Shown piece by piece: positions 1 to 64,000 of a DNA stretch of 64,000 nt (positions within the stretch are counted from its first letter, which is position 1; every line of letters starts with the position of its first letter). Both the position numbers and the translations under genes were made by a program. This stretch comes from Pseudanabaena sp. FACHB-2040 (GTDB lineage Bacteria; Cyanobacteriota; Cyanobacteriia; Phormidesmidales; Phormidesmidaceae), in NCBI RefSeq assembly GCF_014696715.1, contig NZ_JACJQO010000010.1, forward strand, positions 186,001-250,000, in the 5' to 3' direction. Below the pieces are notes generated by a model. That model was given only the letters and a program-made list of their open reading frames with translations. It was not told where the DNA came from and made no database searches.

Positions 1-377
1 GGTCGCATTGGGGAAACTCTGCGATCGCAATTTACATTGACCAGAAATATGCAAGTCTTCTGAAATAAAAGGAAAACTTATGATTTGAATTTGACATTAT
101 TTAGCAGATCCGTATAAAGCGATCGCAAATTTGTGCGGTTTTCGGTATAGACTTAAGCACATAAAGATTCAGAACTTAATAGATAAGGGTCTATGAAGGG
201 TCTGCGGGACAACTATCACCTTCCAGCCCCATTCAGAGAGTGCCAATCTCTGAACACCCTGTCGACAGGTTCTCGTGTAACACCTGTGCTGTAGGGGTGA
301 AGCACTTCACCCCTACTCCTTAAAGCTCACTCATCACAGTAATCACCCCTCGTTAGAGGGGGCGGAAGGAGGTCTTA
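1..377. other. non-coding region upstream of sbtA
   Basis: No convincing ORF is present. The stretch contains HIP1-like sites, a perfect palindrome at 291-316 and, at its right end, a strong ribosome binding site (ggaagga ggt, about 363-373) for the GTG-started sbtA. The promoter of sbtA should lie here, because sbtA is normally induced at low inorganic carbon, but I could not identify a specific operator or -35/-10 pair with confidence. Confidence 0.6.
291..316. repeat. perfect 12-bp inverted repeat in the sbtA leader
   Basis: GTAGGGGTGAAG and its exact complement CTTCACCCCTAC are separated by two bases. The element lies about 60-85 bases before the sbtA start. It resembles the short palindromic intergenic repeats common in filamentous cyanobacteria (inference from general appearance). 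It could also act as an RNA hairpin in the 5' leader. Confidence 0.7.
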
Positions 378-1580
378 GTGGATTTCTTGTCAGAATTCTT
401 AACGAATTTTGGGGCTCAGTTGCAGTCCCCGACCCTTGGCTTTTTGATTGGCGGTATCGTTATTGCTGCCCTCGGTAGCGAACTGCAAATTCCCGATGCG
501 ATCTATAAGTTCATCGTTTTCATGCTGCTCATCAAAGTCGGCCTGACCGGCGGCATGGCAATTCGCAATGCTAGTCTGGCGGAGATGCTGCTGCCTGCGC
601 TGTTCGCCGTGATAACGGGGATCGTGATTGTGCTCATCGCGCGTCACACGTTTGCCAAACTGCCGGGTATCAGAGTTGTGGATGCCGTTGCGACCGGGGG
701 CTTGTTCGGTGCCGTGAGTGGCTCTACCATGGTCGCCGGCATAACGGTACTGGAAGGGCAAGGCATCGAATACGAGGCCTGGGCCGGCGCACTCTATCCC
801 TTCATGGACATCCCGGCGCTCGTGACTGCGATCGTCGTAGCCAGCATTTATACCAACAAGCAGAAGCGCGACAAGTATCTCAAAAACGAGAAGTATCTCA
901 GAAATGAAGATTATGTCGGCATGCAGCCGGTTGCCGCAGGCGGGGCTCCAATCGACCACCCAGTTGCCAGCGGGACTCCAATCGACCAGCGCAGCGGTAG
1001 TGCAAGCGGATATTCCGGCGAGTCAGGTGGTTCCGCAGGCGGGTATTCCAGTGGGCCGGGCGGTTCTCCAAGTGGGCGAGTCAAGATCTGGCCCATCGTG
1101 AAGGAAAGCATCCAGGGATCTGCCCTATCGGCACTGCTGCTCGGTCTTGCCCTAGGCATCCTAACCCGGCCGGAAAGTGTCTACGAGAGCTTCTACGATC
1201 CCCTCTTCCGCGGCCTGCTTTCGATCCTGATGCTGATCATGGGTATGGAGGCTTGGGCAAGACTCAACGAGCTGCGCAAGGTGGCTCAGTGGTACGCCCT
1301 ATATGCCTTTGTGGCACCATTCCTGCATGGGTTTGTCGCCTTCGGTCTCGGCATGATTGCCCACTATGTAACGGGTTTCAGCGCTGGCGGTGTCGCGCTC
1401 CTGGCCGTCATTGCCGCCTCTAGTTCAGACATTTCAGGGCCGCCCACGCTACGAGCTGGTATCCCGACAGCCAATCCCTCTGCCTACATCGGCGCGTCCA
1501 CAGCCATCGGCACGCCGGTTGCGATTGCATTGTGCATACCGCTCTTCGTCGGGCTCGCCCAGGCTCTGATAGGCAGCTAA
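378..1580 (+). CDS. sbtA: sodium-dependent bicarbonate transporter SbtA
   Basis: SbtA is the high-affinity Na+/HCO3- symporter of the cyanobacterial CO2-concentrating mechanism in the plasma membrane. The 400-residue protein has about ten hydrophobic segments in two halves. The family-typical stretches GSTMVAGITVLEG, RPESVYESFYDPLFRG and SSSDISGPPTLRAGIP are present. The start is GTG, preceded by a strong GGAAGGAGG. The cytoplasmic loop between the halves (about residues 165-235) is longer than I expect for SbtA and rich in Gly/Ser with degenerate repeats (PIDHPVASGTPIDQ, then GGSAGGYSSGPGGS). sbtB follows 84 bases downstream on the same strand, the usual arrangement of transporter and PII-like regulator. 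Confidence 0.96.
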   Translation: MDFLSEFLTNFGAQLQSPTLGFLIGGIVIAALGSELQIPDAIYKFIVFMLLIKVGLTGGMAIRNASLAEMLLPALFAVITGIVIVLIARHTFAKLPGIRVVDAVATGGLFGAVSGSTMVAGITVLEGQGIEYEAWAGALYPFMDIPALVTAIVVASIYTNKQKRDKYLKNEKYLRNEDYVGMQPVAAGGAPIDHPVASGTPIDQRSGSASGYSGESGGSAGGYSSGPGGSPSGRVKIWPIVKESIQGSALSALLLGLALGILTRPESVYESFYDPLFRGLLSILMLIMGMEAWARLNELRKVAQWYALYAFVAPFLHGFVAFGLGMIAHYVTGFSAGGVALLAVIAASSSDISGPPTLRAGIPTANPSAYIGASTAIGTPVAIALCIPLFVGLAQALIGS

Positions 1581-1997
<417 letters not shown>

Positions 1998-2015
1998 ATC
2001 GAGATGACGCAGACC

Positions 2016-2043
2016 AAAAAGCCGGGGCATGCCCCGGCTTTTT
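2016..2043. terminator. rho-independent terminator after sbtB
   Basis: A near-perfect hairpin, AAAAAGCCGGGGC then GCCCCGGCTTTTT, begins 18 bases after the sbtB stop. The A-run on one side and T-run on the other would let it work in both directions. It also lies beyond the end of the convergent minus-strand gene that stops at 2164. Confidence 0.9.
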
Positions 2044-2163
2044 GGGTTTGATCAGCTGGGTTTTGACAGCAATTCTCATTTTGGCAAGAAGCTGCTCAAG
2101 CACTGAGAATCCCGATATAGCAATGTCATTTGAAAGACCGAAGAGAGCTAGCAATTCTCATTT

Positions 2164-3357
2164 CTACAGGACGGGCTGATTGCTCCCAGTTCCCTGGGTG
2201 AGCCTCATCCACATAGGCAGCTGGGTGTCGCCCCCACCCTCAATCCGCTCTAGCGCTGCCATCATCTCGACCCGGACATCAAACTCAGCTTCCTGTTCTG
2301 CTGCCCGCCGCAACGGCTCAACTGCAGTTTGGTCGCCCAGCTCATTCAAGAACCGGGCAGCTCGCCAACGCACTAGCTTAGAAGCATCAGCCAGAGTCTC
2401 GATCAAGGTGGGCATGGCGCTAGGATTGCCCAGGTCGCTCAGGGCATCTCCTGCCGTTCGGCGCACAATGGCTGAGGAATCTTGCCGGACAACCCGGCAC
2501 AGAGGCTCTACCGCAGCTTCTAGATTGCTGGCCCCCAGTAGCGCTGCAGCCCAACGACGAATCGTACTTTTCTCATCGTCAAGCAGTGCCTTAACGGCTG
2601 GGAAAGTTTCGGGAGTAACTTCTAGCTGTTGGAGTGCCTTGAGTCGATGCTTCCAGTCAAGGTGGCTCAACTGGGCAACTAGAGCCTGCTGCTGGGCCGT
2701 ATGGTCAACGGGCTGTGCGTCTGATTGGTGGGCAGCAGCGGCTTCAATCTGGGCCAGTTCCTCGGCATCAATCAGGCTATCGATTTCATCGGCCACTAGC
2801 TGGGCCACCTCATCGGGAGCACCCGCCGGAGCCTGGTAGGGTTCCCAACGTCGCTCAGCTACATAGTCAGCGGCTGTAGCGCTGATGGCCCGCTGTAGCG
2901 CCTGACTAAAGCGCTCGGGCAGAGAAACTCGGGCCTGCTGCCCATCTGCTGCTGTAACCCGCACCTGCACCGGAATGCCTCGAAACGTCTGTACGGCCAC
3001 CTCTAGCTGGCCCAAGTTTGAGGCAGGTGTGCTCTGATTGTTCTCGGCTGCCTGGGCAGGCTGCGATACCTGCGCCAGTAGCTTGGAATCGGCATTATCG
3101 GCGACCCCAATGACATTGGCGGCTTTCGCTAAAATGGGCTGCCAGTCTGAGTTTCCTTTGCGAGTCAGGGTAATAAAATCTTTGATGAGAAAGACGGACT
3201 GCACTCCCTCAATTGCCAGTAGTCGCTGAGCCACCTCAGGCGCATCGGGCGAGTTGCTGCCTTTCTGCAGAGTCAACGCTTTAGGGCTAATGGTTCCGTC
3301 TAGATTGAGCTTGATACAGTTGGGGCTAGGAGTGGTTTCGATGGAGAGCAGTTGCAT
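2164..3357 (-). CDS. Nfu_N / HEAT-repeat protein (CvfC-like)
   Basis: The N-terminal ~85 residues match the Nfu_N scaffold domain (TPSPNCIKLNL, AQRLLAIEGVQSVFLIKDFITL). A charged middle region (about 100-220) follows. The C-terminal half has HEAT-type helical repeats (AVKALLDDEKSTIRRWAAALLG, VRRTAGDALSDLGNPSAM, LVRWRAARFLNELGD). This order matches the family annotated 'conserved virulence factor C' in Firmicutes, which has cyanobacterial members. The molecular role is unknown; an adaptor or Fe-S-related scaffold is possible but not shown. The N-domain lacks the C-terminal CxxC module of true NifU/Nfu proteins, so iron-sulfur assembly should not be assumed. Confidence 0.8.
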   Translation of the reverse strand: MQLLSIETTPSPNCIKLNLDGTISPKALTLQKGSNSPDAPEVAQRLLAIEGVQSVFLIKDFITLTRKGNSDWQPILAKAANVIGVADNADSKLLAQVSQPAQAAENNQSTPASNLGQLEVAVQTFRGIPVQVRVTAADGQQARVSLPERFSQALQRAISATAADYVAERRWEPYQAPAGAPDEVAQLVADEIDSLIDAEELAQIEAAAAHQSDAQPVDHTAQQQALVAQLSHLDWKHRLKALQQLEVTPETFPAVKALLDDEKSTIRRWAAALLGASNLEAAVEPLCRVVRQDSSAIVRRTAGDALSDLGNPSAMPTLIETLADASKLVRWRAARFLNELGDQTAVEPLRRAAEQEAEFDVRVEMMAALERIEGGGDTQLPMWMRLTQGTGSNQPVL

Positions 3358-3587
3358 GGCCTTGGCTAGTATCTAGGGTGGGTAGGCGGTCTGGCTGGAT
3401 TGATGGGTGGTTATAAAGCTTTGCTTCTAGAGCAGGAATCGAAAGACAAATCAGCTGGGTGAAGGGCTACAGCATACAGCTTTGATCCTAACGATGTTTT
3501 GGCATAGGCTGCTGATGGAGCGTTGGGCAGTTTTTCACGCTGTCGCCCTCCGATTAAGTCTTCGCTGGCTGCTGGAGAGCACACCGC

Positions 3588-4394
3588 ATGGATCTAACGA
3601 CTATTCAAGGCCAACCAGCCAGCCGGTTAGGCCTGGCTGGGCAAAAGCGGATGGAGCCGGGCTGTGTAGATCTGGCCTGGCAGGCTGGCATTAATTACTT
3701 CTTCTCCTACGGCTTGGGTAAGGGGCCGCTGGTGGAAGAATTGCGATCGCACCTGCAAGTCCACCGAGATCACGTCATGGTCGCTACGGGAACTGAGAGC
3801 CGCAGCTTGAGTGAGACAGAGCGCCATTTTGATCAGGCGCGGCAGAAGTTGGCGGTTGACAGCCTTGATGTGTTTTTCCTGGAATACGTCTCGCCTACAG
3901 ACGACTGGCATGAGCTCAGAGCCTTACTGGATCGGCTTTATGACTGGAAAGCCGCAGGGCAAATCCGCTACGTGGGCATCTCAACGCACAACCGACCCAT
4001 TGCCCTACGGATTATTCAAGAAGGCCTGTGTGACGTGCTGATGCATCGCTATAACATGGCGCATCGGGGAGCAGAAGCCGCTGTTTTGCCAGCTGCAGAG
4101 GCTGCCGGAATGCCTGTGATAACCTTCACCAGTACCCGCTGGGGAACGCTCCTCAAGGGGCATCCCAGCTGGCCCCACTCACCTCCCTCAGCTGCTGACT
4201 GTTACCGCTTTTGCTTAAGCCAGCCTGCCGTTCGGCTAGCGCTAACGTCTCCCCAGACCCACGAACAGCTTCGGGCCAATCTGGCAGCACTTACGACTCC
4301 AGTAATGACTCAAGAGGAGCAAACTTACTGGCAAGCCTATGGGGACTTGATCTATGGGCAGGGCAACGATGCCTATGAGACAAGTTGGCCCTGA
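3588..4394 (+). CDS. aldo/keto reductase-like protein, catalytic residues degenerate
   Basis: The 268-residue protein has the aldo/keto reductase barrel pattern: WQAGINYFFSYG, a LAVDSLDVFFLEYVSP strand, AAGQIRYVGISTHN, and a PAAEAAGMPVITF segment. In standard members the tetrad Asp-Tyr-Lys-His sits in INFxDTAxxYG, xxATK and LLxH. Here the Asp position is missing, Tyr may survive in SYG, the Lys position reads VATG, and the His position reads FLEY. The protein may therefore be a catalytically altered or inactive relative. The ATG has a GGAG about ten bases upstream. No operon partner is evident. Confidence 0.75.
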   Translation: MDLTTIQGQPASRLGLAGQKRMEPGCVDLAWQAGINYFFSYGLGKGPLVEELRSHLQVHRDHVMVATGTESRSLSETERHFDQARQKLAVDSLDVFFLEYVSPTDDWHELRALLDRLYDWKAAGQIRYVGISTHNRPIALRIIQEGLCDVLMHRYNMAHRGAEAAVLPAAEAAGMPVITFTSTRWGTLLKGHPSWPHSPPSAADCYRFCLSQPAVRLALTSPQTHEQLRANLAALTTPVMTQEEQTYWQAYGDLIYGQGNDAYETSWP

Positions 4395-4768
4395 TGAAGA
4401 TGTTCGAAGACTCTTCGTCAGCACGTTTGCTGAGCAGAGGTCCCCCTAATTTTCTTCGGAAAAGGGAGTAGAAAGCTCTCGTTTCGAGCAAGGGGAAGCA
4501 AGTAGCTAAGATGGAGCGCAAACTAATTCTTTTTTCGCCAAATTTAGTTTTGTATCTAACTTTACTAGATTACCCACAAGGGGCATGGCAATAGAGAGAA
4601 GGCTTTTCATACTTAAAGACATACCTGATAGCAACAGCCACACTTTGTCTCTGAATTAGCAACATTAAACTAGCTCACTTTAACTTGATGGGTGAAGCTT
4701 TTTTGATTTGAGATAGAGTCACAAATTGCTGCTAAAAGGCTACTATCCTAAACCAGGAGAAACCTGTT
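4395..4768. other. intergenic region, no gene seen
   Basis: This 374-base AT-richer gap separates the aldo/keto reductase-like gene from the paralogue pair. I see no credible ORF or strong hairpin. The sequence CAGGAGAA at about 4755-4762 is the ribosome binding site of the next gene, so its promoter should lie in this stretch. Confidence 0.5.
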
Positions 4769-6337
4769 ATGTCTTTTGAACAGCCCAGTGCTCTAGCTAA
4801 CTCGATCATGGCAAGTTTGTACGATGTCCTTACGAGCGGCGATAATAACGTGCCCGCTTCTGAGGATAATTTCTTTAGCTGGAGCGCCCCAGGAATACCC
4901 ATTCAAGCCGAAGACTTTGACTTTCTAAGCCAAGGGCTAACCGGTGTTGTCAATAAAGATGCGCTTAATAACCTCACTACCGAAACAGAAACCCCAGAAC
5001 TGACTCCAGAACTGCTTGATCAGCTGCGAGCTACCGACACGGCTCGGCTATATATGCAGGCTGAAAGTTTTGCTAGATTGGTTGATTTTGTCCCTGATTT
5101 GGCTAAGCTTGACAACCAGCAATATACTCGTCTGAGCGTGATGAACAATGAGGGAACTCTCTCAGAACGCTATGAATATATTTTGCGCATGAGCCAAGTC
5201 ATGCAGTCTGAACTCCCTGAAGATATCAAACAAAAAATCGAGCGTTTTCGCGGCCTGTTAAACGTTACTCGAACAGAGACCGATCTATTGGGTAGAGAGC
5301 GTGAGGTCACAGAAGATGGCCCTATCGTCAAGCTTTACCAGGAGAAAATGGCTGCCTACGAATCTGCTGCGCTGGAGTATAACAACCGGCGCATCGCGGC
5401 CCTAGCAGCTAGCAGGCCCGAAGATGTGCACTACTGGGCAATGAACGCCAGTATTTTGCGGAACCGGGTCAAGGCGGCTTTAGGCGATTGGGTTTCTAAT
5501 GGCTACAAAAATGACTACGAAGCCATTAACGCCTTTATTGATCAGGTCATGCAGCGAGACATGTCTCTGCTCAAAGCCCAGTATCAAGACGATCTGGTTA
5601 AGGCGAAGCTCACTAGTCTGGCCTCGGGCAGCGATTTTTACTTTACCTCTGTGGTACCGGGTAACTTTACTCGGGCCTCTGGGTGGACGGAGTTTAGCTT
5701 TAACTCGGTGCGCCACAACCGATATAAAAACTCTCAGTATGCCTCGCGGGCCTCTTCTACCCGAGGTGGGGGTGGGTTTAGTCTAGGATTTCTCTCCGTT
5801 GGTGGCAGAGGTGGGGCTAGCAACTCCAGCACATCCTATGAATCGAAGGTAAGCTTCGACACCAGCCGGTTCCGGCTGTCTTTCAAAATCGCTCAGGTTT
5901 TAGTGGCCCGTCCCTGGCTCAAAACTGCGTATTTGAACAGCAAAACCTGGCGCTTTGACCAAAACAACCCCGAAGCCAAATCTCAAATGGTGAGCGATGG
6001 CGGCAACCCGGCCAAAGGCCTGATTCCTGCCTATCCCACGGCTATGGTGGTGATTAAGGATCTAGTGCTATCCCTGGGCCAGAGCAGCGGCTTCTCGGAA
6101 TATCTCTCGGAGTATGAACGGTCATCCGCTAGCGGCGGCGGCGTGCTGTCTTTTGGGCCCTTTAATTTGGGTGGCTCTCACACTCGGGCGACCAGCCTGG
6201 GTGAGACTACTTCAACCCAGGGCTACAGCTTTGATGGCCAAACCATGCGAGTGCCGGGTATGCAGGTGATTGGCTTTAAGTGCCATGTGTTGCCCAAGTC
6301 TCCTAATCCGCTGCCCGATATCGAAAAGTGGATTTAG
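4769..6337 (+). CDS. uncharacterised 522-residue protein, paralogue A
   Basis: I do not recognise a named family. There is no signal peptide or membrane segment. Three parts are visible. An acidic N-terminal half (1-270) is predicted mostly helical, with LYQEKMAAYESAALEYNNRR as a coiled-coil-like stretch. A middle to C-terminal part has SGWTEFSF, FRLSFKIAQVLVARPWL and KTWRFDQN. Two Gly/Ser-rich strand-like insertions occur near 325-355 and 450-475. The C-terminus GFKCHVLPKSPNPLPD closely resembles the tail of the next gene's product, and alignable blocks recur in the same order. The two genes are therefore tandem paralogues. The ATG at 4769 is preceded by AGGAGAA. Confidence 0.8.
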   Translation: MSFEQPSALANSIMASLYDVLTSGDNNVPASEDNFFSWSAPGIPIQAEDFDFLSQGLTGVVNKDALNNLTTETETPELTPELLDQLRATDTARLYMQAESFARLVDFVPDLAKLDNQQYTRLSVMNNEGTLSERYEYILRMSQVMQSELPEDIKQKIERFRGLLNVTRTETDLLGREREVTEDGPIVKLYQEKMAAYESAALEYNNRRIAALAASRPEDVHYWAMNASILRNRVKAALGDWVSNGYKNDYEAINAFIDQVMQRDMSLLKAQYQDDLVKAKLTSLASGSDFYFTSVVPGNFTRASGWTEFSFNSVRHNRYKNSQYASRASSTRGGGGFSLGFLSVGGRGGASNSSTSYESKVSFDTSRFRLSFKIAQVLVARPWLKTAYLNSKTWRFDQNNPEAKSQMVSDGGNPAKGLIPAYPTAMVVIKDLVLSLGQSSGFSEYLSEYERSSASGGGVLSFGPFNLGGSHTRATSLGETTSTQGYSFDGQTMRVPGMQVIGFKCHVLPKSPNPLPDIEKWI

Positions 6338-6463
6338 GCCACTGAGTCAAAAACATAGGTTTCTAAATTAGATCCCCTCAGCTTCCCCTGTTGCAGCTCA
6401 ATTTTACCCCTCAGCAGGGGGTGAGGGGGTTTCTGCGATGGTCCCTTGATCGAGGATTTTACG

Positions 6464-8098
6464 ATGGATGCTATTGCCCAACTGGCCTTAATGCACAAAG
6501 CCCAAAAAGTCTTTGGGAGCGACAGTACATTTCTCAGCTTCCCGGTAACGCCGCTGCAATATACCCAGGCAGAGCTGAGTTTTGTTCAAGATCTTAACGT
6601 GCCGCGTTTGAAGGAGTTTTCTCTGCTGGTCAACCTCATTCCGACGGGAGACGCCTGGCAACCGACAGAGGCAGAGTATCTCTGGGATGTTTATGGCGAT
6701 GTTTTAGGCGGGCACGACACTGAATTGGCCCAGTCAACCCGTAGCCCTCAGGAGGAAGCCCAGTACCAGGCTGCGGTGCAGTTTTTAAACAGCAAGCGGG
6801 ATGATGGCTGGCTTGAACCTAGCCCTGCTCTCAGGCTGTATAGCCAGTTTCGCGATCAGTGGTTTGTGCTGCAGGAACGCTACGCTACTGCTAAGTTAAC
6901 GGGTGAAACCGCTACGAACCTTGAGATTAAGACCCATTGGCAAACGCTGGAAGAGCCTCAGCTGCGCCAGCAAATCAGTGACCTGGAGACGCGATGGGTG
7001 AATGAGGGCTTTAAACAGGAGGTTGAACAGGCTCAGCAGGTGAGGAACCGCTTAGGGGGAAAAAACCCCAACAAGACCTGGGGCGAATGGAATGAGAAAT
7101 TTAACCCCGATATCAATGCCCTTACGGATGTGGATAATGTCCAGTTTTATCCCAGCAGTTTTTCTCCCATTAATGCTTTGGAGTCCGGATCTTGGCAGCC
7201 GTTTACCTTAGCTAAGGATGAAGTTGAGGCGATGGTGAGGGCGGCCCCGGCGGAGTTGCGATCGCGACTAGCCGCCGACCGCCAAGACTCAGATATTGCC
7301 TCCATCTCTTTGGAGTTTAGCTCTGCTGCCATTTTGCGTACCTGGCTCGACTCTGACCTGTTCAAAGCCCGGTTCTGGCGCTTTTCCGATGGCTCAAAGC
7401 AGCTTTCTGATGGTAAGATGCCCGCCTCTGGGCGCTGCCCCGCCTACGTTACTGCCGTTGTTTTTGCCCGCAATATCACTATTAAGCGAGCTACCCCCCC
7501 GGCCAACTCAGGAACACCCCAAGGGCCAGGCAGGGTGCTTCCCAACAAGTTACCCCTCACAGCTGAAAGGTTAGAGTTCTCCAAGGCTGTACAAGTCCTC
7601 AAGGTTCGGCCCAACCCGCAGGTGGTTAGCACAAAACCCCTGACTCATCAGCTAGGGCAGCCTGCCCTGGGCCAGCCAGCACCCGCAGTCAGGCAAAATT
7701 TTCAGGTAGCCTCGATTAAGCCCAATTTGACTCAAGTGAATTTTGTGCAGGCTGCCCCTGCTAGCTCCTTCAAAACTGCCCAAATTAGCGCTTTGCAGGG
7801 GATAAACATATCCAAGCCGCTCCGGGTGAACCCTAACCCACCAATAGCTATCAACCAACTCGCTACGCCAACGGCTCAGATCTTGCAACAGGAAGCTACG
7901 TCTAAAGCCTTTCGGCGTCTTCAACAGGAGGCGATTTTCCGCCCCACCCTGCCCCAGGCTCCAGACTCTAGCCAAACCCCAGATGCCTCGGTTAAACCCT
8001 CTGAAACCACTACAGCACCGGATCAGATTTACGTTCTCGCGTTTATTTGTAAGGCTCTACCGCCTAGCCCTAACCCTGATCTGACTTTGCCTTGGTGA
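6464..8098 (+). CDS. uncharacterised ~544-residue protein, paralogue B
   Basis: This is a diverged paralogue of the preceding protein. LYSQFRDQWFVLQERYATAK matches its helical stretch, SGSWQPFTL matches SGWTEFSF, ISLEFSSAAILRTWL with ARFWRF matches LSFKIAQVLVARPWL with KTWRF, and AFICKALPPSPNPDL matches its C-terminal tail. Between the last two blocks it carries a long Pro/Gln/Ala-rich linker (about residues 345-515) that A lacks. I place the start at ATG 6464, with CGAGGA seven bases before it; a TTG at 6446 has no such site. The gene lies 126 bases after A on the same strand and is probably co-transcribed. Function unknown. Confidence 0.8.
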   Translation: MDAIAQLALMHKAQKVFGSDSTFLSFPVTPLQYTQAELSFVQDLNVPRLKEFSLLVNLIPTGDAWQPTEAEYLWDVYGDVLGGHDTELAQSTRSPQEEAQYQAAVQFLNSKRDDGWLEPSPALRLYSQFRDQWFVLQERYATAKLTGETATNLEIKTHWQTLEEPQLRQQISDLETRWVNEGFKQEVEQAQQVRNRLGGKNPNKTWGEWNEKFNPDINALTDVDNVQFYPSSFSPINALESGSWQPFTLAKDEVEAMVRAAPAELRSRLAADRQDSDIASISLEFSSAAILRTWLDSDLFKARFWRFSDGSKQLSDGKMPASGRCPAYVTAVVFARNITIKRATPPANSGTPQGPGRVLPNKLPLTAERLEFSKAVQVLKVRPNPQVVSTKPLTHQLGQPALGQPAPAVRQNFQVASIKPNLTQVNFVQAAPASSFKTAQISALQGINISKPLRVNPNPPIAINQLATPTAQILQQEATSKAFRRLQQEAIFRPTLPQAPDSSQTPDASVKPSETTTAPDQIYVLAFICKALPPSPNPDLTLPW

Positions 8099-8274
8099 GA
8101 GGCTAAATAATAATGGCGGCCAGTCTGGTTAAGATAGCACCGTCGGCACAGTAAGGACTATGAACGGCATCTTGAGATAGGCGAGGCTTTGCTCTAGGTA
8201 ATATGGGTAGGGACTATTCCTGCCCTAGACACCGGCTTTTGCACACCGAGGCTGTATCAGAGCGTACAGGGCAT

Positions 8275-8976
8275 TTAAACCTTCTCCTTATCAAAGAAGA
8301 TCTTTACGCTGAGATTTTCGGACAGATAAGCCAGCAGGGCATAGATAAATATGCTGATTGCAATCATCTCAAGGAACTCCTCTAGGGTTGTGAACGCACC
8401 ATATAGAGGCGTGGCGGCGTTGGCGCTCTCCCAAAGTAGGCCGTTGATCATTTCTACCCCGATTGCGCCCGAAATGTACATTCCGGAGGCCAGGAGAAAC
8501 AGACGGCGCGATCGCAAAGATAAATCGAGCAAAAATCTCAGATAGAAAAACGCCAAAATGCCCAGAAATCCAATCATGGGCAAGACCCAGCTAAAGTAAA
8601 ATATGCCGCCAAGATCAAAGGCGGCCCGCAGGGGTTCAATCAGTTTTTCGTGGAGACTGATAGCCTCATCTAGAGACAGACCCATGAAAATAATGGATAA
8701 AAATGTCCAATGATGTTTGTAAGGATCGTCGCTTTTATTTTTGATTAGGGCAATGAGGGCCAAAAGCACTGCGCAAATCAGCAAGAGTCCCGAGGAATAC
8801 CAAGCGGGAATATTTTGCTCAGAATCTATATCAAATAGCTGGTAGCCGGCCGGATAATCCCCGAGCAGATGCCTTACTAGCTTCATTCCAGAGCTTGCCA
8901 GCGTCAGCCCTAAAATAAAGGAGAAAATCAGTCTGAAAATTCTCCTAGGGGAAAGTATCAGTTCCATAGAGTTCAC
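8275..8976 (-). CDS. multi-pass membrane protein, unknown function
   Basis: The 233-residue protein has about six hydrophobic helices: 13-33, 58-78, 88-102, 120-146, 160-180 and 205-223. Conserved-looking polar residues sit at helix edges (SLDEAISLHEKL, GAIGVEMING, TLEEFLEMI). That pattern suggests a metal-binding or hydrolase-type membrane protein, but I cannot name a family. The start is either GTG 8976 (AGGAG upstream) or ATG 8967, three codons later; both have reasonable ribosome binding sites. It is alone on the minus strand, convergent with the paralogue pair. Confidence 0.65.
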   Translation of the reverse strand: MNSMELILSPRRIFRLIFSFILGLTLASSGMKLVRHLLGDYPAGYQLFDIDSEQNIPAWYSSGLLLICAVLLALIALIKNKSDDPYKHHWTFLSIIFMGLSLDEAISLHEKLIEPLRAAFDLGGIFYFSWVLPMIGFLGILAFFYLRFLLDLSLRSRRLFLLASGMYISGAIGVEMINGLLWESANAATPLYGAFTTLEEFLEMIAISIFIYALLAYLSENLSVKIFFDKEKV

Positions 8977-9266
8977 CTAAGCTCCTACAAATGGGGCTAT
9001 CTGCAACAAAGACTTATTAACCTAAAGTTAATCTTGTTTTAATAGAAGGTTAACACCGCAGGTTGCCTTTGTAGCTCTTAGCCGCTTGAGAGGGGCCTCG
9101 ATTCATTTCTCTATGAAGCATTTATGAATTGCCTGATTGCCCCCGATGCTTGAAGGAGTTGTGAGCTAAACCTTGTCTAGGTTGAGACTCGTAGTTCTTC
9201 TTTTGGCACCAGAAGAAGGGAACTTTTTTCAATCAGGCGAACTGAAGGGAGTAAAGCGATCGCAAT

Positions 9267-10151
9267 TCACTCACGCTTCCTAGCACTCACCAGCCAAACG
9301 CCACGTTTGTCTTGGTTCCCGCCGACTTCAGCCTCAATTGGCAAGGATCTGGGATATCTGTCGTGAGTGCTCCCAATGTCTTGGGGTTGGCTAATCTCAG
9401 CGCTCCAGCCGTAGTCTGCTAGCAGATGGTTTGGGTCGTCATGGCCAAACTCCCAGTGGCGCACTACTCGGCCTCGATCTGCTTTTTGGGCGCGTTGGGC
9501 AGCGGCAATTGAGCCAACGGTGACGCCATCCATCCCCAGTACACTGCCAGCCGAGCTTAGTAGAGACAGTCGTTTGAGAAGGGCATGGGCTGATGGCTCG
9601 GGTAGGTACATTACCACCCCTTCGAGCAGCCAAATTGTTGGGTTAGTGGACTGAAAACCTTGATCTAGTAGAGCCTTAACCCAGCTTGCCTGAGCATCAG
9701 TCAGGTCGCCAGGGATGAGGTGATGCTGACAGGTTGGAGCGTGGTTTTGAAGAGCATGTACTTTGTAGTTCAAAACTTCTGGGTGATCTACCTCGTACAC
9801 GTGAGTTGCTAGGGGCCAACCAAACCGAAACGCTCTGGTATCGAGTCCTGCTCCCAGGATGACTATTTGTGAGTTGTCTGTTTCACTAAGGGCAGACCGC
9901 AAAAGATCGTCAAAGAAGCGAGTGCGGATAGCGATGTAGCGAGTGCGTTTGACAATCACATCTTCTAAGGGCCGATCCTGCCTGCGTGCGACTTCTCGCC
10001 ATTTGACCAGCAGGTTCTCTACCTCGTCGCCTGCCAGTAGAGCCGCATAGGGGTCTTCAAACAGTCGGCCTGGGTGAGATTGCTCAATGGCTCGCTTCGC
10101 CGCTACGATGCGAGCGGTATAAGAAATAGGGTCGGAAGCGGCAGACGACAC
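9267..10151 (-). CDS. class I SAM-dependent methyltransferase, leucine carboxyl methyltransferase family
   Basis: The N-terminus PISYTARIVAAKRAIE and LFEDPYAALLAG, the conserved RTRFFDDLL, the SAM-binding VILGAGLDTRAFR, the acidic VYEVDHPEV and LLEGVVMYLP are hallmarks of the LCM/TIGR00027 group. Bacterial members are putative O-methyltransferases of unknown substrate, often in secondary metabolism, so no substrate is proposed. The start is a GTG. The next gene on the same strand lies 27 bases beyond its 3' side in genome coordinates and is transcribed first, so the two are probably co-transcribed. Confidence 0.9.
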   Translation of the reverse strand: MSSAASDPISYTARIVAAKRAIEQSHPGRLFEDPYAALLAGDEVENLLVKWREVARRQDRPLEDVIVKRTRYIAIRTRFFDDLLRSALSETDNSQIVILGAGLDTRAFRFGWPLATHVYEVDHPEVLNYKVHALQNHAPTCQHHLIPGDLTDAQASWVKALLDQGFQSTNPTIWLLEGVVMYLPEPSAHALLKRLSLLSSAGSVLGMDGVTVGSIAAAQRAQKADRGRVVRHWEFGHDDPNHLLADYGWSAEISQPQDIGSTHDRYPRSLPIEAEVGGNQDKRGVWLVSARKRE

Positions 10152-10178
10152 AGGATAATGCCCTGAACGGATGAGTGG

Positions 10179-10673
10179 TTAGGCTGCGATCGCAATCGCG
10201 CCCACAGTAGGAAGCGGGTGCCCTTCTCGAACAAATTGCTCCACTAGCGCCCGCTCACGGTGATATTCAGCGTTTTGCTGTATCTGCTCTAGTCCATCTC
10301 GAATTAAACCCAACACCTCAGGGAATTGCAGCATGGCTTCAATGACTTCTTTCCCATAGTGCTGGCGAACGAGATCGTTCATGTAGCCAGGAGAAACCAG
10401 GTAGCCGACGATTTGGTAGGGCTCTAGGTAGCTCTGAGACACGCCTTGGGCGGCCATCCACACAGCCGCTTGTTTCCAGGTAGCGTGTCGCCGCAGGTCG
10501 CCAAAGCGTTTACGAATTTCGTTTTTGAAGGCGGTGTTGGTGATGGGCAGTTGTTCGGCCCTGATTGGGGGAAGGCCGATGGAATCTGGAGCAGGGTTAT
10601 AAACTCCTCGCTCAATGCAGATGACTTCCCAGTTTTGGTAGGCGTCTTGCCTGAGTTGCTTGAGTGTCAGCAT
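10179..10673 (-). CDS. hypothetical protein
   Basis: The 164-residue soluble protein has no recognised domain. It is helical and charged, with Trp/His-containing segments (RRHATWKQAAVWMAAQG, QNAEYHRERALVEQFVREG). No signal peptide or membrane helix is present. It starts with ATG at 10673 and probably forms a two-gene unit with the downstream methyltransferase. An internal ORF in another frame (10424-10615) is a shadow. Confidence 0.6.
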   Translation of the reverse strand: MLTLKQLRQDAYQNWEVICIERGVYNPAPDSIGLPPIRAEQLPITNTAFKNEIRKRFGDLRRHATWKQAAVWMAAQGVSQSYLEPYQIVGYLVSPGYMNDLVRQHYGKEVIEAMLQFPEVLGLIRDGLEQIQQNAEYHRERALVEQFVREGHPLPTVGAIAIAA

Positions 10674-10923
10674 GGTTTTCCCGGTTCACGGAAAGGGTCG
10701 CTTGGTGCGAGTCAACTTTTTCCGGCTTGCCTTGATTATAGGCTTGTGCCTTCGGGCAGCAGCTTTATGAATTGCGTAAAGAGCTGCTCCAACTGCGCGG
10801 GGGCTTTGAGTGCTCAGCGGCTGAAATTCCTTTAAGGCAGTGCATTCAGAACATTGCCGTAGGCGAAGCCGCGCCTCTGGCGTTATGTACTCTCCGCTAA
10901 TGCACTCTGCTAATAAATGGCAG

Positions 10924-11628
10924 CTACTTAAACAGTGGAATAATCCAGGCAGCAACCAGACTGATTAAGATAGCCACTTCCAAAAAAACTAGCGTACGCG
11001 AAGATTGAAACCAGTTTGACCAAGCGCCTTGCTGAACGCTCAACCACCACTGAGCGAGATGGGCAGACCAATAAGTAGGACTATCTTTATCACGAAATTG
11101 CCGGTTGAGCATGGATAGCAATAATGGAGCGCCGCCAACTTTGGCATTTATCAACAGGTGAAGTGCGATCGCAATCACCATAATCAACCATGAAATTAAA
11201 TGGGCATAGTACCAAGCATGATTTAATTCCCCTTTTGGCAACCAGGTTTCATCCATCATCTTGCCGCTAAATAGCGCAAACGTTAGGGCAAGGAGGACAG
11301 CCGTGTTGGTAAAACGGTTTAGCGTGTACCACCAAATAGGTTTGTTGACCTGAGTTAATTTAGTAAACGAATCGGGTTGAATCAGCCGCTTTTGCCCTCT
11401 GTGAAATGCGTAGATCACAAACGCGGGAAATATCAGTAAGGTATACAATCCAAAAGTTCCATGTATCCCTTCAATGTCTTTATAGGAGGGCAGTGGAATT
11501 CTTCCCCAGCGCCCATCATAGGTATCGTAGGTCCAGAAAGCTGTTAGGATTGCAGCCACTAGAAACAGACCAGTAAGCCCGTGTAAGATGCGAAGAAGTA
11601 GTGGCTGATAAGGTTGAGCCAGTTTCAT
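10924..11628 (-). CDS. cytochrome b/b561-type membrane protein
   Basis: The product is a four- to five-helix membrane protein with histidines placed as in di-haem cytochrome b561/b6-like proteins. LLRILHGLTGLFL lies in helix 1, IEGIHGTFGLYTL in helix 2, and LNHAWYYAHLISWLI with IALHLLINAKVG further on. A C-terminal anchor (LEVAILISLVAAWIIPLF) ends the protein. It probably carries electrons across the plasma or thylakoid membrane; the partner is unknown. The ATG at 11628 is preferred to the TTG at 11637. The 250 bases beyond its stop (10674-10923) contain no convincing gene. Confidence 0.8.
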   Translation of the reverse strand: MKLAQPYQPLLLRILHGLTGLFLVAAILTAFWTYDTYDGRWGRIPLPSYKDIEGIHGTFGLYTLLIFPAFVIYAFHRGQKRLIQPDSFTKLTQVNKPIWWYTLNRFTNTAVLLALTFALFSGKMMDETWLPKGELNHAWYYAHLISWLIMVIAIALHLLINAKVGGAPLLLSMLNRQFRDKDSPTYWSAHLAQWWLSVQQGAWSNWFQSSRTLVFLEVAILISLVAAWIIPLFK

Positions 11629-11780
11629 AGACGGCAACCAGTAGCGAGTTGCTTAAACAGTAGCCTTGCACTAAAAAAGTATCAGAATCAGCTAAGGAGT
11701 TCAATCGTATTGAGGACGCTGAGCAATTCTCCTGAGATGGCTGGGTTCTGCGCCTGTCAGCACTCCAACTCATCGAGGCC

Positions 11781-11802
11781 AGGCCCTCGCTAGGCCCTCG
11801 CT
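11781..11802. repeat. tandem 11-bp direct repeat
   Basis: AGGCCCTCGCT occurs twice without a gap, in the divergent spacer between the cytochrome b-like gene and the zincin-like gene. It is probably a replication-slippage duplication. No regulatory role can be shown. Confidence 0.6.
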
Positions 11803-11935
11803 AGAACGGTGAAAACTGCGTAAAGGGCTAACCGAATGCGGCTAGCTAGGTATTGCTCTTTATCTTGCTTGCTCAATTCGCTCACTTATGAGAGAATTTC
11901 GAGCTTTAACTGCATTTTTGCAACTGGAGGCTGTT

Positions 11936-12664
11936 GTGAAGACTATTCCCACCGTTGATGACATCTTTGAGTTGGCCCATCAAATTGGGGTGCCTCTGCC
12001 GGACTGGTTTCGAGCAGGCAATAATTGGGCCACCACGCTCCACGAGCTCTCCCACTGGGCCGTTAAACCAGACAGCTACATTCAGCGCTACTTGGATAAG
12101 GTGCAGCCTTATGCTCCCTCCGTGCCGCTCAACTCGGTGCCTGATGCCGATGAAGTCATGCGTTGGCAAACCGGGCCTACCGTGCGCTGGTTTGATGGTT
12201 CAGAGCAACAGCTATCGCCTAACTACATCTGGGTGTATGAGCTAGATCCTACCCCTAATGAATTTGGGGCCAGAGCTTGGGGGCTGCAGGTGATTGAAAA
12301 GATGGGATGGTGCCATCCGTTGGAGTGCCCAGAACTGAATACTTCTCTTAAGGAAGAGTTTGGCTACCCACAGTTTGATGCCAGTCTGCTTTCTGGCGAT
12401 TCTCATCCGATTAGCCTCTATGGCCCAGAACAGCTGCAGTTTATGGGTATTGACATCGCCAACGGCATCTTTCGGCCTCAGGTCGATGTGGATTGCGATG
12501 GCCAGTGGATTCGAGTGTATCGGGAGGGGGCTGTTGTCTGGGAAATAGACGTATTGGCAGGACTAGAGGTATTAGCCTGGGAAACCCCTAGGGTTATCTC
12601 TCAGTTTGACAAGCCTATCTTGCTAGAAGAACTGCTGGCCTTGGCAGAGAAGCATCAACCCTGA
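11936..12664 (+). CDS. zincin-like metallopeptidase-fold protein
   Basis: The stretch WATTLHELSHWAV contains the HExxH zinc motif in the form found in zincin-like domains such as the C-terminal part of antirestriction ArdC proteins. A downstream NEFGARAWGLQVIEKMGW could give the third ligand (Glu), as in that fold. The ~242-residue protein has no signal peptide and lacks the ArdC N-terminal ssDNA-binding domain. The C-terminal half (after residue 150) is acidic and unrecognised. I prefer GTG 11936, which has GGAGG five bases upstream, over ATG 11888, which has no ribosome binding site. The substrate is unknown. Confidence 0.7.
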   Translation: MKTIPTVDDIFELAHQIGVPLPDWFRAGNNWATTLHELSHWAVKPDSYIQRYLDKVQPYAPSVPLNSVPDADEVMRWQTGPTVRWFDGSEQQLSPNYIWVYELDPTPNEFGARAWGLQVIEKMGWCHPLECPELNTSLKEEFGYPQFDASLLSGDSHPISLYGPEQLQFMGIDIANGIFRPQVDVDCDGQWIRVYREGAVVWEIDVLAGLEVLAWETPRVISQFDKPILLEELLALAEKHQP

Positions 12665-12856
12665 ATCTGTTTTCTTTAAGTACACGTGGGCCGCGTGGGA
12701 TGCAGTATTGACGAGTCGTGTCGTTCTGCCTTTCTCTGCTGTAATCCCTCAGCTGTGTATCAGACAGGCTGATCGAGTAGCTTATGAGCTGGGGGATGGT
12801 GGGGGATGGGTTGCGATCGCAACCCATCCCTCAAACCATCCTGCCTGCTAGTGCCT

Positions 12857-12882
12857 AAAAAAGCCCTGCCGTTGGGCAGGGC
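12857..12882 (-). terminator. terminator of the small secreted-protein gene
   Basis: The perfect stem GCCCTGCC / GGCAGGGC with a four-base loop is followed, reading on the minus strand, by six T residues. It lies 53 bases beyond the stop of the minus-strand gene at 12935-13249. Confidence 0.85.
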
Positions 12883-12934
12883 AAGGCGTATATGTTTTGA
12901 CTAGTAAGAAGTACTGCCGAGTGAAGTACCCGAT

Positions 12935-13249
12935 TTAGCTATTAGTCGCTCCCCGAGCGATCTGGTTAAGGATAGAGTTAACGTTGCTGATAAACTTAGC
13001 ATCTTGAAGGGCGCTCTCTGGCAAGCGACCACCGGCAACGGCCGCTTCAACTACGGATTGACCTGTGACTTCACGAGATAAGACGCCTTGGACAAGGCTG
13101 CTGTAGCCGTTAATGCCCTGAGTTCTGAGCTGACCTTGATAGGCCAGATTTGATACTTGAGTCGCATTTAGAGTTTCTGCGGCATTAGCTGGAAGGGCTA
13201 GGCCAACCAAGAGAAGTAAAGAAATGCCGCCTAGGATTGAGTTTTTCAT
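12935..13249 (-). CDS. small exported hypothetical protein
   Basis: The 104-residue protein begins with a typical Sec signal peptide (charged MKN, hydrophobic ILGGISLLLLVGLALP, cleavage near ANA-AE). The mature part of about 80 residues is rich in Ala, Gln, Asn and Ser and has no recognised domain. AAGGA lies seven bases before the ATG, and a terminator follows. Probably periplasmic. Confidence 0.75.
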   Translation of the reverse strand: MKNSILGGISLLLLVGLALPANAAETLNATQVSNLAYQGQLRTQGINGYSSLVQGVLSREVTGQSVVEAAVAGGRLPESALQDAKFISNVNSILNQIARGATNS

Positions 13250-13411
13250 AAATTTAGTCCTTGTTTAGGCCGTAAGCTTTGTCGCTTACAGGACATAGAA
13301 TTGCAAGCCAATCTGAGAACGCGTTGATGTTCAGATGAGTGGAGAGTAAAACTTAGCTGAGAATTGCCGAAGGTGTGAGCAGGTCAGTCCCCAGCCGTCT
13401 TTAGAACAAAC

Positions 13412-13443
13412 GCAACCCCCACTGTCTCGACGGTGGGGGTTGC
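13412..13443. repeat. 11-bp perfect inverted repeat
   Basis: GCAACCCCCAC and GTGGGGGTTGC are separated by ten bases (loop TGTCTCGACG). The flanks (ACAAAC on one side, AAAATAAG on the other) are A-rich rather than T-rich, so it is not a clean terminator on the plus strand. It may be a structured small-RNA element. Confidence 0.6.
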
Positions 13444-13503
13444 AAAATAAGGTACACCTGTCCTGACTCTATATGCGTAACCGAGAAGCGGCATCCCATT
13501 TGC

Positions 13504-13614
13504 CTACTGCGTTGGAAAGCTAGAGGCCTTCACGGCATAGCCTTTACTGCCAAGCAGATTCTTCACAATGTCATAACCATAACGTCTGGAACTGTGGCGG
13601 TCAAAACCAGTCAT
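13504..13614 (-). CDS. possible 36-residue small protein
   Basis: The ORF starts with ATG at 13614 and ends with TAG, encoding MTGFDRHSSRRYGYDIVKNL and then a short basic tail (GSKGYAVKASSFPTQ). The composition is protein-like rather than random, with a basic N-terminus and a helix-like centre. There is no clear Shine-Dalgarno site. It could be a real micro-protein or a fragment of a lost gene; I do not recognise it. Confidence 0.3.
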   Translation of the reverse strand: MTGFDRHSSRRYGYDIVKNLLGSKGYAVKASSFPTQ

Positions 13615-13714
13615 AGAAAAGTAACTACATCTATTTCTATGCCCATTTAAGCGGTGGCTGATCTGCCTTTGTGGGAATTTTAGAAAGGTAGTGGTAGTTA
13701 GAGAGTCATTGAGT

Positions 13715-13772
13715 TCCCTTGCAGCTAAAGCTGCAAGGGATTTCCCTTTACTAATTTCCGTATTAGTAAAGG
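13715..13772. repeat. two adjacent perfect hairpins
   Basis: The first, 13715-13740, is TCCCTTGCAGCT / AGCTGCAAGGGA with a two-base centre. The second, 13745-13772, is CCTTTACTAAT / ATTAGTAAAGG with a six-base loop. Only four bases separate them. Tandem stems of this strength in a non-coding stretch suggest a structured RNA or a double terminator, but no neighbouring gene ends here. Confidence 0.65.
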
Positions 13773-14017
13773 TTGGCTAGGTTTGCGATCGCACTAAAAA
13801 TATGCATTAACGTAGGCTTCATAAAGCCAGAGATAAGGCTTTGCATAGCGATCTGAAATCTCTAAAATTTTATAATATGGCGCTGCCATTGCGAACGAAG
13901 CACTAATGTAGTCATGATCGAAGTGGCAGAGTAATGGCGAACGCAGTACTTAATGTCTTATCAAACAGCTTTCAAACCTGGCTGTTACGTGGCTATAAAT
14001 CTGCCAGCACAAAGGGC

Positions 14018-14043
14018 AGGGACGCCATTGTGTTGGCGTCCCT
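14018..14043 (-). terminator. possible terminator downstream of frp
   Basis: A perfect ten-base stem (AGGGACGCCA / TGGCGTCCCT, six-base loop) lies 93 bases beyond the frp stop, in the direction of frp transcription. The following minus-strand bases (GCCCTTTGTG) give only a weak T-run, so termination is plausible rather than certain. Confidence 0.45.
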
Positions 14044-14135
14044 AATTAGCGGCTACTGATCGTCTTAAATGTTCGCATGATTAGCCCTTTAGCAATTAGC
14101 GTAGGAAGTACAAAAGAGCTAGGCTGACCTGATTT

Positions 14136-14462
14136 TCACATATGGGTAAGAGCCGCCACTTTAGTCAGTTTATCGGCCTCTAGCCCATCTAACTCGCTGA
14201 GATGTAGCCACCCCTCTTTGACCAATCTAGCAAAGGTAAAGATAAGAACTGAATAGCTATAGTCGTACTTGCCGTCTATGTCATGTCGCCTAGCACTTAA
14301 AAAATCGTGCAAACGCCAAATTTCATCAAGCTCTGAAATCCTACCTGCTCTTTCATGAACTTCTTCTATCAAAGCTTTGATCTCACGTTCATAAGCTTTA
14401 TCGAAAGCGGCTTGAGCTGCTTTTTTCTCTGTCTGAGACCATTGAACGTCACTTGCTTGCAT
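14136..14462 (-). CDS. frp: fluorescence recovery protein FRP
   Basis: FRP binds the C-terminal domain of active (red) OCP, speeds its return to the orange form and detaches it from the phycobilisome, ending photoprotective quenching. The 108-residue sequence fits the family throughout (WSQTEKKAAQAAFDKAYERE, LDEIWRLHDFLSARRHDIDG, GKYDYSYSVL, LVKEGWL). Residues W49, H52, D53 and R59 correspond to the functional W50, H53, D54 and R60 of the Synechocystis protein. It lies downstream of ocp on the same strand, 369 bases away, so a shared transcript with reduced frp expression is possible. Confidence 0.96.
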   Translation of the reverse strand: MQASDVQWSQTEKKAAQAAFDKAYEREIKALIEEVHERAGRISELDEIWRLHDFLSARRHDIDGKYDYSYSVLIFTFARLVKEGWLHLSELDGLEADKLTKVAALTHM

Positions 14463-14831
14463 ACTAAAGCCGGAATCTATATTGAGCTGGGCACGATTGT
14501 CATATGTAACATTATAATAAGTTCTGTCTCATAATTTTATAACTTAACCTGATATTTCGCGATTTTTGGAATTGTCAACTCACAAGAATGAGGGATAGTT
14601 TCACTTGTTTATTGCTTTTCTTATGCCAACTCTCTAAATAGCCGCTACTCATCCACTCTCTCACCCTCTTATCTGCAGCACTTTTTTCTGGAATTGGTAT
14701 TAGAAGTTAGCTGCTTACTCCTTAAGGCGGCAGGAGGAGAAGGCTCAAAGCAATAGGCGTCCTCCCTAAGAGAGAACGCCTATTGCTAGATCGAGCAATC
14801 GCTTTTATCTAGCGTTTACTCATCTATTAAT
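14463..14831 (-). other. ocp-frp intergenic region
   Basis: This 369-base spacer between two co-oriented, functionally linked genes has no ORF. It holds an 11-bp perfect inverted repeat at 14750-14786, close behind the ocp stop. The rest is AT-rich (about 14510-14580) and could contain a separate frp promoter. I cannot place one precisely. Confidence 0.5.
14750..14786 (-). terminator. hairpin behind ocp, terminator or attenuator
   Basis: GCAATAGGCGT and ACGCCTATTGC form an 11-bp stem around a 15-base loop, 46 bases after the ocp stop. The downstream minus-strand sequence (TTTGAGCC) has no strong U-tract. It may therefore only partly terminate, or may stabilise the ocp transcript end. Confidence 0.5.
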
Positions 14832-15791
14832 TTAGCGGGCAAGATTTAACAGTTCTTTGGGAGATGCCAGCAAATCAATAGCAACAAAGAAAATTTTATC
14901 GTTAGGGCTAAGCAAGAATCTCCAGGCCATATTCATGCCCACACCTGCACCAAACCAAGGAGTTTGCACTTTGCCGGTGACTTTTATCTGGGTATAACCA
15001 TCGGCAGCGGGTTCAGCAATTCCCTTCTCGGGGATGAGCTTCAGATTTTGGCACTCTTCTCTGAAAAACCGAAGCACAGATTCTTTGCCGACGATGGGTC
15101 TTTGGAAGGGGGGTTGGAGAGCGCCATCTGGCTCGAACATCTCAATTAGCGCATCAAAGTCATTCGCATTGAGATTGTTCATGTAGCTCAAGATAATTGG
15201 ATTATCTACACCATCAATGGTGACTTGAGTTCGTTGATCAATCTCTGCAGGAACAACAACGGGTTCAGAAATCTTGGTGTAGGTTCCTAACTTGCTTGAG
15301 TCAAACCCCAAGTCAACCACGGTATTTCGTAGAACCGTAATTTGCTGACCTGGCTCTAAACCTCTGATGGTTTGCAAGACAGCTGCAGCATTGGCTGAGA
15401 GCTTGTAAGCGGCTGGAATAGGAGCTACTAGGCCCTGATCCATCCATTGCCCAAGCTGATACCAGAAGCCTAGTTTGATGTTGGCAGACCAAGTCGCATA
15501 GGTTCGCCCGATGGGTGTATCGGCGTGGTTTGTGAGGTCACACATGACCTGCGACTGCTCTTGAAACGACATTTGTCGAATCTGATTTAAGGTTGTTTCA
15601 GCAAACTGCATACTAGCTGCTCCTGGAGCAGCAATAGTAATCGTTTTACCCATTTCAAGGTAAGCAAACCAAATTAATGCAAGCTGATCTTCAGCACTCA
15701 GTTGGTTAAAGCGGGCGATAGTGGCAGGCACTACATCGGCAGCTAACGTGCTAGGAAAAATTCCACGTGCAGAATCGACTGTAAATGACAT
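14832..15791 (-). CDS. ocp: orange carotenoid protein OCP
   Basis: OCP is the water-soluble keto-carotenoid photoreceptor that, after blue-green light, binds phycobilisomes and dissipates energy as heat. The 319-residue protein has the all-helical N-terminal domain (1-165), a linker (about 166-195) and a C-terminal NTF2-like domain (196-319). Carotenoid and interdomain residues are in place: W41, Y44, W110 and R155, then Y203, E246, W279 and W290, which correspond with a +2 shift to Y201, E244, W277 and W288 of Synechocystis OCP. With frp downstream and these residues kept, it looks like a photoactive, FRP-regulated OCP1-type protein (inference). Confidence 0.97.
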   Translation of the reverse strand: MSFTVDSARGIFPSTLAADVVPATIARFNQLSAEDQLALIWFAYLEMGKTITIAAPGAASMQFAETTLNQIRQMSFQEQSQVMCDLTNHADTPIGRTYATWSANIKLGFWYQLGQWMDQGLVAPIPAAYKLSANAAAVLQTIRGLEPGQQITVLRNTVVDLGFDSSKLGTYTKISEPVVVPAEIDQRTQVTIDGVDNPIILSYMNNLNANDFDALIEMFEPDGALQPPFQRPIVGKESVLRFFREECQNLKLIPEKGIAEPAADGYTQIKVTGKVQTPWFGAGVGMNMAWRFLLSPNDKIFFVAIDLLASPKELLNLAR

Positions 15792-16336
15792 ATTGCGGAT
15801 CTACCTGTGAAATTTTTAGTTCAGCAGAAGGTGGAAATCGAAAGCTTCTAGAGAGGAAAACTGAACTCTTTACACCTCCACAATAACACGAACACAAAAT
15901 TTTACAAAAATTAACAAGTTTGTTTTGCTAAGGGGAACCTGAAGCTGCAGGAAGTGAAAACCCTGGCAGGATAACGCTCCCCTGCAACAGCGGTAAGTGA
16001 TTTAAACTCAGCGCTAGCAGTTTGCGGCAGTTCTATGCAATTGCAAAAAGATTGTTAGAGCGAAATCCTAGAGTATGTATTGAAGCTTTTCAATATCTTG
16101 GAATAGTGATGTAGGCTCAAGACTTTTAAGACAGTAATAACTTAGTAAGTAGCCTAAATTAAACATGCTTGTTGCTGCAAACAAAGCGAAGCAGCCTCAG
16201 GGATTGCTTCGCTTTGCTCGCAATGAATATTTCTGGCTACCTATCAGCAACCGCAGGCAAAAGGACACGATCCTGGCAGGCCGAATTGTCTGTGAGGGTT
16301 ATCCACTTTAGTGCTGACCAGTAATTTGGGGTAGGG
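15792..16336. other. non-coding region upstream of ocp
   Basis: This 545-base spacer contains the ocp promoter region and the 3' flank of the RTX-like gene. No ORF is credible. A 12-bp perfect inverted repeat (CAAAGCGAAGCA / TGCTTCGCTTTG) sits at 16182-16193 and 16205-16216 and could end the minus-strand RTX-like transcript. AT-rich sequence just upstream of ocp (15880-15930) is a likely promoter zone. Confidence 0.5.
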
Positions 16337-17917
16337 TTAAGCGGGCTGCAAAAAAGCGGCTGCTTCCACAGCAGTGGTAAAAATAGTGCTGCCTACCTGG
16401 AATTGCTCCATGTTTAGGATGGTTTGGCTCCAGCCCACTGGCTTACCAGCCACTTCTACAGCGCCAGTAATCTGCAAACCCTTATTGCCTTGGGCCATGA
16501 TGGTCATGGTGGCTGCATCAAAGAAATCTAGGAAGATTAGGTCTTTGCCCGCGCCACCGTCTATAGTGCCGTCGCCCCTGCCAGTGTTAAAGACATCGTT
16601 GCCTTTGCCTCCATAGATCAGCGCATCATCAAGGGCCAGGGTGGTACCGCTGATAGTAATCACATCATTACCATCGCCGCCGTTGACCTTTGACTGGGAC
16701 ACTCCATAGCCCAGCAAAAAGCTATCCCCAACCTGAGCCGAAATTCTAATCAAGTCATCTCCTCGACCGCCGTCAACCTGGGACTTGCTCACCCCAGAGG
16801 CTGTGCCGAGAATGGGGTTGCTTGACTTTGCGATCGCAGTAATGGCAATAACATCGTTGCCATCGCCGCCCCGCACGGTTGACTCGTTCACGGCAGTACT
16901 GCCGAGCCCAAGGCTCCCAAACGCAGAGCTAGAGATGGTAATAGTATCGTTGCCTTCGCCCATATCGATCGAGCCTCGGGAGAGGCCGATGCCTGATCCT
17001 CCGTTGCCACCACTACCGGTGCCAGAAATAGTGACCCGGTCGTTACCGCTACCGCCACTCACAGAGCCGCCATCAACTCCGGTACCGTTGGCTCCCCTGC
17101 CACTACCAAAGCCTGAAATGGTGATGACATCGTTGCCGCTGCCGCCGCTGACAGTCCCCCCCTGCAGGCCAAAACCATTGCCGCTAAAAACACCCCGGCT
17201 GTCCCCTAAAATGCGAATAGTGTCATTACCCCGACCTCCCTCGATAGAGGCTGCATAGACCCCTACGCTGGAGGCAGTATTGACGCCAGTGCTGATGCTC
17301 TTAACGGCAAGGGTGTCATTGCCGTTGCCGCCACTGACTTGGCCTCCATAAACCCCATAGACTTGGCCTGCTAGGCTGCCATTACCAGTGCTGCTAACGG
17401 TGATAGTATCGTTGCCGTTTTCTCCAAAGATTGCAGCCTTGTAGGTTCCATAACTTTCGGGCTGCTCTCCGCCTGCCACGCTGGTAATTTTTATGGCATC
17501 TCTGCCGTTACCGCCGAAAACCGAGGCTTGGTAAAGCCCATAGCTTTTAGCTAAGTTGGGGCTGGTTGCCTCGGCAAAAATAGAGAACGTATCGATCCCT
17601 GATCCGCCGCGAAGGGAGGCCCAGCGTACCCCATAGGCGAGGGCTTGCTCTGCCCCAGTGGCGTTGGCCTTAACTGTGAATACGTCATTGCCAGAACCCG
17701 CATCTAGCGAGCTGGACTTTATACCATCTGCCTTAGCGCTGCCCTCACTGGAGACTACAGTGGCCGTGCCTTTGATGGTGTCGTCACCACTAAAGGTAAC
17801 AATCGAGGCGTTGACGATCGCGGCTTCAGCCAGGTCTGTTAAACCAGAAAGCTCGACTATACCGGACAACAAATCTGCTCGGGGAGTTCCCTCTTGTCTT
17901 CCTGTTAGCTGGCTCAT
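16337..17917 (-). CDS. RTX-like calcium-binding repeat protein
   Basis: The protein of about 526 residues is built from roughly a dozen units of 30-33 residues. Each begins with one RTX-type Ca2+ nonapeptide (GGSGNDVITI, GGNGNDTLAV, GGRGNDTIRI, GGDGNDVITI). A variable Gly/Ser stretch follows, then a GVxxxxV-like strand. This differs from standard RTX proteins, where nonapeptides follow one another directly. No N-terminal signal peptide is visible, so export, if any, would be by type I secretion with an uncleaved C-terminal signal (inference; no transporter is nearby). ATG 17917 is chosen because GGGGAG lies six bases upstream; a TTG at 17923 is less likely. Confidence 0.85.
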   Translation of the reverse strand: MSQLTGRQEGTPRADLLSGIVELSGLTDLAEAAIVNASIVTFSGDDTIKGTATVVSSEGSAKADGIKSSSLDAGSGNDVFTVKANATGAEQALAYGVRWASLRGGSGIDTFSIFAEATSPNLAKSYGLYQASVFGGNGRDAIKITSVAGGEQPESYGTYKAAIFGENGNDTITVSSTGNGSLAGQVYGVYGGQVSGGNGNDTLAVKSISTGVNTASSVGVYAASIEGGRGNDTIRILGDSRGVFSGNGFGLQGGTVSGGSGNDVITISGFGSGRGANGTGVDGGSVSGGSGNDRVTISGTGSGGNGGSGIGLSRGSIDMGEGNDTITISSSAFGSLGLGSTAVNESTVRGGDGNDVIAITAIAKSSNPILGTASGVSKSQVDGGRGDDLIRISAQVGDSFLLGYGVSQSKVNGGDGNDVITISGTTLALDDALIYGGKGNDVFNTGRGDGTIDGGAGKDLIFLDFFDAATMTIMAQGNKGLQITGAVEVAGKPVGWSQTILNMEQFQVGSTIFTTAVEAAAFLQPA

Positions 17918-18201
17918 AATCAACTCCCCTTCCCAAAAATCGGTAGAACTACTTGAACCCTGTGAACCTTAGTCATAACGCTAGATATCGAGAATGCCTA
18001 TGCCCATTGCGATCGCAACACAAAACGTTATTGCTGTTGCATGGAGACGTTTCGGGCTGGAGTGAGCGGGCCAACCACTCCTAGATAGGGCTAAATCGAT
18101 AAGACTGCAAAAACTTTTTATACCGCCAGATAACTTCAACTTCTAGGTGGAAACGTTAGCCTAAAACAGCAAAATCCCAATCAGCAAAGAGATTTAGCTC
18201 C

Positions 18202-19269
18202 ATGACACCCCTCTTTCAGCCCCTCCAAATGCGAGGTGTGACCTTCCGAAATCGGATCGGCATGTCTCCCATGTGTCAGTATTCCAGTCAAGATGGGTTT
18301 GCTCATGAATGGCATCTCGTTCACCTGGTTAGCCGAGCGGTGGGGGGAGTGGGTCTAGTGTTTACAGAAGCAGCGGCTGTAGAGCCTAAGGGTAGAATTA
18401 CGCCTGCTGACTTGGGCATTTGGTCGGATGAGCATATCGAGATGCTTTCAAAAATTACAGCTCTGCTGAAAGGAACGGGAGCAGTCGCAGGTATCCAGCT
18501 AGCCCATGCAGGGAGAAAAGCGAGCTGCGCTAAGCCTTGGGAGGGAGGAAAGCCCCTTGCTGAAGACGAAAGTGGCTGGCGACCTGTCTTTGCACCCAGT
18601 GCCATTCCCTTTAATGAGAGCAGCCCTACACCTGAAGCACTTGATGCAGCCGGGATTGAGCAAGTCAAGCAGTCTTTTGTCAATGCAGCCCAAAGATCAC
18701 TAGAGGCCGGTTTTCAGGTAATTGAGATCCATGCTGCCCACGGTTATCTGCTGCATGAATTTCTCTCTCCCCTAAGCAATCAGCGCAGTGATGCGTATGG
18801 AGGAACCTTTGACAATCGGATTCGGCTCCTGATTGAGGTGGTGCAGTCTGTCAGAAAGACCATTCCCGACAGTACTCCGCTTTGGGTGCGCATCTCAGCC
18901 ACTGATTGGGCAGAAGGCGGTTGGGACATTGAACAGAGCGTACTGTTGAGCCAGAAGCTCAAGACGCTGGGAGTAGATGTTGTCGATTGCTCATCAGGAG
19001 GGCTGGTTCCTGGGGTGCGAGTACCTACAGGGCCAGGGTATCAAACTCCTTTTTGCGATCGCATTCGGCGAGAAGCAGATATTGACACTGCAGCGGTAGG
19101 CATGATCACTTCACCAGAGCAGGCAGACCATATTCTGCGAACTGGGCAGGCTGATATGGTGCTGCTAGGCAGAGAACTGCTGCGAGATCCCTACTGGGCG
19201 CATAGAGCCGCTAAAGTTCTTCAAGTAGATAGCCATAGCTATCCGGTACAGTACCAGAGAGCCTGGTAG
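18202..19269 (+). CDS. NADH:flavin oxidoreductase, Old Yellow Enzyme family (YqjM/NamA type)
   Basis: This is an FMN-dependent ene-reductase TIM barrel of 355 residues. The N-terminus NRIGMSPMCQYSSQDG, with Cys25 and Tyr27, is diagnostic of the thermophilic-like YqjM class. GIQLAHAGRKA, IHAAHGYLLHEFLSPLSNQR and the C-terminal VGMITSPEQAD and DMVLLGRELLRDPYW (FMN phosphate binding) are all present. It should reduce activated C=C bonds with NAD(P)H; the native substrate is unknown. It stands alone on the plus strand. Confidence 0.93.
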   Translation: MTPLFQPLQMRGVTFRNRIGMSPMCQYSSQDGFAHEWHLVHLVSRAVGGVGLVFTEAAAVEPKGRITPADLGIWSDEHIEMLSKITALLKGTGAVAGIQLAHAGRKASCAKPWEGGKPLAEDESGWRPVFAPSAIPFNESSPTPEALDAAGIEQVKQSFVNAAQRSLEAGFQVIEIHAAHGYLLHEFLSPLSNQRSDAYGGTFDNRIRLLIEVVQSVRKTIPDSTPLWVRISATDWAEGGWDIEQSVLLSQKLKTLGVDVVDCSSGGLVPGVRVPTGPGYQTPFCDRIRREADIDTAAVGMITSPEQADHILRTGQADMVLLGRELLRDPYWAHRAAKVLQVDSHSYPVQYQRAW

Positions 19270-19372
19270 CGCAGGAACTCGCCCATCAGAGCGATAAGTT
19301 TCCAGACCTGGCTTGTCGGATTATTTAAGCCGCTACCTCTTCCCCAATACCAGAATTTACAGGATTGCTGTC

Positions 19373-20437
19373 TCATAATCCCGACGGTCGAGCTTTGTAG
19401 TCGATCTCTTCTACCGGTACGTCTTCGCTGTCCCAATCGTCATACCGAAGCTGTAATCGCTTTTCTCCGGCATATTCCACCAGCTTGCCGCTGTACCGTT
19501 TGGCCTCGGTGCCCATGCTCTGAATTCGCACTTTGCCGTTAAACACTGTGGCGCGGGCAAGATAAACCACCAGGTCATCTCGCGAAGGGCGATTGACCGT
19601 CATACTGGCCGTAAGGTGCCCTAGTCCCCGCTCATCCATCTCTTGCGACAGGGCCATTGCAGTATTACGAATGCCCCGAATGGCGACAATGGCGGCTGCC
19701 ACCGCCATCGTGATATCGACCCCCTCTTCAGTCAAGATTTGCTGGCTCGACAGATATTGAAAATTTCGCTCTCCCAGGTCGTTGCGAATGCGGCGATGAA
19801 TAAAATTTTCGGGGTGGTAATGGCTCAGCGCTCCGACAATGGCACCACAGGCCGCACGCGGTTCGCGCCAGGGAGACTCTCGCGTTTTTCCGTAGACCTG
19901 TTTGCCATTCTCTCGCAATCGCCCTACATGGGTTTTGAGATCAATCGCGACCAGCGAAATAGACTGGGGGTTGCCTTCGTAAACGAGCTGTTTTAGGTGC
20001 TCATCTAACTCGTGGGCGACGGTTACGTGGGCCAGGGTGGCTCCATTATCGGTGCCGCCGCCAGCGGGGAAAAAGGCTTCTAGCTTCAGTTCACCGATTT
20101 CTGAGAGGGTGGCAAACCGGGAGGCTACCACATCACGGTAGCGTTTGGTGGCTTCGCCTTGGTGGATGCGATCGCCGCAGTTTGTATAGGCCAGGGTTGT
20201 CACTACACTGGGCAGGCTCATATCTGCCCCGCAGGCTTTCATGTCTGTAGGGCTGTCTGCCGCAAGCTGCAGTTCGTCTCGTAGGATCTGAAGACCGTTG
20301 ATTAGGGCATAGCGATCGCTAACGATCTCGTTGAGATAATTGTGATAAGCATTGCGCTCCATGCCAAAACTAGCGGAGAGCTGCCAAAACCGATCAACCC
20401 GCTTTTGGGTGGAGGCCGCATCAAAGGGCAGAGGCAT
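19373..20437 (-). CDS. conserved hypothetical protein
   Basis: The soluble protein of about 354 residues has no domain I can name. Recurrent features are many His/Asp/Glu residues in a central block (ATLAHVTVAHELDEHLKQL, GALSHYHPENFIHRRIRND) and an ordered-looking C-terminus ending in acidic strands. The ATG at 20437 has AGGA ten bases before it; a GTG at 20464 would add nine residues and lacks a good site. It is convergent with the Old Yellow Enzyme gene. Confidence 0.65.
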   Translation of the reverse strand: MPLPFDAASTQKRVDRFWQLSASFGMERNAYHNYLNEIVSDRYALINGLQILRDELQLAADSPTDMKACGADMSLPSVVTTLAYTNCGDRIHQGEATKRYRDVVASRFATLSEIGELKLEAFFPAGGGTDNGATLAHVTVAHELDEHLKQLVYEGNPQSISLVAIDLKTHVGRLRENGKQVYGKTRESPWREPRAACGAIVGALSHYHPENFIHRRIRNDLGERNFQYLSSQQILTEEGVDITMAVAAAIVAIRGIRNTAMALSQEMDERGLGHLTASMTVNRPSRDDLVVYLARATVFNGKVRIQSMGTEAKRYSGKLVEYAGEKRLQLRYDDWDSEDVPVEEIDYKARPSGL

Positions 20438-20773
20438 CGGTATCAAATCCTGGTGAAATGGCACGCCTTAAATGATGCCATTCTAGGCACAGGCCTAGCC
20501 TTTGCCCAGATGAAAAATTGCCAGCCTAAACCCTACTAGCCGGGTATAGCGTTAGCAGAATCTTGTAAAACCTCTGGGAAAATATTCTGTTTACCTGCGA
20601 AATGTAGGTAGCCGCTTTTCTGCATCTGAGTCTGAGAAACAAGCTGTCCTCATCCTCAAGGGGAGAACGGGGTTGCGATCGCACACCCCAATTGCGAAAG
20701 GTTGCAATTTTCTGGCGATGCCATTTCCTCTGCTAGAACCAGAGTACAAATCATCGGCCACAAGGAGATCGGG
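20438..20773. other. divergent intergenic region
   Basis: This region of about 336 bases separates the minus-strand hypothetical from the plus-strand ankyrin lipoprotein. It includes a HIP1-like site (GCGATCGCA near 20676) and probably both promoters. No gene or strong hairpin was seen. AAGGAG at 20762-20767 is the ribosome binding site of the next gene. Confidence 0.5.
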
Positions 20774-21445
20774 ATGGCTGGCATTCCTCAGCAAAGGCTT
20801 TTTTTCATCATGGGCCTCGTAAGTTTAAGCCTTGCAAGCTGTCAAACACCTCCAGAAGCAAATTTTCCTGAGCCTTCTACGAGTCCTGTATCAGTGGGTG
20901 CTGCCCCCGAAACTCCCGGATCTAATGCTGCAGCCAGCACACGGCCAACTCTGGATGATCGGCTATTGCAGGCGGTTCATGACAACGATCTAGCAGGAGC
21001 AGAAGCTGCCCTGTCAGAAGGCGCTAATCCTAATGCTGGAGGCTACATTGACGGTCATGCGCTGATGCACGCTGCCGCTAGAGGTCGTAGTGAGATGGTC
21101 AAGCTCTTGGTAGAGAGAGGCGCGAACGTCAACTTATATGGGGATGAAGGATATACCCCACTGGTAGAAGCTGTAAATCGAGGCTTTTACGAAATAGCTG
21201 AACATCTTTTGCAGCATGGAGCCGATCCCAATCAGCTTGCCGCTGGTAGAACCCCCCTGATGGATGCTGCTGCTGCAGGTCGTTCCGATTTGGTGAGGCT
21301 GTTGTTACAGCATGGCGCTAATCCAAATCTTCAATCCAGTGGGTCTGTGCTGGAGGAAGCTCGAACTCAGCGGCAGGAAACTCGAACTGGACAGCAAGCA
21401 TACGATGAGATTATTCAAATGCTGGTTGAGGCAGGTGCTCAGTAG
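20774..21445 (+). CDS. ankyrin-repeat lipoprotein
   Basis: Starting at ATG 20774, with AAGGAG six bases before it, gives a lipoprotein signal peptide: MAGIPQQRLFF, a hydrophobic stretch and the lipobox LASC, so Cys should be lipidated. A Pro/Ser/Ala-rich linker follows, then at least four ankyrin repeats (DNDLAGAEAALSEGANPNA, GRSEMVKLLVERGANVNL, GFYEIAEHLLQHGADPN, GRSDLVRLLLQHGANPN). It probably offers a protein-binding surface on a membrane. The upstream start at 20702 would hide the signal sequence and is rejected. Confidence 0.88.
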   Translation: MAGIPQQRLFFIMGLVSLSLASCQTPPEANFPEPSTSPVSVGAAPETPGSNAAASTRPTLDDRLLQAVHDNDLAGAEAALSEGANPNAGGYIDGHALMHAAARGRSEMVKLLVERGANVNLYGDEGYTPLVEAVNRGFYEIAEHLLQHGADPNQLAAGRTPLMDAAAAGRSDLVRLLLQHGANPNLQSSGSVLEEARTQRQETRTGQQAYDEIIQMLVEAGAQ

Positions 21446-21731
21446 CTGACTTAGTGCGATCGCACTTCGCATTTTTTATTTGCCTATTTTGCCCTAGCTT
21501 TCAAGACTTTTTTGAATACGGTTGAACTCACTGAACTGTTCTGATACCGTTTTAGATGCAGGGAGAGCCTAGACGGGAGAAAGGAAAGCTTGGACCCTTT
21601 CCAATCCCCCTAACGCTCCCAATCTAATGCAGGTAGAAAGGAAGCGCTAGGCTCATTTTAGCCCTAGTGCCCATCTTCATACCTTCTTGGAGCCCTAGAG
21701 GTCTCCCTGTTTTCTTTTAGAAGGTAGGAAC

Positions 21732-21968
21732 ATGATCACTAGCAAAACTGAATTACTGCGCTCCATTCCGGTTCTCTCTAGCCAGGAAACGCTTAAGCAC
21801 ATCCTCATTGGGGATTACGGAGCGATCATTGCAACGCAAAAACTGCTGGCTACTTTGAATTACGCTGACAAGACTTTTTGGACTCAGCCACAACCCATAG
21901 GAACGACTGGCGAGTACATCAGTGTCTTGATTAAACGGAGCGCTCCAAACCAAGACATCAAAAGCTAA
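21732..21968 (+). CDS. small hypothetical protein
   Basis: The 78-residue protein has no recognised domain and no membrane segment. GAAGGTAGG stands a few bases before the ATG and a terminator hairpin follows, which supports a real monocistronic gene. The preceding 286 bases (21446-21731) contain no other gene. Confidence 0.55.
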   Translation: MITSKTELLRSIPVLSSQETLKHILIGDYGAIIATQKLLATLNYADKTFWTQPQPIGTTGEYISVLIKRSAPNQDIKS

Positions 21969-21996
21969 AACCGCGCCCTAATTCCAGAAATCGAAG

Positions 21997-22027
21997 CCCT
22001 TCTCATGATTTGAGAGGGGTTTCCTTT
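21997..22027 (+). terminator. terminator after the small hypothetical gene
   Basis: CCCTTCTCA and TGAGAGGGG pair over nine bases (one G-T) with a five-base loop, followed by TTTCCTTTT. It lies about 30 bases after the stop at 21968. Confidence 0.75.
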
Positions 22028-22148
22028 TAGAAGGATTGGGGAACTTTGTTTAGAAGGGATTATTACGTATCGATATTGAGGAAATGGTAGTAATGAATAG
22101 TAATGGCGAGTTGATATGCTAGGAGCATCAAGCATTGCAGCCAAATCG

Positions 22149-22445
22149 ATGAACTGTCCTAAGTGCCAATCTCCTCAAATCATCAAATACGGACATACCC
22201 ATTACGGCAAACTCCGATTCCGGTGCCAGGATTGTGGACGGCAATTTGTTGAGGGGGCAACCCGGCAACCGATTGATGAGACGACTCGCCAATTGATTGA
22301 TAAGTTGTTGCTCGAACGCCTAGCACTGGCAGCGATTGCACGGGTGACAGGTGTTTCTCAACGGTGGTTGCAAATGTATGTCAATCAGAAGTTCTACCAA
22401 ACGCCGAGAACCATCGAAGTCACCCAAAAAAACCGGGACGGCTGA
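22149..22445 (+). CDS. insA: IS1 InsA-like DNA-binding protein
   Basis: The small basic protein begins MNCPKCQSPQIIKYG and has the InsA zinc-finger pattern (CPKC ... CQDC) followed by a helix-turn-helix (AAIARVTGVSQRWLQMYV). In IS1, InsA binds the terminal repeats. Near its end the run A7 (22426-22432) is the slippery site for the -1 frameshift that makes the InsAB transposase. The start at 22149 is preferred to ATG 22116, since IS1 InsA proteins begin just before the first CxxC. Confidence 0.8.
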   Translation: MNCPKCQSPQIIKYGHTHYGKLRFRCQDCGRQFVEGATRQPIDETTRQLIDKLLLERLALAAIARVTGVSQRWLQMYVNQKFYQTPRTIEVTQKNRDG

Positions 22446-22854
22446 CGATTCAGCTCGATGAGATGTGGTCTTTTGTTGGCTCTAAAGCGAACAAGCAGTG
22501 GATTTGGTTAGCCATGGATGCCGATAGCCGTGAAATTGTTGGGGTATTTGTCGGTGCACGTTCTCGGCAAGGCGCAAAAGGACTCTGGCAATCCTTACCA
22601 CCGGTTTATCGTCAGTGCGCGATCTGCTACACCGATTTCTGGGAGGCTTATGAGGGGGTACTTCCCAGCAAGCGGCATCGAGCAGTTGGCAAAGAAACGG
22701 AAAAACCAGTTACATTGAGCGATTCAACAACACCTTGCGACAGCGAGTAGGACGCTTAGTTCGTAAGACCTTGTCGTTCTCCAAAAAGTTGAGTAATCAC
22801 GTTGGTGCAATTTGGTATTTTGTGCATCATTACAATGCCTCTTTGCGTTCTTAA
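22433..22854 (+). pseudogene. insB: IS1 insB transposase frame, broken by a 1-base deletion
   Basis: Read in the -1 frame after the A7 slip, the sequence gives PGRLTIQLDEMWSFVGSKAN and continues through YTDFWEAY, containing the first two Asp of the DDE site. Around 22698-22701 one base is missing (ACGGAAAAACC in place of the expected ACGGGAAAAACC). The frame then runs to a premature stop at 22750. Beyond the deletion the correct frame resumes as SYIERFNNTLRQRV and continues to NASLRS and TAA at 22854. The Glu of the DDE triad (in ERFNN) is thus cut off from the rest. The element should be unable to transpose by itself. Confidence 0.85.
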
Positions 22855-23022
22855 CCATTACTATTCTTTACTACCCAAAAAGGATTATGTCTCGGCTGAT
22901 CAGTATGAGCAAATAGGTCAATGCTTAGCCGCTAGTTAACCACTATGGGGGCAGGGTTAATCATTCATCCTGCCCCTTTCCCTTTGCTTAATTTATTTCA
23001 TGAAACCAAAGAAGACTTCACC

Positions 23023-23358
23023 ATGCTGTTTGACCTACAACAATGCACCGCCACACCAGCCGCTCTAGATGTTTTAGAACAAGCGGGTATTTCCCCTAAC
23101 GATCTACTCAAACGCCATGTTTCAGGCGATTTTGGTAAGGCTGGGCACTATAACGACATTTTGCCAGAGCTGACCAAAGAAGAAATTTCTCTGCAAGCGC
23201 TAGCCACTAGCGACGATGGCAAACTCAATGCGATCGCCATCAAAACTGGCGACGGTCAGATCATGTCTTACTACTGCATCAATGGTGAAGATGTTTGGGT
23301 AAGTACTTACTTGGATGAGGAAGGTTATACAACCATCCTGCTACCCAGTGATTACTAA
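23023..23358 (+). CDS. small hypothetical protein between the two IS elements
   Basis: From ATG 23023 the product is about 111 residues (MLFDLQQCTATPAALDVLEQ and onward), containing RHVSGDFGKAGHYNDILPEL and ending TTILLPSDY. The arrangement 'HVSGDFG ... TTILLPxxY' resembles small plasmid- and island-borne proteins of unknown role, sometimes mislabelled as restriction subunits. That comparison is from memory and unverified. The longer start at 22945 has no support. Its location inside the accessory region fits a mobile-element passenger gene. Confidence 0.55.
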   Translation: MLFDLQQCTATPAALDVLEQAGISPNDLLKRHVSGDFGKAGHYNDILPELTKEEISLQALATSDDGKLNAIAIKTGDGQIMSYYCINGEDVWVSTYLDEEGYTTILLPSDY

Positions 23359-23674
23359 ATAATTTCCATAGGGCGATTCTTTATAGCTGCTCTGTTGATA
23401 CTTTTAGGTTTCTATGGTTGAAACCAAATTTTGAGCTTTTCCCTAGCTTGATCGACGTGCTCCTGCTTAATATGAACTGCAACCATAGCAAAGGCAGAAG
23501 CAAGCATTCCAAAGTCGTCGGTATAACCAGCAACTGGGGTAATGTCAGGAATTGCATCTAGGGGAAGGATGAAATACCCTAGGGCACCAACAATTACAGT
23601 TTTAGCCCAGGCTGGGGTATCGCGATCGCAAAAACAGTAATAAAGGGTTAAGACCTTTTCTGTAATCGGTAGTC

Positions 23675-24097
23675 CTAAAGAGGTAAGGATGCGTTGTAGT
23701 GGTGGATAAAGAACCAGATAGCACCAATGTGATTCTCCAGTTTCTTGGAAAATGAAAGGGTCTTGCGAACCAACCTTGAAACTCGCTGCCGCAGGGTGCA
23801 GTTAAAGCGCTCAATATGATTTGTTTGCCCACTGTCTTTGCCTACAGCACGATGCCGCTTACTCGGTAAGACCGCTTGATAGGCCTGCCAGAAGTCGCTG
23901 TAGCAGACGGCGCACTGACGATAGACCGGGGGCAAAGAAGAGCAGAGGGCTTTGGCTCCCTCCTGGCTGCGATCACCGATGTGAACGCCCACAATCTCAC
24001 GTGTGCTGCGGTCGAGGGCCAGCCAAATCCACTGTTTGTTCGCTTTGTTAGCCACAAACGACCAGGCCTCGTCGCACTCAAGCGTCAAGCGCCCCTT
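23675..24097 (-). CDS. insB: IS1 InsB transposase portion, copy 2
   Basis: Read in the -1 frame after the A7 slip it continues KGRLTLECDEAWSFVANKAN and keeps all three acidic residues of the IS1 DDE site: Asp in ECDEAW, Asp in YSDFWQAY and Glu in NHIERFN. It ends NASLPL and TAG without any internal stop. The complete InsAB' fusion should therefore be functional, which agrees with the intact terminal repeats and target duplication. Confidence 0.88.
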   Translation of the reverse strand, partial: KGRLTLECDEAWSFVANKANKQWIWLALDRSTREIVGVHIGDRSQEGAKALCSSLPPVYRQCAVCYSDFWQAYQAVLPSKRHRAVGKDSGQTNHIERFNCTLRQRVSRLVRKTLSFSKKLENHIGAIWFFIHHYNASLPL

Positions 24098-24393
24098 TTT
24101 TTGGCGCTGACCTCCAGTTGTCGGGGCACCTGCCCATATTTAGCATTGACGTATTGCTGGAGCCACACTTCTGAGACCTCGGCTACTCTAGCGATGCCGG
24201 CAAGCGGGATCTTCTCAAGCAGGAGCTTGTCAATCAGTCGTTTGGTGGCTTCATCGATAATCTTATTCTGGGGGTCTTGAACGAACTGGCGACCACAGTC
24301 GTTGCACTTATGGTTTTGCTTGCCATTATGGATCTTGCCGTTTTTGACAGTGTTTTTGGAGGAGCAACTGGGGCAGTGGAGGAGTCTTAATGA
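24085..24393 (-). CDS. insA: IS1 InsA-like DNA-binding protein, copy 2
   Basis: It begins at ATG 24393 (MSLRLLHCPSCSSKNTVKNG) and has the CPSC and CNDC zinc-finger pairs and the helix-turn-helix AGIARVAEVSEVWLQQYV. An upstream in-frame ATG at 24426 would add residues before the first CxxC and is less likely. The frame ends at TGA just after a seven-A slippery run (24102-24096 on this strand), the standard site for a -1 shift into insB. Confidence 0.85.
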   Translation of the reverse strand, partial: SLRLLHCPSCSSKNTVKNGKIHNGKQNHKCNDCGRQFVQDPQNKIIDEATKRLIDKLLLEKIPLAGIARVAEVSEVWLQQYVNAKYGQVPRQLEVSAKKRGA

Positions 24394-24795
24394 CATTGGT
24401 AACTTTAAGTGGCACCATCCCAGCATTACGGCTTCAACAGCTATTGCCGCATCCGACCTCAGCTAGAGTTTGGCTATCCTTACCTCTTTGGCACTACCCT
24501 GTAATCTCCTTCCCTGCAGAGGCAGCAACAGCCTTTATCTTCTTCCAGAAGGAATTATCTGAATAATGACGGTTATATTCTTCCATATGCTGGTTAACGC
24601 CTTGCCTTGCATAGCTCTCTATACCTATAGAAAGCCAACTAACAGGAGGCTGATCAGCATTAATTGCTAAACCACATCAAATCTTCACCAACAGAGCAAT
24701 TGTGCTCATAAATTTTATGAAACTGCCAAGTTCCGTTTATAACCCTTTTCGGAACTTTCCGCCTATTTAGCCACAACACTATAGGAGTTTGAGGG

Positions 24796-25467
24796 ATGTC
24801 TAGCGAAGTGCTTCAATCACCAAAAACGGAACTTTTGAAGATTGTCTCTGAAGAGCTGCAAATCAAGGGCGTTCGCACCTCAGTACTAGAGCCAGCTAGA
24901 AAACGAAAAGCCGATCCCTATGGTGGGCATCGACAGCACCTATTTGAGAGTGAGCTAACCCAGTTCCTCAACACGATCAAGCAGGGCAAGGGCAAACATG
25001 CTTACCGTAACTGGCTCATGCTTTACATGGCATATCGCTACGGTCTACGTCGCGAAGAGATCGGGTTGCTGCGATGGGTAGATGTCAACTTCGATCAGGG
25101 CGAGATCTACATTCACCGCCTCAAGGGGTCAAAATCAAACACTCACCCGCTGGACGGTCAGGAGCTTAGGAAATTGAGGAGATTAAAGCGAGAATACCCA
25201 GCCGCCCCTTTCATCTTTGCTGGCTATGGGGGCAAGGGTATCAGTGGTAAGGCTGTATCTAAGGTTTTTAAGGCTGCTGCTGCTGCGATCGCCTTACCAG
25301 AGGAGCTAAGCCACCCTCACGTTCTACGGCATACCAGAGGTTATCTGATGGTTGAGAAGGGATATCCTCTGAGAATTATTCAGGAATGGCTAGGCCATAA
25401 GCAGATTCAGCATACGGTACGCTATACAGCCCTTAGCGCTGCCCAGTTTCGGGATGTGGTGGATTAA
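24796..25467 (+). CDS. tyrosine recombinase / site-specific integrase (short)
   Basis: The 223-residue protein carries the full tyrosine-recombinase set: R85 (YGLRREEI), K110 (RLKGSK), H175 and R178 (HVLRH), H201 (WLGHKQ) and nucleophile Y210 (VRYTAL). The N-terminal core-binding domain is much reduced (about 60 residues). This is common in small cyanobacterial integrases. It has a good GGAG-type site before the ATG and lies between the IS elements and the restriction operon, which suggests it belongs to an accessory island ending at tRNA-Val. Confidence 0.92.
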   Translation: MSSEVLQSPKTELLKIVSEELQIKGVRTSVLEPARKRKADPYGGHRQHLFESELTQFLNTIKQGKGKHAYRNWLMLYMAYRYGLRREEIGLLRWVDVNFDQGEIYIHRLKGSKSNTHPLDGQELRKLRRLKREYPAAPFIFAGYGGKGISGKAVSKVFKAAAAAIALPEELSHPHVLRHTRGYLMVEKGYPLRIIQEWLGHKQIQHTVRYTALSAAQFRDVVD

Positions 25468-25586
25468 TTTCAGCGATTAGTTGTAGTCAGTGAATGTTAG
25501 AACATCTGTTTTTTCTTATTCATAATAGATAGAAAAAACAACCAAAGAAATAATTCAGTCAATTCCATTGCTTGTTTAGAAGCAAC

Positions 25587-28500
25587 CTAATCATAGGATC
25601 TACGGATTAAAGCTTCAAAGTCATCACAAAGTTTGTTGACGAGATCTTCCATTTCTTTGAAAAAATACTCTCCCACAGTTCTTCGATTCAGAACTTTGTA
25701 TTTGCGGTAGATTTTAGCGAAGTCTTCATAGATTTCGTCTTCTGGTACATCAGAGTTGATTTTGATGATCAAGCGTTTACCTTCATCAGAGCCTCTGACA
25801 TATTTGAACAAGTCTTGAATCTTACCTTCAAACTCTTTGATACGTTCTGCCTTGAGTTCTTCCTGCTCATTGCGAGCTTCGATAACTGCCAAAATATCAA
25901 ATTGGTAAACTGTATCTCCTGGTGGTTTACCTTTTGCAATTTTAGTTTCTCGCTTTTTCTTAGGTTCAGTTTCTTGAGGCTCAACTTCAACGATGCCGAT
26001 TTGGTTGTCAAAGTAGACTTCAATGGGGTCTTTGACATCATCGGTGCGATGCAGTTGGTTATAGAGTCGGTTGAACAGTCGTAGGAAGGCGAGAAAGCTA
26101 GGTTCTTTATATTTGTCATCGAGGGTGATCACATACTCGATGCGGTTAAAGATGGTGAAGTATTGCGCTGCTTTGGCTTTGGCATCAGCCGTATGCTCAG
26201 GGTTGGCTGAGATATGCTTCTCAATGCTACTTTCTAAATCCAGATATCTTTCTGGATCGTTACATTTGGCTTCGTCATTAAAGATTTGCAGGAATAGGTC
26301 AAAAAACTGGTTGTAAATCGCAGTTTTTTTAAGTTCTGAAAAGAGGAAGTCTAACACCTGCCGATCGCTAAACGGGTCAGAATCACTCACCACCACATCA
26401 GAGAAATGCTCGAAGGCATCGGTGATGTTTTGAACGTTGACGTTGTTATAGGAGAAGTCAACGATCTTACAGTCGTTTTTGTATTTGGCGGTACGGTCAA
26501 CCCTGGAAATGGCTTGAATGGCAGCAATGCCCCTAATTTCTTTATCGAGGAATAGGGTGTGTAATCGCCGCTCATCAAATCCGGTTTGCAGTTTGGCAAC
26601 GACGATGATTAAGCCGTTTTTTCTGAGGGCAAAGTTTTCTAAGACTTTTTCTTCGCTGAGTCCATCATTTAACCCGGTAGCGCTTTGCTGGTCTTGACTG
26701 CTGGAATACACCACATAGATGGGGGCATCCGCATACTTCTCATATTTGCGTTGTTGGGTGATGGTCTGAAAGTGACGTTTAACGACCTGAGCATATAGTC
26801 GAGCGGCTTTGATGGAGTACACCGCTAGCATGGCTTTGCCTGTGCCCCTGATTTGTCGATAGACATCTTTGACGAGCAAATCAGCGATGTATTTGGCGAT
26901 CGCGTCTATCCGTTCGGGTTCTTCGTAGATTTGCTTCTTATCCGCGTCTTTATAGTTGGGTTCCTCAAAGCCCTCTAGGTCATTGCTGGGTTTGTCAAAC
27001 AGCATCTTTAACGCAACGGGAACAATGTTCTTGATGGGGTTGAGGATGAAGCCGTCTTTGATGGCCTCATTCATGGTGTAGGCATCGAAGGGCACCCATA
27101 GCTTTTCGCTTTCGGCATAGCCGCTGAATTCTCCGAACCTTGCCAGGGTGTTATCGTCGGGGGTGGCGGTGAAGCCGATGATCAGGTTTTTCTTAGTGCG
27201 GATTTGGTTATAAGTGGCGTTGGCATCAAAGGGGGTTTGCAACACATTGAAGATATTGACCATTTCTTCGTGTTGGCTGCCACTGTTGGAGCGGTGAATC
27301 TCGTCAATGAGGAAGACAATACGGAGGTCAGCCAGTCTTTGCAGGGTGTCAGCATCGAGGATTTTCCGCACGTCCTGAAACTTTTGCAGGTTGATGATGA
27401 CTAAGCGCTTATCGGAAGTGAGGGCTTCGAGAAAGGTCTTTTTATCGTGAGCCTCAAGGAACATGGAGTTTTCAATGTTCATGTTCCGCATTTTGGCGTC
27501 AATCTGACTGCGGAGTTGCAGACGATCGACCACGATCATGACCTTATCGTAGACATACTCATCATTGCGGCGTAGGTCTTTGAGCTGTAGGGCTGTCCAG
27601 CCGATAATGTTGGATTTGCCAAACCCAGCGGCATATTGCAACAACAGGGAATAGACGTTTTTGTTGTTAGCGTATGACCTACGTTTTTCGATGAGTTCGG
27701 CGCGTTTAGTGGGGGCAACGTGGGCAAGCTGTTGCTCTAGCTGGTGAATGAAATAATCGTCTTCGGTTTCGTGTTCTAGGAACTCGTCAATTTTTGCCAG
27801 GATCTTATCGGTGCCAAATTTTTGTTTGGGACGGGGGCAAATGAGTTGCCCTTTTTCGTCTTTGAGTTCTTTGCGACCGTTGATGGTTTGAACTTCCCGC
27901 TCAATGAAGTTGTAGTAGAGAATTTCTTTCTCCATGAAGCTTTTGCCGTAGTGGAAGGTGAACAGCTCTTTCAGCTTATCTTTTTTGTCGGCATCGGGGT
28001 TGAGCAGAGGATAGGGCTTAAAGACTTCAGTGACTTTTTTCTTGAATTCCTCAAGGTCATATTTTCCGGTTTTACAGGTGGCTAGAGCCTCGTCAAAGAA
28101 TTGATCGATGGTGCGGATAACATAGGTTTCGGCAATATCGGTGGTGGTGATGTGAATTGCCTTCTCAAAAATTTTCAGGAAGTCTCTGCGGTAGCGTTCT
28201 TTTTCGGCATCGCTGAGGTGAGGATTTTGGTCAAAGACTTCGTAATATTTTCTGACGGCTTCAAAGTAGTCTTTGGTGACTTTGCCCCGTCCATTTTTCT
28301 TGGCGGTCTGGTTGCTAAAGTTGGCTTTGAGTTCGCTATAGCCTAGATAGAGACCGTTGACAAAGAAGGTGAGGTCAGGACGAAAAGAAATAACTTTTTT
28401 GTTGTTATAGCTGCATTGATAGGGCAGTTCTTGAATAACGGAAAATATATTTTGCTGAAATAGGTCGCTACCGTGAATCACGCTGTCATCGGTATAGAAC

Positions 28501-28811
28501 AGATGGAGCTTAACGCCTCGCAGAGTAACGGATTTATTGGCATTGATGAACAGTGCCATATTCCGACTGCTGGCGATCCGCTCTTGGATGAGTTCGATCA
28601 ATTCATCTCGTAGGGCTTTGGCGTCGCCGTTGTATTTCCTCAGCAGGGTTTCGTAGGGCTTTTGGTTGAGGGTGGTGGTAGAAATAAACTCTTGCAGGTC
28701 TTCCTCAATGATGAGGGAGTTGGTGACGGTGTTGGGTTTGACTTCTCGGTAGCCTAACTCTGACTTGATGAAGGGAACGAGGAATTTGTCTTGCAGGTGT
28801 AGTTCACTCAT
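25587..28811 (-). CDS. hsdR: type I restriction enzyme, R subunit HsdR
   Basis: HsdR is the translocating and cleaving subunit. In 1074 residues it shows an N-terminal PD-(D/E)xK nuclease core (about 140-165, RPDLTFFVNG and YSELKANF). Superfamily 2 helicase motifs follow: Walker A AGFGKSN near 395, DEIH near 500, FTATPDD and the GLIIVVAKLQTGFDE/QAISRVDR region. A helical C-terminal part should dock to the methylase. It is the third gene of the hsdM-hsdS-hsdR operon, three bases after hsdS. No frameshift or missing motif is apparent. Confidence 0.95.
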   Translation of the reverse strand: MSELHLQDKFLVPFIKSELGYREVKPNTVTNSLIIEEDLQEFISTTTLNQKPYETLLRKYNGDAKALRDELIELIQERIASSRNMALFINANKSVTLRGVKLHLFYTDDSVIHGSDLFQQNIFSVIQELPYQCSYNNKKVISFRPDLTFFVNGLYLGYSELKANFSNQTAKKNGRGKVTKDYFEAVRKYYEVFDQNPHLSDAEKERYRRDFLKIFEKAIHITTTDIAETYVIRTIDQFFDEALATCKTGKYDLEEFKKKVTEVFKPYPLLNPDADKKDKLKELFTFHYGKSFMEKEILYYNFIEREVQTINGRKELKDEKGQLICPRPKQKFGTDKILAKIDEFLEHETEDDYFIHQLEQQLAHVAPTKRAELIEKRRSYANNKNVYSLLLQYAAGFGKSNIIGWTALQLKDLRRNDEYVYDKVMIVVDRLQLRSQIDAKMRNMNIENSMFLEAHDKKTFLEALTSDKRLVIINLQKFQDVRKILDADTLQRLADLRIVFLIDEIHRSNSGSQHEEMVNIFNVLQTPFDANATYNQIRTKKNLIIGFTATPDDNTLARFGEFSGYAESEKLWVPFDAYTMNEAIKDGFILNPIKNIVPVALKMLFDKPSNDLEGFEEPNYKDADKKQIYEEPERIDAIAKYIADLLVKDVYRQIRGTGKAMLAVYSIKAARLYAQVVKRHFQTITQQRKYEKYADAPIYVVYSSSQDQQSATGLNDGLSEEKVLENFALRKNGLIIVVAKLQTGFDERRLHTLFLDKEIRGIAAIQAISRVDRTAKYKNDCKIVDFSYNNVNVQNITDAFEHFSDVVVSDSDPFSDRQVLDFLFSELKKTAIYNQFFDLFLQIFNDEAKCNDPERYLDLESSIEKHISANPEHTADAKAKAAQYFTIFNRIEYVITLDDKYKEPSFLAFLRLFNRLYNQLHRTDDVKDPIEVYFDNQIGIVEVEPQETEPKKKRETKIAKGKPPGDTVYQFDILAVIEARNEQEELKAERIKEFEGKIQDLFKYVRGSDEGKRLIIKINSDVPEDEIYEDFAKIYRKYKVLNRRTVGEYFFKEMEDLVNKLCDDFEALIRRSYD

Positions 28812-28814
28812 GGG

Positions 28815-30128
28815 TTAAGCCACCTTGATTTTACCTGTAACGACATCGTTGATCAGGGTTTTACGGAGTTCTTTCTGTATATCAATCTGGGAATTAATGT
28901 TTGCTATTACTCGATCAATATGCGCTGTCTTTTTATCTAAATAATCAGCGATCGTTTTTTGTTCATCAAGCGGTGGCAAGCCAAAACCATGTGTTGACAT
29001 ATATAAACTTGTAATTCTTTTTTGACCCGCAGTGCCCTTCATAAAAGGTTCAGCATTTTTTCTGAATAGGATGTTGTGAAAGAAATAATGCAAATATTTT
29101 GGAAATAGTTCTTTGCGAGATCTAAAGACCATAAATTCAGTGCTTCCGAAGCCTATTCCATATCTCAGATCTTTCACTAAAGCTACATTTCCGTTCTCCA
29201 TACAAGGTGTTATCTTGGCAAAAATTACATCGTCGTTTTTGAATTTTGTATAGCCACTAGAAACACTATCAAGTTCTACAAAACTGTATTCCTTGATTGC
29301 CCCAAGGCTTTCATCAACATTACTCATAGGAACGAACTCAATTAAATCTGCACCCTTTAATTGAGATGGCGTTTTTACTGAAACATCTGATATAGTAATA
29401 TCCTTAATCCGCCTGATTTCCCAATGCTCAGGAATTTCGTCTATCCATTCGATCTCGCTATCTTTCATCGGCACAGACTTATCAAGACCGCGTGTGACGG
29501 TTTCGTTGATGAGCGATCGCTTCAATTCCTCATAGCGTTGGGCTTTTTGGGTTAGCAGGTCAATTTTGCGATCTATCTGGACAGTTTTGGTGTCGAGGTA
29601 GTGGGCGATCGCTTCTTGTTCTTGTAAAGACGGTAAAACTATCTCTATCTGAAAAAAGTCTTTTGCATACAAACGCAGTCGAGACGAAACAATCCCTTTG
29701 GAATTTCTCGTCATTTCCATGACTGCATTAGGAATTCTAAACAGATAGTCAAAGTATCTGCGATTGTACGGAATCCCTTTTTGAGGCATATAGACGTTAT
29801 AGGAAGGACTGCATATTCCAAGTTCGTTGCTAGTCCCTAAAGCCCCCATCCATGCCCACATGGTATTGATGATGAGATCACCCTCATGGCAGATTTTGTA
29901 ACCCACCATTGTTTCTGCCATGAACATATTGACATTCTTCTCGCTGCGAGGAGTTACCCCCGTGATGTGAGAAACAGTTAATAATGTTTCCTGTCCAGTA
30001 TTGCTAACACTTCCCCGCTCTTTGAAAATTTCTTTGTTTCGGACGATAGGCCAATCTGAGGGGATACTGCCCAACCAAGCAAGCCCACTGTCTTTATATT
30101 CTTCATAAGTCTGTAGTGTCTCTCTCAT
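28815..30128 (-). CDS. hsdS: type I restriction enzyme, specificity subunit HsdS
   Basis: HsdS chooses the DNA target. The 437-residue protein has two target-recognition domains, each starting with the usual LAWLGSIPSDWPIVR / IEWIDEIPEHWEIRR motif. They are separated by conserved helical spacers (LQEQEAIAHYLDTKTVQIDR and LDEQKTIADYLDKKTAHIDR). Two intact halves imply a bipartite recognition sequence with two different half-sites. The start codon overlaps the hsdM stop by four bases (ATGA), showing tight translational coupling. Confidence 0.95.
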   Translation of the reverse strand: MRETLQTYEEYKDSGLAWLGSIPSDWPIVRNKEIFKERGSVSNTGQETLLTVSHITGVTPRSEKNVNMFMAETMVGYKICHEGDLIINTMWAWMGALGTSNELGICSPSYNVYMPQKGIPYNRRYFDYLFRIPNAVMEMTRNSKGIVSSRLRLYAKDFFQIEIVLPSLQEQEAIAHYLDTKTVQIDRKIDLLTQKAQRYEELKRSLINETVTRGLDKSVPMKDSEIEWIDEIPEHWEIRRIKDITISDVSVKTPSQLKGADLIEFVPMSNVDESLGAIKEYSFVELDSVSSGYTKFKNDDVIFAKITPCMENGNVALVKDLRYGIGFGSTEFMVFRSRKELFPKYLHYFFHNILFRKNAEPFMKGTAGQKRITSLYMSTHGFGLPPLDEQKTIADYLDKKTAHIDRVIANINSQIDIQKELRKTLINDVVTGKIKVA

Positions 30129-32209
30129 AGCGTTAGTCCCTCCTCTAACGTTTTCAGCTCATCATTCAAAGCGTCTATCTCATCTAAAATTTCTTCTACA
30201 CTTCGCAACTGCTCAGGCTGATAAAACACCTTGTTAAAGTTGATCTCTACCCCCACCACATTTTCCAAATACTCAAACGGCTTCGTGATGTATTTCTCCA
30301 TAAATGCTGCGATCGCAGCCTGATTCTCATCCGGGTCACGATGATAAGGAATAATCTCATAATCCTTCTGATAATCCGGCGTTAGCTCCACCGTGATCAC
30401 AATGCTTTCCGGCTTCGTTTTCGTCCTTTTCTTAAACGCCGACTTCACCACAATCTTTCCACAGCCCAACGCTTCCCGCTTGCCCAACACCTCTCTAATC
30501 AGCGTTTCTTGGTCAGTGTCAAAGCTGTATTGTGCTTTCTCCGTCGTCACTACCAACGGCTGTTCCTTGTAGTCCAAAGAACTCACAAAGGGCTTAATAT
30601 CCAGTTCGTGATACACCGCTAAGACTTTCTCGTTATCTATCCCCTCTTCAAGTTCAGGATTGGGAGGACTCAAAATTGTAAATTCCGTTAATGTCCGTTT
30701 CCCGTTGTCTAGCTTTACAGGGTTCAGCTTCAGGCTCTTTTTCCCTTCCTTCAGACGACTAGCAAACGTTCTGCCCTGCTCATCCACATTCGTGAGCATG
30801 ATCGCCTGCTTATTGAAATAGAAAAACTCCTTGTCAAACACCTTGGCATAGTCGTTATCCGCCCACTGCTCCAACGTCGCCACAATCTCTAAGCGGTTGG
30901 CTTCATCCACCTCTTTCCGCTTCGAGCCTTTATTTTTCTTCAGGGGCTTAAACTTCTCACTGGCATTAATCAACATCACCCGATCCTTCCGCTTATCGGG
31001 TTTCCGCTTATTTAGCACCCACAGATAGGTGTAAATGTTGGTGTTAAAAAACTCATCTGTTGGTAACTGGATCACCGCTTCCACCAAATCGTTATCCAGC
31101 ATCCATTTACGAATGTTGCTTTCCCCCGATCCTGCATCCCCGCTGAACAGGGTTGAGCCATTGTGAACCACCACCCCCATACCTGTGGCATTCATCTTTG
31201 AAATCAGGTGTTGCATAAACAACAACTGCCCATCCCCCACCGAGGGTAAGTGGTGAAACCGTTGAGTCTTATCATTGCGGATGTCTTTCTGAAAGCCCTT
31301 CCAGTCCACCCCATAGGGCGGGTTCGCCACCACCACATCAAACTCATCCGCAAAAAACTTGTCATCGGTTAGGGTGTTACCATGCTCGATTTTAGAATCC
31401 ACCCGAAACCGACTTTCAATCTTGGCTAGGGCGTATAGGGCATCATTCCAGTCTTGCCCAAAGGTCTGAGTCAGGCGGTTCACCTTCTCCTTAATCCGAT
31501 CTTCCACCCCAAACAGCAGGTTCCCGCCCCCACAGGTACAGTCATAGATTTTCAGCAGGCGGTTAGAGTCCTCAATCTTAGACGCGATAATCTCTGCAAT
31601 CAGGGCGATTACATCATCCGGCGTGTACTGTTCCCCCGCTGTATCTGCTGAGATATCCGCCCAACGGCGTTTGATGTGTTCTTCTAGGGTGGTGATGTCA
31701 GAGTTGTTAAACGTCTTCAGGTTAATGCTGCTCCACGCTTTGACATAGCTAAACAGCACCCGCTTTTTCTTGAGACTGGCAACCACCCCTTTGATGTCGA
31801 GAAACTTTTCCCCCTCAAAGGCATCCACCCCCAACAGGTCTTTTGTCTCCCCGTCAAATCCCCTCAAGTAAGCATCAAAGTCCACATCAAAGGATTTATC
31901 GTTCTGGCAGATGTCCTTTAGGGTCTGGTGTTTCTCAAAGATGTAGGCGTTGTAGCCTTGCCCCTTGTCCTGAATCAGCTCGATCAGGTCATCCTGCTCA
32001 ATCTCATCAAGGGTGTCTTCCCCCAGTTCCGCCTTTAGCTCATCAAACATCCGCAGCAAACGGCTCTCAATCATCACCAGGGCAAAGAATGGCATCATGT
32101 ATTGCGGCCATTCAGACTCTTTGATGCCACACCCCCGCAACAGGTCAGCCGTTGACCAAATCGTTGATTCGTATTGCAGGATGTTTTGCTTAGGGGTGGT
32201 GTCAGGCAT
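30125..32209 (-). CDS. hsdM: type I restriction enzyme, methylase subunit HsdM
   Basis: This N6-adenine methyltransferase subunit protects host sites. It has the helical HsdM N-terminal domain, the SAM-binding DCTCGGGNLLFG and the catalytic VVANPPYGVDW (motif IV NPPY). The C-terminal tail (IDALNDELKTLEEG) is coiled-coil-like and should contact HsdS. I put the start at ATG 32209 (MPDTTPKQN, 694 residues). The frame stays open up to 32317, but that extension looks non-coding and overlaps another small ORF. First gene of the hsd operon. Confidence 0.94.
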   Translation of the reverse strand: MPDTTPKQNILQYESTIWSTADLLRGCGIKESEWPQYMMPFFALVMIESRLLRMFDELKAELGEDTLDEIEQDDLIELIQDKGQGYNAYIFEKHQTLKDICQNDKSFDVDFDAYLRGFDGETKDLLGVDAFEGEKFLDIKGVVASLKKKRVLFSYVKAWSSINLKTFNNSDITTLEEHIKRRWADISADTAGEQYTPDDVIALIAEIIASKIEDSNRLLKIYDCTCGGGNLLFGVEDRIKEKVNRLTQTFGQDWNDALYALAKIESRFRVDSKIEHGNTLTDDKFFADEFDVVVANPPYGVDWKGFQKDIRNDKTQRFHHLPSVGDGQLLFMQHLISKMNATGMGVVVHNGSTLFSGDAGSGESNIRKWMLDNDLVEAVIQLPTDEFFNTNIYTYLWVLNKRKPDKRKDRVMLINASEKFKPLKKNKGSKRKEVDEANRLEIVATLEQWADNDYAKVFDKEFFYFNKQAIMLTNVDEQGRTFASRLKEGKKSLKLNPVKLDNGKRTLTEFTILSPPNPELEEGIDNEKVLAVYHELDIKPFVSSLDYKEQPLVVTTEKAQYSFDTDQETLIREVLGKREALGCGKIVVKSAFKKRTKTKPESIVITVELTPDYQKDYEIIPYHRDPDENQAAIAAFMEKYITKPFEYLENVVGVEINFNKVFYQPEQLRSVEEILDEIDALNDELKTLEEGLTL

Positions 32210-32300
32210 AAGGGGCGATCTGTCGTCAGGTGGAGAATCTATTTTAGAGATCGCTGTCGGTGTTGAACTACCCGGACAACGAAACACAATCAAGGCGTTT

Positions 32301-32477
32301 TCACCTAGGCTGCCCAAGTCTTACAGGCAGGTTCCCATCCCTTACCTGATCGCCAATAATTTCCAGCAACTCTTGAAAGGCGCTGGGAGACAATCTCCCC
32401 ACCAGATACCCCACAAACTCATCACTAATCAGCCATCTTCTGGTCAGCCAAGTCCTGTTTCGACTACTCCAGGCCAT
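32301..32477 (-). CDS. possible small protein upstream of hsdM
   Basis: The 58-codon ORF has a protein-like centre (ISDEFVGYLVGRLSPSAFQE, LLEIIGDQV). It starts with an ATG overlapping the end of the previous small frame, as coupled genes do, and ends 92 bases before hsdM. It may be a genuine small gene of the island or the remnant of a larger one. I do not recognise it. Confidence 0.35.
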   Translation of the reverse strand: MAWSSRNRTWLTRRWLISDEFVGYLVGRLSPSAFQELLEIIGDQVRDGNLPVRLGQPR

Positions 32478-32658
32478 GCAAGCGCTGTCTCAGCTCACTA
32501 TTGCGGTGCATTGCCGTAGTGAGCTTAACCAACTTATCGATATCGGTACAGCCCTCAGCCTCCCTGGAGAGACGTTGCCAAACGCCCTCAAGCCGCTCAT
32601 GTTCGATTGTATGAATTAGGACAGAGTAATTGGCGGTGTTGGTGCTCCATACCCCTTG
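32464..32658 (-). pseudogene. open frame without start, likely gene remnant
   Basis: An open minus-strand frame encodes NYSVLIHTIEHERLEGVWQR, LSREAEGCTDIDKLVKLTTA and a short tail ending HGLE. Composition and amphipathic helices look coding, but no ATG, GTG or TTG is found near its 5' end, which is closed by a stop at 32659-32661. It overlaps the next small ORF by 14 bases. It is probably a truncated gene left at the island border next to tRNA-Val. Confidence 0.35.
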
Positions 32659-32828
32659 CTAGGTAGCTATGGTCATGCCCACCCCATAAGCAAGGGCGAT
32701 TCAGAAGGCAGACAGGTACTGTGCCACCTAAAAAATGGCGGCAAAATGACGGTGGACTTTTTTGCTGATTAGTACAGCGATCTTAGATCAAGCTCTAAAA
32801 CGCTTGTCAGAGATGCTTTTCAGGGTAT

Positions 32829-32901
32829 GGACATAACTGGACTCGAACCAGTGACCCCCACGATGTCAACGTGGTGCTCTAACCAACTGAGCTATATGTC
32901 C
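32829..32901 (-). tRNA. tRNA-Val (anticodon GAC)
   Basis: The minus strand reads GGACATA ... TATGTCC (7-bp acceptor stem), D-arm GCTCAGTTGGTTAGAGC, anticodon stem CCACG/CGTGG with loop TTGACAT (anticodon GAC), and T-arm ACTGG TTCGAGT CCAGT. It is 73 bases long without an encoded CCA. Its 3' end faces the accessory region at lower coordinates, the usual side for integration of islands into tRNA genes. Confidence 0.97.
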
Positions 32902-33053
32902 TTGCAGAGAACTAAATTAACGCATGGAATGTAGCCCTGTCAATGTGCTGCCCAAAAAATCCTGAGAGCGTAAGGTGGCAGCACTGCCGTTCGCTCCGCT
33001 GAAGCCTTCTGGCAGACCTATTAGGATAAAGAAAGACGCAAGCAGGGACTGGT

Positions 33054-33821
33054 ATGGACTGGCAGGAGGTATCGGGCAACTGGATTTTGGTGCCGCGCAA
33101 TCCCCGAGGGATTATTCACTTTTTGGGAGGGGCTTTTGTGGCGGCTGCCCCTCACCTCACCTACCGCTGGCTGCTGGAAAACCTGGGGCGAGCCGGTTAC
33201 GTAATCATTGCGACTCCATTCGTAAACACGTTTGACCACGAAGCCATTGCCAAAGAGGTGTTGCTCACCTTTGACCAAGGGCTGTATTACCTACAGGGCC
33301 GGGTCTTGGGGCCGCGATATTTGCCCGTATATGGCTTGGGGCACAGCATGGGCTGTAAGGTGCATCTGCTGATCAACACCTTGTGGCAGGTCGAGCGGGC
33401 GGGTAACATTCTGCTGAGCTTCAATAACTACCCAGCCAAGCGGTCGATTCCTTTTCTAGAGCAGTTCATCCAGTTCAACCCAGCCTTTAACGTCGAATTT
33501 ACCCCGTCGCCAGAGGAAACGCTGGCGCTGGTGGCTGAGCAATACATGATTCGGCGCAACCTGCTGGTCAAGTTCCGCAACGACGACATTGACCAAACTC
33601 GGCCCCTGTCGGAAGTGCTGGTGCGGCGCTTCCCCGATCTGACTGCGATACAGATTTTGCCGGGCAGCCATACCACTCCCATCGCCCAAGATATTGCCTG
33701 GGAACCGGGCAGCTCTTTTACGCCACTAGATGCCCTGGGCCAGTTCATGAAGCAGGAGCTTTACCGGGACTTGAACCGGCTGAAAGAGGTGATGCTGACC
33801 TGGCTAGACCCACTGCCCTAG
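33054..33821 (+). CDS. DUF1350 family alpha/beta-hydrolase-like protein
   Basis: The 255-residue protein opens with a short strand (WILVPRNPRGIIHFLGGAFV) and contains the nucleophile-elbow motif GLGHSMGCKVH, giving Ser as potential nucleophile. The late ILPGSHTTPI could supply the His. DUF1350 proteins are widespread in cyanobacteria and plastids and of unknown function. There is no signal peptide. AGGG precedes the ATG by eight bases. Its stop codon overlaps that of the convergent carotenoid oxygenase gene. Confidence 0.88.
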   Translation: MDWQEVSGNWILVPRNPRGIIHFLGGAFVAAAPHLTYRWLLENLGRAGYVIIATPFVNTFDHEAIAKEVLLTFDQGLYYLQGRVLGPRYLPVYGLGHSMGCKVHLLINTLWQVERAGNILLSFNNYPAKRSIPFLEQFIQFNPAFNVEFTPSPEETLALVAEQYMIRRNLLVKFRNDDIDQTRPLSEVLVRRFPDLTAIQILPGSHTTPIAQDIAWEPGSSFTPLDALGQFMKQELYRDLNRLKEVMLTWLDPLP

Positions 33822-35263
33822 CTGCAGGGTTGCCAAGTGCCATGAAAGCTAGGAGGGATGACCTGAGGCAACCCTAGCCGACAGACGGGAGGCTGATCTA
33901 ACCTGTCGCTGTCGTAAATCCAGACTTCGCTGCTGTGGGTGTTGCCGTCGTAGACCACCGTGAGAATCCAACCCTGCTGAGGGTCGGTGGCATCGGATGC
34001 ATAGATGGGTTCGGCCGGATAGCGATGGGTGCCAGCATCAGCGACAGTCAGGGTGCCGGTGGCTGGGTCGAGGCGTGCGATCGCACCAAATATTTCTCCT
34101 TGACCCTCATCTTCTGGGCGATTTATCGAGAGAAAGATAGGAGCCGTCTCTGGATCGGCGTCGGCAGGGACAACCGGAAACTCACAGTGGCGGTCAACCA
34201 GCAGCTGGCGTTCCAGAATTTCAGCCGTTTGAGGAGCAATTCGCAGCCGCCAAAGCTGGCTAGGAGCAGAGGTTTTGATCTGCCCGCTAGCAATCTCCTT
34301 GAGGTTTTGGTTAGTGGCAAAGTCAGGATAGGCCACCACATCCAGCACGATATCGCCGTCTTGGTTCAGGTAGCCGTTGCCAAAATGCCACTGATACCAC
34401 GGATCGACCTGATTCCAGCCAACCACTTCGCCACTGTCGGCATCGATCACCACGATCTGAGTGCCGCGTTTGGGTTGCCACATCAGCGAATCGCTGAAGC
34501 TTTGCAGGGCCAGCACAGCAGGCAGAGCATTCAGGCGCACCGGAGGTACGCAAAAAACTAGATAGCGATCGGCCAGCACAAAGTCGTGAATCAGCGGAAT
34601 GCCGTTGAGATCAAGGCTGTGCTTGGTCTGAATGCGGCCATCGGCCCCGCTGCGATACACATTGAGAGTGGCATTGGCTCCAGCCACTAGGCCAAAGTTA
34701 AAGATGTCGCCTGTGCGCGGGTGGCGCTTGGGGTGGGCCGAATAGGGTTCACCGCCACTGAGGCTATCTAAACTGTCTGACCCTAGCGTGGCTAGGGTCT
34801 CTGGGTCGAGGGCATGGGGCAAGCCGCCTTCCCACAGCGCCAGCAGCCGATCTGGCAGCGCCAGCACCGAAGTATTGGCCGGATTTTTGAGTTGAGATTT
34901 TAGCCGCTTCAGGAAACCCTGGGCAGGCAACGTGCCATATCCCCGATAAAGCAGGCAGTCTTGTTCTGCCTCAGCTTCGTAACCCGCAGAGCGAACATAG
35001 CGGTAAGTGCCCGTTGGCGTCTCTCCCGTAAGCCGCACGGCCAGCACGGCCCCGTCGCCATCAAACCAGTGGCCCACCCGATCACCGCCGCGCTCTAGCC
35101 GAGCAGGCCCGTTGCGATAGAGCACCCCCCGCAACCCCGAGGGCACCTGGCCTGCCAATACCGGCAGTGTCGTCGTCGCAAATTCGACCGCTGGAGATGC
35201 GATCGCACCCGCCCACGCTTTCTTGCCTGCAGTCCCTTGCCTAGGAGGTGACTTCAAAACCAT
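33818..35263 (-). CDS. carotenoid cleavage oxygenase family protein
   Basis: This is a non-haem iron dioxygenase of the RPE65/CCD family (seven-bladed propeller), which cleaves carotenoids or apocarotenoids. The four iron-ligand histidines can be placed in HPRTGDIFNFG, LIHDFVLADRYLVF, QWHFGNGY and SFHGTW. VLYRNGPARLERGGD and HWFDGDGAVLAV are conserved N-terminal features. I use ATG 35263, with AGGGG five bases upstream, rather than the TTG at 35278. The result is about 481 residues. The substrate cannot be inferred. The ocp locus 18 kb away shows that keto-carotenoids are probably made in the cell. Confidence 0.92.
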   Translation of the reverse strand: MVLKSPPRQGTAGKKAWAGAIASPAVEFATTTLPVLAGQVPSGLRGVLYRNGPARLERGGDRVGHWFDGDGAVLAVRLTGETPTGTYRYVRSAGYEAEAEQDCLLYRGYGTLPAQGFLKRLKSQLKNPANTSVLALPDRLLALWEGGLPHALDPETLATLGSDSLDSLSGGEPYSAHPKRHPRTGDIFNFGLVAGANATLNVYRSGADGRIQTKHSLDLNGIPLIHDFVLADRYLVFCVPPVRLNALPAVLALQSFSDSLMWQPKRGTQIVVIDADSGEVVGWNQVDPWYQWHFGNGYLNQDGDIVLDVVAYPDFATNQNLKEIASGQIKTSAPSQLWRLRIAPQTAEILERQLLVDRHCEFPVVPADADPETAPIFLSINRPEDEGQGEIFGAIARLDPATGTLTVADAGTHRYPAEPIYASDATDPQQGWILTVVYDGNTHSSEVWIYDSDRLDQPPVCRLGLPQVIPPSFHGTWQPCS

Positions 35264-35495
35264 AGAACCCCTACTCAATCAAGCCCATAGCATCCGGCAC
35301 AATCCCAAAACCGCGCCTCAACTACACTCTAGATCACTCACCCCAACTCTGCTTTCAAAGCAAGGCACCCCTACCCGCAAGAAATCCTCCCCATCTCCCA
35401 GCCCAAAACCTTAATCCCCCAATAAACCCCCTTTAATCGGGAGGCTGCCTGACTGGAGTATTCTGCTGTCGAAAGCAGCCGTTGGCCCTCAGCCT

Positions 35496-36032
35496 ATGCC
35501 CAAGTTTATTGTGTACGCTTGCCCCACCGGGGAGTTGGCGAGTCAGGTGCAGCGGTTTTTTGAAGAGAGCCGCCGGGTTTTTGGCCCCAATGCAGCCCAT
35601 GCCTATATGCCTCATTGCACCCTGCTTAGCTTTTTTGAAGAAACTCCAAACTCGGTGCCGCTCTATACTCAGTCGCTAACGCGGGCCTATAAGCGGGCGT
35701 TGCGATCGCAACCTACACCTGCGATCGCTGTGACAGGATTTGCCTTTCGGCCTGACTGGCACGGGCTGGAGCTAGCATCGCCCTGGCTTAGGCAGCTAAT
35801 GGTCAATTTTGCCTCCACCACACACTCTCCCACCCGTAAAGGCGGACTCCGGTTGAAAGACTGGCTGCACCTGAGCTTAGCCTACGAGTTCTCGCCCGAT
35901 CAGGCCAAAGGTCTATCTCAAATGGCTACCGAGCTGATCGACCCCGCCGCTGCTGTTACTTGGGAGCTCCGCTACTACCAGAGAAATCAAGACGACCACT
36001 GGATCTGTCATCAGGTTTTGCCGCTGACCTAA
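35496..36032 (+). CDS. 2H phosphoesterase-like protein
   Basis: Two His-x-Thr/Ser motifs are spaced as in the 2H phosphoesterase fold: H40-C-T-L in AYMPHCTLLSFF and H125-L-S-L in DWLHLSLAY. The family hydrolyses or makes 2',3'-cyclic nucleotide bonds. The 178-residue size matches single-domain members. The N-terminus MPKFIVYACP is a typical beta-strand start. Substrate unknown; a role in RNA end processing is possible. Confidence 0.8.
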   Translation: MPKFIVYACPTGELASQVQRFFEESRRVFGPNAAHAYMPHCTLLSFFEETPNSVPLYTQSLTRAYKRALRSQPTPAIAVTGFAFRPDWHGLELASPWLRQLMVNFASTTHSPTRKGGLRLKDWLHLSLAYEFSPDQAKGLSQMATELIDPAAAVTWELRYYQRNQDDHWICHQVLPLT

Positions 36033-36370
36033 AGGAGCGTTTACCTGATCCGGGGTTTCTGAATCGCTCGACAGATTTTGAAGGAGCTTTCGCAGCAGCT
36101 TTTTATCCTAAAAGACAGATACCGGAGCAATGAGTTTCCTCCGCACAACTCGTCATCCGAGAGATTTCGCTTAGGCAGCCCGTTGTTAAGTTAAAGCCAA
36201 TCGGCTGTTGAATTCGGTCTGTTGTTGGTGAACCAATACTAAGTTTTCTTAGAAGCTCCCTAAGACAGGCTATAAATCGTAAAAATCACCAAGACTTATC
36301 CCCAAGCCTTGGGCAACAGCTCAAGCCCCCAATGCTCGACTCCGTTGCTTCCACACACAGGTACTCACCC

Positions 36371-36709
36371 ATGCAAAGCGATCTCTGTTGGCTGGCGGTT
36401 TTAGTTCCAGCTATTGTGCTTAGTCCCGCTGTGGCTCAAGCTAACACTGCAACCGAAGGGGCCAGCAGCCTGATGCCCCTGGAACTGAGAGCTGTTTCAG
36501 CCGAGCCCGATACCAACAATCTCACTACGGCAGCTGATCAAATCAATCAATCACTCACCCCTGCAGATACTGGCATAGTGAGTGTCACCGACGAGATGCC
36601 ATTTCTTAATGATCTGCTGGATGAGAATGGAGACATCGCCCTGCCAATGGGCCTTACTGTCTTCACTACATTGGGAGATCCCTCCATTGGTTTTGGCTCA
36701 AACTTCTAA
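36371..36709 (+). CDS. small exported hypothetical protein
   Basis: From ATG 36371, with AGG nine bases upstream, the product is about 112 residues. It has a signal peptide (MQSDLCWLAVLVPAIVLSPA, cleavage after AQA). The mature part is acidic and Thr/Asn-rich and ends in a Gly/Phe-rich strand (GDPSIGFGSNF). The upstream ATG at 36332 would put a charged extension before the signal sequence. No family recognised. The 300 bases before it (36033-36331) hold no gene. Confidence 0.65.
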   Translation: MQSDLCWLAVLVPAIVLSPAVAQANTATEGASSLMPLELRAVSAEPDTNNLTTAADQINQSLTPADTGIVSVTDEMPFLNDLLDENGDIALPMGLTVFTTLGDPSIGFGSNF

Positions 36710-36729
36710 TAGCTTGTTAAGACTGTGGT

Positions 36730-37407
36730 ATGAGCAAAATACCGCATTCCCCATCGGCAGCTTTTAGGGACCGGGTAGAGGCTGGGCAACACCTCGCCAA
36801 AGCGCTCCTAAAGTACGAACGCCAGCCTCAGACCTGGGTGTTGGCGCTGCCGCGAGGCGGTGTCCCGGTGGGAGCAGAAATTGCTAAGGCCCTCTCTCTG
36901 CCGCTAGACGTGTGCCTAGTGCGGAAACTGGGGGTGCCAGGGCAGGCGGAACTGGCAATGGGAGCCATTGCCTCCCACGGGGTGCAAATTCTTAATCACG
37001 ACATCATCCGGCGCATGAACATTGCTACAGAGGATATCCAGCGTGTAGCAACCGCCGAAGCTGAGGAACTTCAAAGACGCGATCGCACCTACCGCCCCAA
37101 CAAGCCGCCGCTCGATATCCAGGGTCAGGCCATAATCTTAGTAGACGACGGCATTGCTACAGGCTCTACTCTAAAAGCCGCTATTAGTGTGCTGCGGCAG
37201 CAGCAGCCTCAGCGCATCGTGGTGGCCGTGCCGGTCGCGCCTCCCAGCACTGTTGAAGAACTGCGCCAGGAGGTTGACGAAGTTGTTTGTCTAGCCCAGC
37301 CTGACCCGCTCTACTCCATCAGCCTGTGGTATGGGCACTTCGACCAAACCAGCGATGAAACCGTCTGTAAACTCCTACAGCAAAACCGCAATAGCCAGCT
37401 CAACTAA
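36730..37407 (+). CDS. phosphoribosyltransferase domain protein
   Basis: The type I PRTase fold is evident from VLALPRGGVPVGAEIAKAL and the PRPP-binding loop ILVDDGIATGSTLKAA. The family includes many proteins of unknown substrate in cyanobacteria, often fused to dienelactone hydrolase domains elsewhere. Here the domain stands alone in 225 residues, with a short C-terminal extension. It begins 20 bases after the exported protein gene and may be co-transcribed. Confidence 0.88.
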   Translation: MSKIPHSPSAAFRDRVEAGQHLAKALLKYERQPQTWVLALPRGGVPVGAEIAKALSLPLDVCLVRKLGVPGQAELAMGAIASHGVQILNHDIIRRMNIATEDIQRVATAEAEELQRRDRTYRPNKPPLDIQGQAIILVDDGIATGSTLKAAISVLRQQQPQRIVVAVPVAPPSTVEELRQEVDEVVCLAQPDPLYSISLWYGHFDQTSDETVCKLLQQNRNSQLN

Positions 37408-37517
37408 CACCAATTCTTTGAAGTCTAGCTACGGATGGTCTGCACTGGAGGGGCAGGGGCCTGCACCTAGTGCAACGCCTACGGCTCCAACAGAGAGAAC
37501 TGCTGTGAGCGCAACGA

Positions 37518-38351
37518 TCACACCAACAAATGACCGAAGCTGCTGCCGCTGAGCTGCAGTCCCAAAAACAGCAGAAACAGCGCAAACGCTACCTTGAGCT
37601 GTTGTCCGGGCAGCACGTGGGATAGGTGTGTTCCTAACGGTGCTCCCAGCACCGTGAAGGGCGCAACAATCCCCACCGCAGGCCAGTAGACATAACCAGT
37701 CGCCAGGGGGATAGCGTCAGTCTGCCCCGCCGTCAGCAAACAGGCCAGCGTGCCAATCAGCGCAATAGGCAGCGTAAAAGAGGCCGAGGTGCCGCTAGCC
37801 TGACTGATGGGTAGTCCAGCTAGCAGCAAAAACGGCACGCTAATTGCGCCGCCGCCAATACCCAAAATGCCTGACTTAAAACCGATTGCTATCCCCACTA
37901 GAGCCGTCAGCCAGGGCCGAGGGGTGCTCGCTTCCCGAGGCATGACTCGCCAATCTAGCAGCATTTTCAGCGAGACAAACAGCAGAAACAGGCCAAAGAC
38001 CAGCTCTAGCCAGTCTGTAGAGAGGTGGTTAGCCATCAGGCCGCCCAGGATTACCCCAATCCCGATGAAGCCCATGATGGCGCGAAAAATATGCCAATGC
38101 ACGTCCCCCCGGCGGTGATGAAACCAGGTCGAAGAGGCGGCAGTAAAAATCATGATGCACATGGAGGTGCCGCCAGCCAAATGCATCAAGGCTGTGTGCG
38201 GCAGATCCATCAGGCTGAACAGATAGAACAACCCTGGCACAATCACCATCCCGCCACCAATCCCAAACAGTCCCGACAGCGTTCCTGCAATCAGTCCTAG
38301 CCCAGCAAACAAAAGCAGATTCAAGGCGCTATCTATAGCCACTGCGCGCAC
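37518..38351 (-). CDS. sulfite exporter TauE/SafE family permease
   Basis: The protein of about 277 residues has eight to nine membrane helices. It carries the two internally repeated TauE/SafE signatures, GLGLIAGTLSGLFGIGGGMV near the N-terminus and GFKSGILGIGGGAISVPFLL in the second half. Family members move sulfite, sulfonates or other organic anions across the plasma membrane. The substrate here is unknown. The start is a GTG at 38351. Convergent with the PRTase gene. Confidence 0.9.
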   Translation of the reverse strand: MRAVAIDSALNLLLFAGLGLIAGTLSGLFGIGGGMVIVPGLFYLFSLMDLPHTALMHLAGGTSMCIMIFTAASSTWFHHRRGDVHWHIFRAIMGFIGIGVILGGLMANHLSTDWLELVFGLFLLFVSLKMLLDWRVMPREASTPRPWLTALVGIAIGFKSGILGIGGGAISVPFLLLAGLPISQASGTSASFTLPIALIGTLACLLTAGQTDAIPLATGYVYWPAVGIVAPFTVLGAPLGTHLSHVLPGQQLKVAFALFLLFLGLQLSGSSFGHLLV

Positions 38352-38579
38352 TCCAAAAGGCTGTTCGCGTTTCTAGCCCATCTGCCCAGAAAAGGGGTAT
38401 TAAGCCATCTGCCTCTTTGCATTCAAATGCCCATAATTGACGCATTTCTAATTATTAGAAATTGGTCAGAGGTAATACAAATAACATTTGTGAAGAATTG
38501 CAACTGTTGCTGTCGCCGCCTTTTTGAGGTGACCGTTTGATAAGCTGAAACGATTGTCAACAGCGCACAGGAGACGCTC

Positions 38580-40136
38580 ATGGGACAGCCGACCCAGGGA
38601 GTGATAGCCGCCGGGCACCCACTTACAGCCGCAGCCGGTGCAGACATGCTGCGGCAGGGCGGCAACGCCTTTGATGCCGCTGTTGCTGCCGTATTTACAG
38701 CTTGCGTCACAGAGTCGACCTTGACTTCGGTGGCAGGTGGCGGCTTTCTGCTGGCCCATACTGCGGAGGGGGAAGACGTTCTCTTTGACTTTTTTTGCCA
38801 GACCCCTGCTGCCAAAAACATTGGCAAACCGCCTGACTTCTACCCCATTCAGGCCAATTTTGGCGATGCAGTGCAGGAGTTTCATGTGGGGCTGGGGTCG
38901 ATGGCGGTTCCTGGCAACCTGGCCGGACTGCTGACAGTGCATCGTCGCTTGGGCCGACTGCCCTTAGCAGCTGTGGTAGAACCAGCTGTGCACTGGGCCA
39001 AACAGGGGGTTGAAATTGACGAATTCCGAGCCTACTGCTTTGAGCTGCTGGCCCCTATTTTGACGGCGACTGCTGGGGCTCGTGCATTCTATGCGCCTCA
39101 GGGGCACCTGCTGCGGCAGGGGGATTGTTTGGCCATGCCAGAGTTTGCCGACTTTTTGACTCGGCTGATCAAAGCTGGGCCAGAGGACTTTTACCAGGGT
39201 GAACTGGCTCAGCAGATTGTCTATGACTGTCAGCAGGCAGGCGGCTATCTAAGCCTGACAGACCTGCAGAACTATCGAGTGATTGAACGCAAACCCCTAA
39301 GCATTCGGTACCGGGGCACGACTCTGCTGACCAACCCGCCTCCCAGTACCGGGGGCACGCTGATTGCCTTTGCCCTGAAGGTGCTGGAGCAGGCTCCTGT
39401 AAACTCGCTGCAGCCTGGCAGTCCGGCCTATTTGGCCCTGCTGCGAGAGGCCATGAGCCTGACCAACCAGGCCCGCCGGGATGGGTACGACGCTAATCTT
39501 TATCAGGCCAATATTGCCGAGTGGTTCTTAGGAGAATCGCACCTGGCCTACTACCATGACTCCTACCGGGGGGCTGTGAATAAGTGGGGCAGCACTACCC
39601 ACGTCAGCGTTGTCGATGGGGAGGGCAATGCGGCTAGCGTCACAACCTCTAACGGGGAAGGATCGTCTTACGTTATTCCTGGCACGGGCATTATGGTGAA
39701 CAATATGTTGGGGGAAGAAGACCTCAACCCGCAGGGATTTCACCAGTGGCAGCCCAACCAGCGAATCTCTTCCATGATGGCTCCGACAATGGTGCTGCAG
39801 GGTAATCGACCTCAGCTAGTGATGGGGTCAGGCGGCTCCAACCGCATTCGGACGGCAATTTTGCAGGTTATTCTCAATACCGTTGATTTCGGGATGTCTT
39901 TGGAAGAAGCCGTTAGTGCCCCCCGTGTCCATTGGGAGCGCGATACCTTCCACCTAGAGCCGGGGTTTGATCGCGCAGCGCTGGAGGCTGCGAGCGTGGG
40001 AATGGCTGACAAAAAGATTTGGTGGCAGCAGCCCAATATGTTCTTTGGCGGTGTTCATTCAGTGGCAATTCAGTCTGACGGTTCGCTTATGGGAGCAGGC
40101 GATGCCCGACGTGCGGGTGCGATCGCACAGCCCTAA
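38580..40136 (+). CDS. ggt: gamma-glutamyltransferase (glutathione hydrolase family)
   Basis: This Ntn-hydrolase cleaves gamma-glutamyl bonds after autocatalytic processing. The catalytic Thr is T339 in KWGSTTHVSVVD, the new N-terminus of the small subunit. PGTGIMVNNMLGEED and the oxyanion-hole region MGSGGSNRIRTAI are conserved. DMLRQGGNAFDAAVAA and TSVAGGGFLL in the large subunit are typical. At 518 residues it lacks a visible signal peptide, so it may stay in the cytoplasm, unlike the E. coli enzyme. GGAGA precedes the ATG. Confidence 0.93.
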   Translation: MGQPTQGVIAAGHPLTAAAGADMLRQGGNAFDAAVAAVFTACVTESTLTSVAGGGFLLAHTAEGEDVLFDFFCQTPAAKNIGKPPDFYPIQANFGDAVQEFHVGLGSMAVPGNLAGLLTVHRRLGRLPLAAVVEPAVHWAKQGVEIDEFRAYCFELLAPILTATAGARAFYAPQGHLLRQGDCLAMPEFADFLTRLIKAGPEDFYQGELAQQIVYDCQQAGGYLSLTDLQNYRVIERKPLSIRYRGTTLLTNPPPSTGGTLIAFALKVLEQAPVNSLQPGSPAYLALLREAMSLTNQARRDGYDANLYQANIAEWFLGESHLAYYHDSYRGAVNKWGSTTHVSVVDGEGNAASVTTSNGEGSSYVIPGTGIMVNNMLGEEDLNPQGFHQWQPNQRISSMMAPTMVLQGNRPQLVMGSGGSNRIRTAILQVILNTVDFGMSLEEAVSAPRVHWERDTFHLEPGFDRAALEAASVGMADKKIWWQQPNMFFGGVHSVAIQSDGSLMGAGDARRAGAIAQP

Positions 40137-40149
40137 TCGCACAGCCCTG
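40122..40149. repeat. 14-bp tandem duplication spanning the ggt stop
   Basis: ATCGCACAGCCCTA is followed directly by ATCGCACAGCCCTG (13 of 14 identical). It contains partial HIP1 sequence and overlaps the ggt stop codon. It looks like a slippage product. Confidence 0.7.
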
Positions 40150-40253
40150 ATCGCAATAGCCTCGAACCCATTACCTCAATCACCCCCCTAGCGCTGAAGC
40201 TGAAAATGACCGAGCCAGGTATTATCTAGACAGCTTTTTCTGAGTCAAGCCTC

Positions 40254-40976
40254 ATGAATGTTCTGGGTACCGTCATCGGTATTATTGCCTTAGCAATTGC
40301 CCCCATCGCCTTTTTGCTCTGGTTCTTCTATACCCGCGACAAGCTCAACCCCGAACCGCGCGGTTTGATTCTCAAAATCTTTCTGCTGGGGATGCTGGCA
40401 GCTATTCCCGTCGTGCTGATTCAGTGGTTGCTGCCCCTTCCTCGGTTTTGGGTTGCGATCGCAATTGTGCCAATCGTGGCCGAGATTGCAAAATACTGCA
40501 TGGTGCGCTGGGGAGCCTACGACTCAGCAGAATTTGACGAACCTGTAGACGGCATCATTTTTGCTGCTGTTGTGGGCTTGGGGTTTGCCACTTTAGAAAA
40601 TATTGTCGTCTTGCTGCTGACCTACTTCACTGTCACCAGCGTCACCGTTCCTGGATCCGGGCTGCCCTTCTCACCGCTGCAGGCCGTGCTCGATCTTTTT
40701 GCCGTCAGAGGACTGCTAGGTGCACTCGGCCACGCCCTCTGGTCTAGCTTCTGGGGCTACGGGTTAGGCTTCACTAAGTTTCCAGATGGCCACTCCAAAG
40801 GTCTAGTCGGCAAAGGCCTGCTAGCCGCGATCTTGTCCTACGCCCTCTTCAACGCGCTGGCCCTATCCCCCGGTCTGCTGCCCCGACTGGCCATGGTGCT
40901 GCTGCTGGCAATCTCCTGGTTCGCCGTCATGCGAGGCATGGGGCGGGCGCTGGAGATGTCGCCGTTGAGAGAGTGA
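40254..40976 (+). CDS. PrsW-family intramembrane metalloprotease
   Basis: The 240-residue, roughly eight-helix protein has the PrsW/CPBP-like conserved sites: IVAEIAKYCMVRWG (Glu pair region), VGLGFATLENIVVL and GALGHALWSSFWGYGLG (His). In Bacillus, PrsW starts regulated cleavage of anti-sigma factors. Cyanobacterial members have no assigned substrate. Short N-terminal membrane segment, no signal peptide. The gene stands alone, 118 bases after ggt. Confidence 0.88.
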   Translation: MNVLGTVIGIIALAIAPIAFLLWFFYTRDKLNPEPRGLILKIFLLGMLAAIPVVLIQWLLPLPRFWVAIAIVPIVAEIAKYCMVRWGAYDSAEFDEPVDGIIFAAVVGLGFATLENIVVLLLTYFTVTSVTVPGSGLPFSPLQAVLDLFAVRGLLGALGHALWSSFWGYGLGFTKFPDGHSKGLVGKGLLAAILSYALFNALALSPGLLPRLAMVLLLAISWFAVMRGMGRALEMSPLRE

Positions 40977-41035
40977 GGCGGAGAGTAGGAGCAGGGAATC
41001 AAGATGGCGTTACTATTTCCCCCGCTTCCCCGCCC

Positions 41036-41100
41036 CTAATCCACCCTCCCACCCATCCACCCTCCCACCTATCCACCCCTTCACCCATCCACCCCTCACC
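41036..41100 (+). repeat. degenerate CCACCC/CATCCACCC microsatellite-like tract
   Basis: About 65 bases consist of variations on CATCCACCCTCCCAC, strongly C-rich on the plus strand with almost no G. It ends immediately before the ATG of the VOC gene and thus replaces a normal ribosome binding site. Slippage-generated low-complexity sequence is the simplest explanation. Confidence 0.75.
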
Positions 41101-41102
41101 CC

Positions 41103-41555
41103 ATGCCCCACCCCACCCTAAAACCTGGCCTCCTTCGACGAGTCCACCATATTGCTCTTAATGTGCGCAGCTTAGAGGCATCCCGCCGCTTCTATGGCAC
41201 GCTGCTGGGCCTTCATGAGCTGACGGGAGAGGACGTTCCCAGCACCTTGAAGGAGCTGGTGGCTAGTGGTAAGGTGGCTAACTTTGTCACGCCTGATGGG
41301 ACGGTGCTGGACCTGTTTTGCACCCCAGACTTGCTGCCACCTCACCCTGACCCTGAGAAAGCCTTTACTCGGGCGAATCATTTGGCCTTTGACATTGCCC
41401 CAGAAGATTTCGATGCTGCCGTAGAGGTGCTGCATCAGCATCAGGTGCCCATTGATCATGGGCCAGTCAGTCGACCGACTGGGCGAGGAATTTACTTCTA
41501 TGACCCAGACGGTTTTTTGGTTGAGATTCGCTGTGATCCGGCGATGGCAGGGTAG
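41103..41555 (+). CDS. VOC-superfamily (glyoxalase/dioxygenase-like) protein
   Basis: The 150-residue protein carries two beta-alpha-beta-beta-beta modules: VHHIALNVRSLEASRRFYGT at the start and NHLAFDIAPEDFDAAVEVL later, ending GIYFYDPDGFLVEIRCD. His in VHHIAL, His in NHLAF and Glu in LVEIR are potential metal ligands. It could be a glyoxalase I-like enzyme, a dioxygenase or a resistance-type binding protein; the sequence does not decide. No Shine-Dalgarno site is visible because of the preceding C-rich tract. Confidence 0.85.
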   Translation: MPHPTLKPGLLRRVHHIALNVRSLEASRRFYGTLLGLHELTGEDVPSTLKELVASGKVANFVTPDGTVLDLFCTPDLLPPHPDPEKAFTRANHLAFDIAPEDFDAAVEVLHQHQVPIDHGPVSRPTGRGIYFYDPDGFLVEIRCDPAMAG

Positions 41556-41560
41556 AGCCA

Positions 41561-43048
41561 GTGGGGAACAGGCCGCATTTTGAGGAACAGAGTCAGGCTC
41601 CGCTACTGGAGGCGCTGGCCCAAAGTATTCGGCGGGATCATGCGCCGTTTTATGCGCCGGGGCATAAGCGGGGGCAGGGCACTCCCGCGCCGCTAAAAGC
41701 ATTGCTGGGGGAATCGGTCTTTAGGGCAGATTTGCCGGAGCTGCCTGAACTGGACAATCTGTTTGCGCCCGAGGGTGCGATCGCACAAGCCCAATCTCTA
41801 GCAGCAGCAGCCTTTGGCGCTGAGCAGACCTGGTTTCTAGCCAATGGCTCAACTTGCGGCATCGAGGCAGCGCTGCTGGCGGTCTGTCGGCCTGGTGACA
41901 AGATTATTGTGCCTCGCAATGCCCATCAGTCCGTGGTCTCGGCCCTGATTTTGACGGGAGCGGTGCCGGTCTGGGTGCAGCCCTGGGTGGACCCGGACTG
42001 GGATTTGGTGCAGGGAGTGGAGGTGGATGCGATCGCACAAGCCCTAGCGGCTCATCCCGACTGCTGCGCTGTTCTTTTAGTTTCGCCGACCTACCAGGGG
42101 ATCTGCTCCGACATAGCAGCGATTGCGGGTCTGTGCCACGAGCGGCGAATTCCTCTGCTGGTAGACGAAGCTCACGGGCCACATTTTGCCTTTCATCCCG
42201 ATTTGCCCACCCCGGCCCTGGCTGCCGGCGCTGATTTGGTAGTGCAGTCTACCCACAAGGTGCTATCGGCTTTGACCCAAGCCTCAATGCTGCATGTCCG
42301 GTGCGATCGCATTGATCGATCCCGGCTGCAAAAGGCGCTGCAGCTCACCCAGTCCACCAGCCCCAGCTACCTGCTTTTGGCCTCATTAGATGCAGCGCGG
42401 CAACAGATGGCCTTGGAGGGTAGAGAGCAAATGGCGGCAGTATTGTCCCTAGCGCAAACTGTGCGAGAGCGGCTGAAAGCGCTGCCCGGTCTGCGTGTGT
42501 TTGAGCAGCCGGTAGCAGATAGGGGCTGCTACCAGCTTGATTTGACTCGGCTGACGGTTGAGGTATCTGGTTTGGGTCTTAGCGGGTTTGCTGCCGATGC
42601 CCTGCTGCATGAAGAGTTAGGGGTCACCGCCGAGCTGCCAACCCTAAGGCACCTGACCTTCATTCTTAGCCTGGGCAACTCGCCAGCCGATGGCGAGCGG
42701 CTGGTGCAGGCGTTGAAAGAACTCAGCCAGCGCTATGACGGCCCGCCATCGGCAGATCACACAGAGGTGCTGGCTGAGTCAAGAGTGGCTGCGGCCATCC
42801 AAGTGCCTGACCTGCTGCCTAGAGATGCCTTCTTTGCGGCAGCCGAAACGGTGCCTGCCGCTGAAGCTATTGGTCGCCTGAGTGGCGAGACGCTCTGCCC
42901 TTATCCACCAGGCATTCCTCTGGTGCTGCCGGGAGAAGCCATCACAGCACAAGCGCTACAATCCCTACAGTGTATTCGCCAGGCTGGTGGGTATGTGACC
43001 GGCTGCGCTGACTCAACGCTCGCTACCCTAACGGTAATTAGGGGTTGA
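41561..43048 (+). CDS. Orn/Lys/Arg decarboxylase-type PLP enzyme
   Basis: The 495-residue fold-type I PLP enzyme has FYAPGHKRGQG at the N-terminus, FLANGSTCGIEAALLAVC, DEAHGPHFAFH and the Schiff-base lysine K233 in STHKVLSALTQ. The C-terminal domain has the family's CPYPPGIPLVLPGE motif. It resembles the short cyanobacterial/Bacillus SpeA-like decarboxylases that act on arginine, lysine or related amino acids. Substrate not decided. GTG start, five bases after the VOC stop, with no strong ribosome binding site, so translational coupling is likely. Confidence 0.9.
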   Translation: MGNRPHFEEQSQAPLLEALAQSIRRDHAPFYAPGHKRGQGTPAPLKALLGESVFRADLPELPELDNLFAPEGAIAQAQSLAAAAFGAEQTWFLANGSTCGIEAALLAVCRPGDKIIVPRNAHQSVVSALILTGAVPVWVQPWVDPDWDLVQGVEVDAIAQALAAHPDCCAVLLVSPTYQGICSDIAAIAGLCHERRIPLLVDEAHGPHFAFHPDLPTPALAAGADLVVQSTHKVLSALTQASMLHVRCDRIDRSRLQKALQLTQSTSPSYLLLASLDAARQQMALEGREQMAAVLSLAQTVRERLKALPGLRVFEQPVADRGCYQLDLTRLTVEVSGLGLSGFAADALLHEELGVTAELPTLRHLTFILSLGNSPADGERLVQALKELSQRYDGPPSADHTEVLAESRVAAAIQVPDLLPRDAFFAAAETVPAAEAIGRLSGETLCPYPPGIPLVLPGEAITAQALQSLQCIRQAGGYVTGCADSTLATLTVIRG

Positions 43049-43086
43049 AAAACCTCCCGTCCCAATACTCTTTTCGGCTTGTTTGT

Positions 43087-43686
43087 ATGACTTCCCTGTG
43101 GCCCTACGTGACGCCCGGCATTCCCGATGAACTGTTTGAGCAGCTGCCCGGCATTCCACTCACCAGTCGGGAGGTGCGGCTGCTGCTGCTGGGCTACCTG
43201 CGGCTCAAGGCCCGGTCTGTGCTGTGGGACGTTGGCGCAGGCACTGGCACCGTGGCTATCGAGGCGGCTCTGCTCTGTCCTCAAGGCCAGGTAGTAGCGG
43301 TGGAGCGTGATGAAGAAGTGGCCAGCCTGATCCGCAGAAATTGCGATCTCTTTGGCCTCAAAAATCTAGAGGTCATCGAAGGCATCGCCCCCGACTGCCT
43401 GCCCGAGCTGCCCTACGAGCCCGACTGCATCTTAGTAGAGGGGGGTCGGCCCTTAAAAGAAACGCTGCTAGAGTCCTGGCAATACCTGGCTACAGCAGGC
43501 CGTCTGGCTGTCACTGCCACCAACCTCGAAACCCTCTATACGGTCTCTGAGACTTTTGCAGCCCTTCGGGTCCGAAATGTAGAAGCTGTCCAGCCTGCCG
43601 TCAATCGCCTGGAGTCCCGGGGAAATCATCAAGTGTTTGCAGCTGTGGATCCTATTTTTATTTTGAGTGGGGAAAAGGGGGAATAG
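43087..43686 (+). CDS. cbiT: precorrin-6B C15-methyltransferase CbiT
   Basis: CbiT methylates C15 of (cobalt-)precorrin and decarboxylates the acetate at C12 in cobalamin synthesis. The protein begins SLWPYVTPGIPDELFEQL and has the SAM-binding VLWDVGAGTGTVAIEAALL, the acidic VVAVERDEE, and the family's ILVEGGRPLKETL. I choose ATG 43087 (199 residues). The TTG at 43045 would overlap the decarboxylase stop and add an atypical N-terminus. No cobalamin riboswitch was found near it. Confidence 0.9.
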   Translation: MTSLWPYVTPGIPDELFEQLPGIPLTSREVRLLLLGYLRLKARSVLWDVGAGTGTVAIEAALLCPQGQVVAVERDEEVASLIRRNCDLFGLKNLEVIEGIAPDCLPELPYEPDCILVEGGRPLKETLLESWQYLATAGRLAVTATNLETLYTVSETFAALRVRNVEAVQPAVNRLESRGNHQVFAAVDPIFILSGEKGE

Positions 43687-43866
43687 GGTGGTGGGCGGAA
43701 GGTGACAGAGTAGGCGGGTGATGCGGTAGGAGAGAGACGAGGTAGCAGGGTGAGGAGGGTGAACTTTCTCCACCTATACTAAATAGAGAGCAACACGAAA
43801 CAGGATTCATTTCTAATCTAAACGCCCTACAGAGCTCAATTCAATGCTCAGCAGGACAGAGATCCC

Positions 43867-44847
43867 ATGGTTCAGCTAACTGTTGCCATCCGGGCCTACA
43901 ATGCCGCTAGTAGGCTGCCTAAAATTCTTGATTGCCTTCAACGGCAAGTTGTTCCCGCTCATTTAAGCTGGGAAGTGTTGGTAGTAGACAACAACAGCAC
44001 CGACGACACGCCTCAAATCATTGATCGGGCTAAGCGAGCTGAGCCCCTTCCTTTTACGTTGAAGTATGTTTTGGAAGATCGTCAGGGTGCTGCCTTTGCT
44101 CGCCAGCGAGCTTTACTAGAGGCAGGTGCTGACCTGGTTGGCTTTCTAGATGACGATAACTATCCTGCTCCTAACTGGGTCGCTGAGATTTGGGAATTTG
44201 GCCAGCAGCACCCAGGGGCAGGCGCGTTTAGCGGCAAGATCTTTGGTGATTTTGAGGTGCCGCCGCCGCCCAATTTTGCCCATATAGCCAGCTATATGGC
44301 CTTGATTGATCGAGGAGATCAGCCTTTTTCCTACAGCCTGCGCAAGGACCGAGTTTTACCCCCCGGTGCGGGGCTCGTCATTCGCAAATCTGCCTGGCTC
44401 AAAAGTGTGCCCAAGGACTTTTCAATTTCTGGCCCTGTCGGCCATGTCTTGGCCCTCAAAGGCGAAGATATCGAGCTTTTGGGCTGGCTGCGAAAGGCGG
44501 GCTGGGAAATTTTGTACAACCCCAACCTGGTGATTTTGCACCATATTCCAGCTTGGCGGCTAGAGCGAGACTACTTGCTGGCGCTAGTTCGCAGTATTGG
44601 GTTAGCGCAGCACCTGATTCGCATGCAGCGGCTTCATCAGTGGCAGCGGCCTTTTTTCCTGGCTGGCTATATGACTCACGATTTTCTAAGGATGGTGATT
44701 CACTACGCCAAGTACTACCCTGTCTTGAGCAGCGATGTGGTGGCGGCCTGTCAGCTAGAAAAGCTTAGAAGTGCCCTTGTGAGCCCGTTCTATCGCCGGG
44801 CGCTGCCCCATCGTCCTGCCTCAGGGCTAGGCTCCCCGCTGCTATGA
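43867..44847 (+). CDS. GT2-family glycosyltransferase, HpsE-like
   Basis: The GT-A fold is evident from LTVAIRAYNAASRLPKILDC, VLVVDNNSTDDTPQII, the metal-binding FLDDDNYPAPNWV and the late GEDIELLGWLRKAGWEILYN. The overall form resembles HpsE-type enzymes of the hormogonium polysaccharide locus (recognised by similarity in memory, not by search). It starts a three-gene operon with four-base ATGA overlaps, so the three transferases probably act on one polysaccharide or glycan. The ATG at 43867 lies 180 bases after cbiT. Confidence 0.88.
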   Translation: MVQLTVAIRAYNAASRLPKILDCLQRQVVPAHLSWEVLVVDNNSTDDTPQIIDRAKRAEPLPFTLKYVLEDRQGAAFARQRALLEAGADLVGFLDDDNYPAPNWVAEIWEFGQQHPGAGAFSGKIFGDFEVPPPPNFAHIASYMALIDRGDQPFSYSLRKDRVLPPGAGLVIRKSAWLKSVPKDFSISGPVGHVLALKGEDIELLGWLRKAGWEILYNPNLVILHHIPAWRLERDYLLALVRSIGLAQHLIRMQRLHQWQRPFFLAGYMTHDFLRMVIHYAKYYPVLSSDVVAACQLEKLRSALVSPFYRRALPHRPASGLGSPLL

Positions 44848-46034
44848 CCCGGCCCATCTTGATCTACCGAGACCAGCTGCTGCCTTACTCCGAAACCTTT
44901 ATTCAGACTCAGGTTGACAGTCTGCAGCAGTATCAGGGCATCTACGTTGGCACATCGCGGCTAGGCCAGGGCCAGATCTCTATCCCACCGGAGCGCAGCC
45001 TTTGCCTGAGTGATGGGGTAGCCCATGCTGGAGTTTGGAAGACGGCCTTGAAGCTGGGTGGCATTATTCACCCCGGTTGGCTGCGGCGCGTGCGGGCAAC
45101 CTCTGCGCTGCTGGTACACGCTCATTTTGGTCTAGACGCTCTCTGGGCGGCGCGGCTAGCCAGACAGCTGCACCTGCCGCTGATGATTACCTTTCGCGGC
45201 AGCGACATCACCGGCATGCAGTTCAGCCGACCCAATAGGCGCGCGCCCCGGCCCCTAGATTTCATTCACCACCGGGGGCAATTTTACCGAGATTTTTACC
45301 TGCAGCGACGGCCTGCTTTGTTTCAGGAGGCCAAGATTTGCATTGGGGTTTCTGGCTTTATTTGCGATCGCATGATTCAGGCAGGCTGCCCCGAACAAAA
45401 AGCTGTGGTCGTCTACAACGGCATTGACCTGGCAAAGTTTACAGCTCGGCCCGACTGCTCTCGTCAGCCAGTGGTTCTCTTTGTCGGTCGCCTAGTAGAA
45501 AAAAAGGGCTGTGAGTATCTGCTGCCAGCGGTGGCTAAACTTCAGGCGACGTGCCCAGAGGCAACGCTGGTGGTGATTGGAGACGGGCCGCGCCGCACCG
45601 CGCTAGAGCAAAGGGCACAACAGCTGCTCTCGTCCTACCGCTTTTTAGGGGCACAGCCTCACAGCGTCGTTAGAGACTGGATGAACCGGGCGACTGTGCT
45701 GGCTGCCCCTAGCATTACCGCCAGCACCGGCGATTCTGAGGGTTTGCCCAACGTCGTGGTCGAAGCCCAGGCGATGGGTCTGCCGGTAGTGGGCTTTATT
45801 CACGCGGGTATCCCAGAAGCCGTGGTAGAGGGCAAAACCGGATTTTTGGTGCCCGAAAAAGCTGTCGAAGCCCTGGCCGATCGCCTCCTGACCCTATTCT
45901 CCCAACCTGGCCTCTGGCAGCAGTTTTCTGGCGCTGCTCGCCAGCACGTCGAGCAAAACTTCGACCTGAAGCGCAGCATTGAAAAGCTAGAAGGCCTCTA
46001 CACCCAGGTCATTGAGGAAGGCAGCCGGGTATGA
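44844..46034 (+). CDS. GT4-family glycosyltransferase
   Basis: This is a GT-B enzyme of 396 residues. The N-terminal domain has LLVHAHFGLDALWAARLA and ITFRGSDITG. The C-terminal nucleotide-sugar domain has VVYNGIDLAKF, VLFVGRLVEKKGCEYLL and the E-x7-E-like EGLPNVVVEAQAMGLPVVGF. It resembles WcaL/colanic-acid-type transferases. The start overlaps the previous stop by four bases, and the next gene overlaps it likewise. Confidence 0.92.
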   Translation: MTRPILIYRDQLLPYSETFIQTQVDSLQQYQGIYVGTSRLGQGQISIPPERSLCLSDGVAHAGVWKTALKLGGIIHPGWLRRVRATSALLVHAHFGLDALWAARLARQLHLPLMITFRGSDITGMQFSRPNRRAPRPLDFIHHRGQFYRDFYLQRRPALFQEAKICIGVSGFICDRMIQAGCPEQKAVVVYNGIDLAKFTARPDCSRQPVVLFVGRLVEKKGCEYLLPAVAKLQATCPEATLVVIGDGPRRTALEQRAQQLLSSYRFLGAQPHSVVRDWMNRATVLAAPSITASTGDSEGLPNVVVEAQAMGLPVVGFIHAGIPEAVVEGKTGFLVPEKAVEALADRLLTLFSQPGLWQQFSGAARQHVEQNFDLKRSIEKLEGLYTQVIEEGSRV

Positions 46035-47044
46035 CCAGTCAGGAAGCTCTAAAAACGCCTGTGGTGCTGCTGATCTTCAAGCGCCCCCAAACCACCCAGT
46101 TAGTGTTTGAGGCGATCCGGCAGGCGCGGCCCCAAACGCTGCTGATTGTCTCTAACCTGCCCCCTGCAGACAAAGCCGATCAGCTGCAGCAATGCCAGCA
46201 GGCTAGGGCCATTGTGGAAGCAGTAGACTGGCCCTGTGAGGTCTTCAGGAACTATGCAGAGACCTACATGAGCTGCAAAGACCGCATAGTCAGCGGCTTG
46301 AATTGGGTATTTGCGACCGTGGAGCAGGCCATCATCCTAGAGGACGACTGCGTTCCTGAACCTAGCTTTTTTGGCTACTGTCAGGAGCTGCTGCAGCGCT
46401 ACGCTAGCGATCAGCGGGTCATGGCCATTACCGGCGACAACTTCAATATCCCGCCCCGGCAAGCCGAGTACAGCTACTCTTTTTCGCGCTACACCCACTT
46501 TTGGGGCTGGGCAACTTGGCGGCGGGCCTGGCAGCACTACGATGCTGACATGGCGCTCTGGCCTGAGTTCCGTCAGGCGGGCTGGCTGAGCGATATCTTG
46601 CCCGATTCGGCGGCAGTGCGCTGGTGGGACAAGACACTGCAGCAGACCTATGCTGGGCAAAAAGATACTTGGGACTATCAGTGGATTTTTAGCACCTGGG
46701 TGCAGGGAGCGCACTGCATTGTGCCCTGCGTGAATTTGGTCACTAACCTGGGCTTTGGAGCCGATGCTGCCCACAACCGAGATCAGTTTGACTGGCGAGC
46801 AAAGCTACTCACCCAGCCAATCGCACTGCCGCTGCGCCATCCACCTGTGTTGCGGGCCGATGTATGGTGCGATCGCATTCTTCAAAGCCGCTACTACGGC
46901 TACATCGCCCAAAAACAAAGCCGCCCCCTGCCCTACCGCATCCGCCGCAAGCTCCACAGAGCCAGAATGCTAATTCAGCAGCACCAAGCGCAGGGTGCCA
47001 CAGAGCCTTTGTCAGAGCTGCTCAGGCGGATTCTTAAAGAGTAA
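46031..47044 (+). CDS. GT-A-fold glycosyltransferase of the FkbM/HlpA-like set
   Basis: The 337-residue protein begins VVLLIFKRPQTTQLVFEAIR and has the metal-binding IILEDDCVPEPSFF. Characteristic aromatic blocks follow (FSRYTHFWGWATWRRAW, DTWDYQWIFSTW, VNLVTNLGFGADAAHN). These are found in proteins often annotated 'hemolytic protein HlpA-like' or sugar transferase. It is the third gene of the glycosyltransferase operon. The name is uncertain; the transferase fold is clear. Confidence 0.82.
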   Translation: MTSQEALKTPVVLLIFKRPQTTQLVFEAIRQARPQTLLIVSNLPPADKADQLQQCQQARAIVEAVDWPCEVFRNYAETYMSCKDRIVSGLNWVFATVEQAIILEDDCVPEPSFFGYCQELLQRYASDQRVMAITGDNFNIPPRQAEYSYSFSRYTHFWGWATWRRAWQHYDADMALWPEFRQAGWLSDILPDSAAVRWWDKTLQQTYAGQKDTWDYQWIFSTWVQGAHCIVPCVNLVTNLGFGADAAHNRDQFDWRAKLLTQPIALPLRHPPVLRADVWCDRILQSRYYGYIAQKQSRPLPYRIRRKLHRARMLIQQHQAQGATEPLSELLRRILKE

Positions 47045-47078
47045 ATTGGCTCAATAGACTGGCTTTAGCATTTTGGCC

Positions 47079-47846
47079 CTAAGGTGTCTGGAGAAACGCC
47101 AGCAGCCGCTGCGGCGAAGACAAATCTCCGGCAATCCGTCGCCGAGGCTCGGGCCACACCCGCACCAGCGTAGGCGTGACTGAGATTTGGTCAGCCTCAG
47201 CCTGTTCAGGGTGCTGGGTAACGTCGATGAGTTTCAGCGTGTAGGGCTGCTTGAGCACGCTCTCAAACGTGGTGTAGAGCACCCGCAGCAAATTCTCGGC
47301 AGAGGCCGCTGCCGAACCGCTGACAAAAAGGCGAAAGGCTAGCGGCTCAGCCGAAGTGGGTGCATTAGTCAAAGACTGGTCTATGACGGGCATTGCCAGC
47401 GATGGCGGCTCCAACCTGCCCCGATCGGCTTGAACAATTAGATCGTGGCACTCCCAAAGCTGGGGAAACTGGGCTCGATGCGTCTCCAGCAGCACTGGAG
47501 AGCCAGTTTCGGGTGAAGTATAGACCGGCTGCCACTGAGCTTCTACCGCAAACACTGCGTTGAGCAGGGCTCTAAAGCGCAAGACTCGGGGATACGCTTC
47601 GGCCACCATCACCAGTTGCCCTGAGGTCGGATCAATCCAGCGATCGACGGTGGCTGTGTAGGACGGCAGCAAAAAGTAAGGTGGATCAGACAGGGCCAGC
47701 TGATCCTGCAGCGTTGCACAGAGATCTAGATGCCAGCGGGTTCGCTTTTGCTTATCTAGGCAATAAACTAGGTCGCCCCCAGGGGTAAACAGGGCAATGC
47801 CCTTGAATACCTGGGGGCTAGTAGAGGTCACAGGAGAATCAGTCAA
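47079..47846 (-). CDS. KaiB-fold protein encoded directly after pilT
   Basis: The C-terminal ~85 of 255 residues match KaiB: AFRLFVSGSAAASAENLLRV, TLKLIDVTQHPEQAEADQIS, and VTPTLVRVWPEPRRRIAGDL. In KaiB and the SasA N-domain this fold binds KaiC. Whether this protein does so is unknown. The N-terminal ~165 residues (FKGIALFTPGGDLVYCLDK onward) belong to no family I know. It starts with TTG two bases after the pilT stop, so translation is coupled to pilT. This suggests a link between clock-type regulation or signalling and pilus retraction (inference). Confidence 0.85.
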   Translation of the reverse strand: MTDSPVTSTSPQVFKGIALFTPGGDLVYCLDKQKRTRWHLDLCATLQDQLALSDPPYFLLPSYTATVDRWIDPTSGQLVMVAEAYPRVLRFRALLNAVFAVEAQWQPVYTSPETGSPVLLETHRAQFPQLWECHDLIVQADRGRLEPPSLAMPVIDQSLTNAPTSAEPLAFRLFVSGSAAASAENLLRVLYTTFESVLKQPYTLKLIDVTQHPEQAEADQISVTPTLVRVWPEPRRRIAGDLSSPQRLLAFLQTP

Positions 47847-47848
47847 CC

Positions 47849-49060
47849 TTAGACACGCCCGCGCAGAATCTGAGCCATCTCATTCTGCTTGGGCGACATT
47901 TCTAGAGCGGTTTCTTCAGTGATACGTCCGGCTTCATAAAGGGCATAAAGCGACTGGTTCATGGTGCACATACCGTCAAAGGTACACTTCGGAATCAGCG
48001 CCTCGACTTCATCGAGCTGACCCCGCAAAATGTAGTCCTTGATCGCGTCTGTGTTGAGCAAGATGTCGTGGAATGCCGCTCGCTTACCGTCGGTCGTTCG
48101 GCACAACCCCTGGGCAATAACGGCGACTAGAGACTCTGCCAGCGACACCCGCACTGGGGCCTGCTGCTCTGGCTCATACAGGTTGAGAATCCGCTCCACC
48201 GTCTTGACAGCGCTGTTGGTGTGTAGGGTGCCCATGACTAGGTGTCCGGTCTGAGCCGCTTTAAGCGCCGTATTGACCGTCTCCTTGTCCCGCATTTCAC
48301 CCACCAGAATGATGTCTGGGTCTTCCCGCAGAGATGCCTTCAGCGCGTTGTCAAACTTCAGGGTGTGCATGCCCACTTCCCGCTGTTTGATTAGCGATCG
48401 CTTACTGCTGTGGACAAATTCCACCGGGTCTTCAATGGTGATGATGTTTTTAGGCATCTCTGCATTGATGTAGTCAATCATCGCTGCCAGGGTGGTGGAC
48501 TTACCCGAACCCGTTGGCCCTGTCACCAGCACCAGACCCTTGTGGTAGTGGCACACATCGCGGAAAACCGGCGGAAAGCCGAGCTGATCCAGCGTCAAAA
48601 TCTTCACCGGAATCAGACGGAGCACCAGCGCGGGTCCCCGCAGGGTGTCAAAGACGTTGATCCGGATCCGGGTGAAGTCGTATTGGGCGGCCCCGTCAAA
48701 GTCCATCGTCTGCTTGAATTCCTGAATTTGCTCAGGCTTCATGATTTCAGAGAGCCAGCCATAAAAGGTGGCTTCGTCGGTCACAGGATAGTCTGTGGTG
48801 GAGATCTCCCCTCGCTCTCTAAAGCGGGGCACCTCACCCACCCCTAAGTGAACGTCTGAAAACCCTTTGTCAAAGGCTTCCCGTACAATCCGCTCCAGCG
48901 TTAGCCCAGAGCCGACCTTAATGTTGCTCGGCCCTTTGGGCATCGGTGGCGGGGCAGCAGGCCGATGTCCGGCAGGCGCTCCGGGATTGGCGCTGGCGCG
49001 AGGGGGCGGTGGTGGCGGGGGAGCGGGATGGGGAGCAGGGTTACGGGGTAACTCACTCAT
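47849..49060 (-). CDS. pilT: type IV pilus twitching/retraction ATPase PilT
   Basis: PilT is the hexameric ATPase at the base of type IV pili that drives retraction and twitching, used in cyanobacterial phototaxis. It has Walker A VTGPTGSGKSTT (residues ~178-189), the Asp box TIEDPVEFVH, Walker B ILVGEMRD (~248) and the His box GTLHTNSA. I place the start at ATG 49060 (403 residues) with GAGG seven bases before it; an upstream ATG at 49168 adds a non-conserved stretch. A Pro/Ala-rich linker occupies about residues 5-40. It is followed by the KaiB-fold gene. Confidence 0.95.
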   Translation of the reverse strand: MSELPRNPAPHPAPPPPPPPRASANPGAPAGHRPAAPPPMPKGPSNIKVGSGLTLERIVREAFDKGFSDVHLGVGEVPRFRERGEISTTDYPVTDEATFYGWLSEIMKPEQIQEFKQTMDFDGAAQYDFTRIRINVFDTLRGPALVLRLIPVKILTLDQLGFPPVFRDVCHYHKGLVLVTGPTGSGKSTTLAAMIDYINAEMPKNIITIEDPVEFVHSSKRSLIKQREVGMHTLKFDNALKASLREDPDIILVGEMRDKETVNTALKAAQTGHLVMGTLHTNSAVKTVERILNLYEPEQQAPVRVSLAESLVAVIAQGLCRTTDGKRAAFHDILLNTDAIKDYILRGQLDEVEALIPKCTFDGMCTMNQSLYALYEAGRITEETALEMSPKQNEMAQILRGRV

Positions 49061-49489
49061 AGAGCGCCTCTGTATAAGAAGTATGCTGGCAGGTCGGCTA
49101 ACCGGTGACTCAAAAGAATTATTGACCGGGTTGTCCTTTAATGATCCATAGATTGCCCAAATCTTCAAGATAGGCTATCGCTAAATTGTCAGAATCTCAC
49201 CCAACAAATTCTATTCAAGCGAATTGAGCAGGCTTTTTGCGAGAGATGTGAGGAGTAATTCTTGCGGGGCTCGATTGGGGTGCTCGATGGGGCGCTGGAA
49301 GGAAACAAAAACCCCTGCTCGGTTGTTCCTATTGCTTGTGTGGGGGTGCGATCGCAACTCAAAGACTGCCCTAGGTAGAGGACTCGTTTGTGCTAGATTA
49401 GAAAAGTTGTCTAAATCGCACATCCGGAGTTTCGGGTGTCTCTGACAGAGATACTTCCGGATGGAGGATAAACCCGAAAGGAGCTAAAT
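49061..49489. other. divergent pilT / rpsB control region
   Basis: The 429 bases between the pilT and rpsB starts contain no gene. A possible extended -10 (TGCTAGATT, 49391-49399) would place the rpsB transcript start near 49405, with no good -35. The structured rpsB leader follows. A HIP1-like site lies at about 49349-49357. Confidence 0.45.
49421..49483 (+). promoter_or_regulatory. structured rpsB mRNA leader with competing pairings
   Basis: CATCCGGA (49421-49428) pairs with TCCGGATG (49456-49463), enclosing a second stem TCTCT/AGAGA (49439-49451). In competition, TTTCGGGT (49430-49437) is exactly complementary to ACCCGAAA (49472-49479), whose last bases are the start of the Shine-Dalgarno AAGGAG (49478-49483). 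The two states would differ in access to the ribosome binding site. This would suit autogenous control by S2, known for rpsB in other bacteria. No such cyanobacterial leader is known to me, so the function is inferred. Confidence 0.55.
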
Positions 49490-50284
49490 ATGCCTGTTGT
49501 TACTCTGCCCGAACTGCTAGAGTCTGGGGTCCACTTTGGGCACCAAACCCGCCGCTGGAATCCTAAGATGGCTCCGTACATCTTTACCTCGCGGAACGGG
49601 GTTCACATCATTGACCTGGTACAAACCGCCAAGCTAATCGAAGAAGCTTATGGCTTCGTTCGTAGATCTGCTGAGCAAGGCCAGAAATTTCTGTTTGTCG
49701 GCACCAAGCGACAGGCGGCTGGTATTGTTGCACAAGAAGCGAGCCGTTGCGGTTCCCACTATATCAACCAGCGATGGCTGGGAGGTATGCTCACCAACTG
49801 GACGACAATCAAGTCCCGCGTGGAGCGCCTCAAAGAACTAGAGCGCATGGAAGAAACGGGAGCCATTGCCCTGCGCCCCAAGAAAGAGGCGGCGGTGCTG
49901 CGGCGGGAAATGGAGAAGCTGCAAAAATACCTAGGCGGCATCAAAGCGATGCGCGGGGTTCCTGATGTAGCCATCATTGTTGATATCCGCCGGGAGTACA
50001 ACGCGGTGCAGGAATGCCACAAGCTAGGCATTCCGATCATCTCGCTGCTAGACACCAACTGCGACCCTGATCTGGTTGATGTGCCCATTCCCGGTAACGA
50101 CGATGCCATTCGCTCCATCAAGCTAATTCTCGGCAAGCTAGCAGATGCCATCTACGAAGGTTCTGGTGGCCAAGGTCGAGGTGACGGCGATGACATCTAT
50201 GATGAGTACGATGGGGCCGATGATGACTTCGATTACGATGAGGTCGATTATCCCGCTGACAATGAGGATGGAGATAACGGCTAA
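49490..50284 (+). CDS. rpsB: 30S ribosomal protein S2
   Basis: S2 belongs to the small subunit and helps hold S1 and the mRNA exit side. The sequence is classic from [20 protein letters not shown] through [20 protein letters not shown] and [20 protein letters not shown]. After the conserved end ([16 protein letters not shown], about residue 220) it carries a ~40-residue tail made almost entirely of Asp, Glu, Gly and Tyr. It is followed by tsf at 80 bases, the standard rpsB-tsf operon. Confidence 0.98.
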
Positions 50285-50363
50285 GCGTCGGCCCCTTCAG
50301 GTCACTAGCTAAAGCTCTGTATTGTCCGCTTTGAAGGTTAGCGCGTTAGGAAGTTAAGTCATC

Positions 50364-51023
50364 ATGGCAGAGATTTCTGCAAAATTAGTTAAGGAGCTGC
50401 GCGAGGCGACTGGCGCAGGCATGATGGATTGCAAAAAAGCACTCCTGGAAAACGACGGTGACAAGGAAAAAGCCAGTGAGTGGCTGCGCCAGAAAGGTAT
50501 CTCTTCGGCCTCTAAAAAAGAAGGTCGAGTAGCTGCTGAAGGTCTGGTGGAGAGCTACATTCACACGGGTGGACGCGTAGGTGTGCTGGTCGAAATCAAC
50601 TGTGAAACAGACTTCGTAGCTCGCCGTGACGAGTTCAAAGCTCTAGTGAAGGATGTGGCTATGCAGATTGCTGCCTGTCCTAACGTTGAGTACGTGAAGA
50701 CCAGCGACATCCCTGCCGACATGGTGGAAAAGGAAAAAGCAATCGAAATGGGCCGCGATGATCTGTCTAACAAGCCAGAAAACATCCGGGCCAAAATCGT
50801 TGAGGGCCGCATTGAAAAGCGCCTCAAAGAGCTTTCTCTGATGGATCAGCCCTTCATCAAAGACCAGAACATCACCGTTGAAGAACTGGTCAAGCAAAGC
50901 GTTTCTCAGTTGGGTGAAAACATCCAGGTTCGTCGCTTCTCCCGGTTTGTCCTCGGTGAAGGCATTGAGAAGGAAGAGAGCAACTTTGCAGAGGAAGTTG
51001 CTGCTCAAACAGGTCAAAAGTAG
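50364..51023 (+). CDS. tsf: translation elongation factor Ts
   Basis: EF-Ts exchanges GDP for GTP on EF-Tu. The protein has the N-terminal UBA-like domain ([20 protein letters not shown]), the core ([18 protein letters not shown]) and the coiled-coil/dimer region. At 219 residues it is the shorter type found in cyanobacteria and plastids. It is second in the rpsB-tsf operon and followed by a terminator. Confidence 0.98.
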
Positions 51024-51110
51024 GGAAACCTACAGGCCAAACGGCAATCTTAGGTTGCTGCTTGGGGACAGTTAGATAAAGAGGCTCTTTTTTCTAACTT
51101 GCAGGTGTTG

Positions 51111-51144
51111 GGGCAGGCTTCCAAAAAGCCTGCCCTTCACTTTT
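51111..51144 (+). terminator. terminator of the rpsB-tsf operon
   Basis: GGGCAGGCTT and AAGCCTGCCC form a perfect ten-base stem with a five-base loop. TTCACTTTT follows, 88 bases after the tsf stop. Confidence 0.85.
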
Positions 51145-51157
51145 ATAGCGTTGCTTA

Positions 51158-51195
51158 AAAAGAAGACCCAGTCAGCAAAAGAAGACCCAGTCAGC
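51158..51195. repeat. exact 19-bp tandem duplication
   Basis: AAAAGAAGACCCAGTCAGC occurs twice in direct succession between the tsf terminator and the next gene. The rest of the 309-base gap (51024-51332) contains no gene; it probably includes the promoter of the following hypothetical gene. Confidence 0.9.
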
Positions 51196-51332
51196 TTCCC
51201 ATAACTGACAAACTCGCTCAAGAACGGGATAGAACCCGCTATCCTGTAGGGAGGCCGAGGCTAGGAAATGGATGCAAGCAATGGCCTCAAGGCTTCTTCA
51301 GATTTCTCTGATCGTCATACAGCAAACGGCTT

Positions 51333-52514
51333 ATGGTAGGCACGGTCGAACAAATCCGCAAAGATCTGGCAGTACTGGAAACAGCTACTGCAACTTTAGC
51401 TGAGGAGTTCAAAACGCTCTACGAAAACTACCTGAAGATGTTGGGCAAGGCGGCCCGGCGGCAGCTAATCTTAGCTGGCTATCATCTTTGTACCCAGGCA
51501 TACCCTGAGGCGTTTCTGCGGCTTTCTTTAAGTCAGCGGCAAAAGCTGCAGGAGGCGCTGCGAACGTTGGCCAACGACGTGCAAAACCGCCTATCTACTC
51601 TGATGGAGACAAATTTAGAGAGCCTGCAAAGTGCCTTAGCTGTAGCCGAATCGGCTCAAGCTCTCTCTGGCGGCAGCAACAAAGTAGGGATAGCTGAAAT
51701 GTCCTTGGCCCCAGCAGAGGATGCTCCTGAGGGGACCAATGCGGCTTTGCCCGAGGCAGAGGCTAGTCAGACTGGGGGCACCGCTTTAAACGAGTCGGTT
51801 AGCGCTGAAGACAACCCCGAGGACAATACTGAAGACAACCCCGAGGATGACACCGAGATCTCGGATATGCCAATGGTGCGAGCCCTGCTGATGAATGCCG
51901 TTTTGGAGGCGATGGACCCAGACTTGGCTGAGGCAGATGAGTCGGATCAACCCATGACGCCCGCTCGATTGATGAAGCGGCACTTCTTGCTGGAGCAGCG
52001 CCTGCGGATGGTGCTGCAGCGGGTGTCGAATGGCACTAATCGACTGCTGCAAAGGGCTCAGATGCTGCCCGATCTGCCTGAGGCGTTGTTAGCAGCGGCA
52101 ACAGAGGCAGATATTCCCTTAGAAAAAGCAGCCTCTGCTCCTAACCTGCTCAATGTGCTGGTGGAGATAGCTCGCGATGGCGGTTCAGAAACAGCAGATG
52201 AGGACGATGAGGACGAAGACGATAGAAGCGTCTTGTCAGAAGAGGAGTTAGACGAAGCTGGCAACGAACGCGACGTAACCCATCTAGTAGCGATACACCT
52301 GCGGCTGTCTGATATTGAATTTGCCGATGCTCAGGCATCTCTGTGGCGCAGTAAGCTGCGAGAGGCCGTTGGTAAGCTAAAGCAGCTCGGCAGCCGTTAC
52401 CAGAAAAAGCAGCGGGAACTTGCGATCGCAGAAGCCGAACTAGCCTGGCGCTCTACCTGGTACGATGAAGCGCCCCGAGAGGAGCCGCAAGAGGAGCCGT
52501 CTGGGGGAGAATGA
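51333..52514 (+). CDS. conserved hypothetical acidic protein before recG
   Basis: The 393-residue protein has no domain I can name. A helical, basic N-terminal part (about 1-105, ETATATLAEEFKTLYENYLK) is followed by a low-complexity acidic linker with the repeat EDNPEDNTEDNPEDDTE. Next come a helical middle domain (ALLMNAVLEAMDP, RHFLLEQRLRMVLQRV), a second acidic run (EDDEDEDD) and a coiled-coil C-terminus. It ends six bases before recG and is likely co-transcribed with it. It could be an accessory protein in DNA or cell-surface processes; nothing in the sequence decides. Confidence 0.7.
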   Translation: MVGTVEQIRKDLAVLETATATLAEEFKTLYENYLKMLGKAARRQLILAGYHLCTQAYPEAFLRLSLSQRQKLQEALRTLANDVQNRLSTLMETNLESLQSALAVAESAQALSGGSNKVGIAEMSLAPAEDAPEGTNAALPEAEASQTGGTALNESVSAEDNPEDNTEDNPEDDTEISDMPMVRALLMNAVLEAMDPDLAEADESDQPMTPARLMKRHFLLEQRLRMVLQRVSNGTNRLLQRAQMLPDLPEALLAAATEADIPLEKAASAPNLLNVLVEIARDGGSETADEDDEDEDDRSVLSEEELDEAGNERDVTHLVAIHLRLSDIEFADAQASLWRSKLREAVGKLKQLGSRYQKKQRELAIAEAELAWRSTWYDEAPREEPQEEPSGGE

Positions 52515-52520
52515 GCTTCT

Positions 52521-55037
52521 ATGACAGACAGCCCTACGCCTACCCCTGACTGGCTGCGCCTGCAAAAAGCTCTCTCTCTGGAAGCCGATCGGGGCTTCAA
52601 CAATCTGGAGGGCAAACAGCAGCGCTTTAATGAGTTTTTGCAGGACAATCTGCGCTGCCCTCCCGCTCAGCTGCCAGGGACTGAGCAAGCGCGGTGGACC
52701 GGCTTGGCCGAAAAATTTACTCAGTACAGCGAGCTGAGCTTTGCCCAGCGCCAGCACCTAGTTGCAGACGCCCGCCGAACCCTCTACGAAACCCGGCGAA
52801 CTCTGGAAAGCCAGCTAGAAAAAGCAAGCAGTGGTGCTCCTGGGGCTGCAAAAAAGACTCAGGCCGAAGGCCGCACTCGCTCCCCCAAGACGACAGAGCT
52901 CACAGCTGCGGCTGCCGCAGCTAACGGCCGCAAGCCCACTTTAGAACAGGCGGTAACTTACCTTAAAGGAATTGGGCCCAAAAACGGGGAACGACTGGCT
53001 AAGCTCGGCCTGTGGACTGTGCAGGATATCCTTTACTACTACCCCCGCGACCACATTGACTACGCCAAACAGGTCAAAATCGCGGCCCTAGAGCCAGGGG
53101 AAACGGTCACGGTCGTAGGTAACGTCAAGCGCATCAACTGTTTTACCAGTCCCCGCAACGCCAAGCTGACCATCTTTGAACTAATGCTAGAGGATGGCAG
53201 CGGTCGCCTAAAGCTGAGCCGCTTTTATGCCGGTAGCCGCTATAGCAACGTATCTTGGCAGCAGCGCCAAAAGCGAGAGTTTCCGATGGGCGCAGTGGTG
53301 GCGGCCTCGGGGTTGGTGAAGGAGAGCAAGTTTGGCCTGACGCTAGAAGACCCAGATCTGGAAGTTTTAGAAGGCTCTGGCGGTGCCATTGAGTCGTTGA
53401 CTATTGGCCGGGTAGTGCCGGTTTATCCGCTTACCGAAGGGGTGTCGGCAGATTTGATTCGGCGGGCGGTAGTGGCCGCTCTGCCTGCGGTGGCTGAGCT
53501 AAAGGAGCCGCTGCCGGTGGACCTGCGCCAGCAGTATGGCCTGACGGGGTTGGGGGATGCGATCGCACAAATCCATTTCCCTGATGATGCCGACAAACTG
53601 GCCGCTGCTCGCCGCCGCCTCGTGTTCGACGAATTTTTCTATTTGCAGCTGGGTCTGCTGCGCCGCCGGTTAGAACAGCAGCAGCAGCAAACCACCGTTG
53701 CCCTAGCTCCCACTGGGGCGCTGATCGACACCTTTTACGAAGTGCTTCCCTTTGATCTGACTGGGGCGCAGCAGCGAGTAGTCAACGACATTCTGGCCGA
53801 CCTGCAGCGATCCATTCCGATGAATCGTTTGGTGCAGGGCGATGTCGGTTCCGGTAAAACGGTGGTGGCCGTGATCGCCATTCTGGCAGCGATTCAGGCG
53901 GGCTATCAGGGGGCGTTGATGGCTCCTACGGAGGTACTGGCAGAGCAGCACTACCGTAAGCTGGTGAGCTGGTTTACCCAGCTGCACCTGCCGGTGGAGC
54001 TGCTGACGGGGTCAACCAAGGCTGCTAAGCGGCGAGCTATTTTCTCAGAACTGGCTACTGGGCAGCTGCCCGTCCTAGTCGGCACCCATGCTCTGATTGA
54101 AGATCCGGTGCAGTTTCAGAGCTTGGGCTTAGTGGTGATTGACGAGCAGCACCGCTTTGGCGTGCAGCAGCGGGCTAGACTCCAGCAGAAAGGCCCCAAC
54201 CCTCACGTGCTCACGCTGACGGCAACCCCCATTCCCCGCACCCTGGCTCTGACCCTACACGGCGATCTAGACGTGAGCCAGATCGATGAACTGCCGCCAG
54301 GCCGTAAGGCAATTCAGACGACGCTGCTAACGGGGCGCGATCGCAACCATGCCTACGACCTAGTGCGCCGAGAAGTGGCCCAGGGCCGCCAGGTCTACGT
54401 GGTGCTGCCCCTAGTCGAAGAGTCAGAAAAGCTCGACCTCAAATCTGCCACCGAAGAACACCAGCGGCTGTCCGAAGTGATCTTTCCAGAGTTCAAGGTG
54501 GGCCTGCTGCACGGGCGCATGTCTTCGGCTGAAAAAGATCGGGCCATTACTGAATTTCGCGATGGCAAAACCCACATCCTAGTCTCTACCACTGTGGTAG
54601 AGGTCGGCGTCGATGTGCCCAACGCTTCTGTAATGCTGATTGAACACGCCGAGCGCTTTGGCCTTTCCCAACTGCACCAGCTGCGCGGTCGAGTGGGCCG
54701 AGGCGCAGCCCAGTCCTACTGTTTGCTGATGAGCGCCAGCCGCAGCGAAGTGTCTCTGCAGCGGCTTAAAGTGCTAGAGCAGTCCCAGGATGGCTTTTTC
54801 ATTGCTGAGATGGATCTACGCTTTCGAGGCCCAGGGGAAGTGCTCGGCACCCGCCAATCGGGTCTGCCCGACTTTGCCCTGGCCAGCTTAGTAGAAGACC
54901 AGGACGTGCTAGAACAGGCCCGCACCGCTGCAGAAGCCCTGCTCAAAGAAGACAAAACCCTTGAACTCTGGCCCCGCCTCAAAGCAGAACTCGATCGCCG
55001 CTATCAAAAGCTCATGGGCGGCACAATTTTGACCTGA
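52521..55037 (+). CDS. recG: ATP-dependent DNA helicase RecG
   Basis: RecG remodels stalled forks and branched DNA. The 838-residue protein has an extra N-terminal ~110 residues typical of cyanobacterial RecG. The wedge/OB domain (KGIGPKNGERLAKLGLWTVQ, GETVTVVGNVKRINC) and helicase domains follow: Walker A GDVGSGKTVVA (~441), DEQHRFGVQQR (~540), TATPIPRTLALTLHGDLDVS, VLVSTTVVEVGVDVPNA-type motif V and HQLRGRVGRG motif VI. No defect seen. Confidence 0.97.
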   Translation: MTDSPTPTPDWLRLQKALSLEADRGFNNLEGKQQRFNEFLQDNLRCPPAQLPGTEQARWTGLAEKFTQYSELSFAQRQHLVADARRTLYETRRTLESQLEKASSGAPGAAKKTQAEGRTRSPKTTELTAAAAAANGRKPTLEQAVTYLKGIGPKNGERLAKLGLWTVQDILYYYPRDHIDYAKQVKIAALEPGETVTVVGNVKRINCFTSPRNAKLTIFELMLEDGSGRLKLSRFYAGSRYSNVSWQQRQKREFPMGAVVAASGLVKESKFGLTLEDPDLEVLEGSGGAIESLTIGRVVPVYPLTEGVSADLIRRAVVAALPAVAELKEPLPVDLRQQYGLTGLGDAIAQIHFPDDADKLAAARRRLVFDEFFYLQLGLLRRRLEQQQQQTTVALAPTGALIDTFYEVLPFDLTGAQQRVVNDILADLQRSIPMNRLVQGDVGSGKTVVAVIAILAAIQAGYQGALMAPTEVLAEQHYRKLVSWFTQLHLPVELLTGSTKAAKRRAIFSELATGQLPVLVGTHALIEDPVQFQSLGLVVIDEQHRFGVQQRARLQQKGPNPHVLTLTATPIPRTLALTLHGDLDVSQIDELPPGRKAIQTTLLTGRDRNHAYDLVRREVAQGRQVYVVLPLVEESEKLDLKSATEEHQRLSEVIFPEFKVGLLHGRMSSAEKDRAITEFRDGKTHILVSTTVVEVGVDVPNASVMLIEHAERFGLSQLHQLRGRVGRGAAQSYCLLMSASRSEVSLQRLKVLEQSQDGFFIAEMDLRFRGPGEVLGTRQSGLPDFALASLVEDQDVLEQARTAAEALLKEDKTLELWPRLKAELDRRYQKLMGGTILT

Positions 55038-55093
55038 CCCGACTACGCATCCAACCTAGAAACGTTGGGCTCTGCTTCTGCCCTCTGCCCACC

Positions 55094-55330
55094 TTACTTC
55101 AACCGCCGACCAGCAGCTCCCAACCGCTCACTCCCCGTAAATACAGGCAAAACTAACGCTGTCCCGATCATGCTAGCTGCAGCAAAAAAAGCTAACGTCA
55201 TCCCTAGAGGCAGCTGAATCGAGCGGAGGCCGAAGAACTGTAAGGAGATAGGCGTACCGTTCTGGGCTGAGAAAATGGCAATGGCAGCAACCCAGACAGC
55301 TAGGAGCAGGGCAGCGATAAGTTTAGCCAT
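55094..55330 (-). CDS. LapA-domain (DUF1049) membrane protein
   Basis: Starting at ATG 55330 gives 78 residues with two membrane helices (KLIAALLLAVWVAAIAIFSA and GMTLAFFAAASMIGTALVLP). The intervening QNGTPISLQFFG matches the 'A-Q-N-x-x-x-V-x-L-x-F' core of the LapA/DUF1049 family. E. coli LapA acts in lipopolysaccharide assembly; cyanobacterial roles are unknown. A longer frame up to 55435 would overlap the rplI start and is rejected. Confidence 0.8.
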   Translation of the reverse strand: MAKLIAALLLAVWVAAIAIFSAQNGTPISLQFFGLRSIQLPLGMTLAFFAAASMIGTALVLPVFTGSERLGAAGRRLK

Positions 55331-55402
55331 GATTTTAAGGAGGTGTTGCGATCGCGCGTTTCCTTTCGGTAGTATAGACGACTGGGCAGTAACTAAAAAA
55401 TC

Positions 55403-55861
55403 ATGGCTAAACGGATACAGGTAGTTCTCAATCAAGATGTGCGCAAGCTGGGCAGAAATGGCGACCTCGTAGAAGTTGCTCCTGGCTATGCTCGCAATTT
55501 CCTCATTCCTCAGGGGATGGCGGTTCGCACCACGCCTGGCGTGTTGAAGCAGGTAGAGCGGCGGCGCGAAAAAGAGCGTCAGCGGCTGCTAGAACTCAAG
55601 CAAGAAGCTGAGTCTGTTAAAAAGGCTTTGGAAACCATTGGTCTATTCACTGTGCAGAAGCCAGTGGGCGAAAAAGAAGCGATTTTCGGGACCGTTACGG
55701 CAGCAGACGTGGCTGAGGTCATTCAATCCACTGCTGGTAAAGAGGTAGATCGCCGCGAGATCACCCTGCCCGATATCAACAAGCTGGGCGATTATCGGGT
55801 GGATGTCAAGCTGCATCCTGAAGTCACCGTCACCATCAACCTGCGGGTTGCGGCTGAGTAG
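55403..55861 (+). CDS. rplI: 50S ribosomal protein L9
   Basis: L9 binds 23S rRNA near the L1 stalk and spans subunits. It has the N-terminal [20 protein letters not shown] with [17 protein letters not shown], the connecting helix ([19 protein letters not shown]) and the C-terminal domain ([15 protein letters not shown]). The 152-residue length is normal. dnaB follows on the same strand, a frequent L9-dnaB pairing. Confidence 0.98.
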
Positions 55862-56050
55862 CGTTAGCTGACAAAGTAATACATTTGCTCTATAGGCAGA
55901 AACAGTTGTTGGATAATAAGTTTATCCAGACAGGGTTTCTGCCTCATTTTTTGATGAGATGCTGGGCTGCTGGCCTTAGCATTAGCCTGCTGGTTAGGTG
56001 ACGACACTCCCTGCTCCTTTCTCCGGATAACTCTTTGCAAGGGCTTGACT

Positions 56051-59000
56051 ATGGTGCAAAATCTCAATTTTGAGCAGGTTAGCGATCGGCTGCCCCCCCA
56101 GAACATCGAGGCCGAAGAGGCAATCTTGGGCGGCATCTTACTAGATCCCGAAGCCATTAGCCGAGTCATGGAAGTCATGGTGCCCGAAGCGTTTTATATC
56201 GGGGCCCACAAAGATATCTACCGGGCGGCGCTCGATCTCTACGCCAAAGGTCGCCCTACTGACCTCATGAGCATTACCGCCTGGCTCAAGGACAATGAAA
56301 AGCTAGAGAAGATTGGGGGCCAAAGCCGCCTAGCTCAGCTGATTGACCGCACTATCAGCGCCGCCAATATCGACCAGTATGCGGCTCTGGTAATGGACAA
56401 GTACACTCGGCGACGTCTGATCCAGGCAGGGGGCGAGATTTCCCAGCTAGGCTACGAAGCGGGTTCGCTGTTGGAGCAGGTGCTTGATCAAGCAGAGCAA
56501 AAGTTGTTTGGCATCACCCAAGATCGCCCCCAGAGCGGATTGACGGCCGCTTCCGATATTTTGATCGATACCTTTGCTGAGATCGAACAGCGATCGCTCG
56601 GTATCGTCATGCCAGGCGTTCCCTGCGGCTTTTATGACTTAGACGCAATGACCCAGGGTTTTCAGCGCTCTGACCTGATTATTGCTGCTGGGCGTCCGGC
56701 AATGGGCAAGTGTCTCAGCGCTGAGGCAGAGATTTTGCTGGCTGATGGCAGTATTGCCAGTATTGGGGAGATCTATCGTCAACGAGCTGCCCAACTACTC
56801 ACTTTAGGGCCGGACTGGCGTTTTAAGCTGGCTGAACCCAGCGCCTATGTCGATGATGGGTTAAAGCCAGTCTTTCGGGTAACAACTCGGTTAGGCCGCA
56901 CCCTTGAAACAACCCTCTCCCATCCTTTTTTAACGATTCAAGGTTGGAAACCGTTGGCTGAGTTGGCGGTAGGGGCTAGAGTGGCTGTTCCTCGCTGCCT
57001 TCCTATCTTTGGCACGCAAAGGCTGCCAGAACATCAGGTAAAGCTGCTAGCCTATTTCATTGGCGATGGCTGCCTTACTGGGCTTTCCCCTCAGTTCACG
57101 AACTCAAACCCTTGCCTGCAGGAGGATTTCACTGAAGCTGCGCTTCAGTTTTCTGGCGTTAAAGTGCGAATTGAAACCGGTCAGGGGCAGCGAACCCCCT
57201 CTTTATACGTCACGGCCAATGCTGAACTGGTGAAAACTCAACGCCAAGCTTTTGGAGAAGTCCTTAAATTGCTGCTCCAGAAGCACCCAGTCTCCGATCG
57301 TCAGCTTGCCCATCAGCTAAATGTTAGCCCTTCGTTAATTTGTCAGTGGAAGGAGGGTACCTGCGCGCCGGATCTGGCAACTTTTGAAAGACTAATCGAG
57401 GCGCTTAGTGTTTCCACAGAGACGTTAGCTCCTCACGGATTTTCCAGTATTCGTTGGACTAGTCAGAATGCTGTAACCCTTTGGCTTCAAACGCACCAGC
57501 TGTGGGGTAAGTCGGCCCATGAAAAGAGTGTTCCAGAGGCGGTGTTTAGGTTAGTGAGACCGCAACTCGCCCTTTTTCTTAACCGGCTCTTTGCTACGGA
57601 TGGCTGGGTTAGCGTCCTTAGCAGTGGCCAGGTTCAACTGGGATTTGCGACTGTTAGCGAAAAGCTAGCTCGACAAACTCAGCATCTTCTTCTTAGATTT
57701 GGTGTTATCGCTCGTCTCAAGCGGCGCACCATGAAATACCAGAACGATCGTCGGGTTGTCTGGCAGTTAGACATTACTGATGCCCTCTCCATCAAAACTT
57801 TCATTCAGGATATTGGTATTTTTGGCAAGGAAGATGCGATCGCAAAAGCCGAGGCAGCCTTATCAAAACGTCAGTACCAGACCAATCGAGACTTGATTCC
57901 GACTGAAGTTTGGCAATCCCTGAGCGCAGCCAAAGGGGCGGAAACCTGGAAGTCTTTAGCGACTCGGGCTGGGCTTAAAGGCACAAGCAATATTCATGTT
58001 GGTAAACGGGCACCCACCCGTGAGCGATTATTTGCCTTAGCAACAGCACTAGAGCAGACGGAACTACAGCAACTTGCAACCAGTGATGTCTATTGGGACG
58101 AAATCATTTCAATCGAGGCTGTGGGGAGCAAGCAGGTTTATGACTTGACTATCCCGGAAACCCACAACTTTGTGGCTAATGATATCTGTGTTCATAACAC
58201 TAGCTTTGTATTAAACATTGCGCGCCACATTGCTGCGGTTAACAAAATGCCGGTGGCAGTCTTTAGTTTGGAGATGTCAAAGCTGCAGCTAGTCTACCGC
58301 TTACTCTCTAGCGAAGTTGAAATAGAGAGTAGCCGTCTGCGCAGTGGCCGCATTGGCCAGCAGGAGTGGGAAAAACTCGGTCATGCGATCAGCATTTTGT
58401 CGCAAATGCCGGTCTTCATTGATGACACGCCCAACATTTCAGTTACCGAAATGCGCTCCAAAGCCCGCCGACTTCAGGCTGAGCAAGGGGGAGCTTTGGG
58501 CCTAATTCTTATTGACTATCTTCAGCTGATGGAAGGCGGCAGCGACAACCGGGTACAGGAACTTTCTAAAATCACTCGTTCTTTGAAAGGGCTAGCCCGC
58601 GAACTCAATACTCCAATTATTGCGCTTTCTCAGCTCAGCCGAGGCGTGGAGTCGCGTACTAACAAGCGCCCCATGATGTCTGATTTGCGGGAATCTGGCT
58701 GTTTGACAGGGGATACATTAGTGACGCTAGCAGAGAGTGGAGCACAGGTACCGATTCAAGAGTTAGTCGGCCAGCAAGGTTTCAAAGTGTGGGCATTGGA
58801 TGAAGCGGCAATGCAGTTGAAGGCAGCTGCTGTCAGCCATGCCTTTTCAACAGGATTCAAGCCTATTTTACGGCTCAATACGGCCTTAGGAAGAAGTATT
58901 CGAGCCACAGAAAACCATAAATTTCTCACCATTCATGGCTGGAAGCGGTTAGATGAACTTAGAACGGGTGATCGAATCGCTTTACCTCGTAGGCTCGAAA

Positions 59001-60175
59001 GTTCATCATCTCAGACAATGAGCAATGCTGAACTTGCCCTATTAGGGCATTTGATAGGGGATGGTTGCACGTTACCTCGCCACACAATTCAATACACTAC
59101 CAGAGAAGACGATTTAGCTAATTTAGTAGCATCATTAGCAACTCAAGCGTTTGGTGAACGAATTACCCCAAGAGTTGTAAAAGAGCGGAATTGGTATCAG
59201 GTTTACCTTGTCTCGACTCAACGATTAACACATAAAACAAGAAATCCGATTGCAGCATGGCTGGACTCGTTAGGCGTTTTTGGCCTTCGATCCCATGAGA
59301 AATTTGTGCCTGATCTAGTTTTCGAGCAATCTCGCGACGCGATTTCAGTTTTCCTCAGGCACCTTTGGAGTACTGACGGCTCTATTAAATTAGTTCAAGG
59401 CAAATCACCTCGACCTATAGCTTACTATGCAAGCAGCAGCCGGAAGTTGGCAGAGGATGTTCAATCACTATTGCTACGTCTCGGAATTAATGCTCGGCTC
59501 TCTACTCGTTCACAACACGGGAAAGGGCGAGACCAACACCATGTCGTTGTGACAGGCAAGATTGACATTCAACTTTTCGTCGAGCTTGTTGGGGCTGTCG
59601 GGTCCTACAAGCAAAAGTCCGTTGTCGAAATTCGAGAACACATAAAGGGTCGCAGGGGAAATACGAACCGAGATGTGATTCCTTTTGATGTTTGGAGACT
59701 GTATGCAGTTCCAGCTATGCAAGCAAATGGATTAACTACACGCCAGATGCAGTATCAACTAGGCGTCCCCTACTGCGGTACAACGTTTTATAAGCAGAAC
59801 GTTAGCCGGGAGCGAGCACTGCGGCTGGCGCAGGTTGTTCAATCAGAGCATCTTCTTCAGTTAGCCAATAGTGATGTTTATTGGGATGCTATTGTCTCTA
59901 TTGAACCGGATGGAGAAGAGGAAGTCTTTGATCTTACGGTTCCAGGTTTGCACAATTTTATTGCAAATAATGTAGTAGTTCACAACTCAATTGAGCAGGA
60001 TGCGGACCTGATTATGATGCTGTATCGCGAGGAATATTACGAGCCGGATACGCCTGATCGCGGTATTGCTGAGGTAATTGTGGTGAAGCACCGAAACGGC
60101 CCAGTTGGGACAGTGAAGCTGCTGTTTGAGCCGCAGTTTACGCGCTTCCGCAACTTAGCTAATCCTAATGCTTAG
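56051..60175 (+). CDS. dnaB: replicative DNA helicase DnaB with two inteins
   Basis: The 1374-residue precursor contains 449 residues of DnaB extein. These comprise the N-terminal domain (PPQNIEAEEAILGGILLDPE), the RecA-like core (Walker A GRPAMGK-T, FSLEMSK, IDYLQLMEG, SQLSRGVESR) and the C-terminal arginine-finger area (SIEQDADLIMM, VVKHRNGPVG). Two in-frame inteins interrupt it: residues 221-716, between Lys and Thr of the P-loop, and 884-1312, before SIEQDAD. Helicase activity should require both to be spliced out. ATG 56051 has AAGGG eight bases upstream; a TTG two codons earlier is possible. rplI precedes it. Confidence 0.97.
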   Translation: MVQNLNFEQVSDRLPPQNIEAEEAILGGILLDPEAISRVMEVMVPEAFYIGAHKDIYRAALDLYAKGRPTDLMSITAWLKDNEKLEKIGGQSRLAQLIDRTISAANIDQYAALVMDKYTRRRLIQAGGEISQLGYEAGSLLEQVLDQAEQKLFGITQDRPQSGLTAASDILIDTFAEIEQRSLGIVMPGVPCGFYDLDAMTQGFQRSDLIIAAGRPAMGKCLSAEAEILLADGSIASIGEIYRQRAAQLLTLGPDWRFKLAEPSAYVDDGLKPVFRVTTRLGRTLETTLSHPFLTIQGWKPLAELAVGARVAVPRCLPIFGTQRLPEHQVKLLAYFIGDGCLTGLSPQFTNSNPCLQEDFTEAALQFSGVKVRIETGQGQRTPSLYVTANAELVKTQRQAFGEVLKLLLQKHPVSDRQLAHQLNVSPSLICQWKEGTCAPDLATFERLIEALSVSTETLAPHGFSSIRWTSQNAVTLWLQTHQLWGKSAHEKSVPEAVFRLVRPQLALFLNRLFATDGWVSVLSSGQVQLGFATVSEKLARQTQHLLLRFGVIARLKRRTMKYQNDRRVVWQLDITDALSIKTFIQDIGIFGKEDAIAKAEAALSKRQYQTNRDLIPTEVWQSLSAAKGAETWKSLATRAGLKGTSNIHVGKRAPTRERLFALATALEQTELQQLATSDVYWDEIISIEAVGSKQVYDLTIPETHNFVANDICVHNTSFVLNIARHIAAVNKMPVAVFSLEMSKLQLVYRLLSSEVEIESSRLRSGRIGQQEWEKLGHAISILSQMPVFIDDTPNISVTEMRSKARRLQAEQGGALGLILIDYLQLMEGGSDNRVQELSKITRSLKGLARELNTPIIALSQLSRGVESRTNKRPMMSDLRESGCLTGDTLVTLAESGAQVPIQELVGQQGFKVWALDEAAMQLKAAAVSHAFSTGFKPILRLNTALGRSIRATENHKFLTIHGWKRLDELRTGDRIALPRRLESSSSQTMSNAELALLGHLIGDGCTLPRHTIQYTTREDDLANLVASLATQAFGERITPRVVKERNWYQVYLVSTQRLTHKTRNPIAAWLDSLGVFGLRSHEKFVPDLVFEQSRDAISVFLRHLWSTDGSIKLVQGKSPRPIAYYASSSRKLAEDVQSLLLRLGINARLSTRSQHGKGRDQHHVVVTGKIDIQLFVELVGAVGSYKQKSVVEIREHIKGRRGNTNRDVIPFDVWRLYAVPAMQANGLTTRQMQYQLGVPYCGTTFYKQNVSRERALRLAQVVQSEHLLQLANSDVYWDAIVSIEPDGEEEVFDLTVPGLHNFIANNVVVHNSIEQDADLIMMLYREEYYEPDTPDRGIAEVIVVKHRNGPVGTVKLLFEPQFTRFRNLANPNA
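56711..58198 (+). other. intein 1 of DnaB (496 residues, P-loop site)
   Basis: It starts with Cys (CLSAEAEILLADGSI), has a block B ETTLSHPFLTIQGW and ends with block F VYDLTIPETHNFVANDICVH plus the terminal Asn. The +1 extein residue is Thr. A LAGLIDADG-type homing endonuclease is inserted, with motifs LLAYFIGDGC and FLNRLFATDGW whose acidic residues are kept. Between them lies an XRE-like helix-turn-helix (DRQLAHQLNVSPSLICQWKE). Insertion inside the Walker A motif means an unspliced product cannot bind ATP normally. Confidence 0.95.
58700..59986 (+). other. intein 2 of DnaB (429 residues, RESG/SIEQDAD site)
   Basis: It starts CLTGDTLVTLAESG and has block B IRATENHKFLTIHGW followed by KRLDEL. 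It ends with block F VFDLTVPGLHNFIANNVVVH plus Asn, and the +1 residue is Ser. This is the same insertion site and clearly the same family as the well-known Synechocystis DnaB intein. LAGLIDADG motifs LGHLIGDGC and FLRHLWSTDGS indicate a complete endonuclease domain. Its base composition is visibly more AT-rich than the extein, in line with horizontal spread. Confidence 0.96.
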
Positions 60176-60188
60176 CAGGGCGAGCTAG

Positions 60189-60785
60189 ATGTTTGACGAG
60201 GGGGTGATCAAATTTAGCTGTGAGTGGCAAAAGACAGAGCCGCTGGCGTTTTCTGGGTTGGAAACGCTGATGGGATGGCGCGATCGCATCTTCGCCGCTG
60301 GCCTAATCGGCCTTTACCCCAATGGCATTGGCTACGGCAACATTAGCCTAAAGCTTACCGACAGTAGCTTCATCATTTCGGGCACTCAAACCGGCCACTT
60401 ACTCCATACAGAACCTCAGCACTATACCTTGGTAGATCGCTGGGACATTGATCGCAACAGCCTGCACTGCACCGGCCCGATCAAAGCCTCTTCAGAATCT
60501 CTCACCCATGCCGCAGTGTATACCCTGGACTCTACGATTCAGGCGATTGTCCACGGGCACAGCGCCGCCCTTTGGCAACAGTATCTAAATGTTCTGCCTA
60601 CCACCCGCGCCAGCGTTCCCTACGGCACGCCCGCGATGGCCTATGAAATGGGGCGACTCTTTCAGGAAGAGGGCTTGGCCCAGAAGCGGTGTCTGGTGAT
60701 GGCGGGCCATGAAGATGGTCTGCTGGCTTTTGGCGAAACCTTAGAGCAGGCCGCCACGACTTTGCTGGCTCTGAAGCAGCTATGA
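60189..60785 (+). CDS. class II aldolase/adducin family protein
   Basis: The 198-residue protein has the class II aldolase pattern: a start helix, GIGYGNISLKL and a zinc site made by the HxH in AIVHGHSAALWQ and the His of MAGHEDGLLAFG. A conserved acidic residue (Glu or Asp in SSESLTHAAVY) sits before it. Members act as fuculose/ribulose-phosphate aldolases, MtnB dehydratases or have non-enzymatic roles; the substrate is undecided. It starts 13 bases after the dnaB stop, so it may be co-transcribed. Confidence 0.85.
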   Translation: MFDEGVIKFSCEWQKTEPLAFSGLETLMGWRDRIFAAGLIGLYPNGIGYGNISLKLTDSSFIISGTQTGHLLHTEPQHYTLVDRWDIDRNSLHCTGPIKASSESLTHAAVYTLDSTIQAIVHGHSAALWQQYLNVLPTTRASVPYGTPAMAYEMGRLFQEEGLAQKRCLVMAGHEDGLLAFGETLEQAATTLLALKQL

Positions 60786-60830
60786 GACGCCATTATCCTT
60801 TGCTCACCCTGGTCATTTCAATCCTGATGA

Positions 60831-61553
60831 CTACTGGGGCTGGCTTCTAGCGGCTAGTGCCTCTTTTATCTGATCTAGAGTCTGCTCGAAAAAGGAGAGG
60901 GGAGCCCCTGGCGGCATCAGCAGGTCGTTGATCAAAAAAGTGGGGGTGATGCTCAGCTGCAGCCTTTGGGCTAGCTGCAGATCGCGCTGAATAGCGGTGA
61001 GGGAGGCTGTACTGGTGCGATCGCGATTGAACTGCTCCACATCTAGCCCGATCTGCTGCGCCAGTTCAACGTAGAGCCCTTCTCCCAAGCGGGCTTGATT
61101 GGCGAAAAGCCCGTCGTGGTAGATCCAGAACCGATCCTGCTGGCCCGCTGCCCAAGCGGCTCTGGCAGCAGGCATGGCTTCGGGGTGAATTTGGGTGAGC
61201 GGCAGGTGCTTGTAGACAAACAGGACATCGTTGTCATACTTGTCCAGCAAGATTTTCACGTCTAGAGAGGCTCTGGCACAGTAGGGGCACTGAAAGTCTG
61301 AGAACTCAAACAGGATAATCTCAGCTTCTGGCGCACCTTGGGTCGGGGAGGTGCCGATCAGCGCATTGCGGTCGGCTGACTGCATGACGCTACTGACCAC
61401 CTGCTGCTGGGCCTGCCACTGCTCTCTGGGGTCGATCGCGACGGTTTGAGGCTGTCGTGGCATGAAAAACACCGCCAGGATTGCTCCCACTGCTCCCAGT
61501 CCTAGCAGAATGAGCAAGGGTTTCCAACGGAATTTTCGCGACACCTTTTTCAT
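60831..61553 (-). CDS. DsbA-like thiol oxidoreductase, membrane-anchored
   Basis: From ATG 61553 (MKKVSRKFRWKP) the ~240-residue protein has one N-terminal membrane helix (LLILLGLGAVGAILAVFF) and then a periplasmic thioredoxin-fold domain. The active site is CPYC in FSDFQCPYCARAS, and the cis-Pro loop is SITPTFLIND. It should form or shuffle disulfides in exported proteins. It is the last gene after the ABC transporter operon on the same strand, 61 bases behind the permease. Confidence 0.9.
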   Translation of the reverse strand: MKKVSRKFRWKPLLILLGLGAVGAILAVFFMPRQPQTVAIDPREQWQAQQQVVSSVMQSADRNALIGTSPTQGAPEAEIILFEFSDFQCPYCARASLDVKILLDKYDNDVLFVYKHLPLTQIHPEAMPAARAAWAAGQQDRFWIYHDGLFANQARLGEGLYVELAQQIGLDVEQFNRDRTSTASLTAIQRDLQLAQRLQLSITPTFLINDLLMPPGAPLSFFEQTLDQIKEALAARSQPQ

Positions 61554-61614
61554 GGACAAGCAACGGCTGAAGGGCAATTCCCATTGTGGCGGATAGGGGC
61601 AAAGCCGGGGTGAC

Positions 61615-62247
61615 TTAAGACAGCTTGACGCGCCGCAGCGGATTGCTCTGCTTCTCTAGCCACAACAGCAGTGCATTTAGGGCAAAGGCTAGCAGCGCCA
61701 CCGCGATTGAACCAGCCCAGATCTTGTCGTAGCGATTGGTTTGAATGCCGTCAAAAAGCAGCTTGCCCAATCCTCCAGCGTTGAACTTTGCGCCGATGGT
61801 GGCAATGGCGATTGAGACAATCGTGGCGATGCGCACTCCGGCCACAAAAACAGGCAGTACCAGGGGTACCTGCACCCGCCACCACCGCTGCCAAGCGGTC
61901 ATGCCCATACCTCGGGCAGCTTCTATCACCGCTAGATTAATTGAGTTCAACCCCACGGTTAGGTTACGCACCAGAATTACCTGGGTGTAGATCACCATTG
62001 CAACGACTACCGAGGTAGCATTGAGCCCAAAAAGCGGTACCAGGAAAATGATCAGAGCCAAGCTGGGAATTGTGTAGAGAACGCCCAAGGTGCCCATGAC
62101 GGGAATGCCTAGCCAGCGAAAGCGGGAGATCAAAAGGGCAATGGGGACGGCAAGTGCGATCGCAACCAGCAGCGCCAGTCCCGTCATCCGCAGGTGCTGT
62201 AGCAGCAGGGTCCAAACCTCACTGAAGTTGTTGGTTAAATAGCTCAT
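61615..62247 (-). CDS. osmoprotectant-type ABC transporter permease
   Basis: The membrane protein of about 210 residues has five to six helices and the permease EAA loop AVIEAARGMGMTAWQRWWRV followed by PLVLPVFVAGVRIA. This is typical of glycine-betaine/choline (OpuB/OpuC/ProW-like) importers. ATG 62247 lies two bases after the ATPase stop, so translation is coupled. Together with the preceding ATPase and the binding protein it forms one importer for compatible solutes or related quaternary amines. Confidence 0.92.
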   Translation of the reverse strand: MSYLTNNFSEVWTLLLQHLRMTGLALLVAIALAVPIALLISRFRWLGIPVMGTLGVLYTIPSLALIIFLVPLFGLNATSVVVAMVIYTQVILVRNLTVGLNSINLAVIEAARGMGMTAWQRWWRVQVPLVLPVFVAGVRIATIVSIAIATIGAKFNAGGLGKLLFDGIQTNRYDKIWAGSIAVALLAFALNALLLWLEKQSNPLRRVKLS

Positions 62248-62249
62248 GG

Positions 62250-63215
62250 TCAAACCCCATCCCCAACTAGGGCTGACTCGCGAATATGATCGAGGGTCAG
62301 CAGTCCCACCGGCTGACCATCTTGAACAACCGATAGCTCCTGGGCTCCTGTTTTGAGAATCAGCGAGAGGGCATCGCGCAGGCTGTCGTCGGCGGAGAGA
62401 CTGGGCTTGTTGCCATTGGTGTAGTTATCAGGGAGGCCAATCATAGCCGAGGAAACCCGCAATAGCCCTAGCTGACGCACCATGTCATCTGCGCCGAGCA
62501 GGCTGTAAACAAACGAGTCGGCAGGCTGGGTCAGCAGATTAAAGGGGGTATCGAACTGGACAATTTGCCCCTCCCGCATCACGATGATGCGATCGGCTAA
62601 GCGCAGCGCTTCTTCAACATCGTGGGAGACAAAGAGAATTGTTTTTTTCAGCTGCCGCTGTAGGCGCAAAATCTCATCTTGCAGCGCCGTGCGGGTAATG
62701 GCGTCAATGGCTCCAAAAGGTTCGTCCATCAGCAGGGTAGCTGGGTCACCAGCTAGGGCGCGGGCAATACCCACCCGCTGCTGTTGCCCCCCCGAGAGCT
62801 GCGCCGGGTAGCGATGCCGATATTCAGCAGGCGGTAGCCGAACCAGCTGTAGCAGCTCATCAATGCGCATTTGGATTTGGGGCTTTGACCAGCCCAGCAG
62901 CTTGGGCACGACAGCAATGTTGTCGGCCACTGTCATGTGGGGAAACAGCCCCGACTGCTGAATCACATAGCCAATCTGCTGCCGTAGCTTGGTGGCCTTG
63001 AGCTGGCGAATATTGGTACCGCCCAGGTAGATCGCGCCGCCGGTCGGCTCATAGAGGCGGTTGACCATCTTCAGCAGGGTCGTCTTGCCGCAGCCTGAAG
63101 GCCCTAAAATCACCACCAGCTCTCCAGCACTGACCTGGCAGGTCACCCGATCAACGGCAGGCCGAGGTGCCCTAGGAAACCGCAGTGAAACCTGATCAAA
63201 CTGGATGGTGGCCAT
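62250..63215 (-). CDS. osmoprotectant-type ABC transporter ATP-binding protein
   Basis: The 321-residue ATPase carries Walker A GPSGCGKTTLLKM, the Q-loop, signature LSGGQQQRVGIARAL, Walker B LLMDEPFGAID and the His switch FVSHDVEEAL. A C-terminal CBS-like domain (about 255-315, LILKTGAQELSVVQDGQPVG) is the ionic-strength sensor in OpuA-type systems. The product fits OpuBA/OpuCA proteins. It is the second gene of the operon, beginning 44 bases after the binding protein's stop. Confidence 0.93.
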   Translation of the reverse strand: MATIQFDQVSLRFPRAPRPAVDRVTCQVSAGELVVILGPSGCGKTTLLKMVNRLYEPTGGAIYLGGTNIRQLKATKLRQQIGYVIQQSGLFPHMTVADNIAVVPKLLGWSKPQIQMRIDELLQLVRLPPAEYRHRYPAQLSGGQQQRVGIARALAGDPATLLMDEPFGAIDAITRTALQDEILRLQRQLKKTILFVSHDVEEALRLADRIIVMREGQIVQFDTPFNLLTQPADSFVYSLLGADDMVRQLGLLRVSSAMIGLPDNYTNGNKPSLSADDSLRDALSLILKTGAQELSVVQDGQPVGLLTLDHIRESALVGDGV

Positions 63216-63259
63216 AGAGAACCTTTTCGGCGGATGTGCAGGGTCTACCTTTACCAGCC

Positions 63260-64000
63260 CTATTCTGACAGTAAACCCGCGTTAACCAAAAATTCGCGGG
63301 CGACTTCTGCAGGCTCCCGCTGATTGCCGCTGACTTCGTAGTTAAGCTGCTGCATCACCTCGTCGTTGAGCAGGGGCGAAAGCTGGTTCAGAGCATCGGC
63401 AATACCGGGGTTGGCATCGAGGGCTTCTTGGCGAACGACCGGAGCCACCTGGTACGGCGGAAACAGGTTCCTGTCGTCTTCGAGAAGAACCAGATTAAAG
63501 GCGCTAATCTCACCATCGGTGCCAAAGGCAACAGCGACATCCGCCTCTCCATCTACCAGCCCCCGATAGCGCAGACCTGGATCAACAGCCTTGTACTCTT
63601 GCACGGTGAAGTTGCCGTAGGCTTCCTGAATTCCTGGCAGCCCGTCTTCGCGCACTTCAAATTCAGGGGGACCAATCAGCACTAGCTGATCGGCCTTGCC
63701 TGCAAAGTCAGAGAGGCTGCGAATATCTAGAGCCTGGGCTTTTTCCTCGGTCATGGCCAACGCCTGAGTGTTGTTCATGGGAGAGGGATCGAGCCAGACC
63801 ATGTTGAACTGCTCTCGATAGGCCTCTGAAACGGTGTTGTAGACCGCCTCTTGATCGCTGCTGGGGGGTAGCTTAAGCACTGTGAGTAAGCCAGTGCCGG
63901 TGTATTCAGGATAGAGATCGATCTCGCCGCTCTCCATTGCAGCTTGGGCTACAGGGGTGCCGCCCAAATTGAGCTTGCGCTCGACGGTCAACCCAGCCTC
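63260..64000 (-). CDS. osmoprotectant-type substrate-binding protein (partial)
   Basis: The gene runs off the right edge of the window, so its N-terminus and signal peptide are not seen. The visible 246 residues include GGTPVAQAAMESGEIDLYPE and YTGTGLL, the OpuAC/QAT-family ligand-binding lobe. It continues through VDGEADVAVAFGTDGEISAF to VNAGLLSE. It should bind glycine betaine, choline or a similar solute in the periplasm and hand it to the permease encoded next. First gene of the three-gene operon as visible. Confidence 0.92.
   Translation of the reverse strand, partial: EAGLTVERKLNLGGTPVAQAAMESGEIDLYPEYTGTGLLTVLKLPPSSDQEAVYNTVSEAYREQFNMVWLDPSPMNNTQALAMTEEKAQALDIRSLSDFAGKADQLVLIGPPEFEVREDGLPGIQEAYGNFTVQEYKAVDPGLRYRGLVDGEADVAVAFGTDGEISAFNLVLLEDDRNLFPPYQVAPVVRQEALDANPGIADALNQLSPLLNDEVMQQLNYEVSGNQREPAEVAREFLVNAGLLSE

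What the first reader, a model, noticed from the sequence alone, without database searches (positions are those of the whole stretch)
4769..8098. Tandem, strongly diverged paralogues of an unrecognised large protein
Both proteins share, in the same order, a helical stretch (LYxxx... repeated aromatic/Glu pattern), SGxW, a block ending (R/A)xxWL...(T/R)(F/W)WRF-like, AYxTAVV/AMVV, and a C-terminal F(K/I)C(H/K)xLPxSPNP tail. They differ in insertions: A has Gly-rich strands, B a ~170-residue Pro/Gln-rich linker. No known domain is evident. A conserved order with a near-identical terminal tail suggests a two-component complex or a targeting signal at the C-terminus.
Basis: partly seen in the sequence, partly recalled or inferred. 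Interest (0 to 1): 0.6.

Follow-up and report, generated by a model that had tools for sequence, protein, structure and literature searches.

The report
Unnamed two-gene pair, probable pore-former
Two neighbouring, distantly related genes of a cyanobacterium belong to a so far unnamed protein family that travels as a pair between distant bacteria; one partner carries two matched hairpins that look built to enter a membrane, so the pair may be a new kind of two-part pore-forming weapon, though nobody has tested it.

Summary
Gene A (4769-6337) and gene B (start corrected to ATG 6464, end 8098) are diverged paralogues: BLASTP E 9e-9; profile-profile probability 99.7%, E 9e-27 over 337 columns. 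Neither matches Pfam, NCBIfam, PHROGs, PADLOC or PDB sequences. The pair, sometimes a triplet, recurs in about 33 of 36 genomes or plasmids where I found an A-like protein (cyanobacteria, Nitrospirota, a further phylum, rhizobial plasmids), patchily and in differing gene neighbourhoods.

A's C-terminal domain reads as four beta strands with two Gly/Ser-rich inserts, between strands 1/2 and 3/4, the layout of MACPF/CDC-type pore-formers. In 11 very diverged A proteins the inserts are exactly 49 and 52 residues; longer ones occur in both inserts together, and two Nitrospira copies lack exactly four residues on each of the four arms. Hydrophobic residues alternate around each tip. B replaces insert 1 by about 30 helical residues, and insert 2 by a Pro/Gln linker or, elsewhere, by domains (DUF7452, CarboxypepD_reg).

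Best reading: a two-component pore-forming system, A the pore-former, B the targeting or assembly subunit. The matched hairpins are well supported; membrane insertion and target are inference. Structure models were too poor to test the fold.

The parts
4755..4759 (+). Shine-Dalgarno-like AGGAG of gene A
   Evidence: sequence
4769..6337 (+). gene A, 522 aa, A-type paralogue (carries both Gly/Ser-rich inserts)
4784..5617 (+). A: N-terminal mostly helical region, residues about 6-283
   Evidence: AlphaFold2 secondary structure, low confidence; region conserved between A and B profiles
5702..5872 (+). A insert 1, residues 312-368 (57 aa), Gly/Ser-rich, proposed hairpin 1 between strand 1 (WTEFSF) and strand 2 (RLSFKIAQVLVA)
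6071..6250 (+). A insert 2, residues 435-494 (60 aa), Gly/Ser-rich with GPF tip, proposed hairpin 2 between strand 3 (IPAYPTAMVVIKDLVL) and strand 4 (QVIGFKCHVLP)
6263..6334 (+). A: strand 4 and C-terminal tail QVIGFKCHVLPKSPNPLPDIEKWI
6338..6463 (+). intergenic gap between A and B; no terminator-like site found in it by the simple scan
6464..8098 (+). gene B, 544 aa, B-type paralogue (start corrected from TTG 6446 to ATG 6464; GAGGA at 6452-6456)
7211..7300 (+). B insert 1, residues 250-279 (30 aa), predicted helical, in place of A's hairpin 1
7490..8023 (+). B insert 2 slot: Pro/Gln-rich linker, residues 343-520, mostly predicted disordered; in relatives this slot holds DUF7452 repeats or a CarboxypepD_reg domain
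8030..8095 (+). B: last strand and tail YVLAFICKALPPSPNPDLTLPW

Best explanation
A and B are the two subunits of a two-component system of a so far undescribed protein family that moves between bacteria as a cassette. Proposed mechanism: B binds a target surface or nucleates the complex through the variable module in its insert-2 slot and then recruits A; several A copies assemble; A's two long beta hairpins, one from each insert, extend side by side from a four-stranded sheet and insert by their hydrophobic tips, making a beta-barrel pore. Shown here: homology of A and B, conserved pairing, position of the inserts, invariant and jointly changing insert lengths, the four-arm symmetry of the one clear length change, alternation of hydrophobic residues around the tips in the diverged members, and the exchange of domains in B's slot. 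Inferred: oligomerisation, membrane insertion, the roles of A and B, and the target (most likely other microbes).
For: Homology across 337 columns. Pair or triplet in about 33 of 36 genomes or plasmids with an A-like protein. In A types the inserts are 49 and 52 aa, without any length difference in 11 proteins as little as about 20% alike, while the strand 2-3 loop varies from 45 to 53. In the clade nearest to the window's A both inserts are long (53-57 and 60 aa), except in the Nitrospira RBC093 and RBC044 copies (49 and 52), which lack exactly 4 residues on each of the four arms, as hairpins that must match in length would. Around each tip hydrophobics fill 67% of outward against 2% of inward positions (insert 1) and 65% against 8% (insert 2); tips read Gly-Leu-Phe and Gly-Pro-Phe. 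B types lose hairpin 1 and hold variable modules in the slot of hairpin 2: Pro/Gln linkers, three DUF7452 repeats (E 8e-58), CarboxypepD_reg (E 3e-10); a PLAT-like C-terminal domain in another (E 2e-4, just under its cut-off). Neighbours in several lineages are cell-wall hydrolases: PG_binding plus CHAP-like, Amidase_2 plus SH3, NlpC/P60-like; a hemopexin protein in one. The S. meliloti copies begin with signal-peptide-like stretches.
Against: No experiment. The AlphaFold2 models are poor (mean pLDDT 42 for A, 54 for B), and fold searches gave nothing significant (the top row for A was a gasdermin pore at E 0.14, probability 0.14, which proves nothing). No match to a MACPF, thiol-cytolysin or gasdermin model, and neither the MACPF nor the CDCL motif. 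The alternation is only borderline once the scan over tips is allowed for (p 0.062 and 0.046), and the window's own A is so Gly-rich that it is not significant in that single sequence. The joint length change rests on one or two events in the tree. Most copies, the window's included, have no evident signal peptide, so export is unexplained. No wall hydrolase lies beside the window's pair.
Confidence: 0.5

Rival explanations
1. A and B form a non-pore extracellular or surface complex (adhesin, matrix or scaffold). The hairpins of A dock subunits to each other or to a ligand, and B carries the binding module.
For: B's slot holds binding-type modules (DUF7452, CarboxypepD_reg); hydrophobic tips are short and the hairpin arms of the window's A are Gly/Ser-rich rather than clearly lipid-facing.
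Against: Exact conservation of hairpin lengths and their joint change suit a fixed span; the window's pair has no evident signal peptide or surface anchor; patchy distribution and plasmid carriage suit conflict genes more than structural ones.
Confidence: 0.22
2. An intracellular suicide or defence system: A is a gasdermin-like pore held inactive with B and released on a trigger, killing the producing cell.
For: Most copies lack evident signal peptides; a caspase-like gene (Peptidase_C14 E 1e-7, PADLOC caspase E 3e-8) lies next to the triplet in L053; TIR-domain genes and a weakly viperin-like radical SAM gene lie near the S. meliloti triplet; restriction-modification genes lie near the Acuticoccus copy.
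Against: A and B match no PADLOC model; the caspase gene is divergent and seen once; binding-type domains in B and signal-peptide-like starts in the S. meliloti copies point outside the cell; no recurrent trigger gene.
Confidence: 0.15
3. A release or wall-remodelling module: A and B work with the neighbouring cell-wall hydrolases to open the producer's or a neighbour's envelope, without a membrane pore.
For: Hydrolases of unrelated families lie beside the pair in Nitrospirota, cyanobacteria and G976.
Against: Many pairs, the window's included, have no such neighbour; the neighbouring enzymes are mostly not homologous to each other, so they look like accessories.
Confidence: 0.1

Closest known systems
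CDC-like (CDCL) two- and three-component toxins of Bacteroidota (PMC7527733, PMC11169675, PMC11952106)
   Same: Adjacent paralogue pairs or triplets; one subunit specialised as pore-former, the other as platform; patchy, mobile; two membrane hairpins per pore-forming subunit from one sheet (here inferred).
   Different: No detectable sequence relation; the F/Y-F/Y-Xn-YGR motif is absent; CDCLs have lipoprotein signals and need proteolysis, neither seen here; I could show no counterpart of the N-terminal helical half of A and B.
MACPF superfamily (Pfam PF01823)
   Same: Order of elements in A's C-terminal half: strand, insert, strand, strand, insert, strand.
   Different: No match to PF01823 at E up to 10; signature motif absent; no MACPF match in 292 cyanobacterial genomes searched.
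Gasdermins, including bacterial ones
   Same: Two hairpins from one sheet in the pore state; no signal peptide in most copies; one caspase neighbour.
   Different: No family match; top fold row is far from significant; tandem paralogues are not a gasdermin trait (own knowledge).

Membership tests
MACPF (PF01823) | match to the family model | tested here: not met
   hmmscan of A and B, E up to 10: none
MACPF (PF01823) | signature (W/Y)G(T/S)H(F/Y)x6GG | tested here: not met
   pattern absent in 19 A-type proteins; motif from own knowledge
MACPF/CDC fold | bent four-stranded sheet with two membrane-hairpin inserts | tested here: inconclusive
   order and lengths of strands and inserts agree but the models are of low confidence and fold searches not significant
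CDCL | F/Y-F/Y-Xn-YGR motif | tested here: not met
   YGR absent in all 19 A-type proteins (motif from PMC7527733)
CDCL | adjacent paralogous subunits, pairs or triplets | tested here: met
   pairs and triplets in about 33 of 36 genomes or plasmids
CDCL | pore formation by the two subunits together after proteolysis | not testable with these tools
   needs purified proteins
Gasdermin | match to gasdermin family models | tested here: not met
   no match of A or B in Pfam or PADLOC
The unnamed A/B family described here | A-type: both Gly/Ser inserts with G-hydrophobic tip, RPW-like motif after strand 2, Q(I/V/L)(I/L)(G/A) strand and LPKSPNP-like tail | tested here: met
   window A and 18 relatives anchored and compared
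The unnamed A/B family described here | B-type: same core, insert 1 replaced, variable insert 2 | tested here: met
   window B and relatives

The most novel reading that the evidence does not exclude
A previously unrecognised superfamily of two-component pore-formers, without sequence relation to MACPF, CDC, CDCL or gasdermin, in which the targeting subunit arose from the pore-former by exchanging its second membrane hairpin for interchangeable recognition domains.
Probability: 0.3. Interest if true: 0.8.

Novelty: new variant of a known kind. Interest (0 to 1): 0.55.

Why it matters
If true, it adds a widespread but unnamed group of two-part pore-formers in cyanobacteria, nitrifiers and on rhizobial plasmids, organisms in which antagonism by such proteins is little known, and offers a clear natural experiment: a subunit whose membrane-hairpin slot has been reused for recognition domains. 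Even if the pore reading fails, it defines a conserved, horizontally moving two-gene family with no annotation in the public libraries searched.

Tried and rejected
Known domains: Pfam, NCBIfam, PHROGs and PADLOC scans of A and B gave nothing credible; a Trypco2 match at E 0.75 covers only the Gly-rich stretch and was dismissed. PDB sequence searches by sequence and by family profile: nothing credible; the 14-3-3 and ribosomal rows cover only the helical half. Phage origin: no match in phages or viral contigs. Structure models of A and B: too low in confidence for fold claims; fold searches gave only coiled-coil look-alikes for B, among them XaxA and AhlC of alpha pore-forming toxins, none significant, and for A an insignificant gasdermin top row. 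The MACPF search of cyanobacteria as a source of profiles found none. A simple 14-residue alternation test that ignored the phase flip at the tip was not significant (p 0.15 and 0.26); the flip-aware test was borderline. The tail as a targeting signal was rejected. Promoter and terminator scan not above chance. A Neorhizobium plasmid hit is a weak match only. Paper searches found no description of the family; only open-licence papers were searchable.

Full report
Observation. The window is from a cyanobacterium close to Nodosilinea (relatives). A (4769-6337) and B are in tandem on the + strand. B's TTG start at 6446 should be ATG 6464, which has a GAGGA at 6452-6456 and begins the MDAIAQLAL segment conserved in relatives. 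A and B are homologous: BLASTP E 9e-9 for the pair alone and 99.7% probability, E 9e-27, over 337 columns for the two families. They match no described family in Pfam, NCBIfam, PHROGs or PADLOC.

Distribution. A-like proteins occur in Nodosilinea and other Leptolyngbya-like cyanobacteria, in Nitrospira and other Nitrospirota, in two genomes of a further phylum, and on plasmids of Rhizobium, Sinorhizobium meliloti and Acuticoccus. They are patchy: 17 of 65 genomes of the order, 4 of 339 sampled across the phylum (own genome included), 5 of 246 and 2 of 400 in two other phyla. The window's A is 58-63% identical to Nitrospirota copies but about 40% to one from its own bacterial family, and the flanking genes differ between many loci, so the cassette has moved horizontally. 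By my count of the loci read, about 33 of 36 genomes or plasmids with an A-like protein have a B-like paralogue beside it; three clusters hold three paralogues (S. meliloti, G065, G383), and three records have a single A-like protein (Acuticoccus, G038, G351). Some copies are broken: A is split in G033 and in the second locus of G032, and both genes are partial in G1045.

Anatomy. Both proteins have a mostly helical N-terminal half and a C-terminal half with four predicted strands (low confidence). In A the strands are WTEFSF, RLSFKIAQVLVA, IPAYPTAMVVIKDLVL and QVIGFKCHVLPKSPNP. Two Gly/Ser-rich inserts (41% G+S+T in inserts against 23% in the whole proteins) lie between strands 1 and 2 and between 3 and 4. 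In eleven A-type proteins from alphaproteobacteria, cyanobacteria, Nitrospirota and G976's phylum the inserts are exactly 49 and 52 residues, without a single length difference, while the loop between strands 2 and 3 ranges from 45 to 53 and the N-terminal part from 241 to 324. In the clade that holds the window's A the inserts are 53-57 and 60, except in the Nitrospira RBC copies, which have 49 and 52 (tree built without the inserts; rank correlation 0.96, inflated by relatedness). In an unconstrained alignment these copies lack four residues on each arm of each insert. Two hairpins with arms in register explain this simply. In the eleven short-form proteins hydrophobic residues alternate on both arms with the phase flip expected at a hairpin tip: 67% against 2% and 65% against 8%. 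With the scan over tip positions allowed for, column shuffles give p 0.062 and 0.046; the window's own sequence alone shows no significant alternation.

B types. B keeps the core but has about 30 predicted-helical residues in place of insert 1 and a variable stretch in place of insert 2: 126-186 residues of Pro/Gln-rich linker in the window and its nearer relatives, three DUF7452 repeats in G003/G033, a CarboxypepD_reg domain in G1049, unrecognised stretches in G422 and G1048; a PLAT-like domain follows the core in a B of G065. So the slot of the second hairpin has been reused for exchangeable modules.

Neighbours. A PG_binding plus CHAP-like protein lies beside the pair in L011, L014 and L095; another PG_binding protein in L097; an Amidase_2-SH3 protein two genes downstream of B in L035/L036; an NlpC/P60-like protein in the L009/L010/L096 loci; a hemopexin protein in L096; a caspase-like gene divergent from the triplet of L053. 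None lies beside the window's pair. These are suggestive but not constant.

Mechanism. The best reading is a two-component pore-former: A supplies two hairpins per subunit, B the targeting or assembly function, as in the experimentally described CDC-like pairs and triplets, in which one platform subunit recruits many pore-forming subunits (PMC11169675, PMC11952106). The family is not a member of MACPF, CDCL or gasdermin by the sequence tests possible here; whether it shares their fold could not be decided. Steps shown: homology, pairing, insert positions and lengths, exchange of domains in B. Steps inferred: assembly, membrane insertion, roles, target.

Verdict. Novelty: new variant of a known kind if the pore reading is right. 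Limits: no experiment, poor structure models, few independent length changes.

Noticed in passing
window 378-1580 and 1644-1997: Looks like the bicarbonate transporter SbtA followed by a PII-like SbtB (recognised by eye, not searched).
   Followed up: no
window 14832-15791 (-): Orange carotenoid protein (recognised by eye, not searched).
   Followed up: no
L034 (S. meliloti plasmid NZ_CP021807.1) 10596-13553: Five consecutive TIR-domain genes near the three secreted-looking paralogues; a radical SAM gene upstream has a weak viperin (pVip) match.
   Followed up: partly
L053 7061-8311: Bacterial caspase-like protein fused to Agenet/Tudor-like domains, divergent from a family triplet.
   Followed up: partly
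L037 10233-10772 (-), L039 5084-5623, L104: Conserved 179-aa protein directly upstream of A in one cyanobacterial genus, no Pfam family; resembles PLAT-like domains by eye.
   Followed up: no
L040 3120-6308 and L055 5569-8052: Single, much larger A-like proteins (1062 and 827 aa) without a B partner, with long helical stretches in the N-terminal half.
   Followed up: partly
L033 6738-7466: Unknown 242-aa protein just upstream of the Rhizobium pair, no Pfam or PADLOC match.
   Followed up: partly
L036 10560-11147: 195-aa protein between B and the amidase with a weak match to A (E 0.004); possibly a truncated third paralogue.
   Followed up: no
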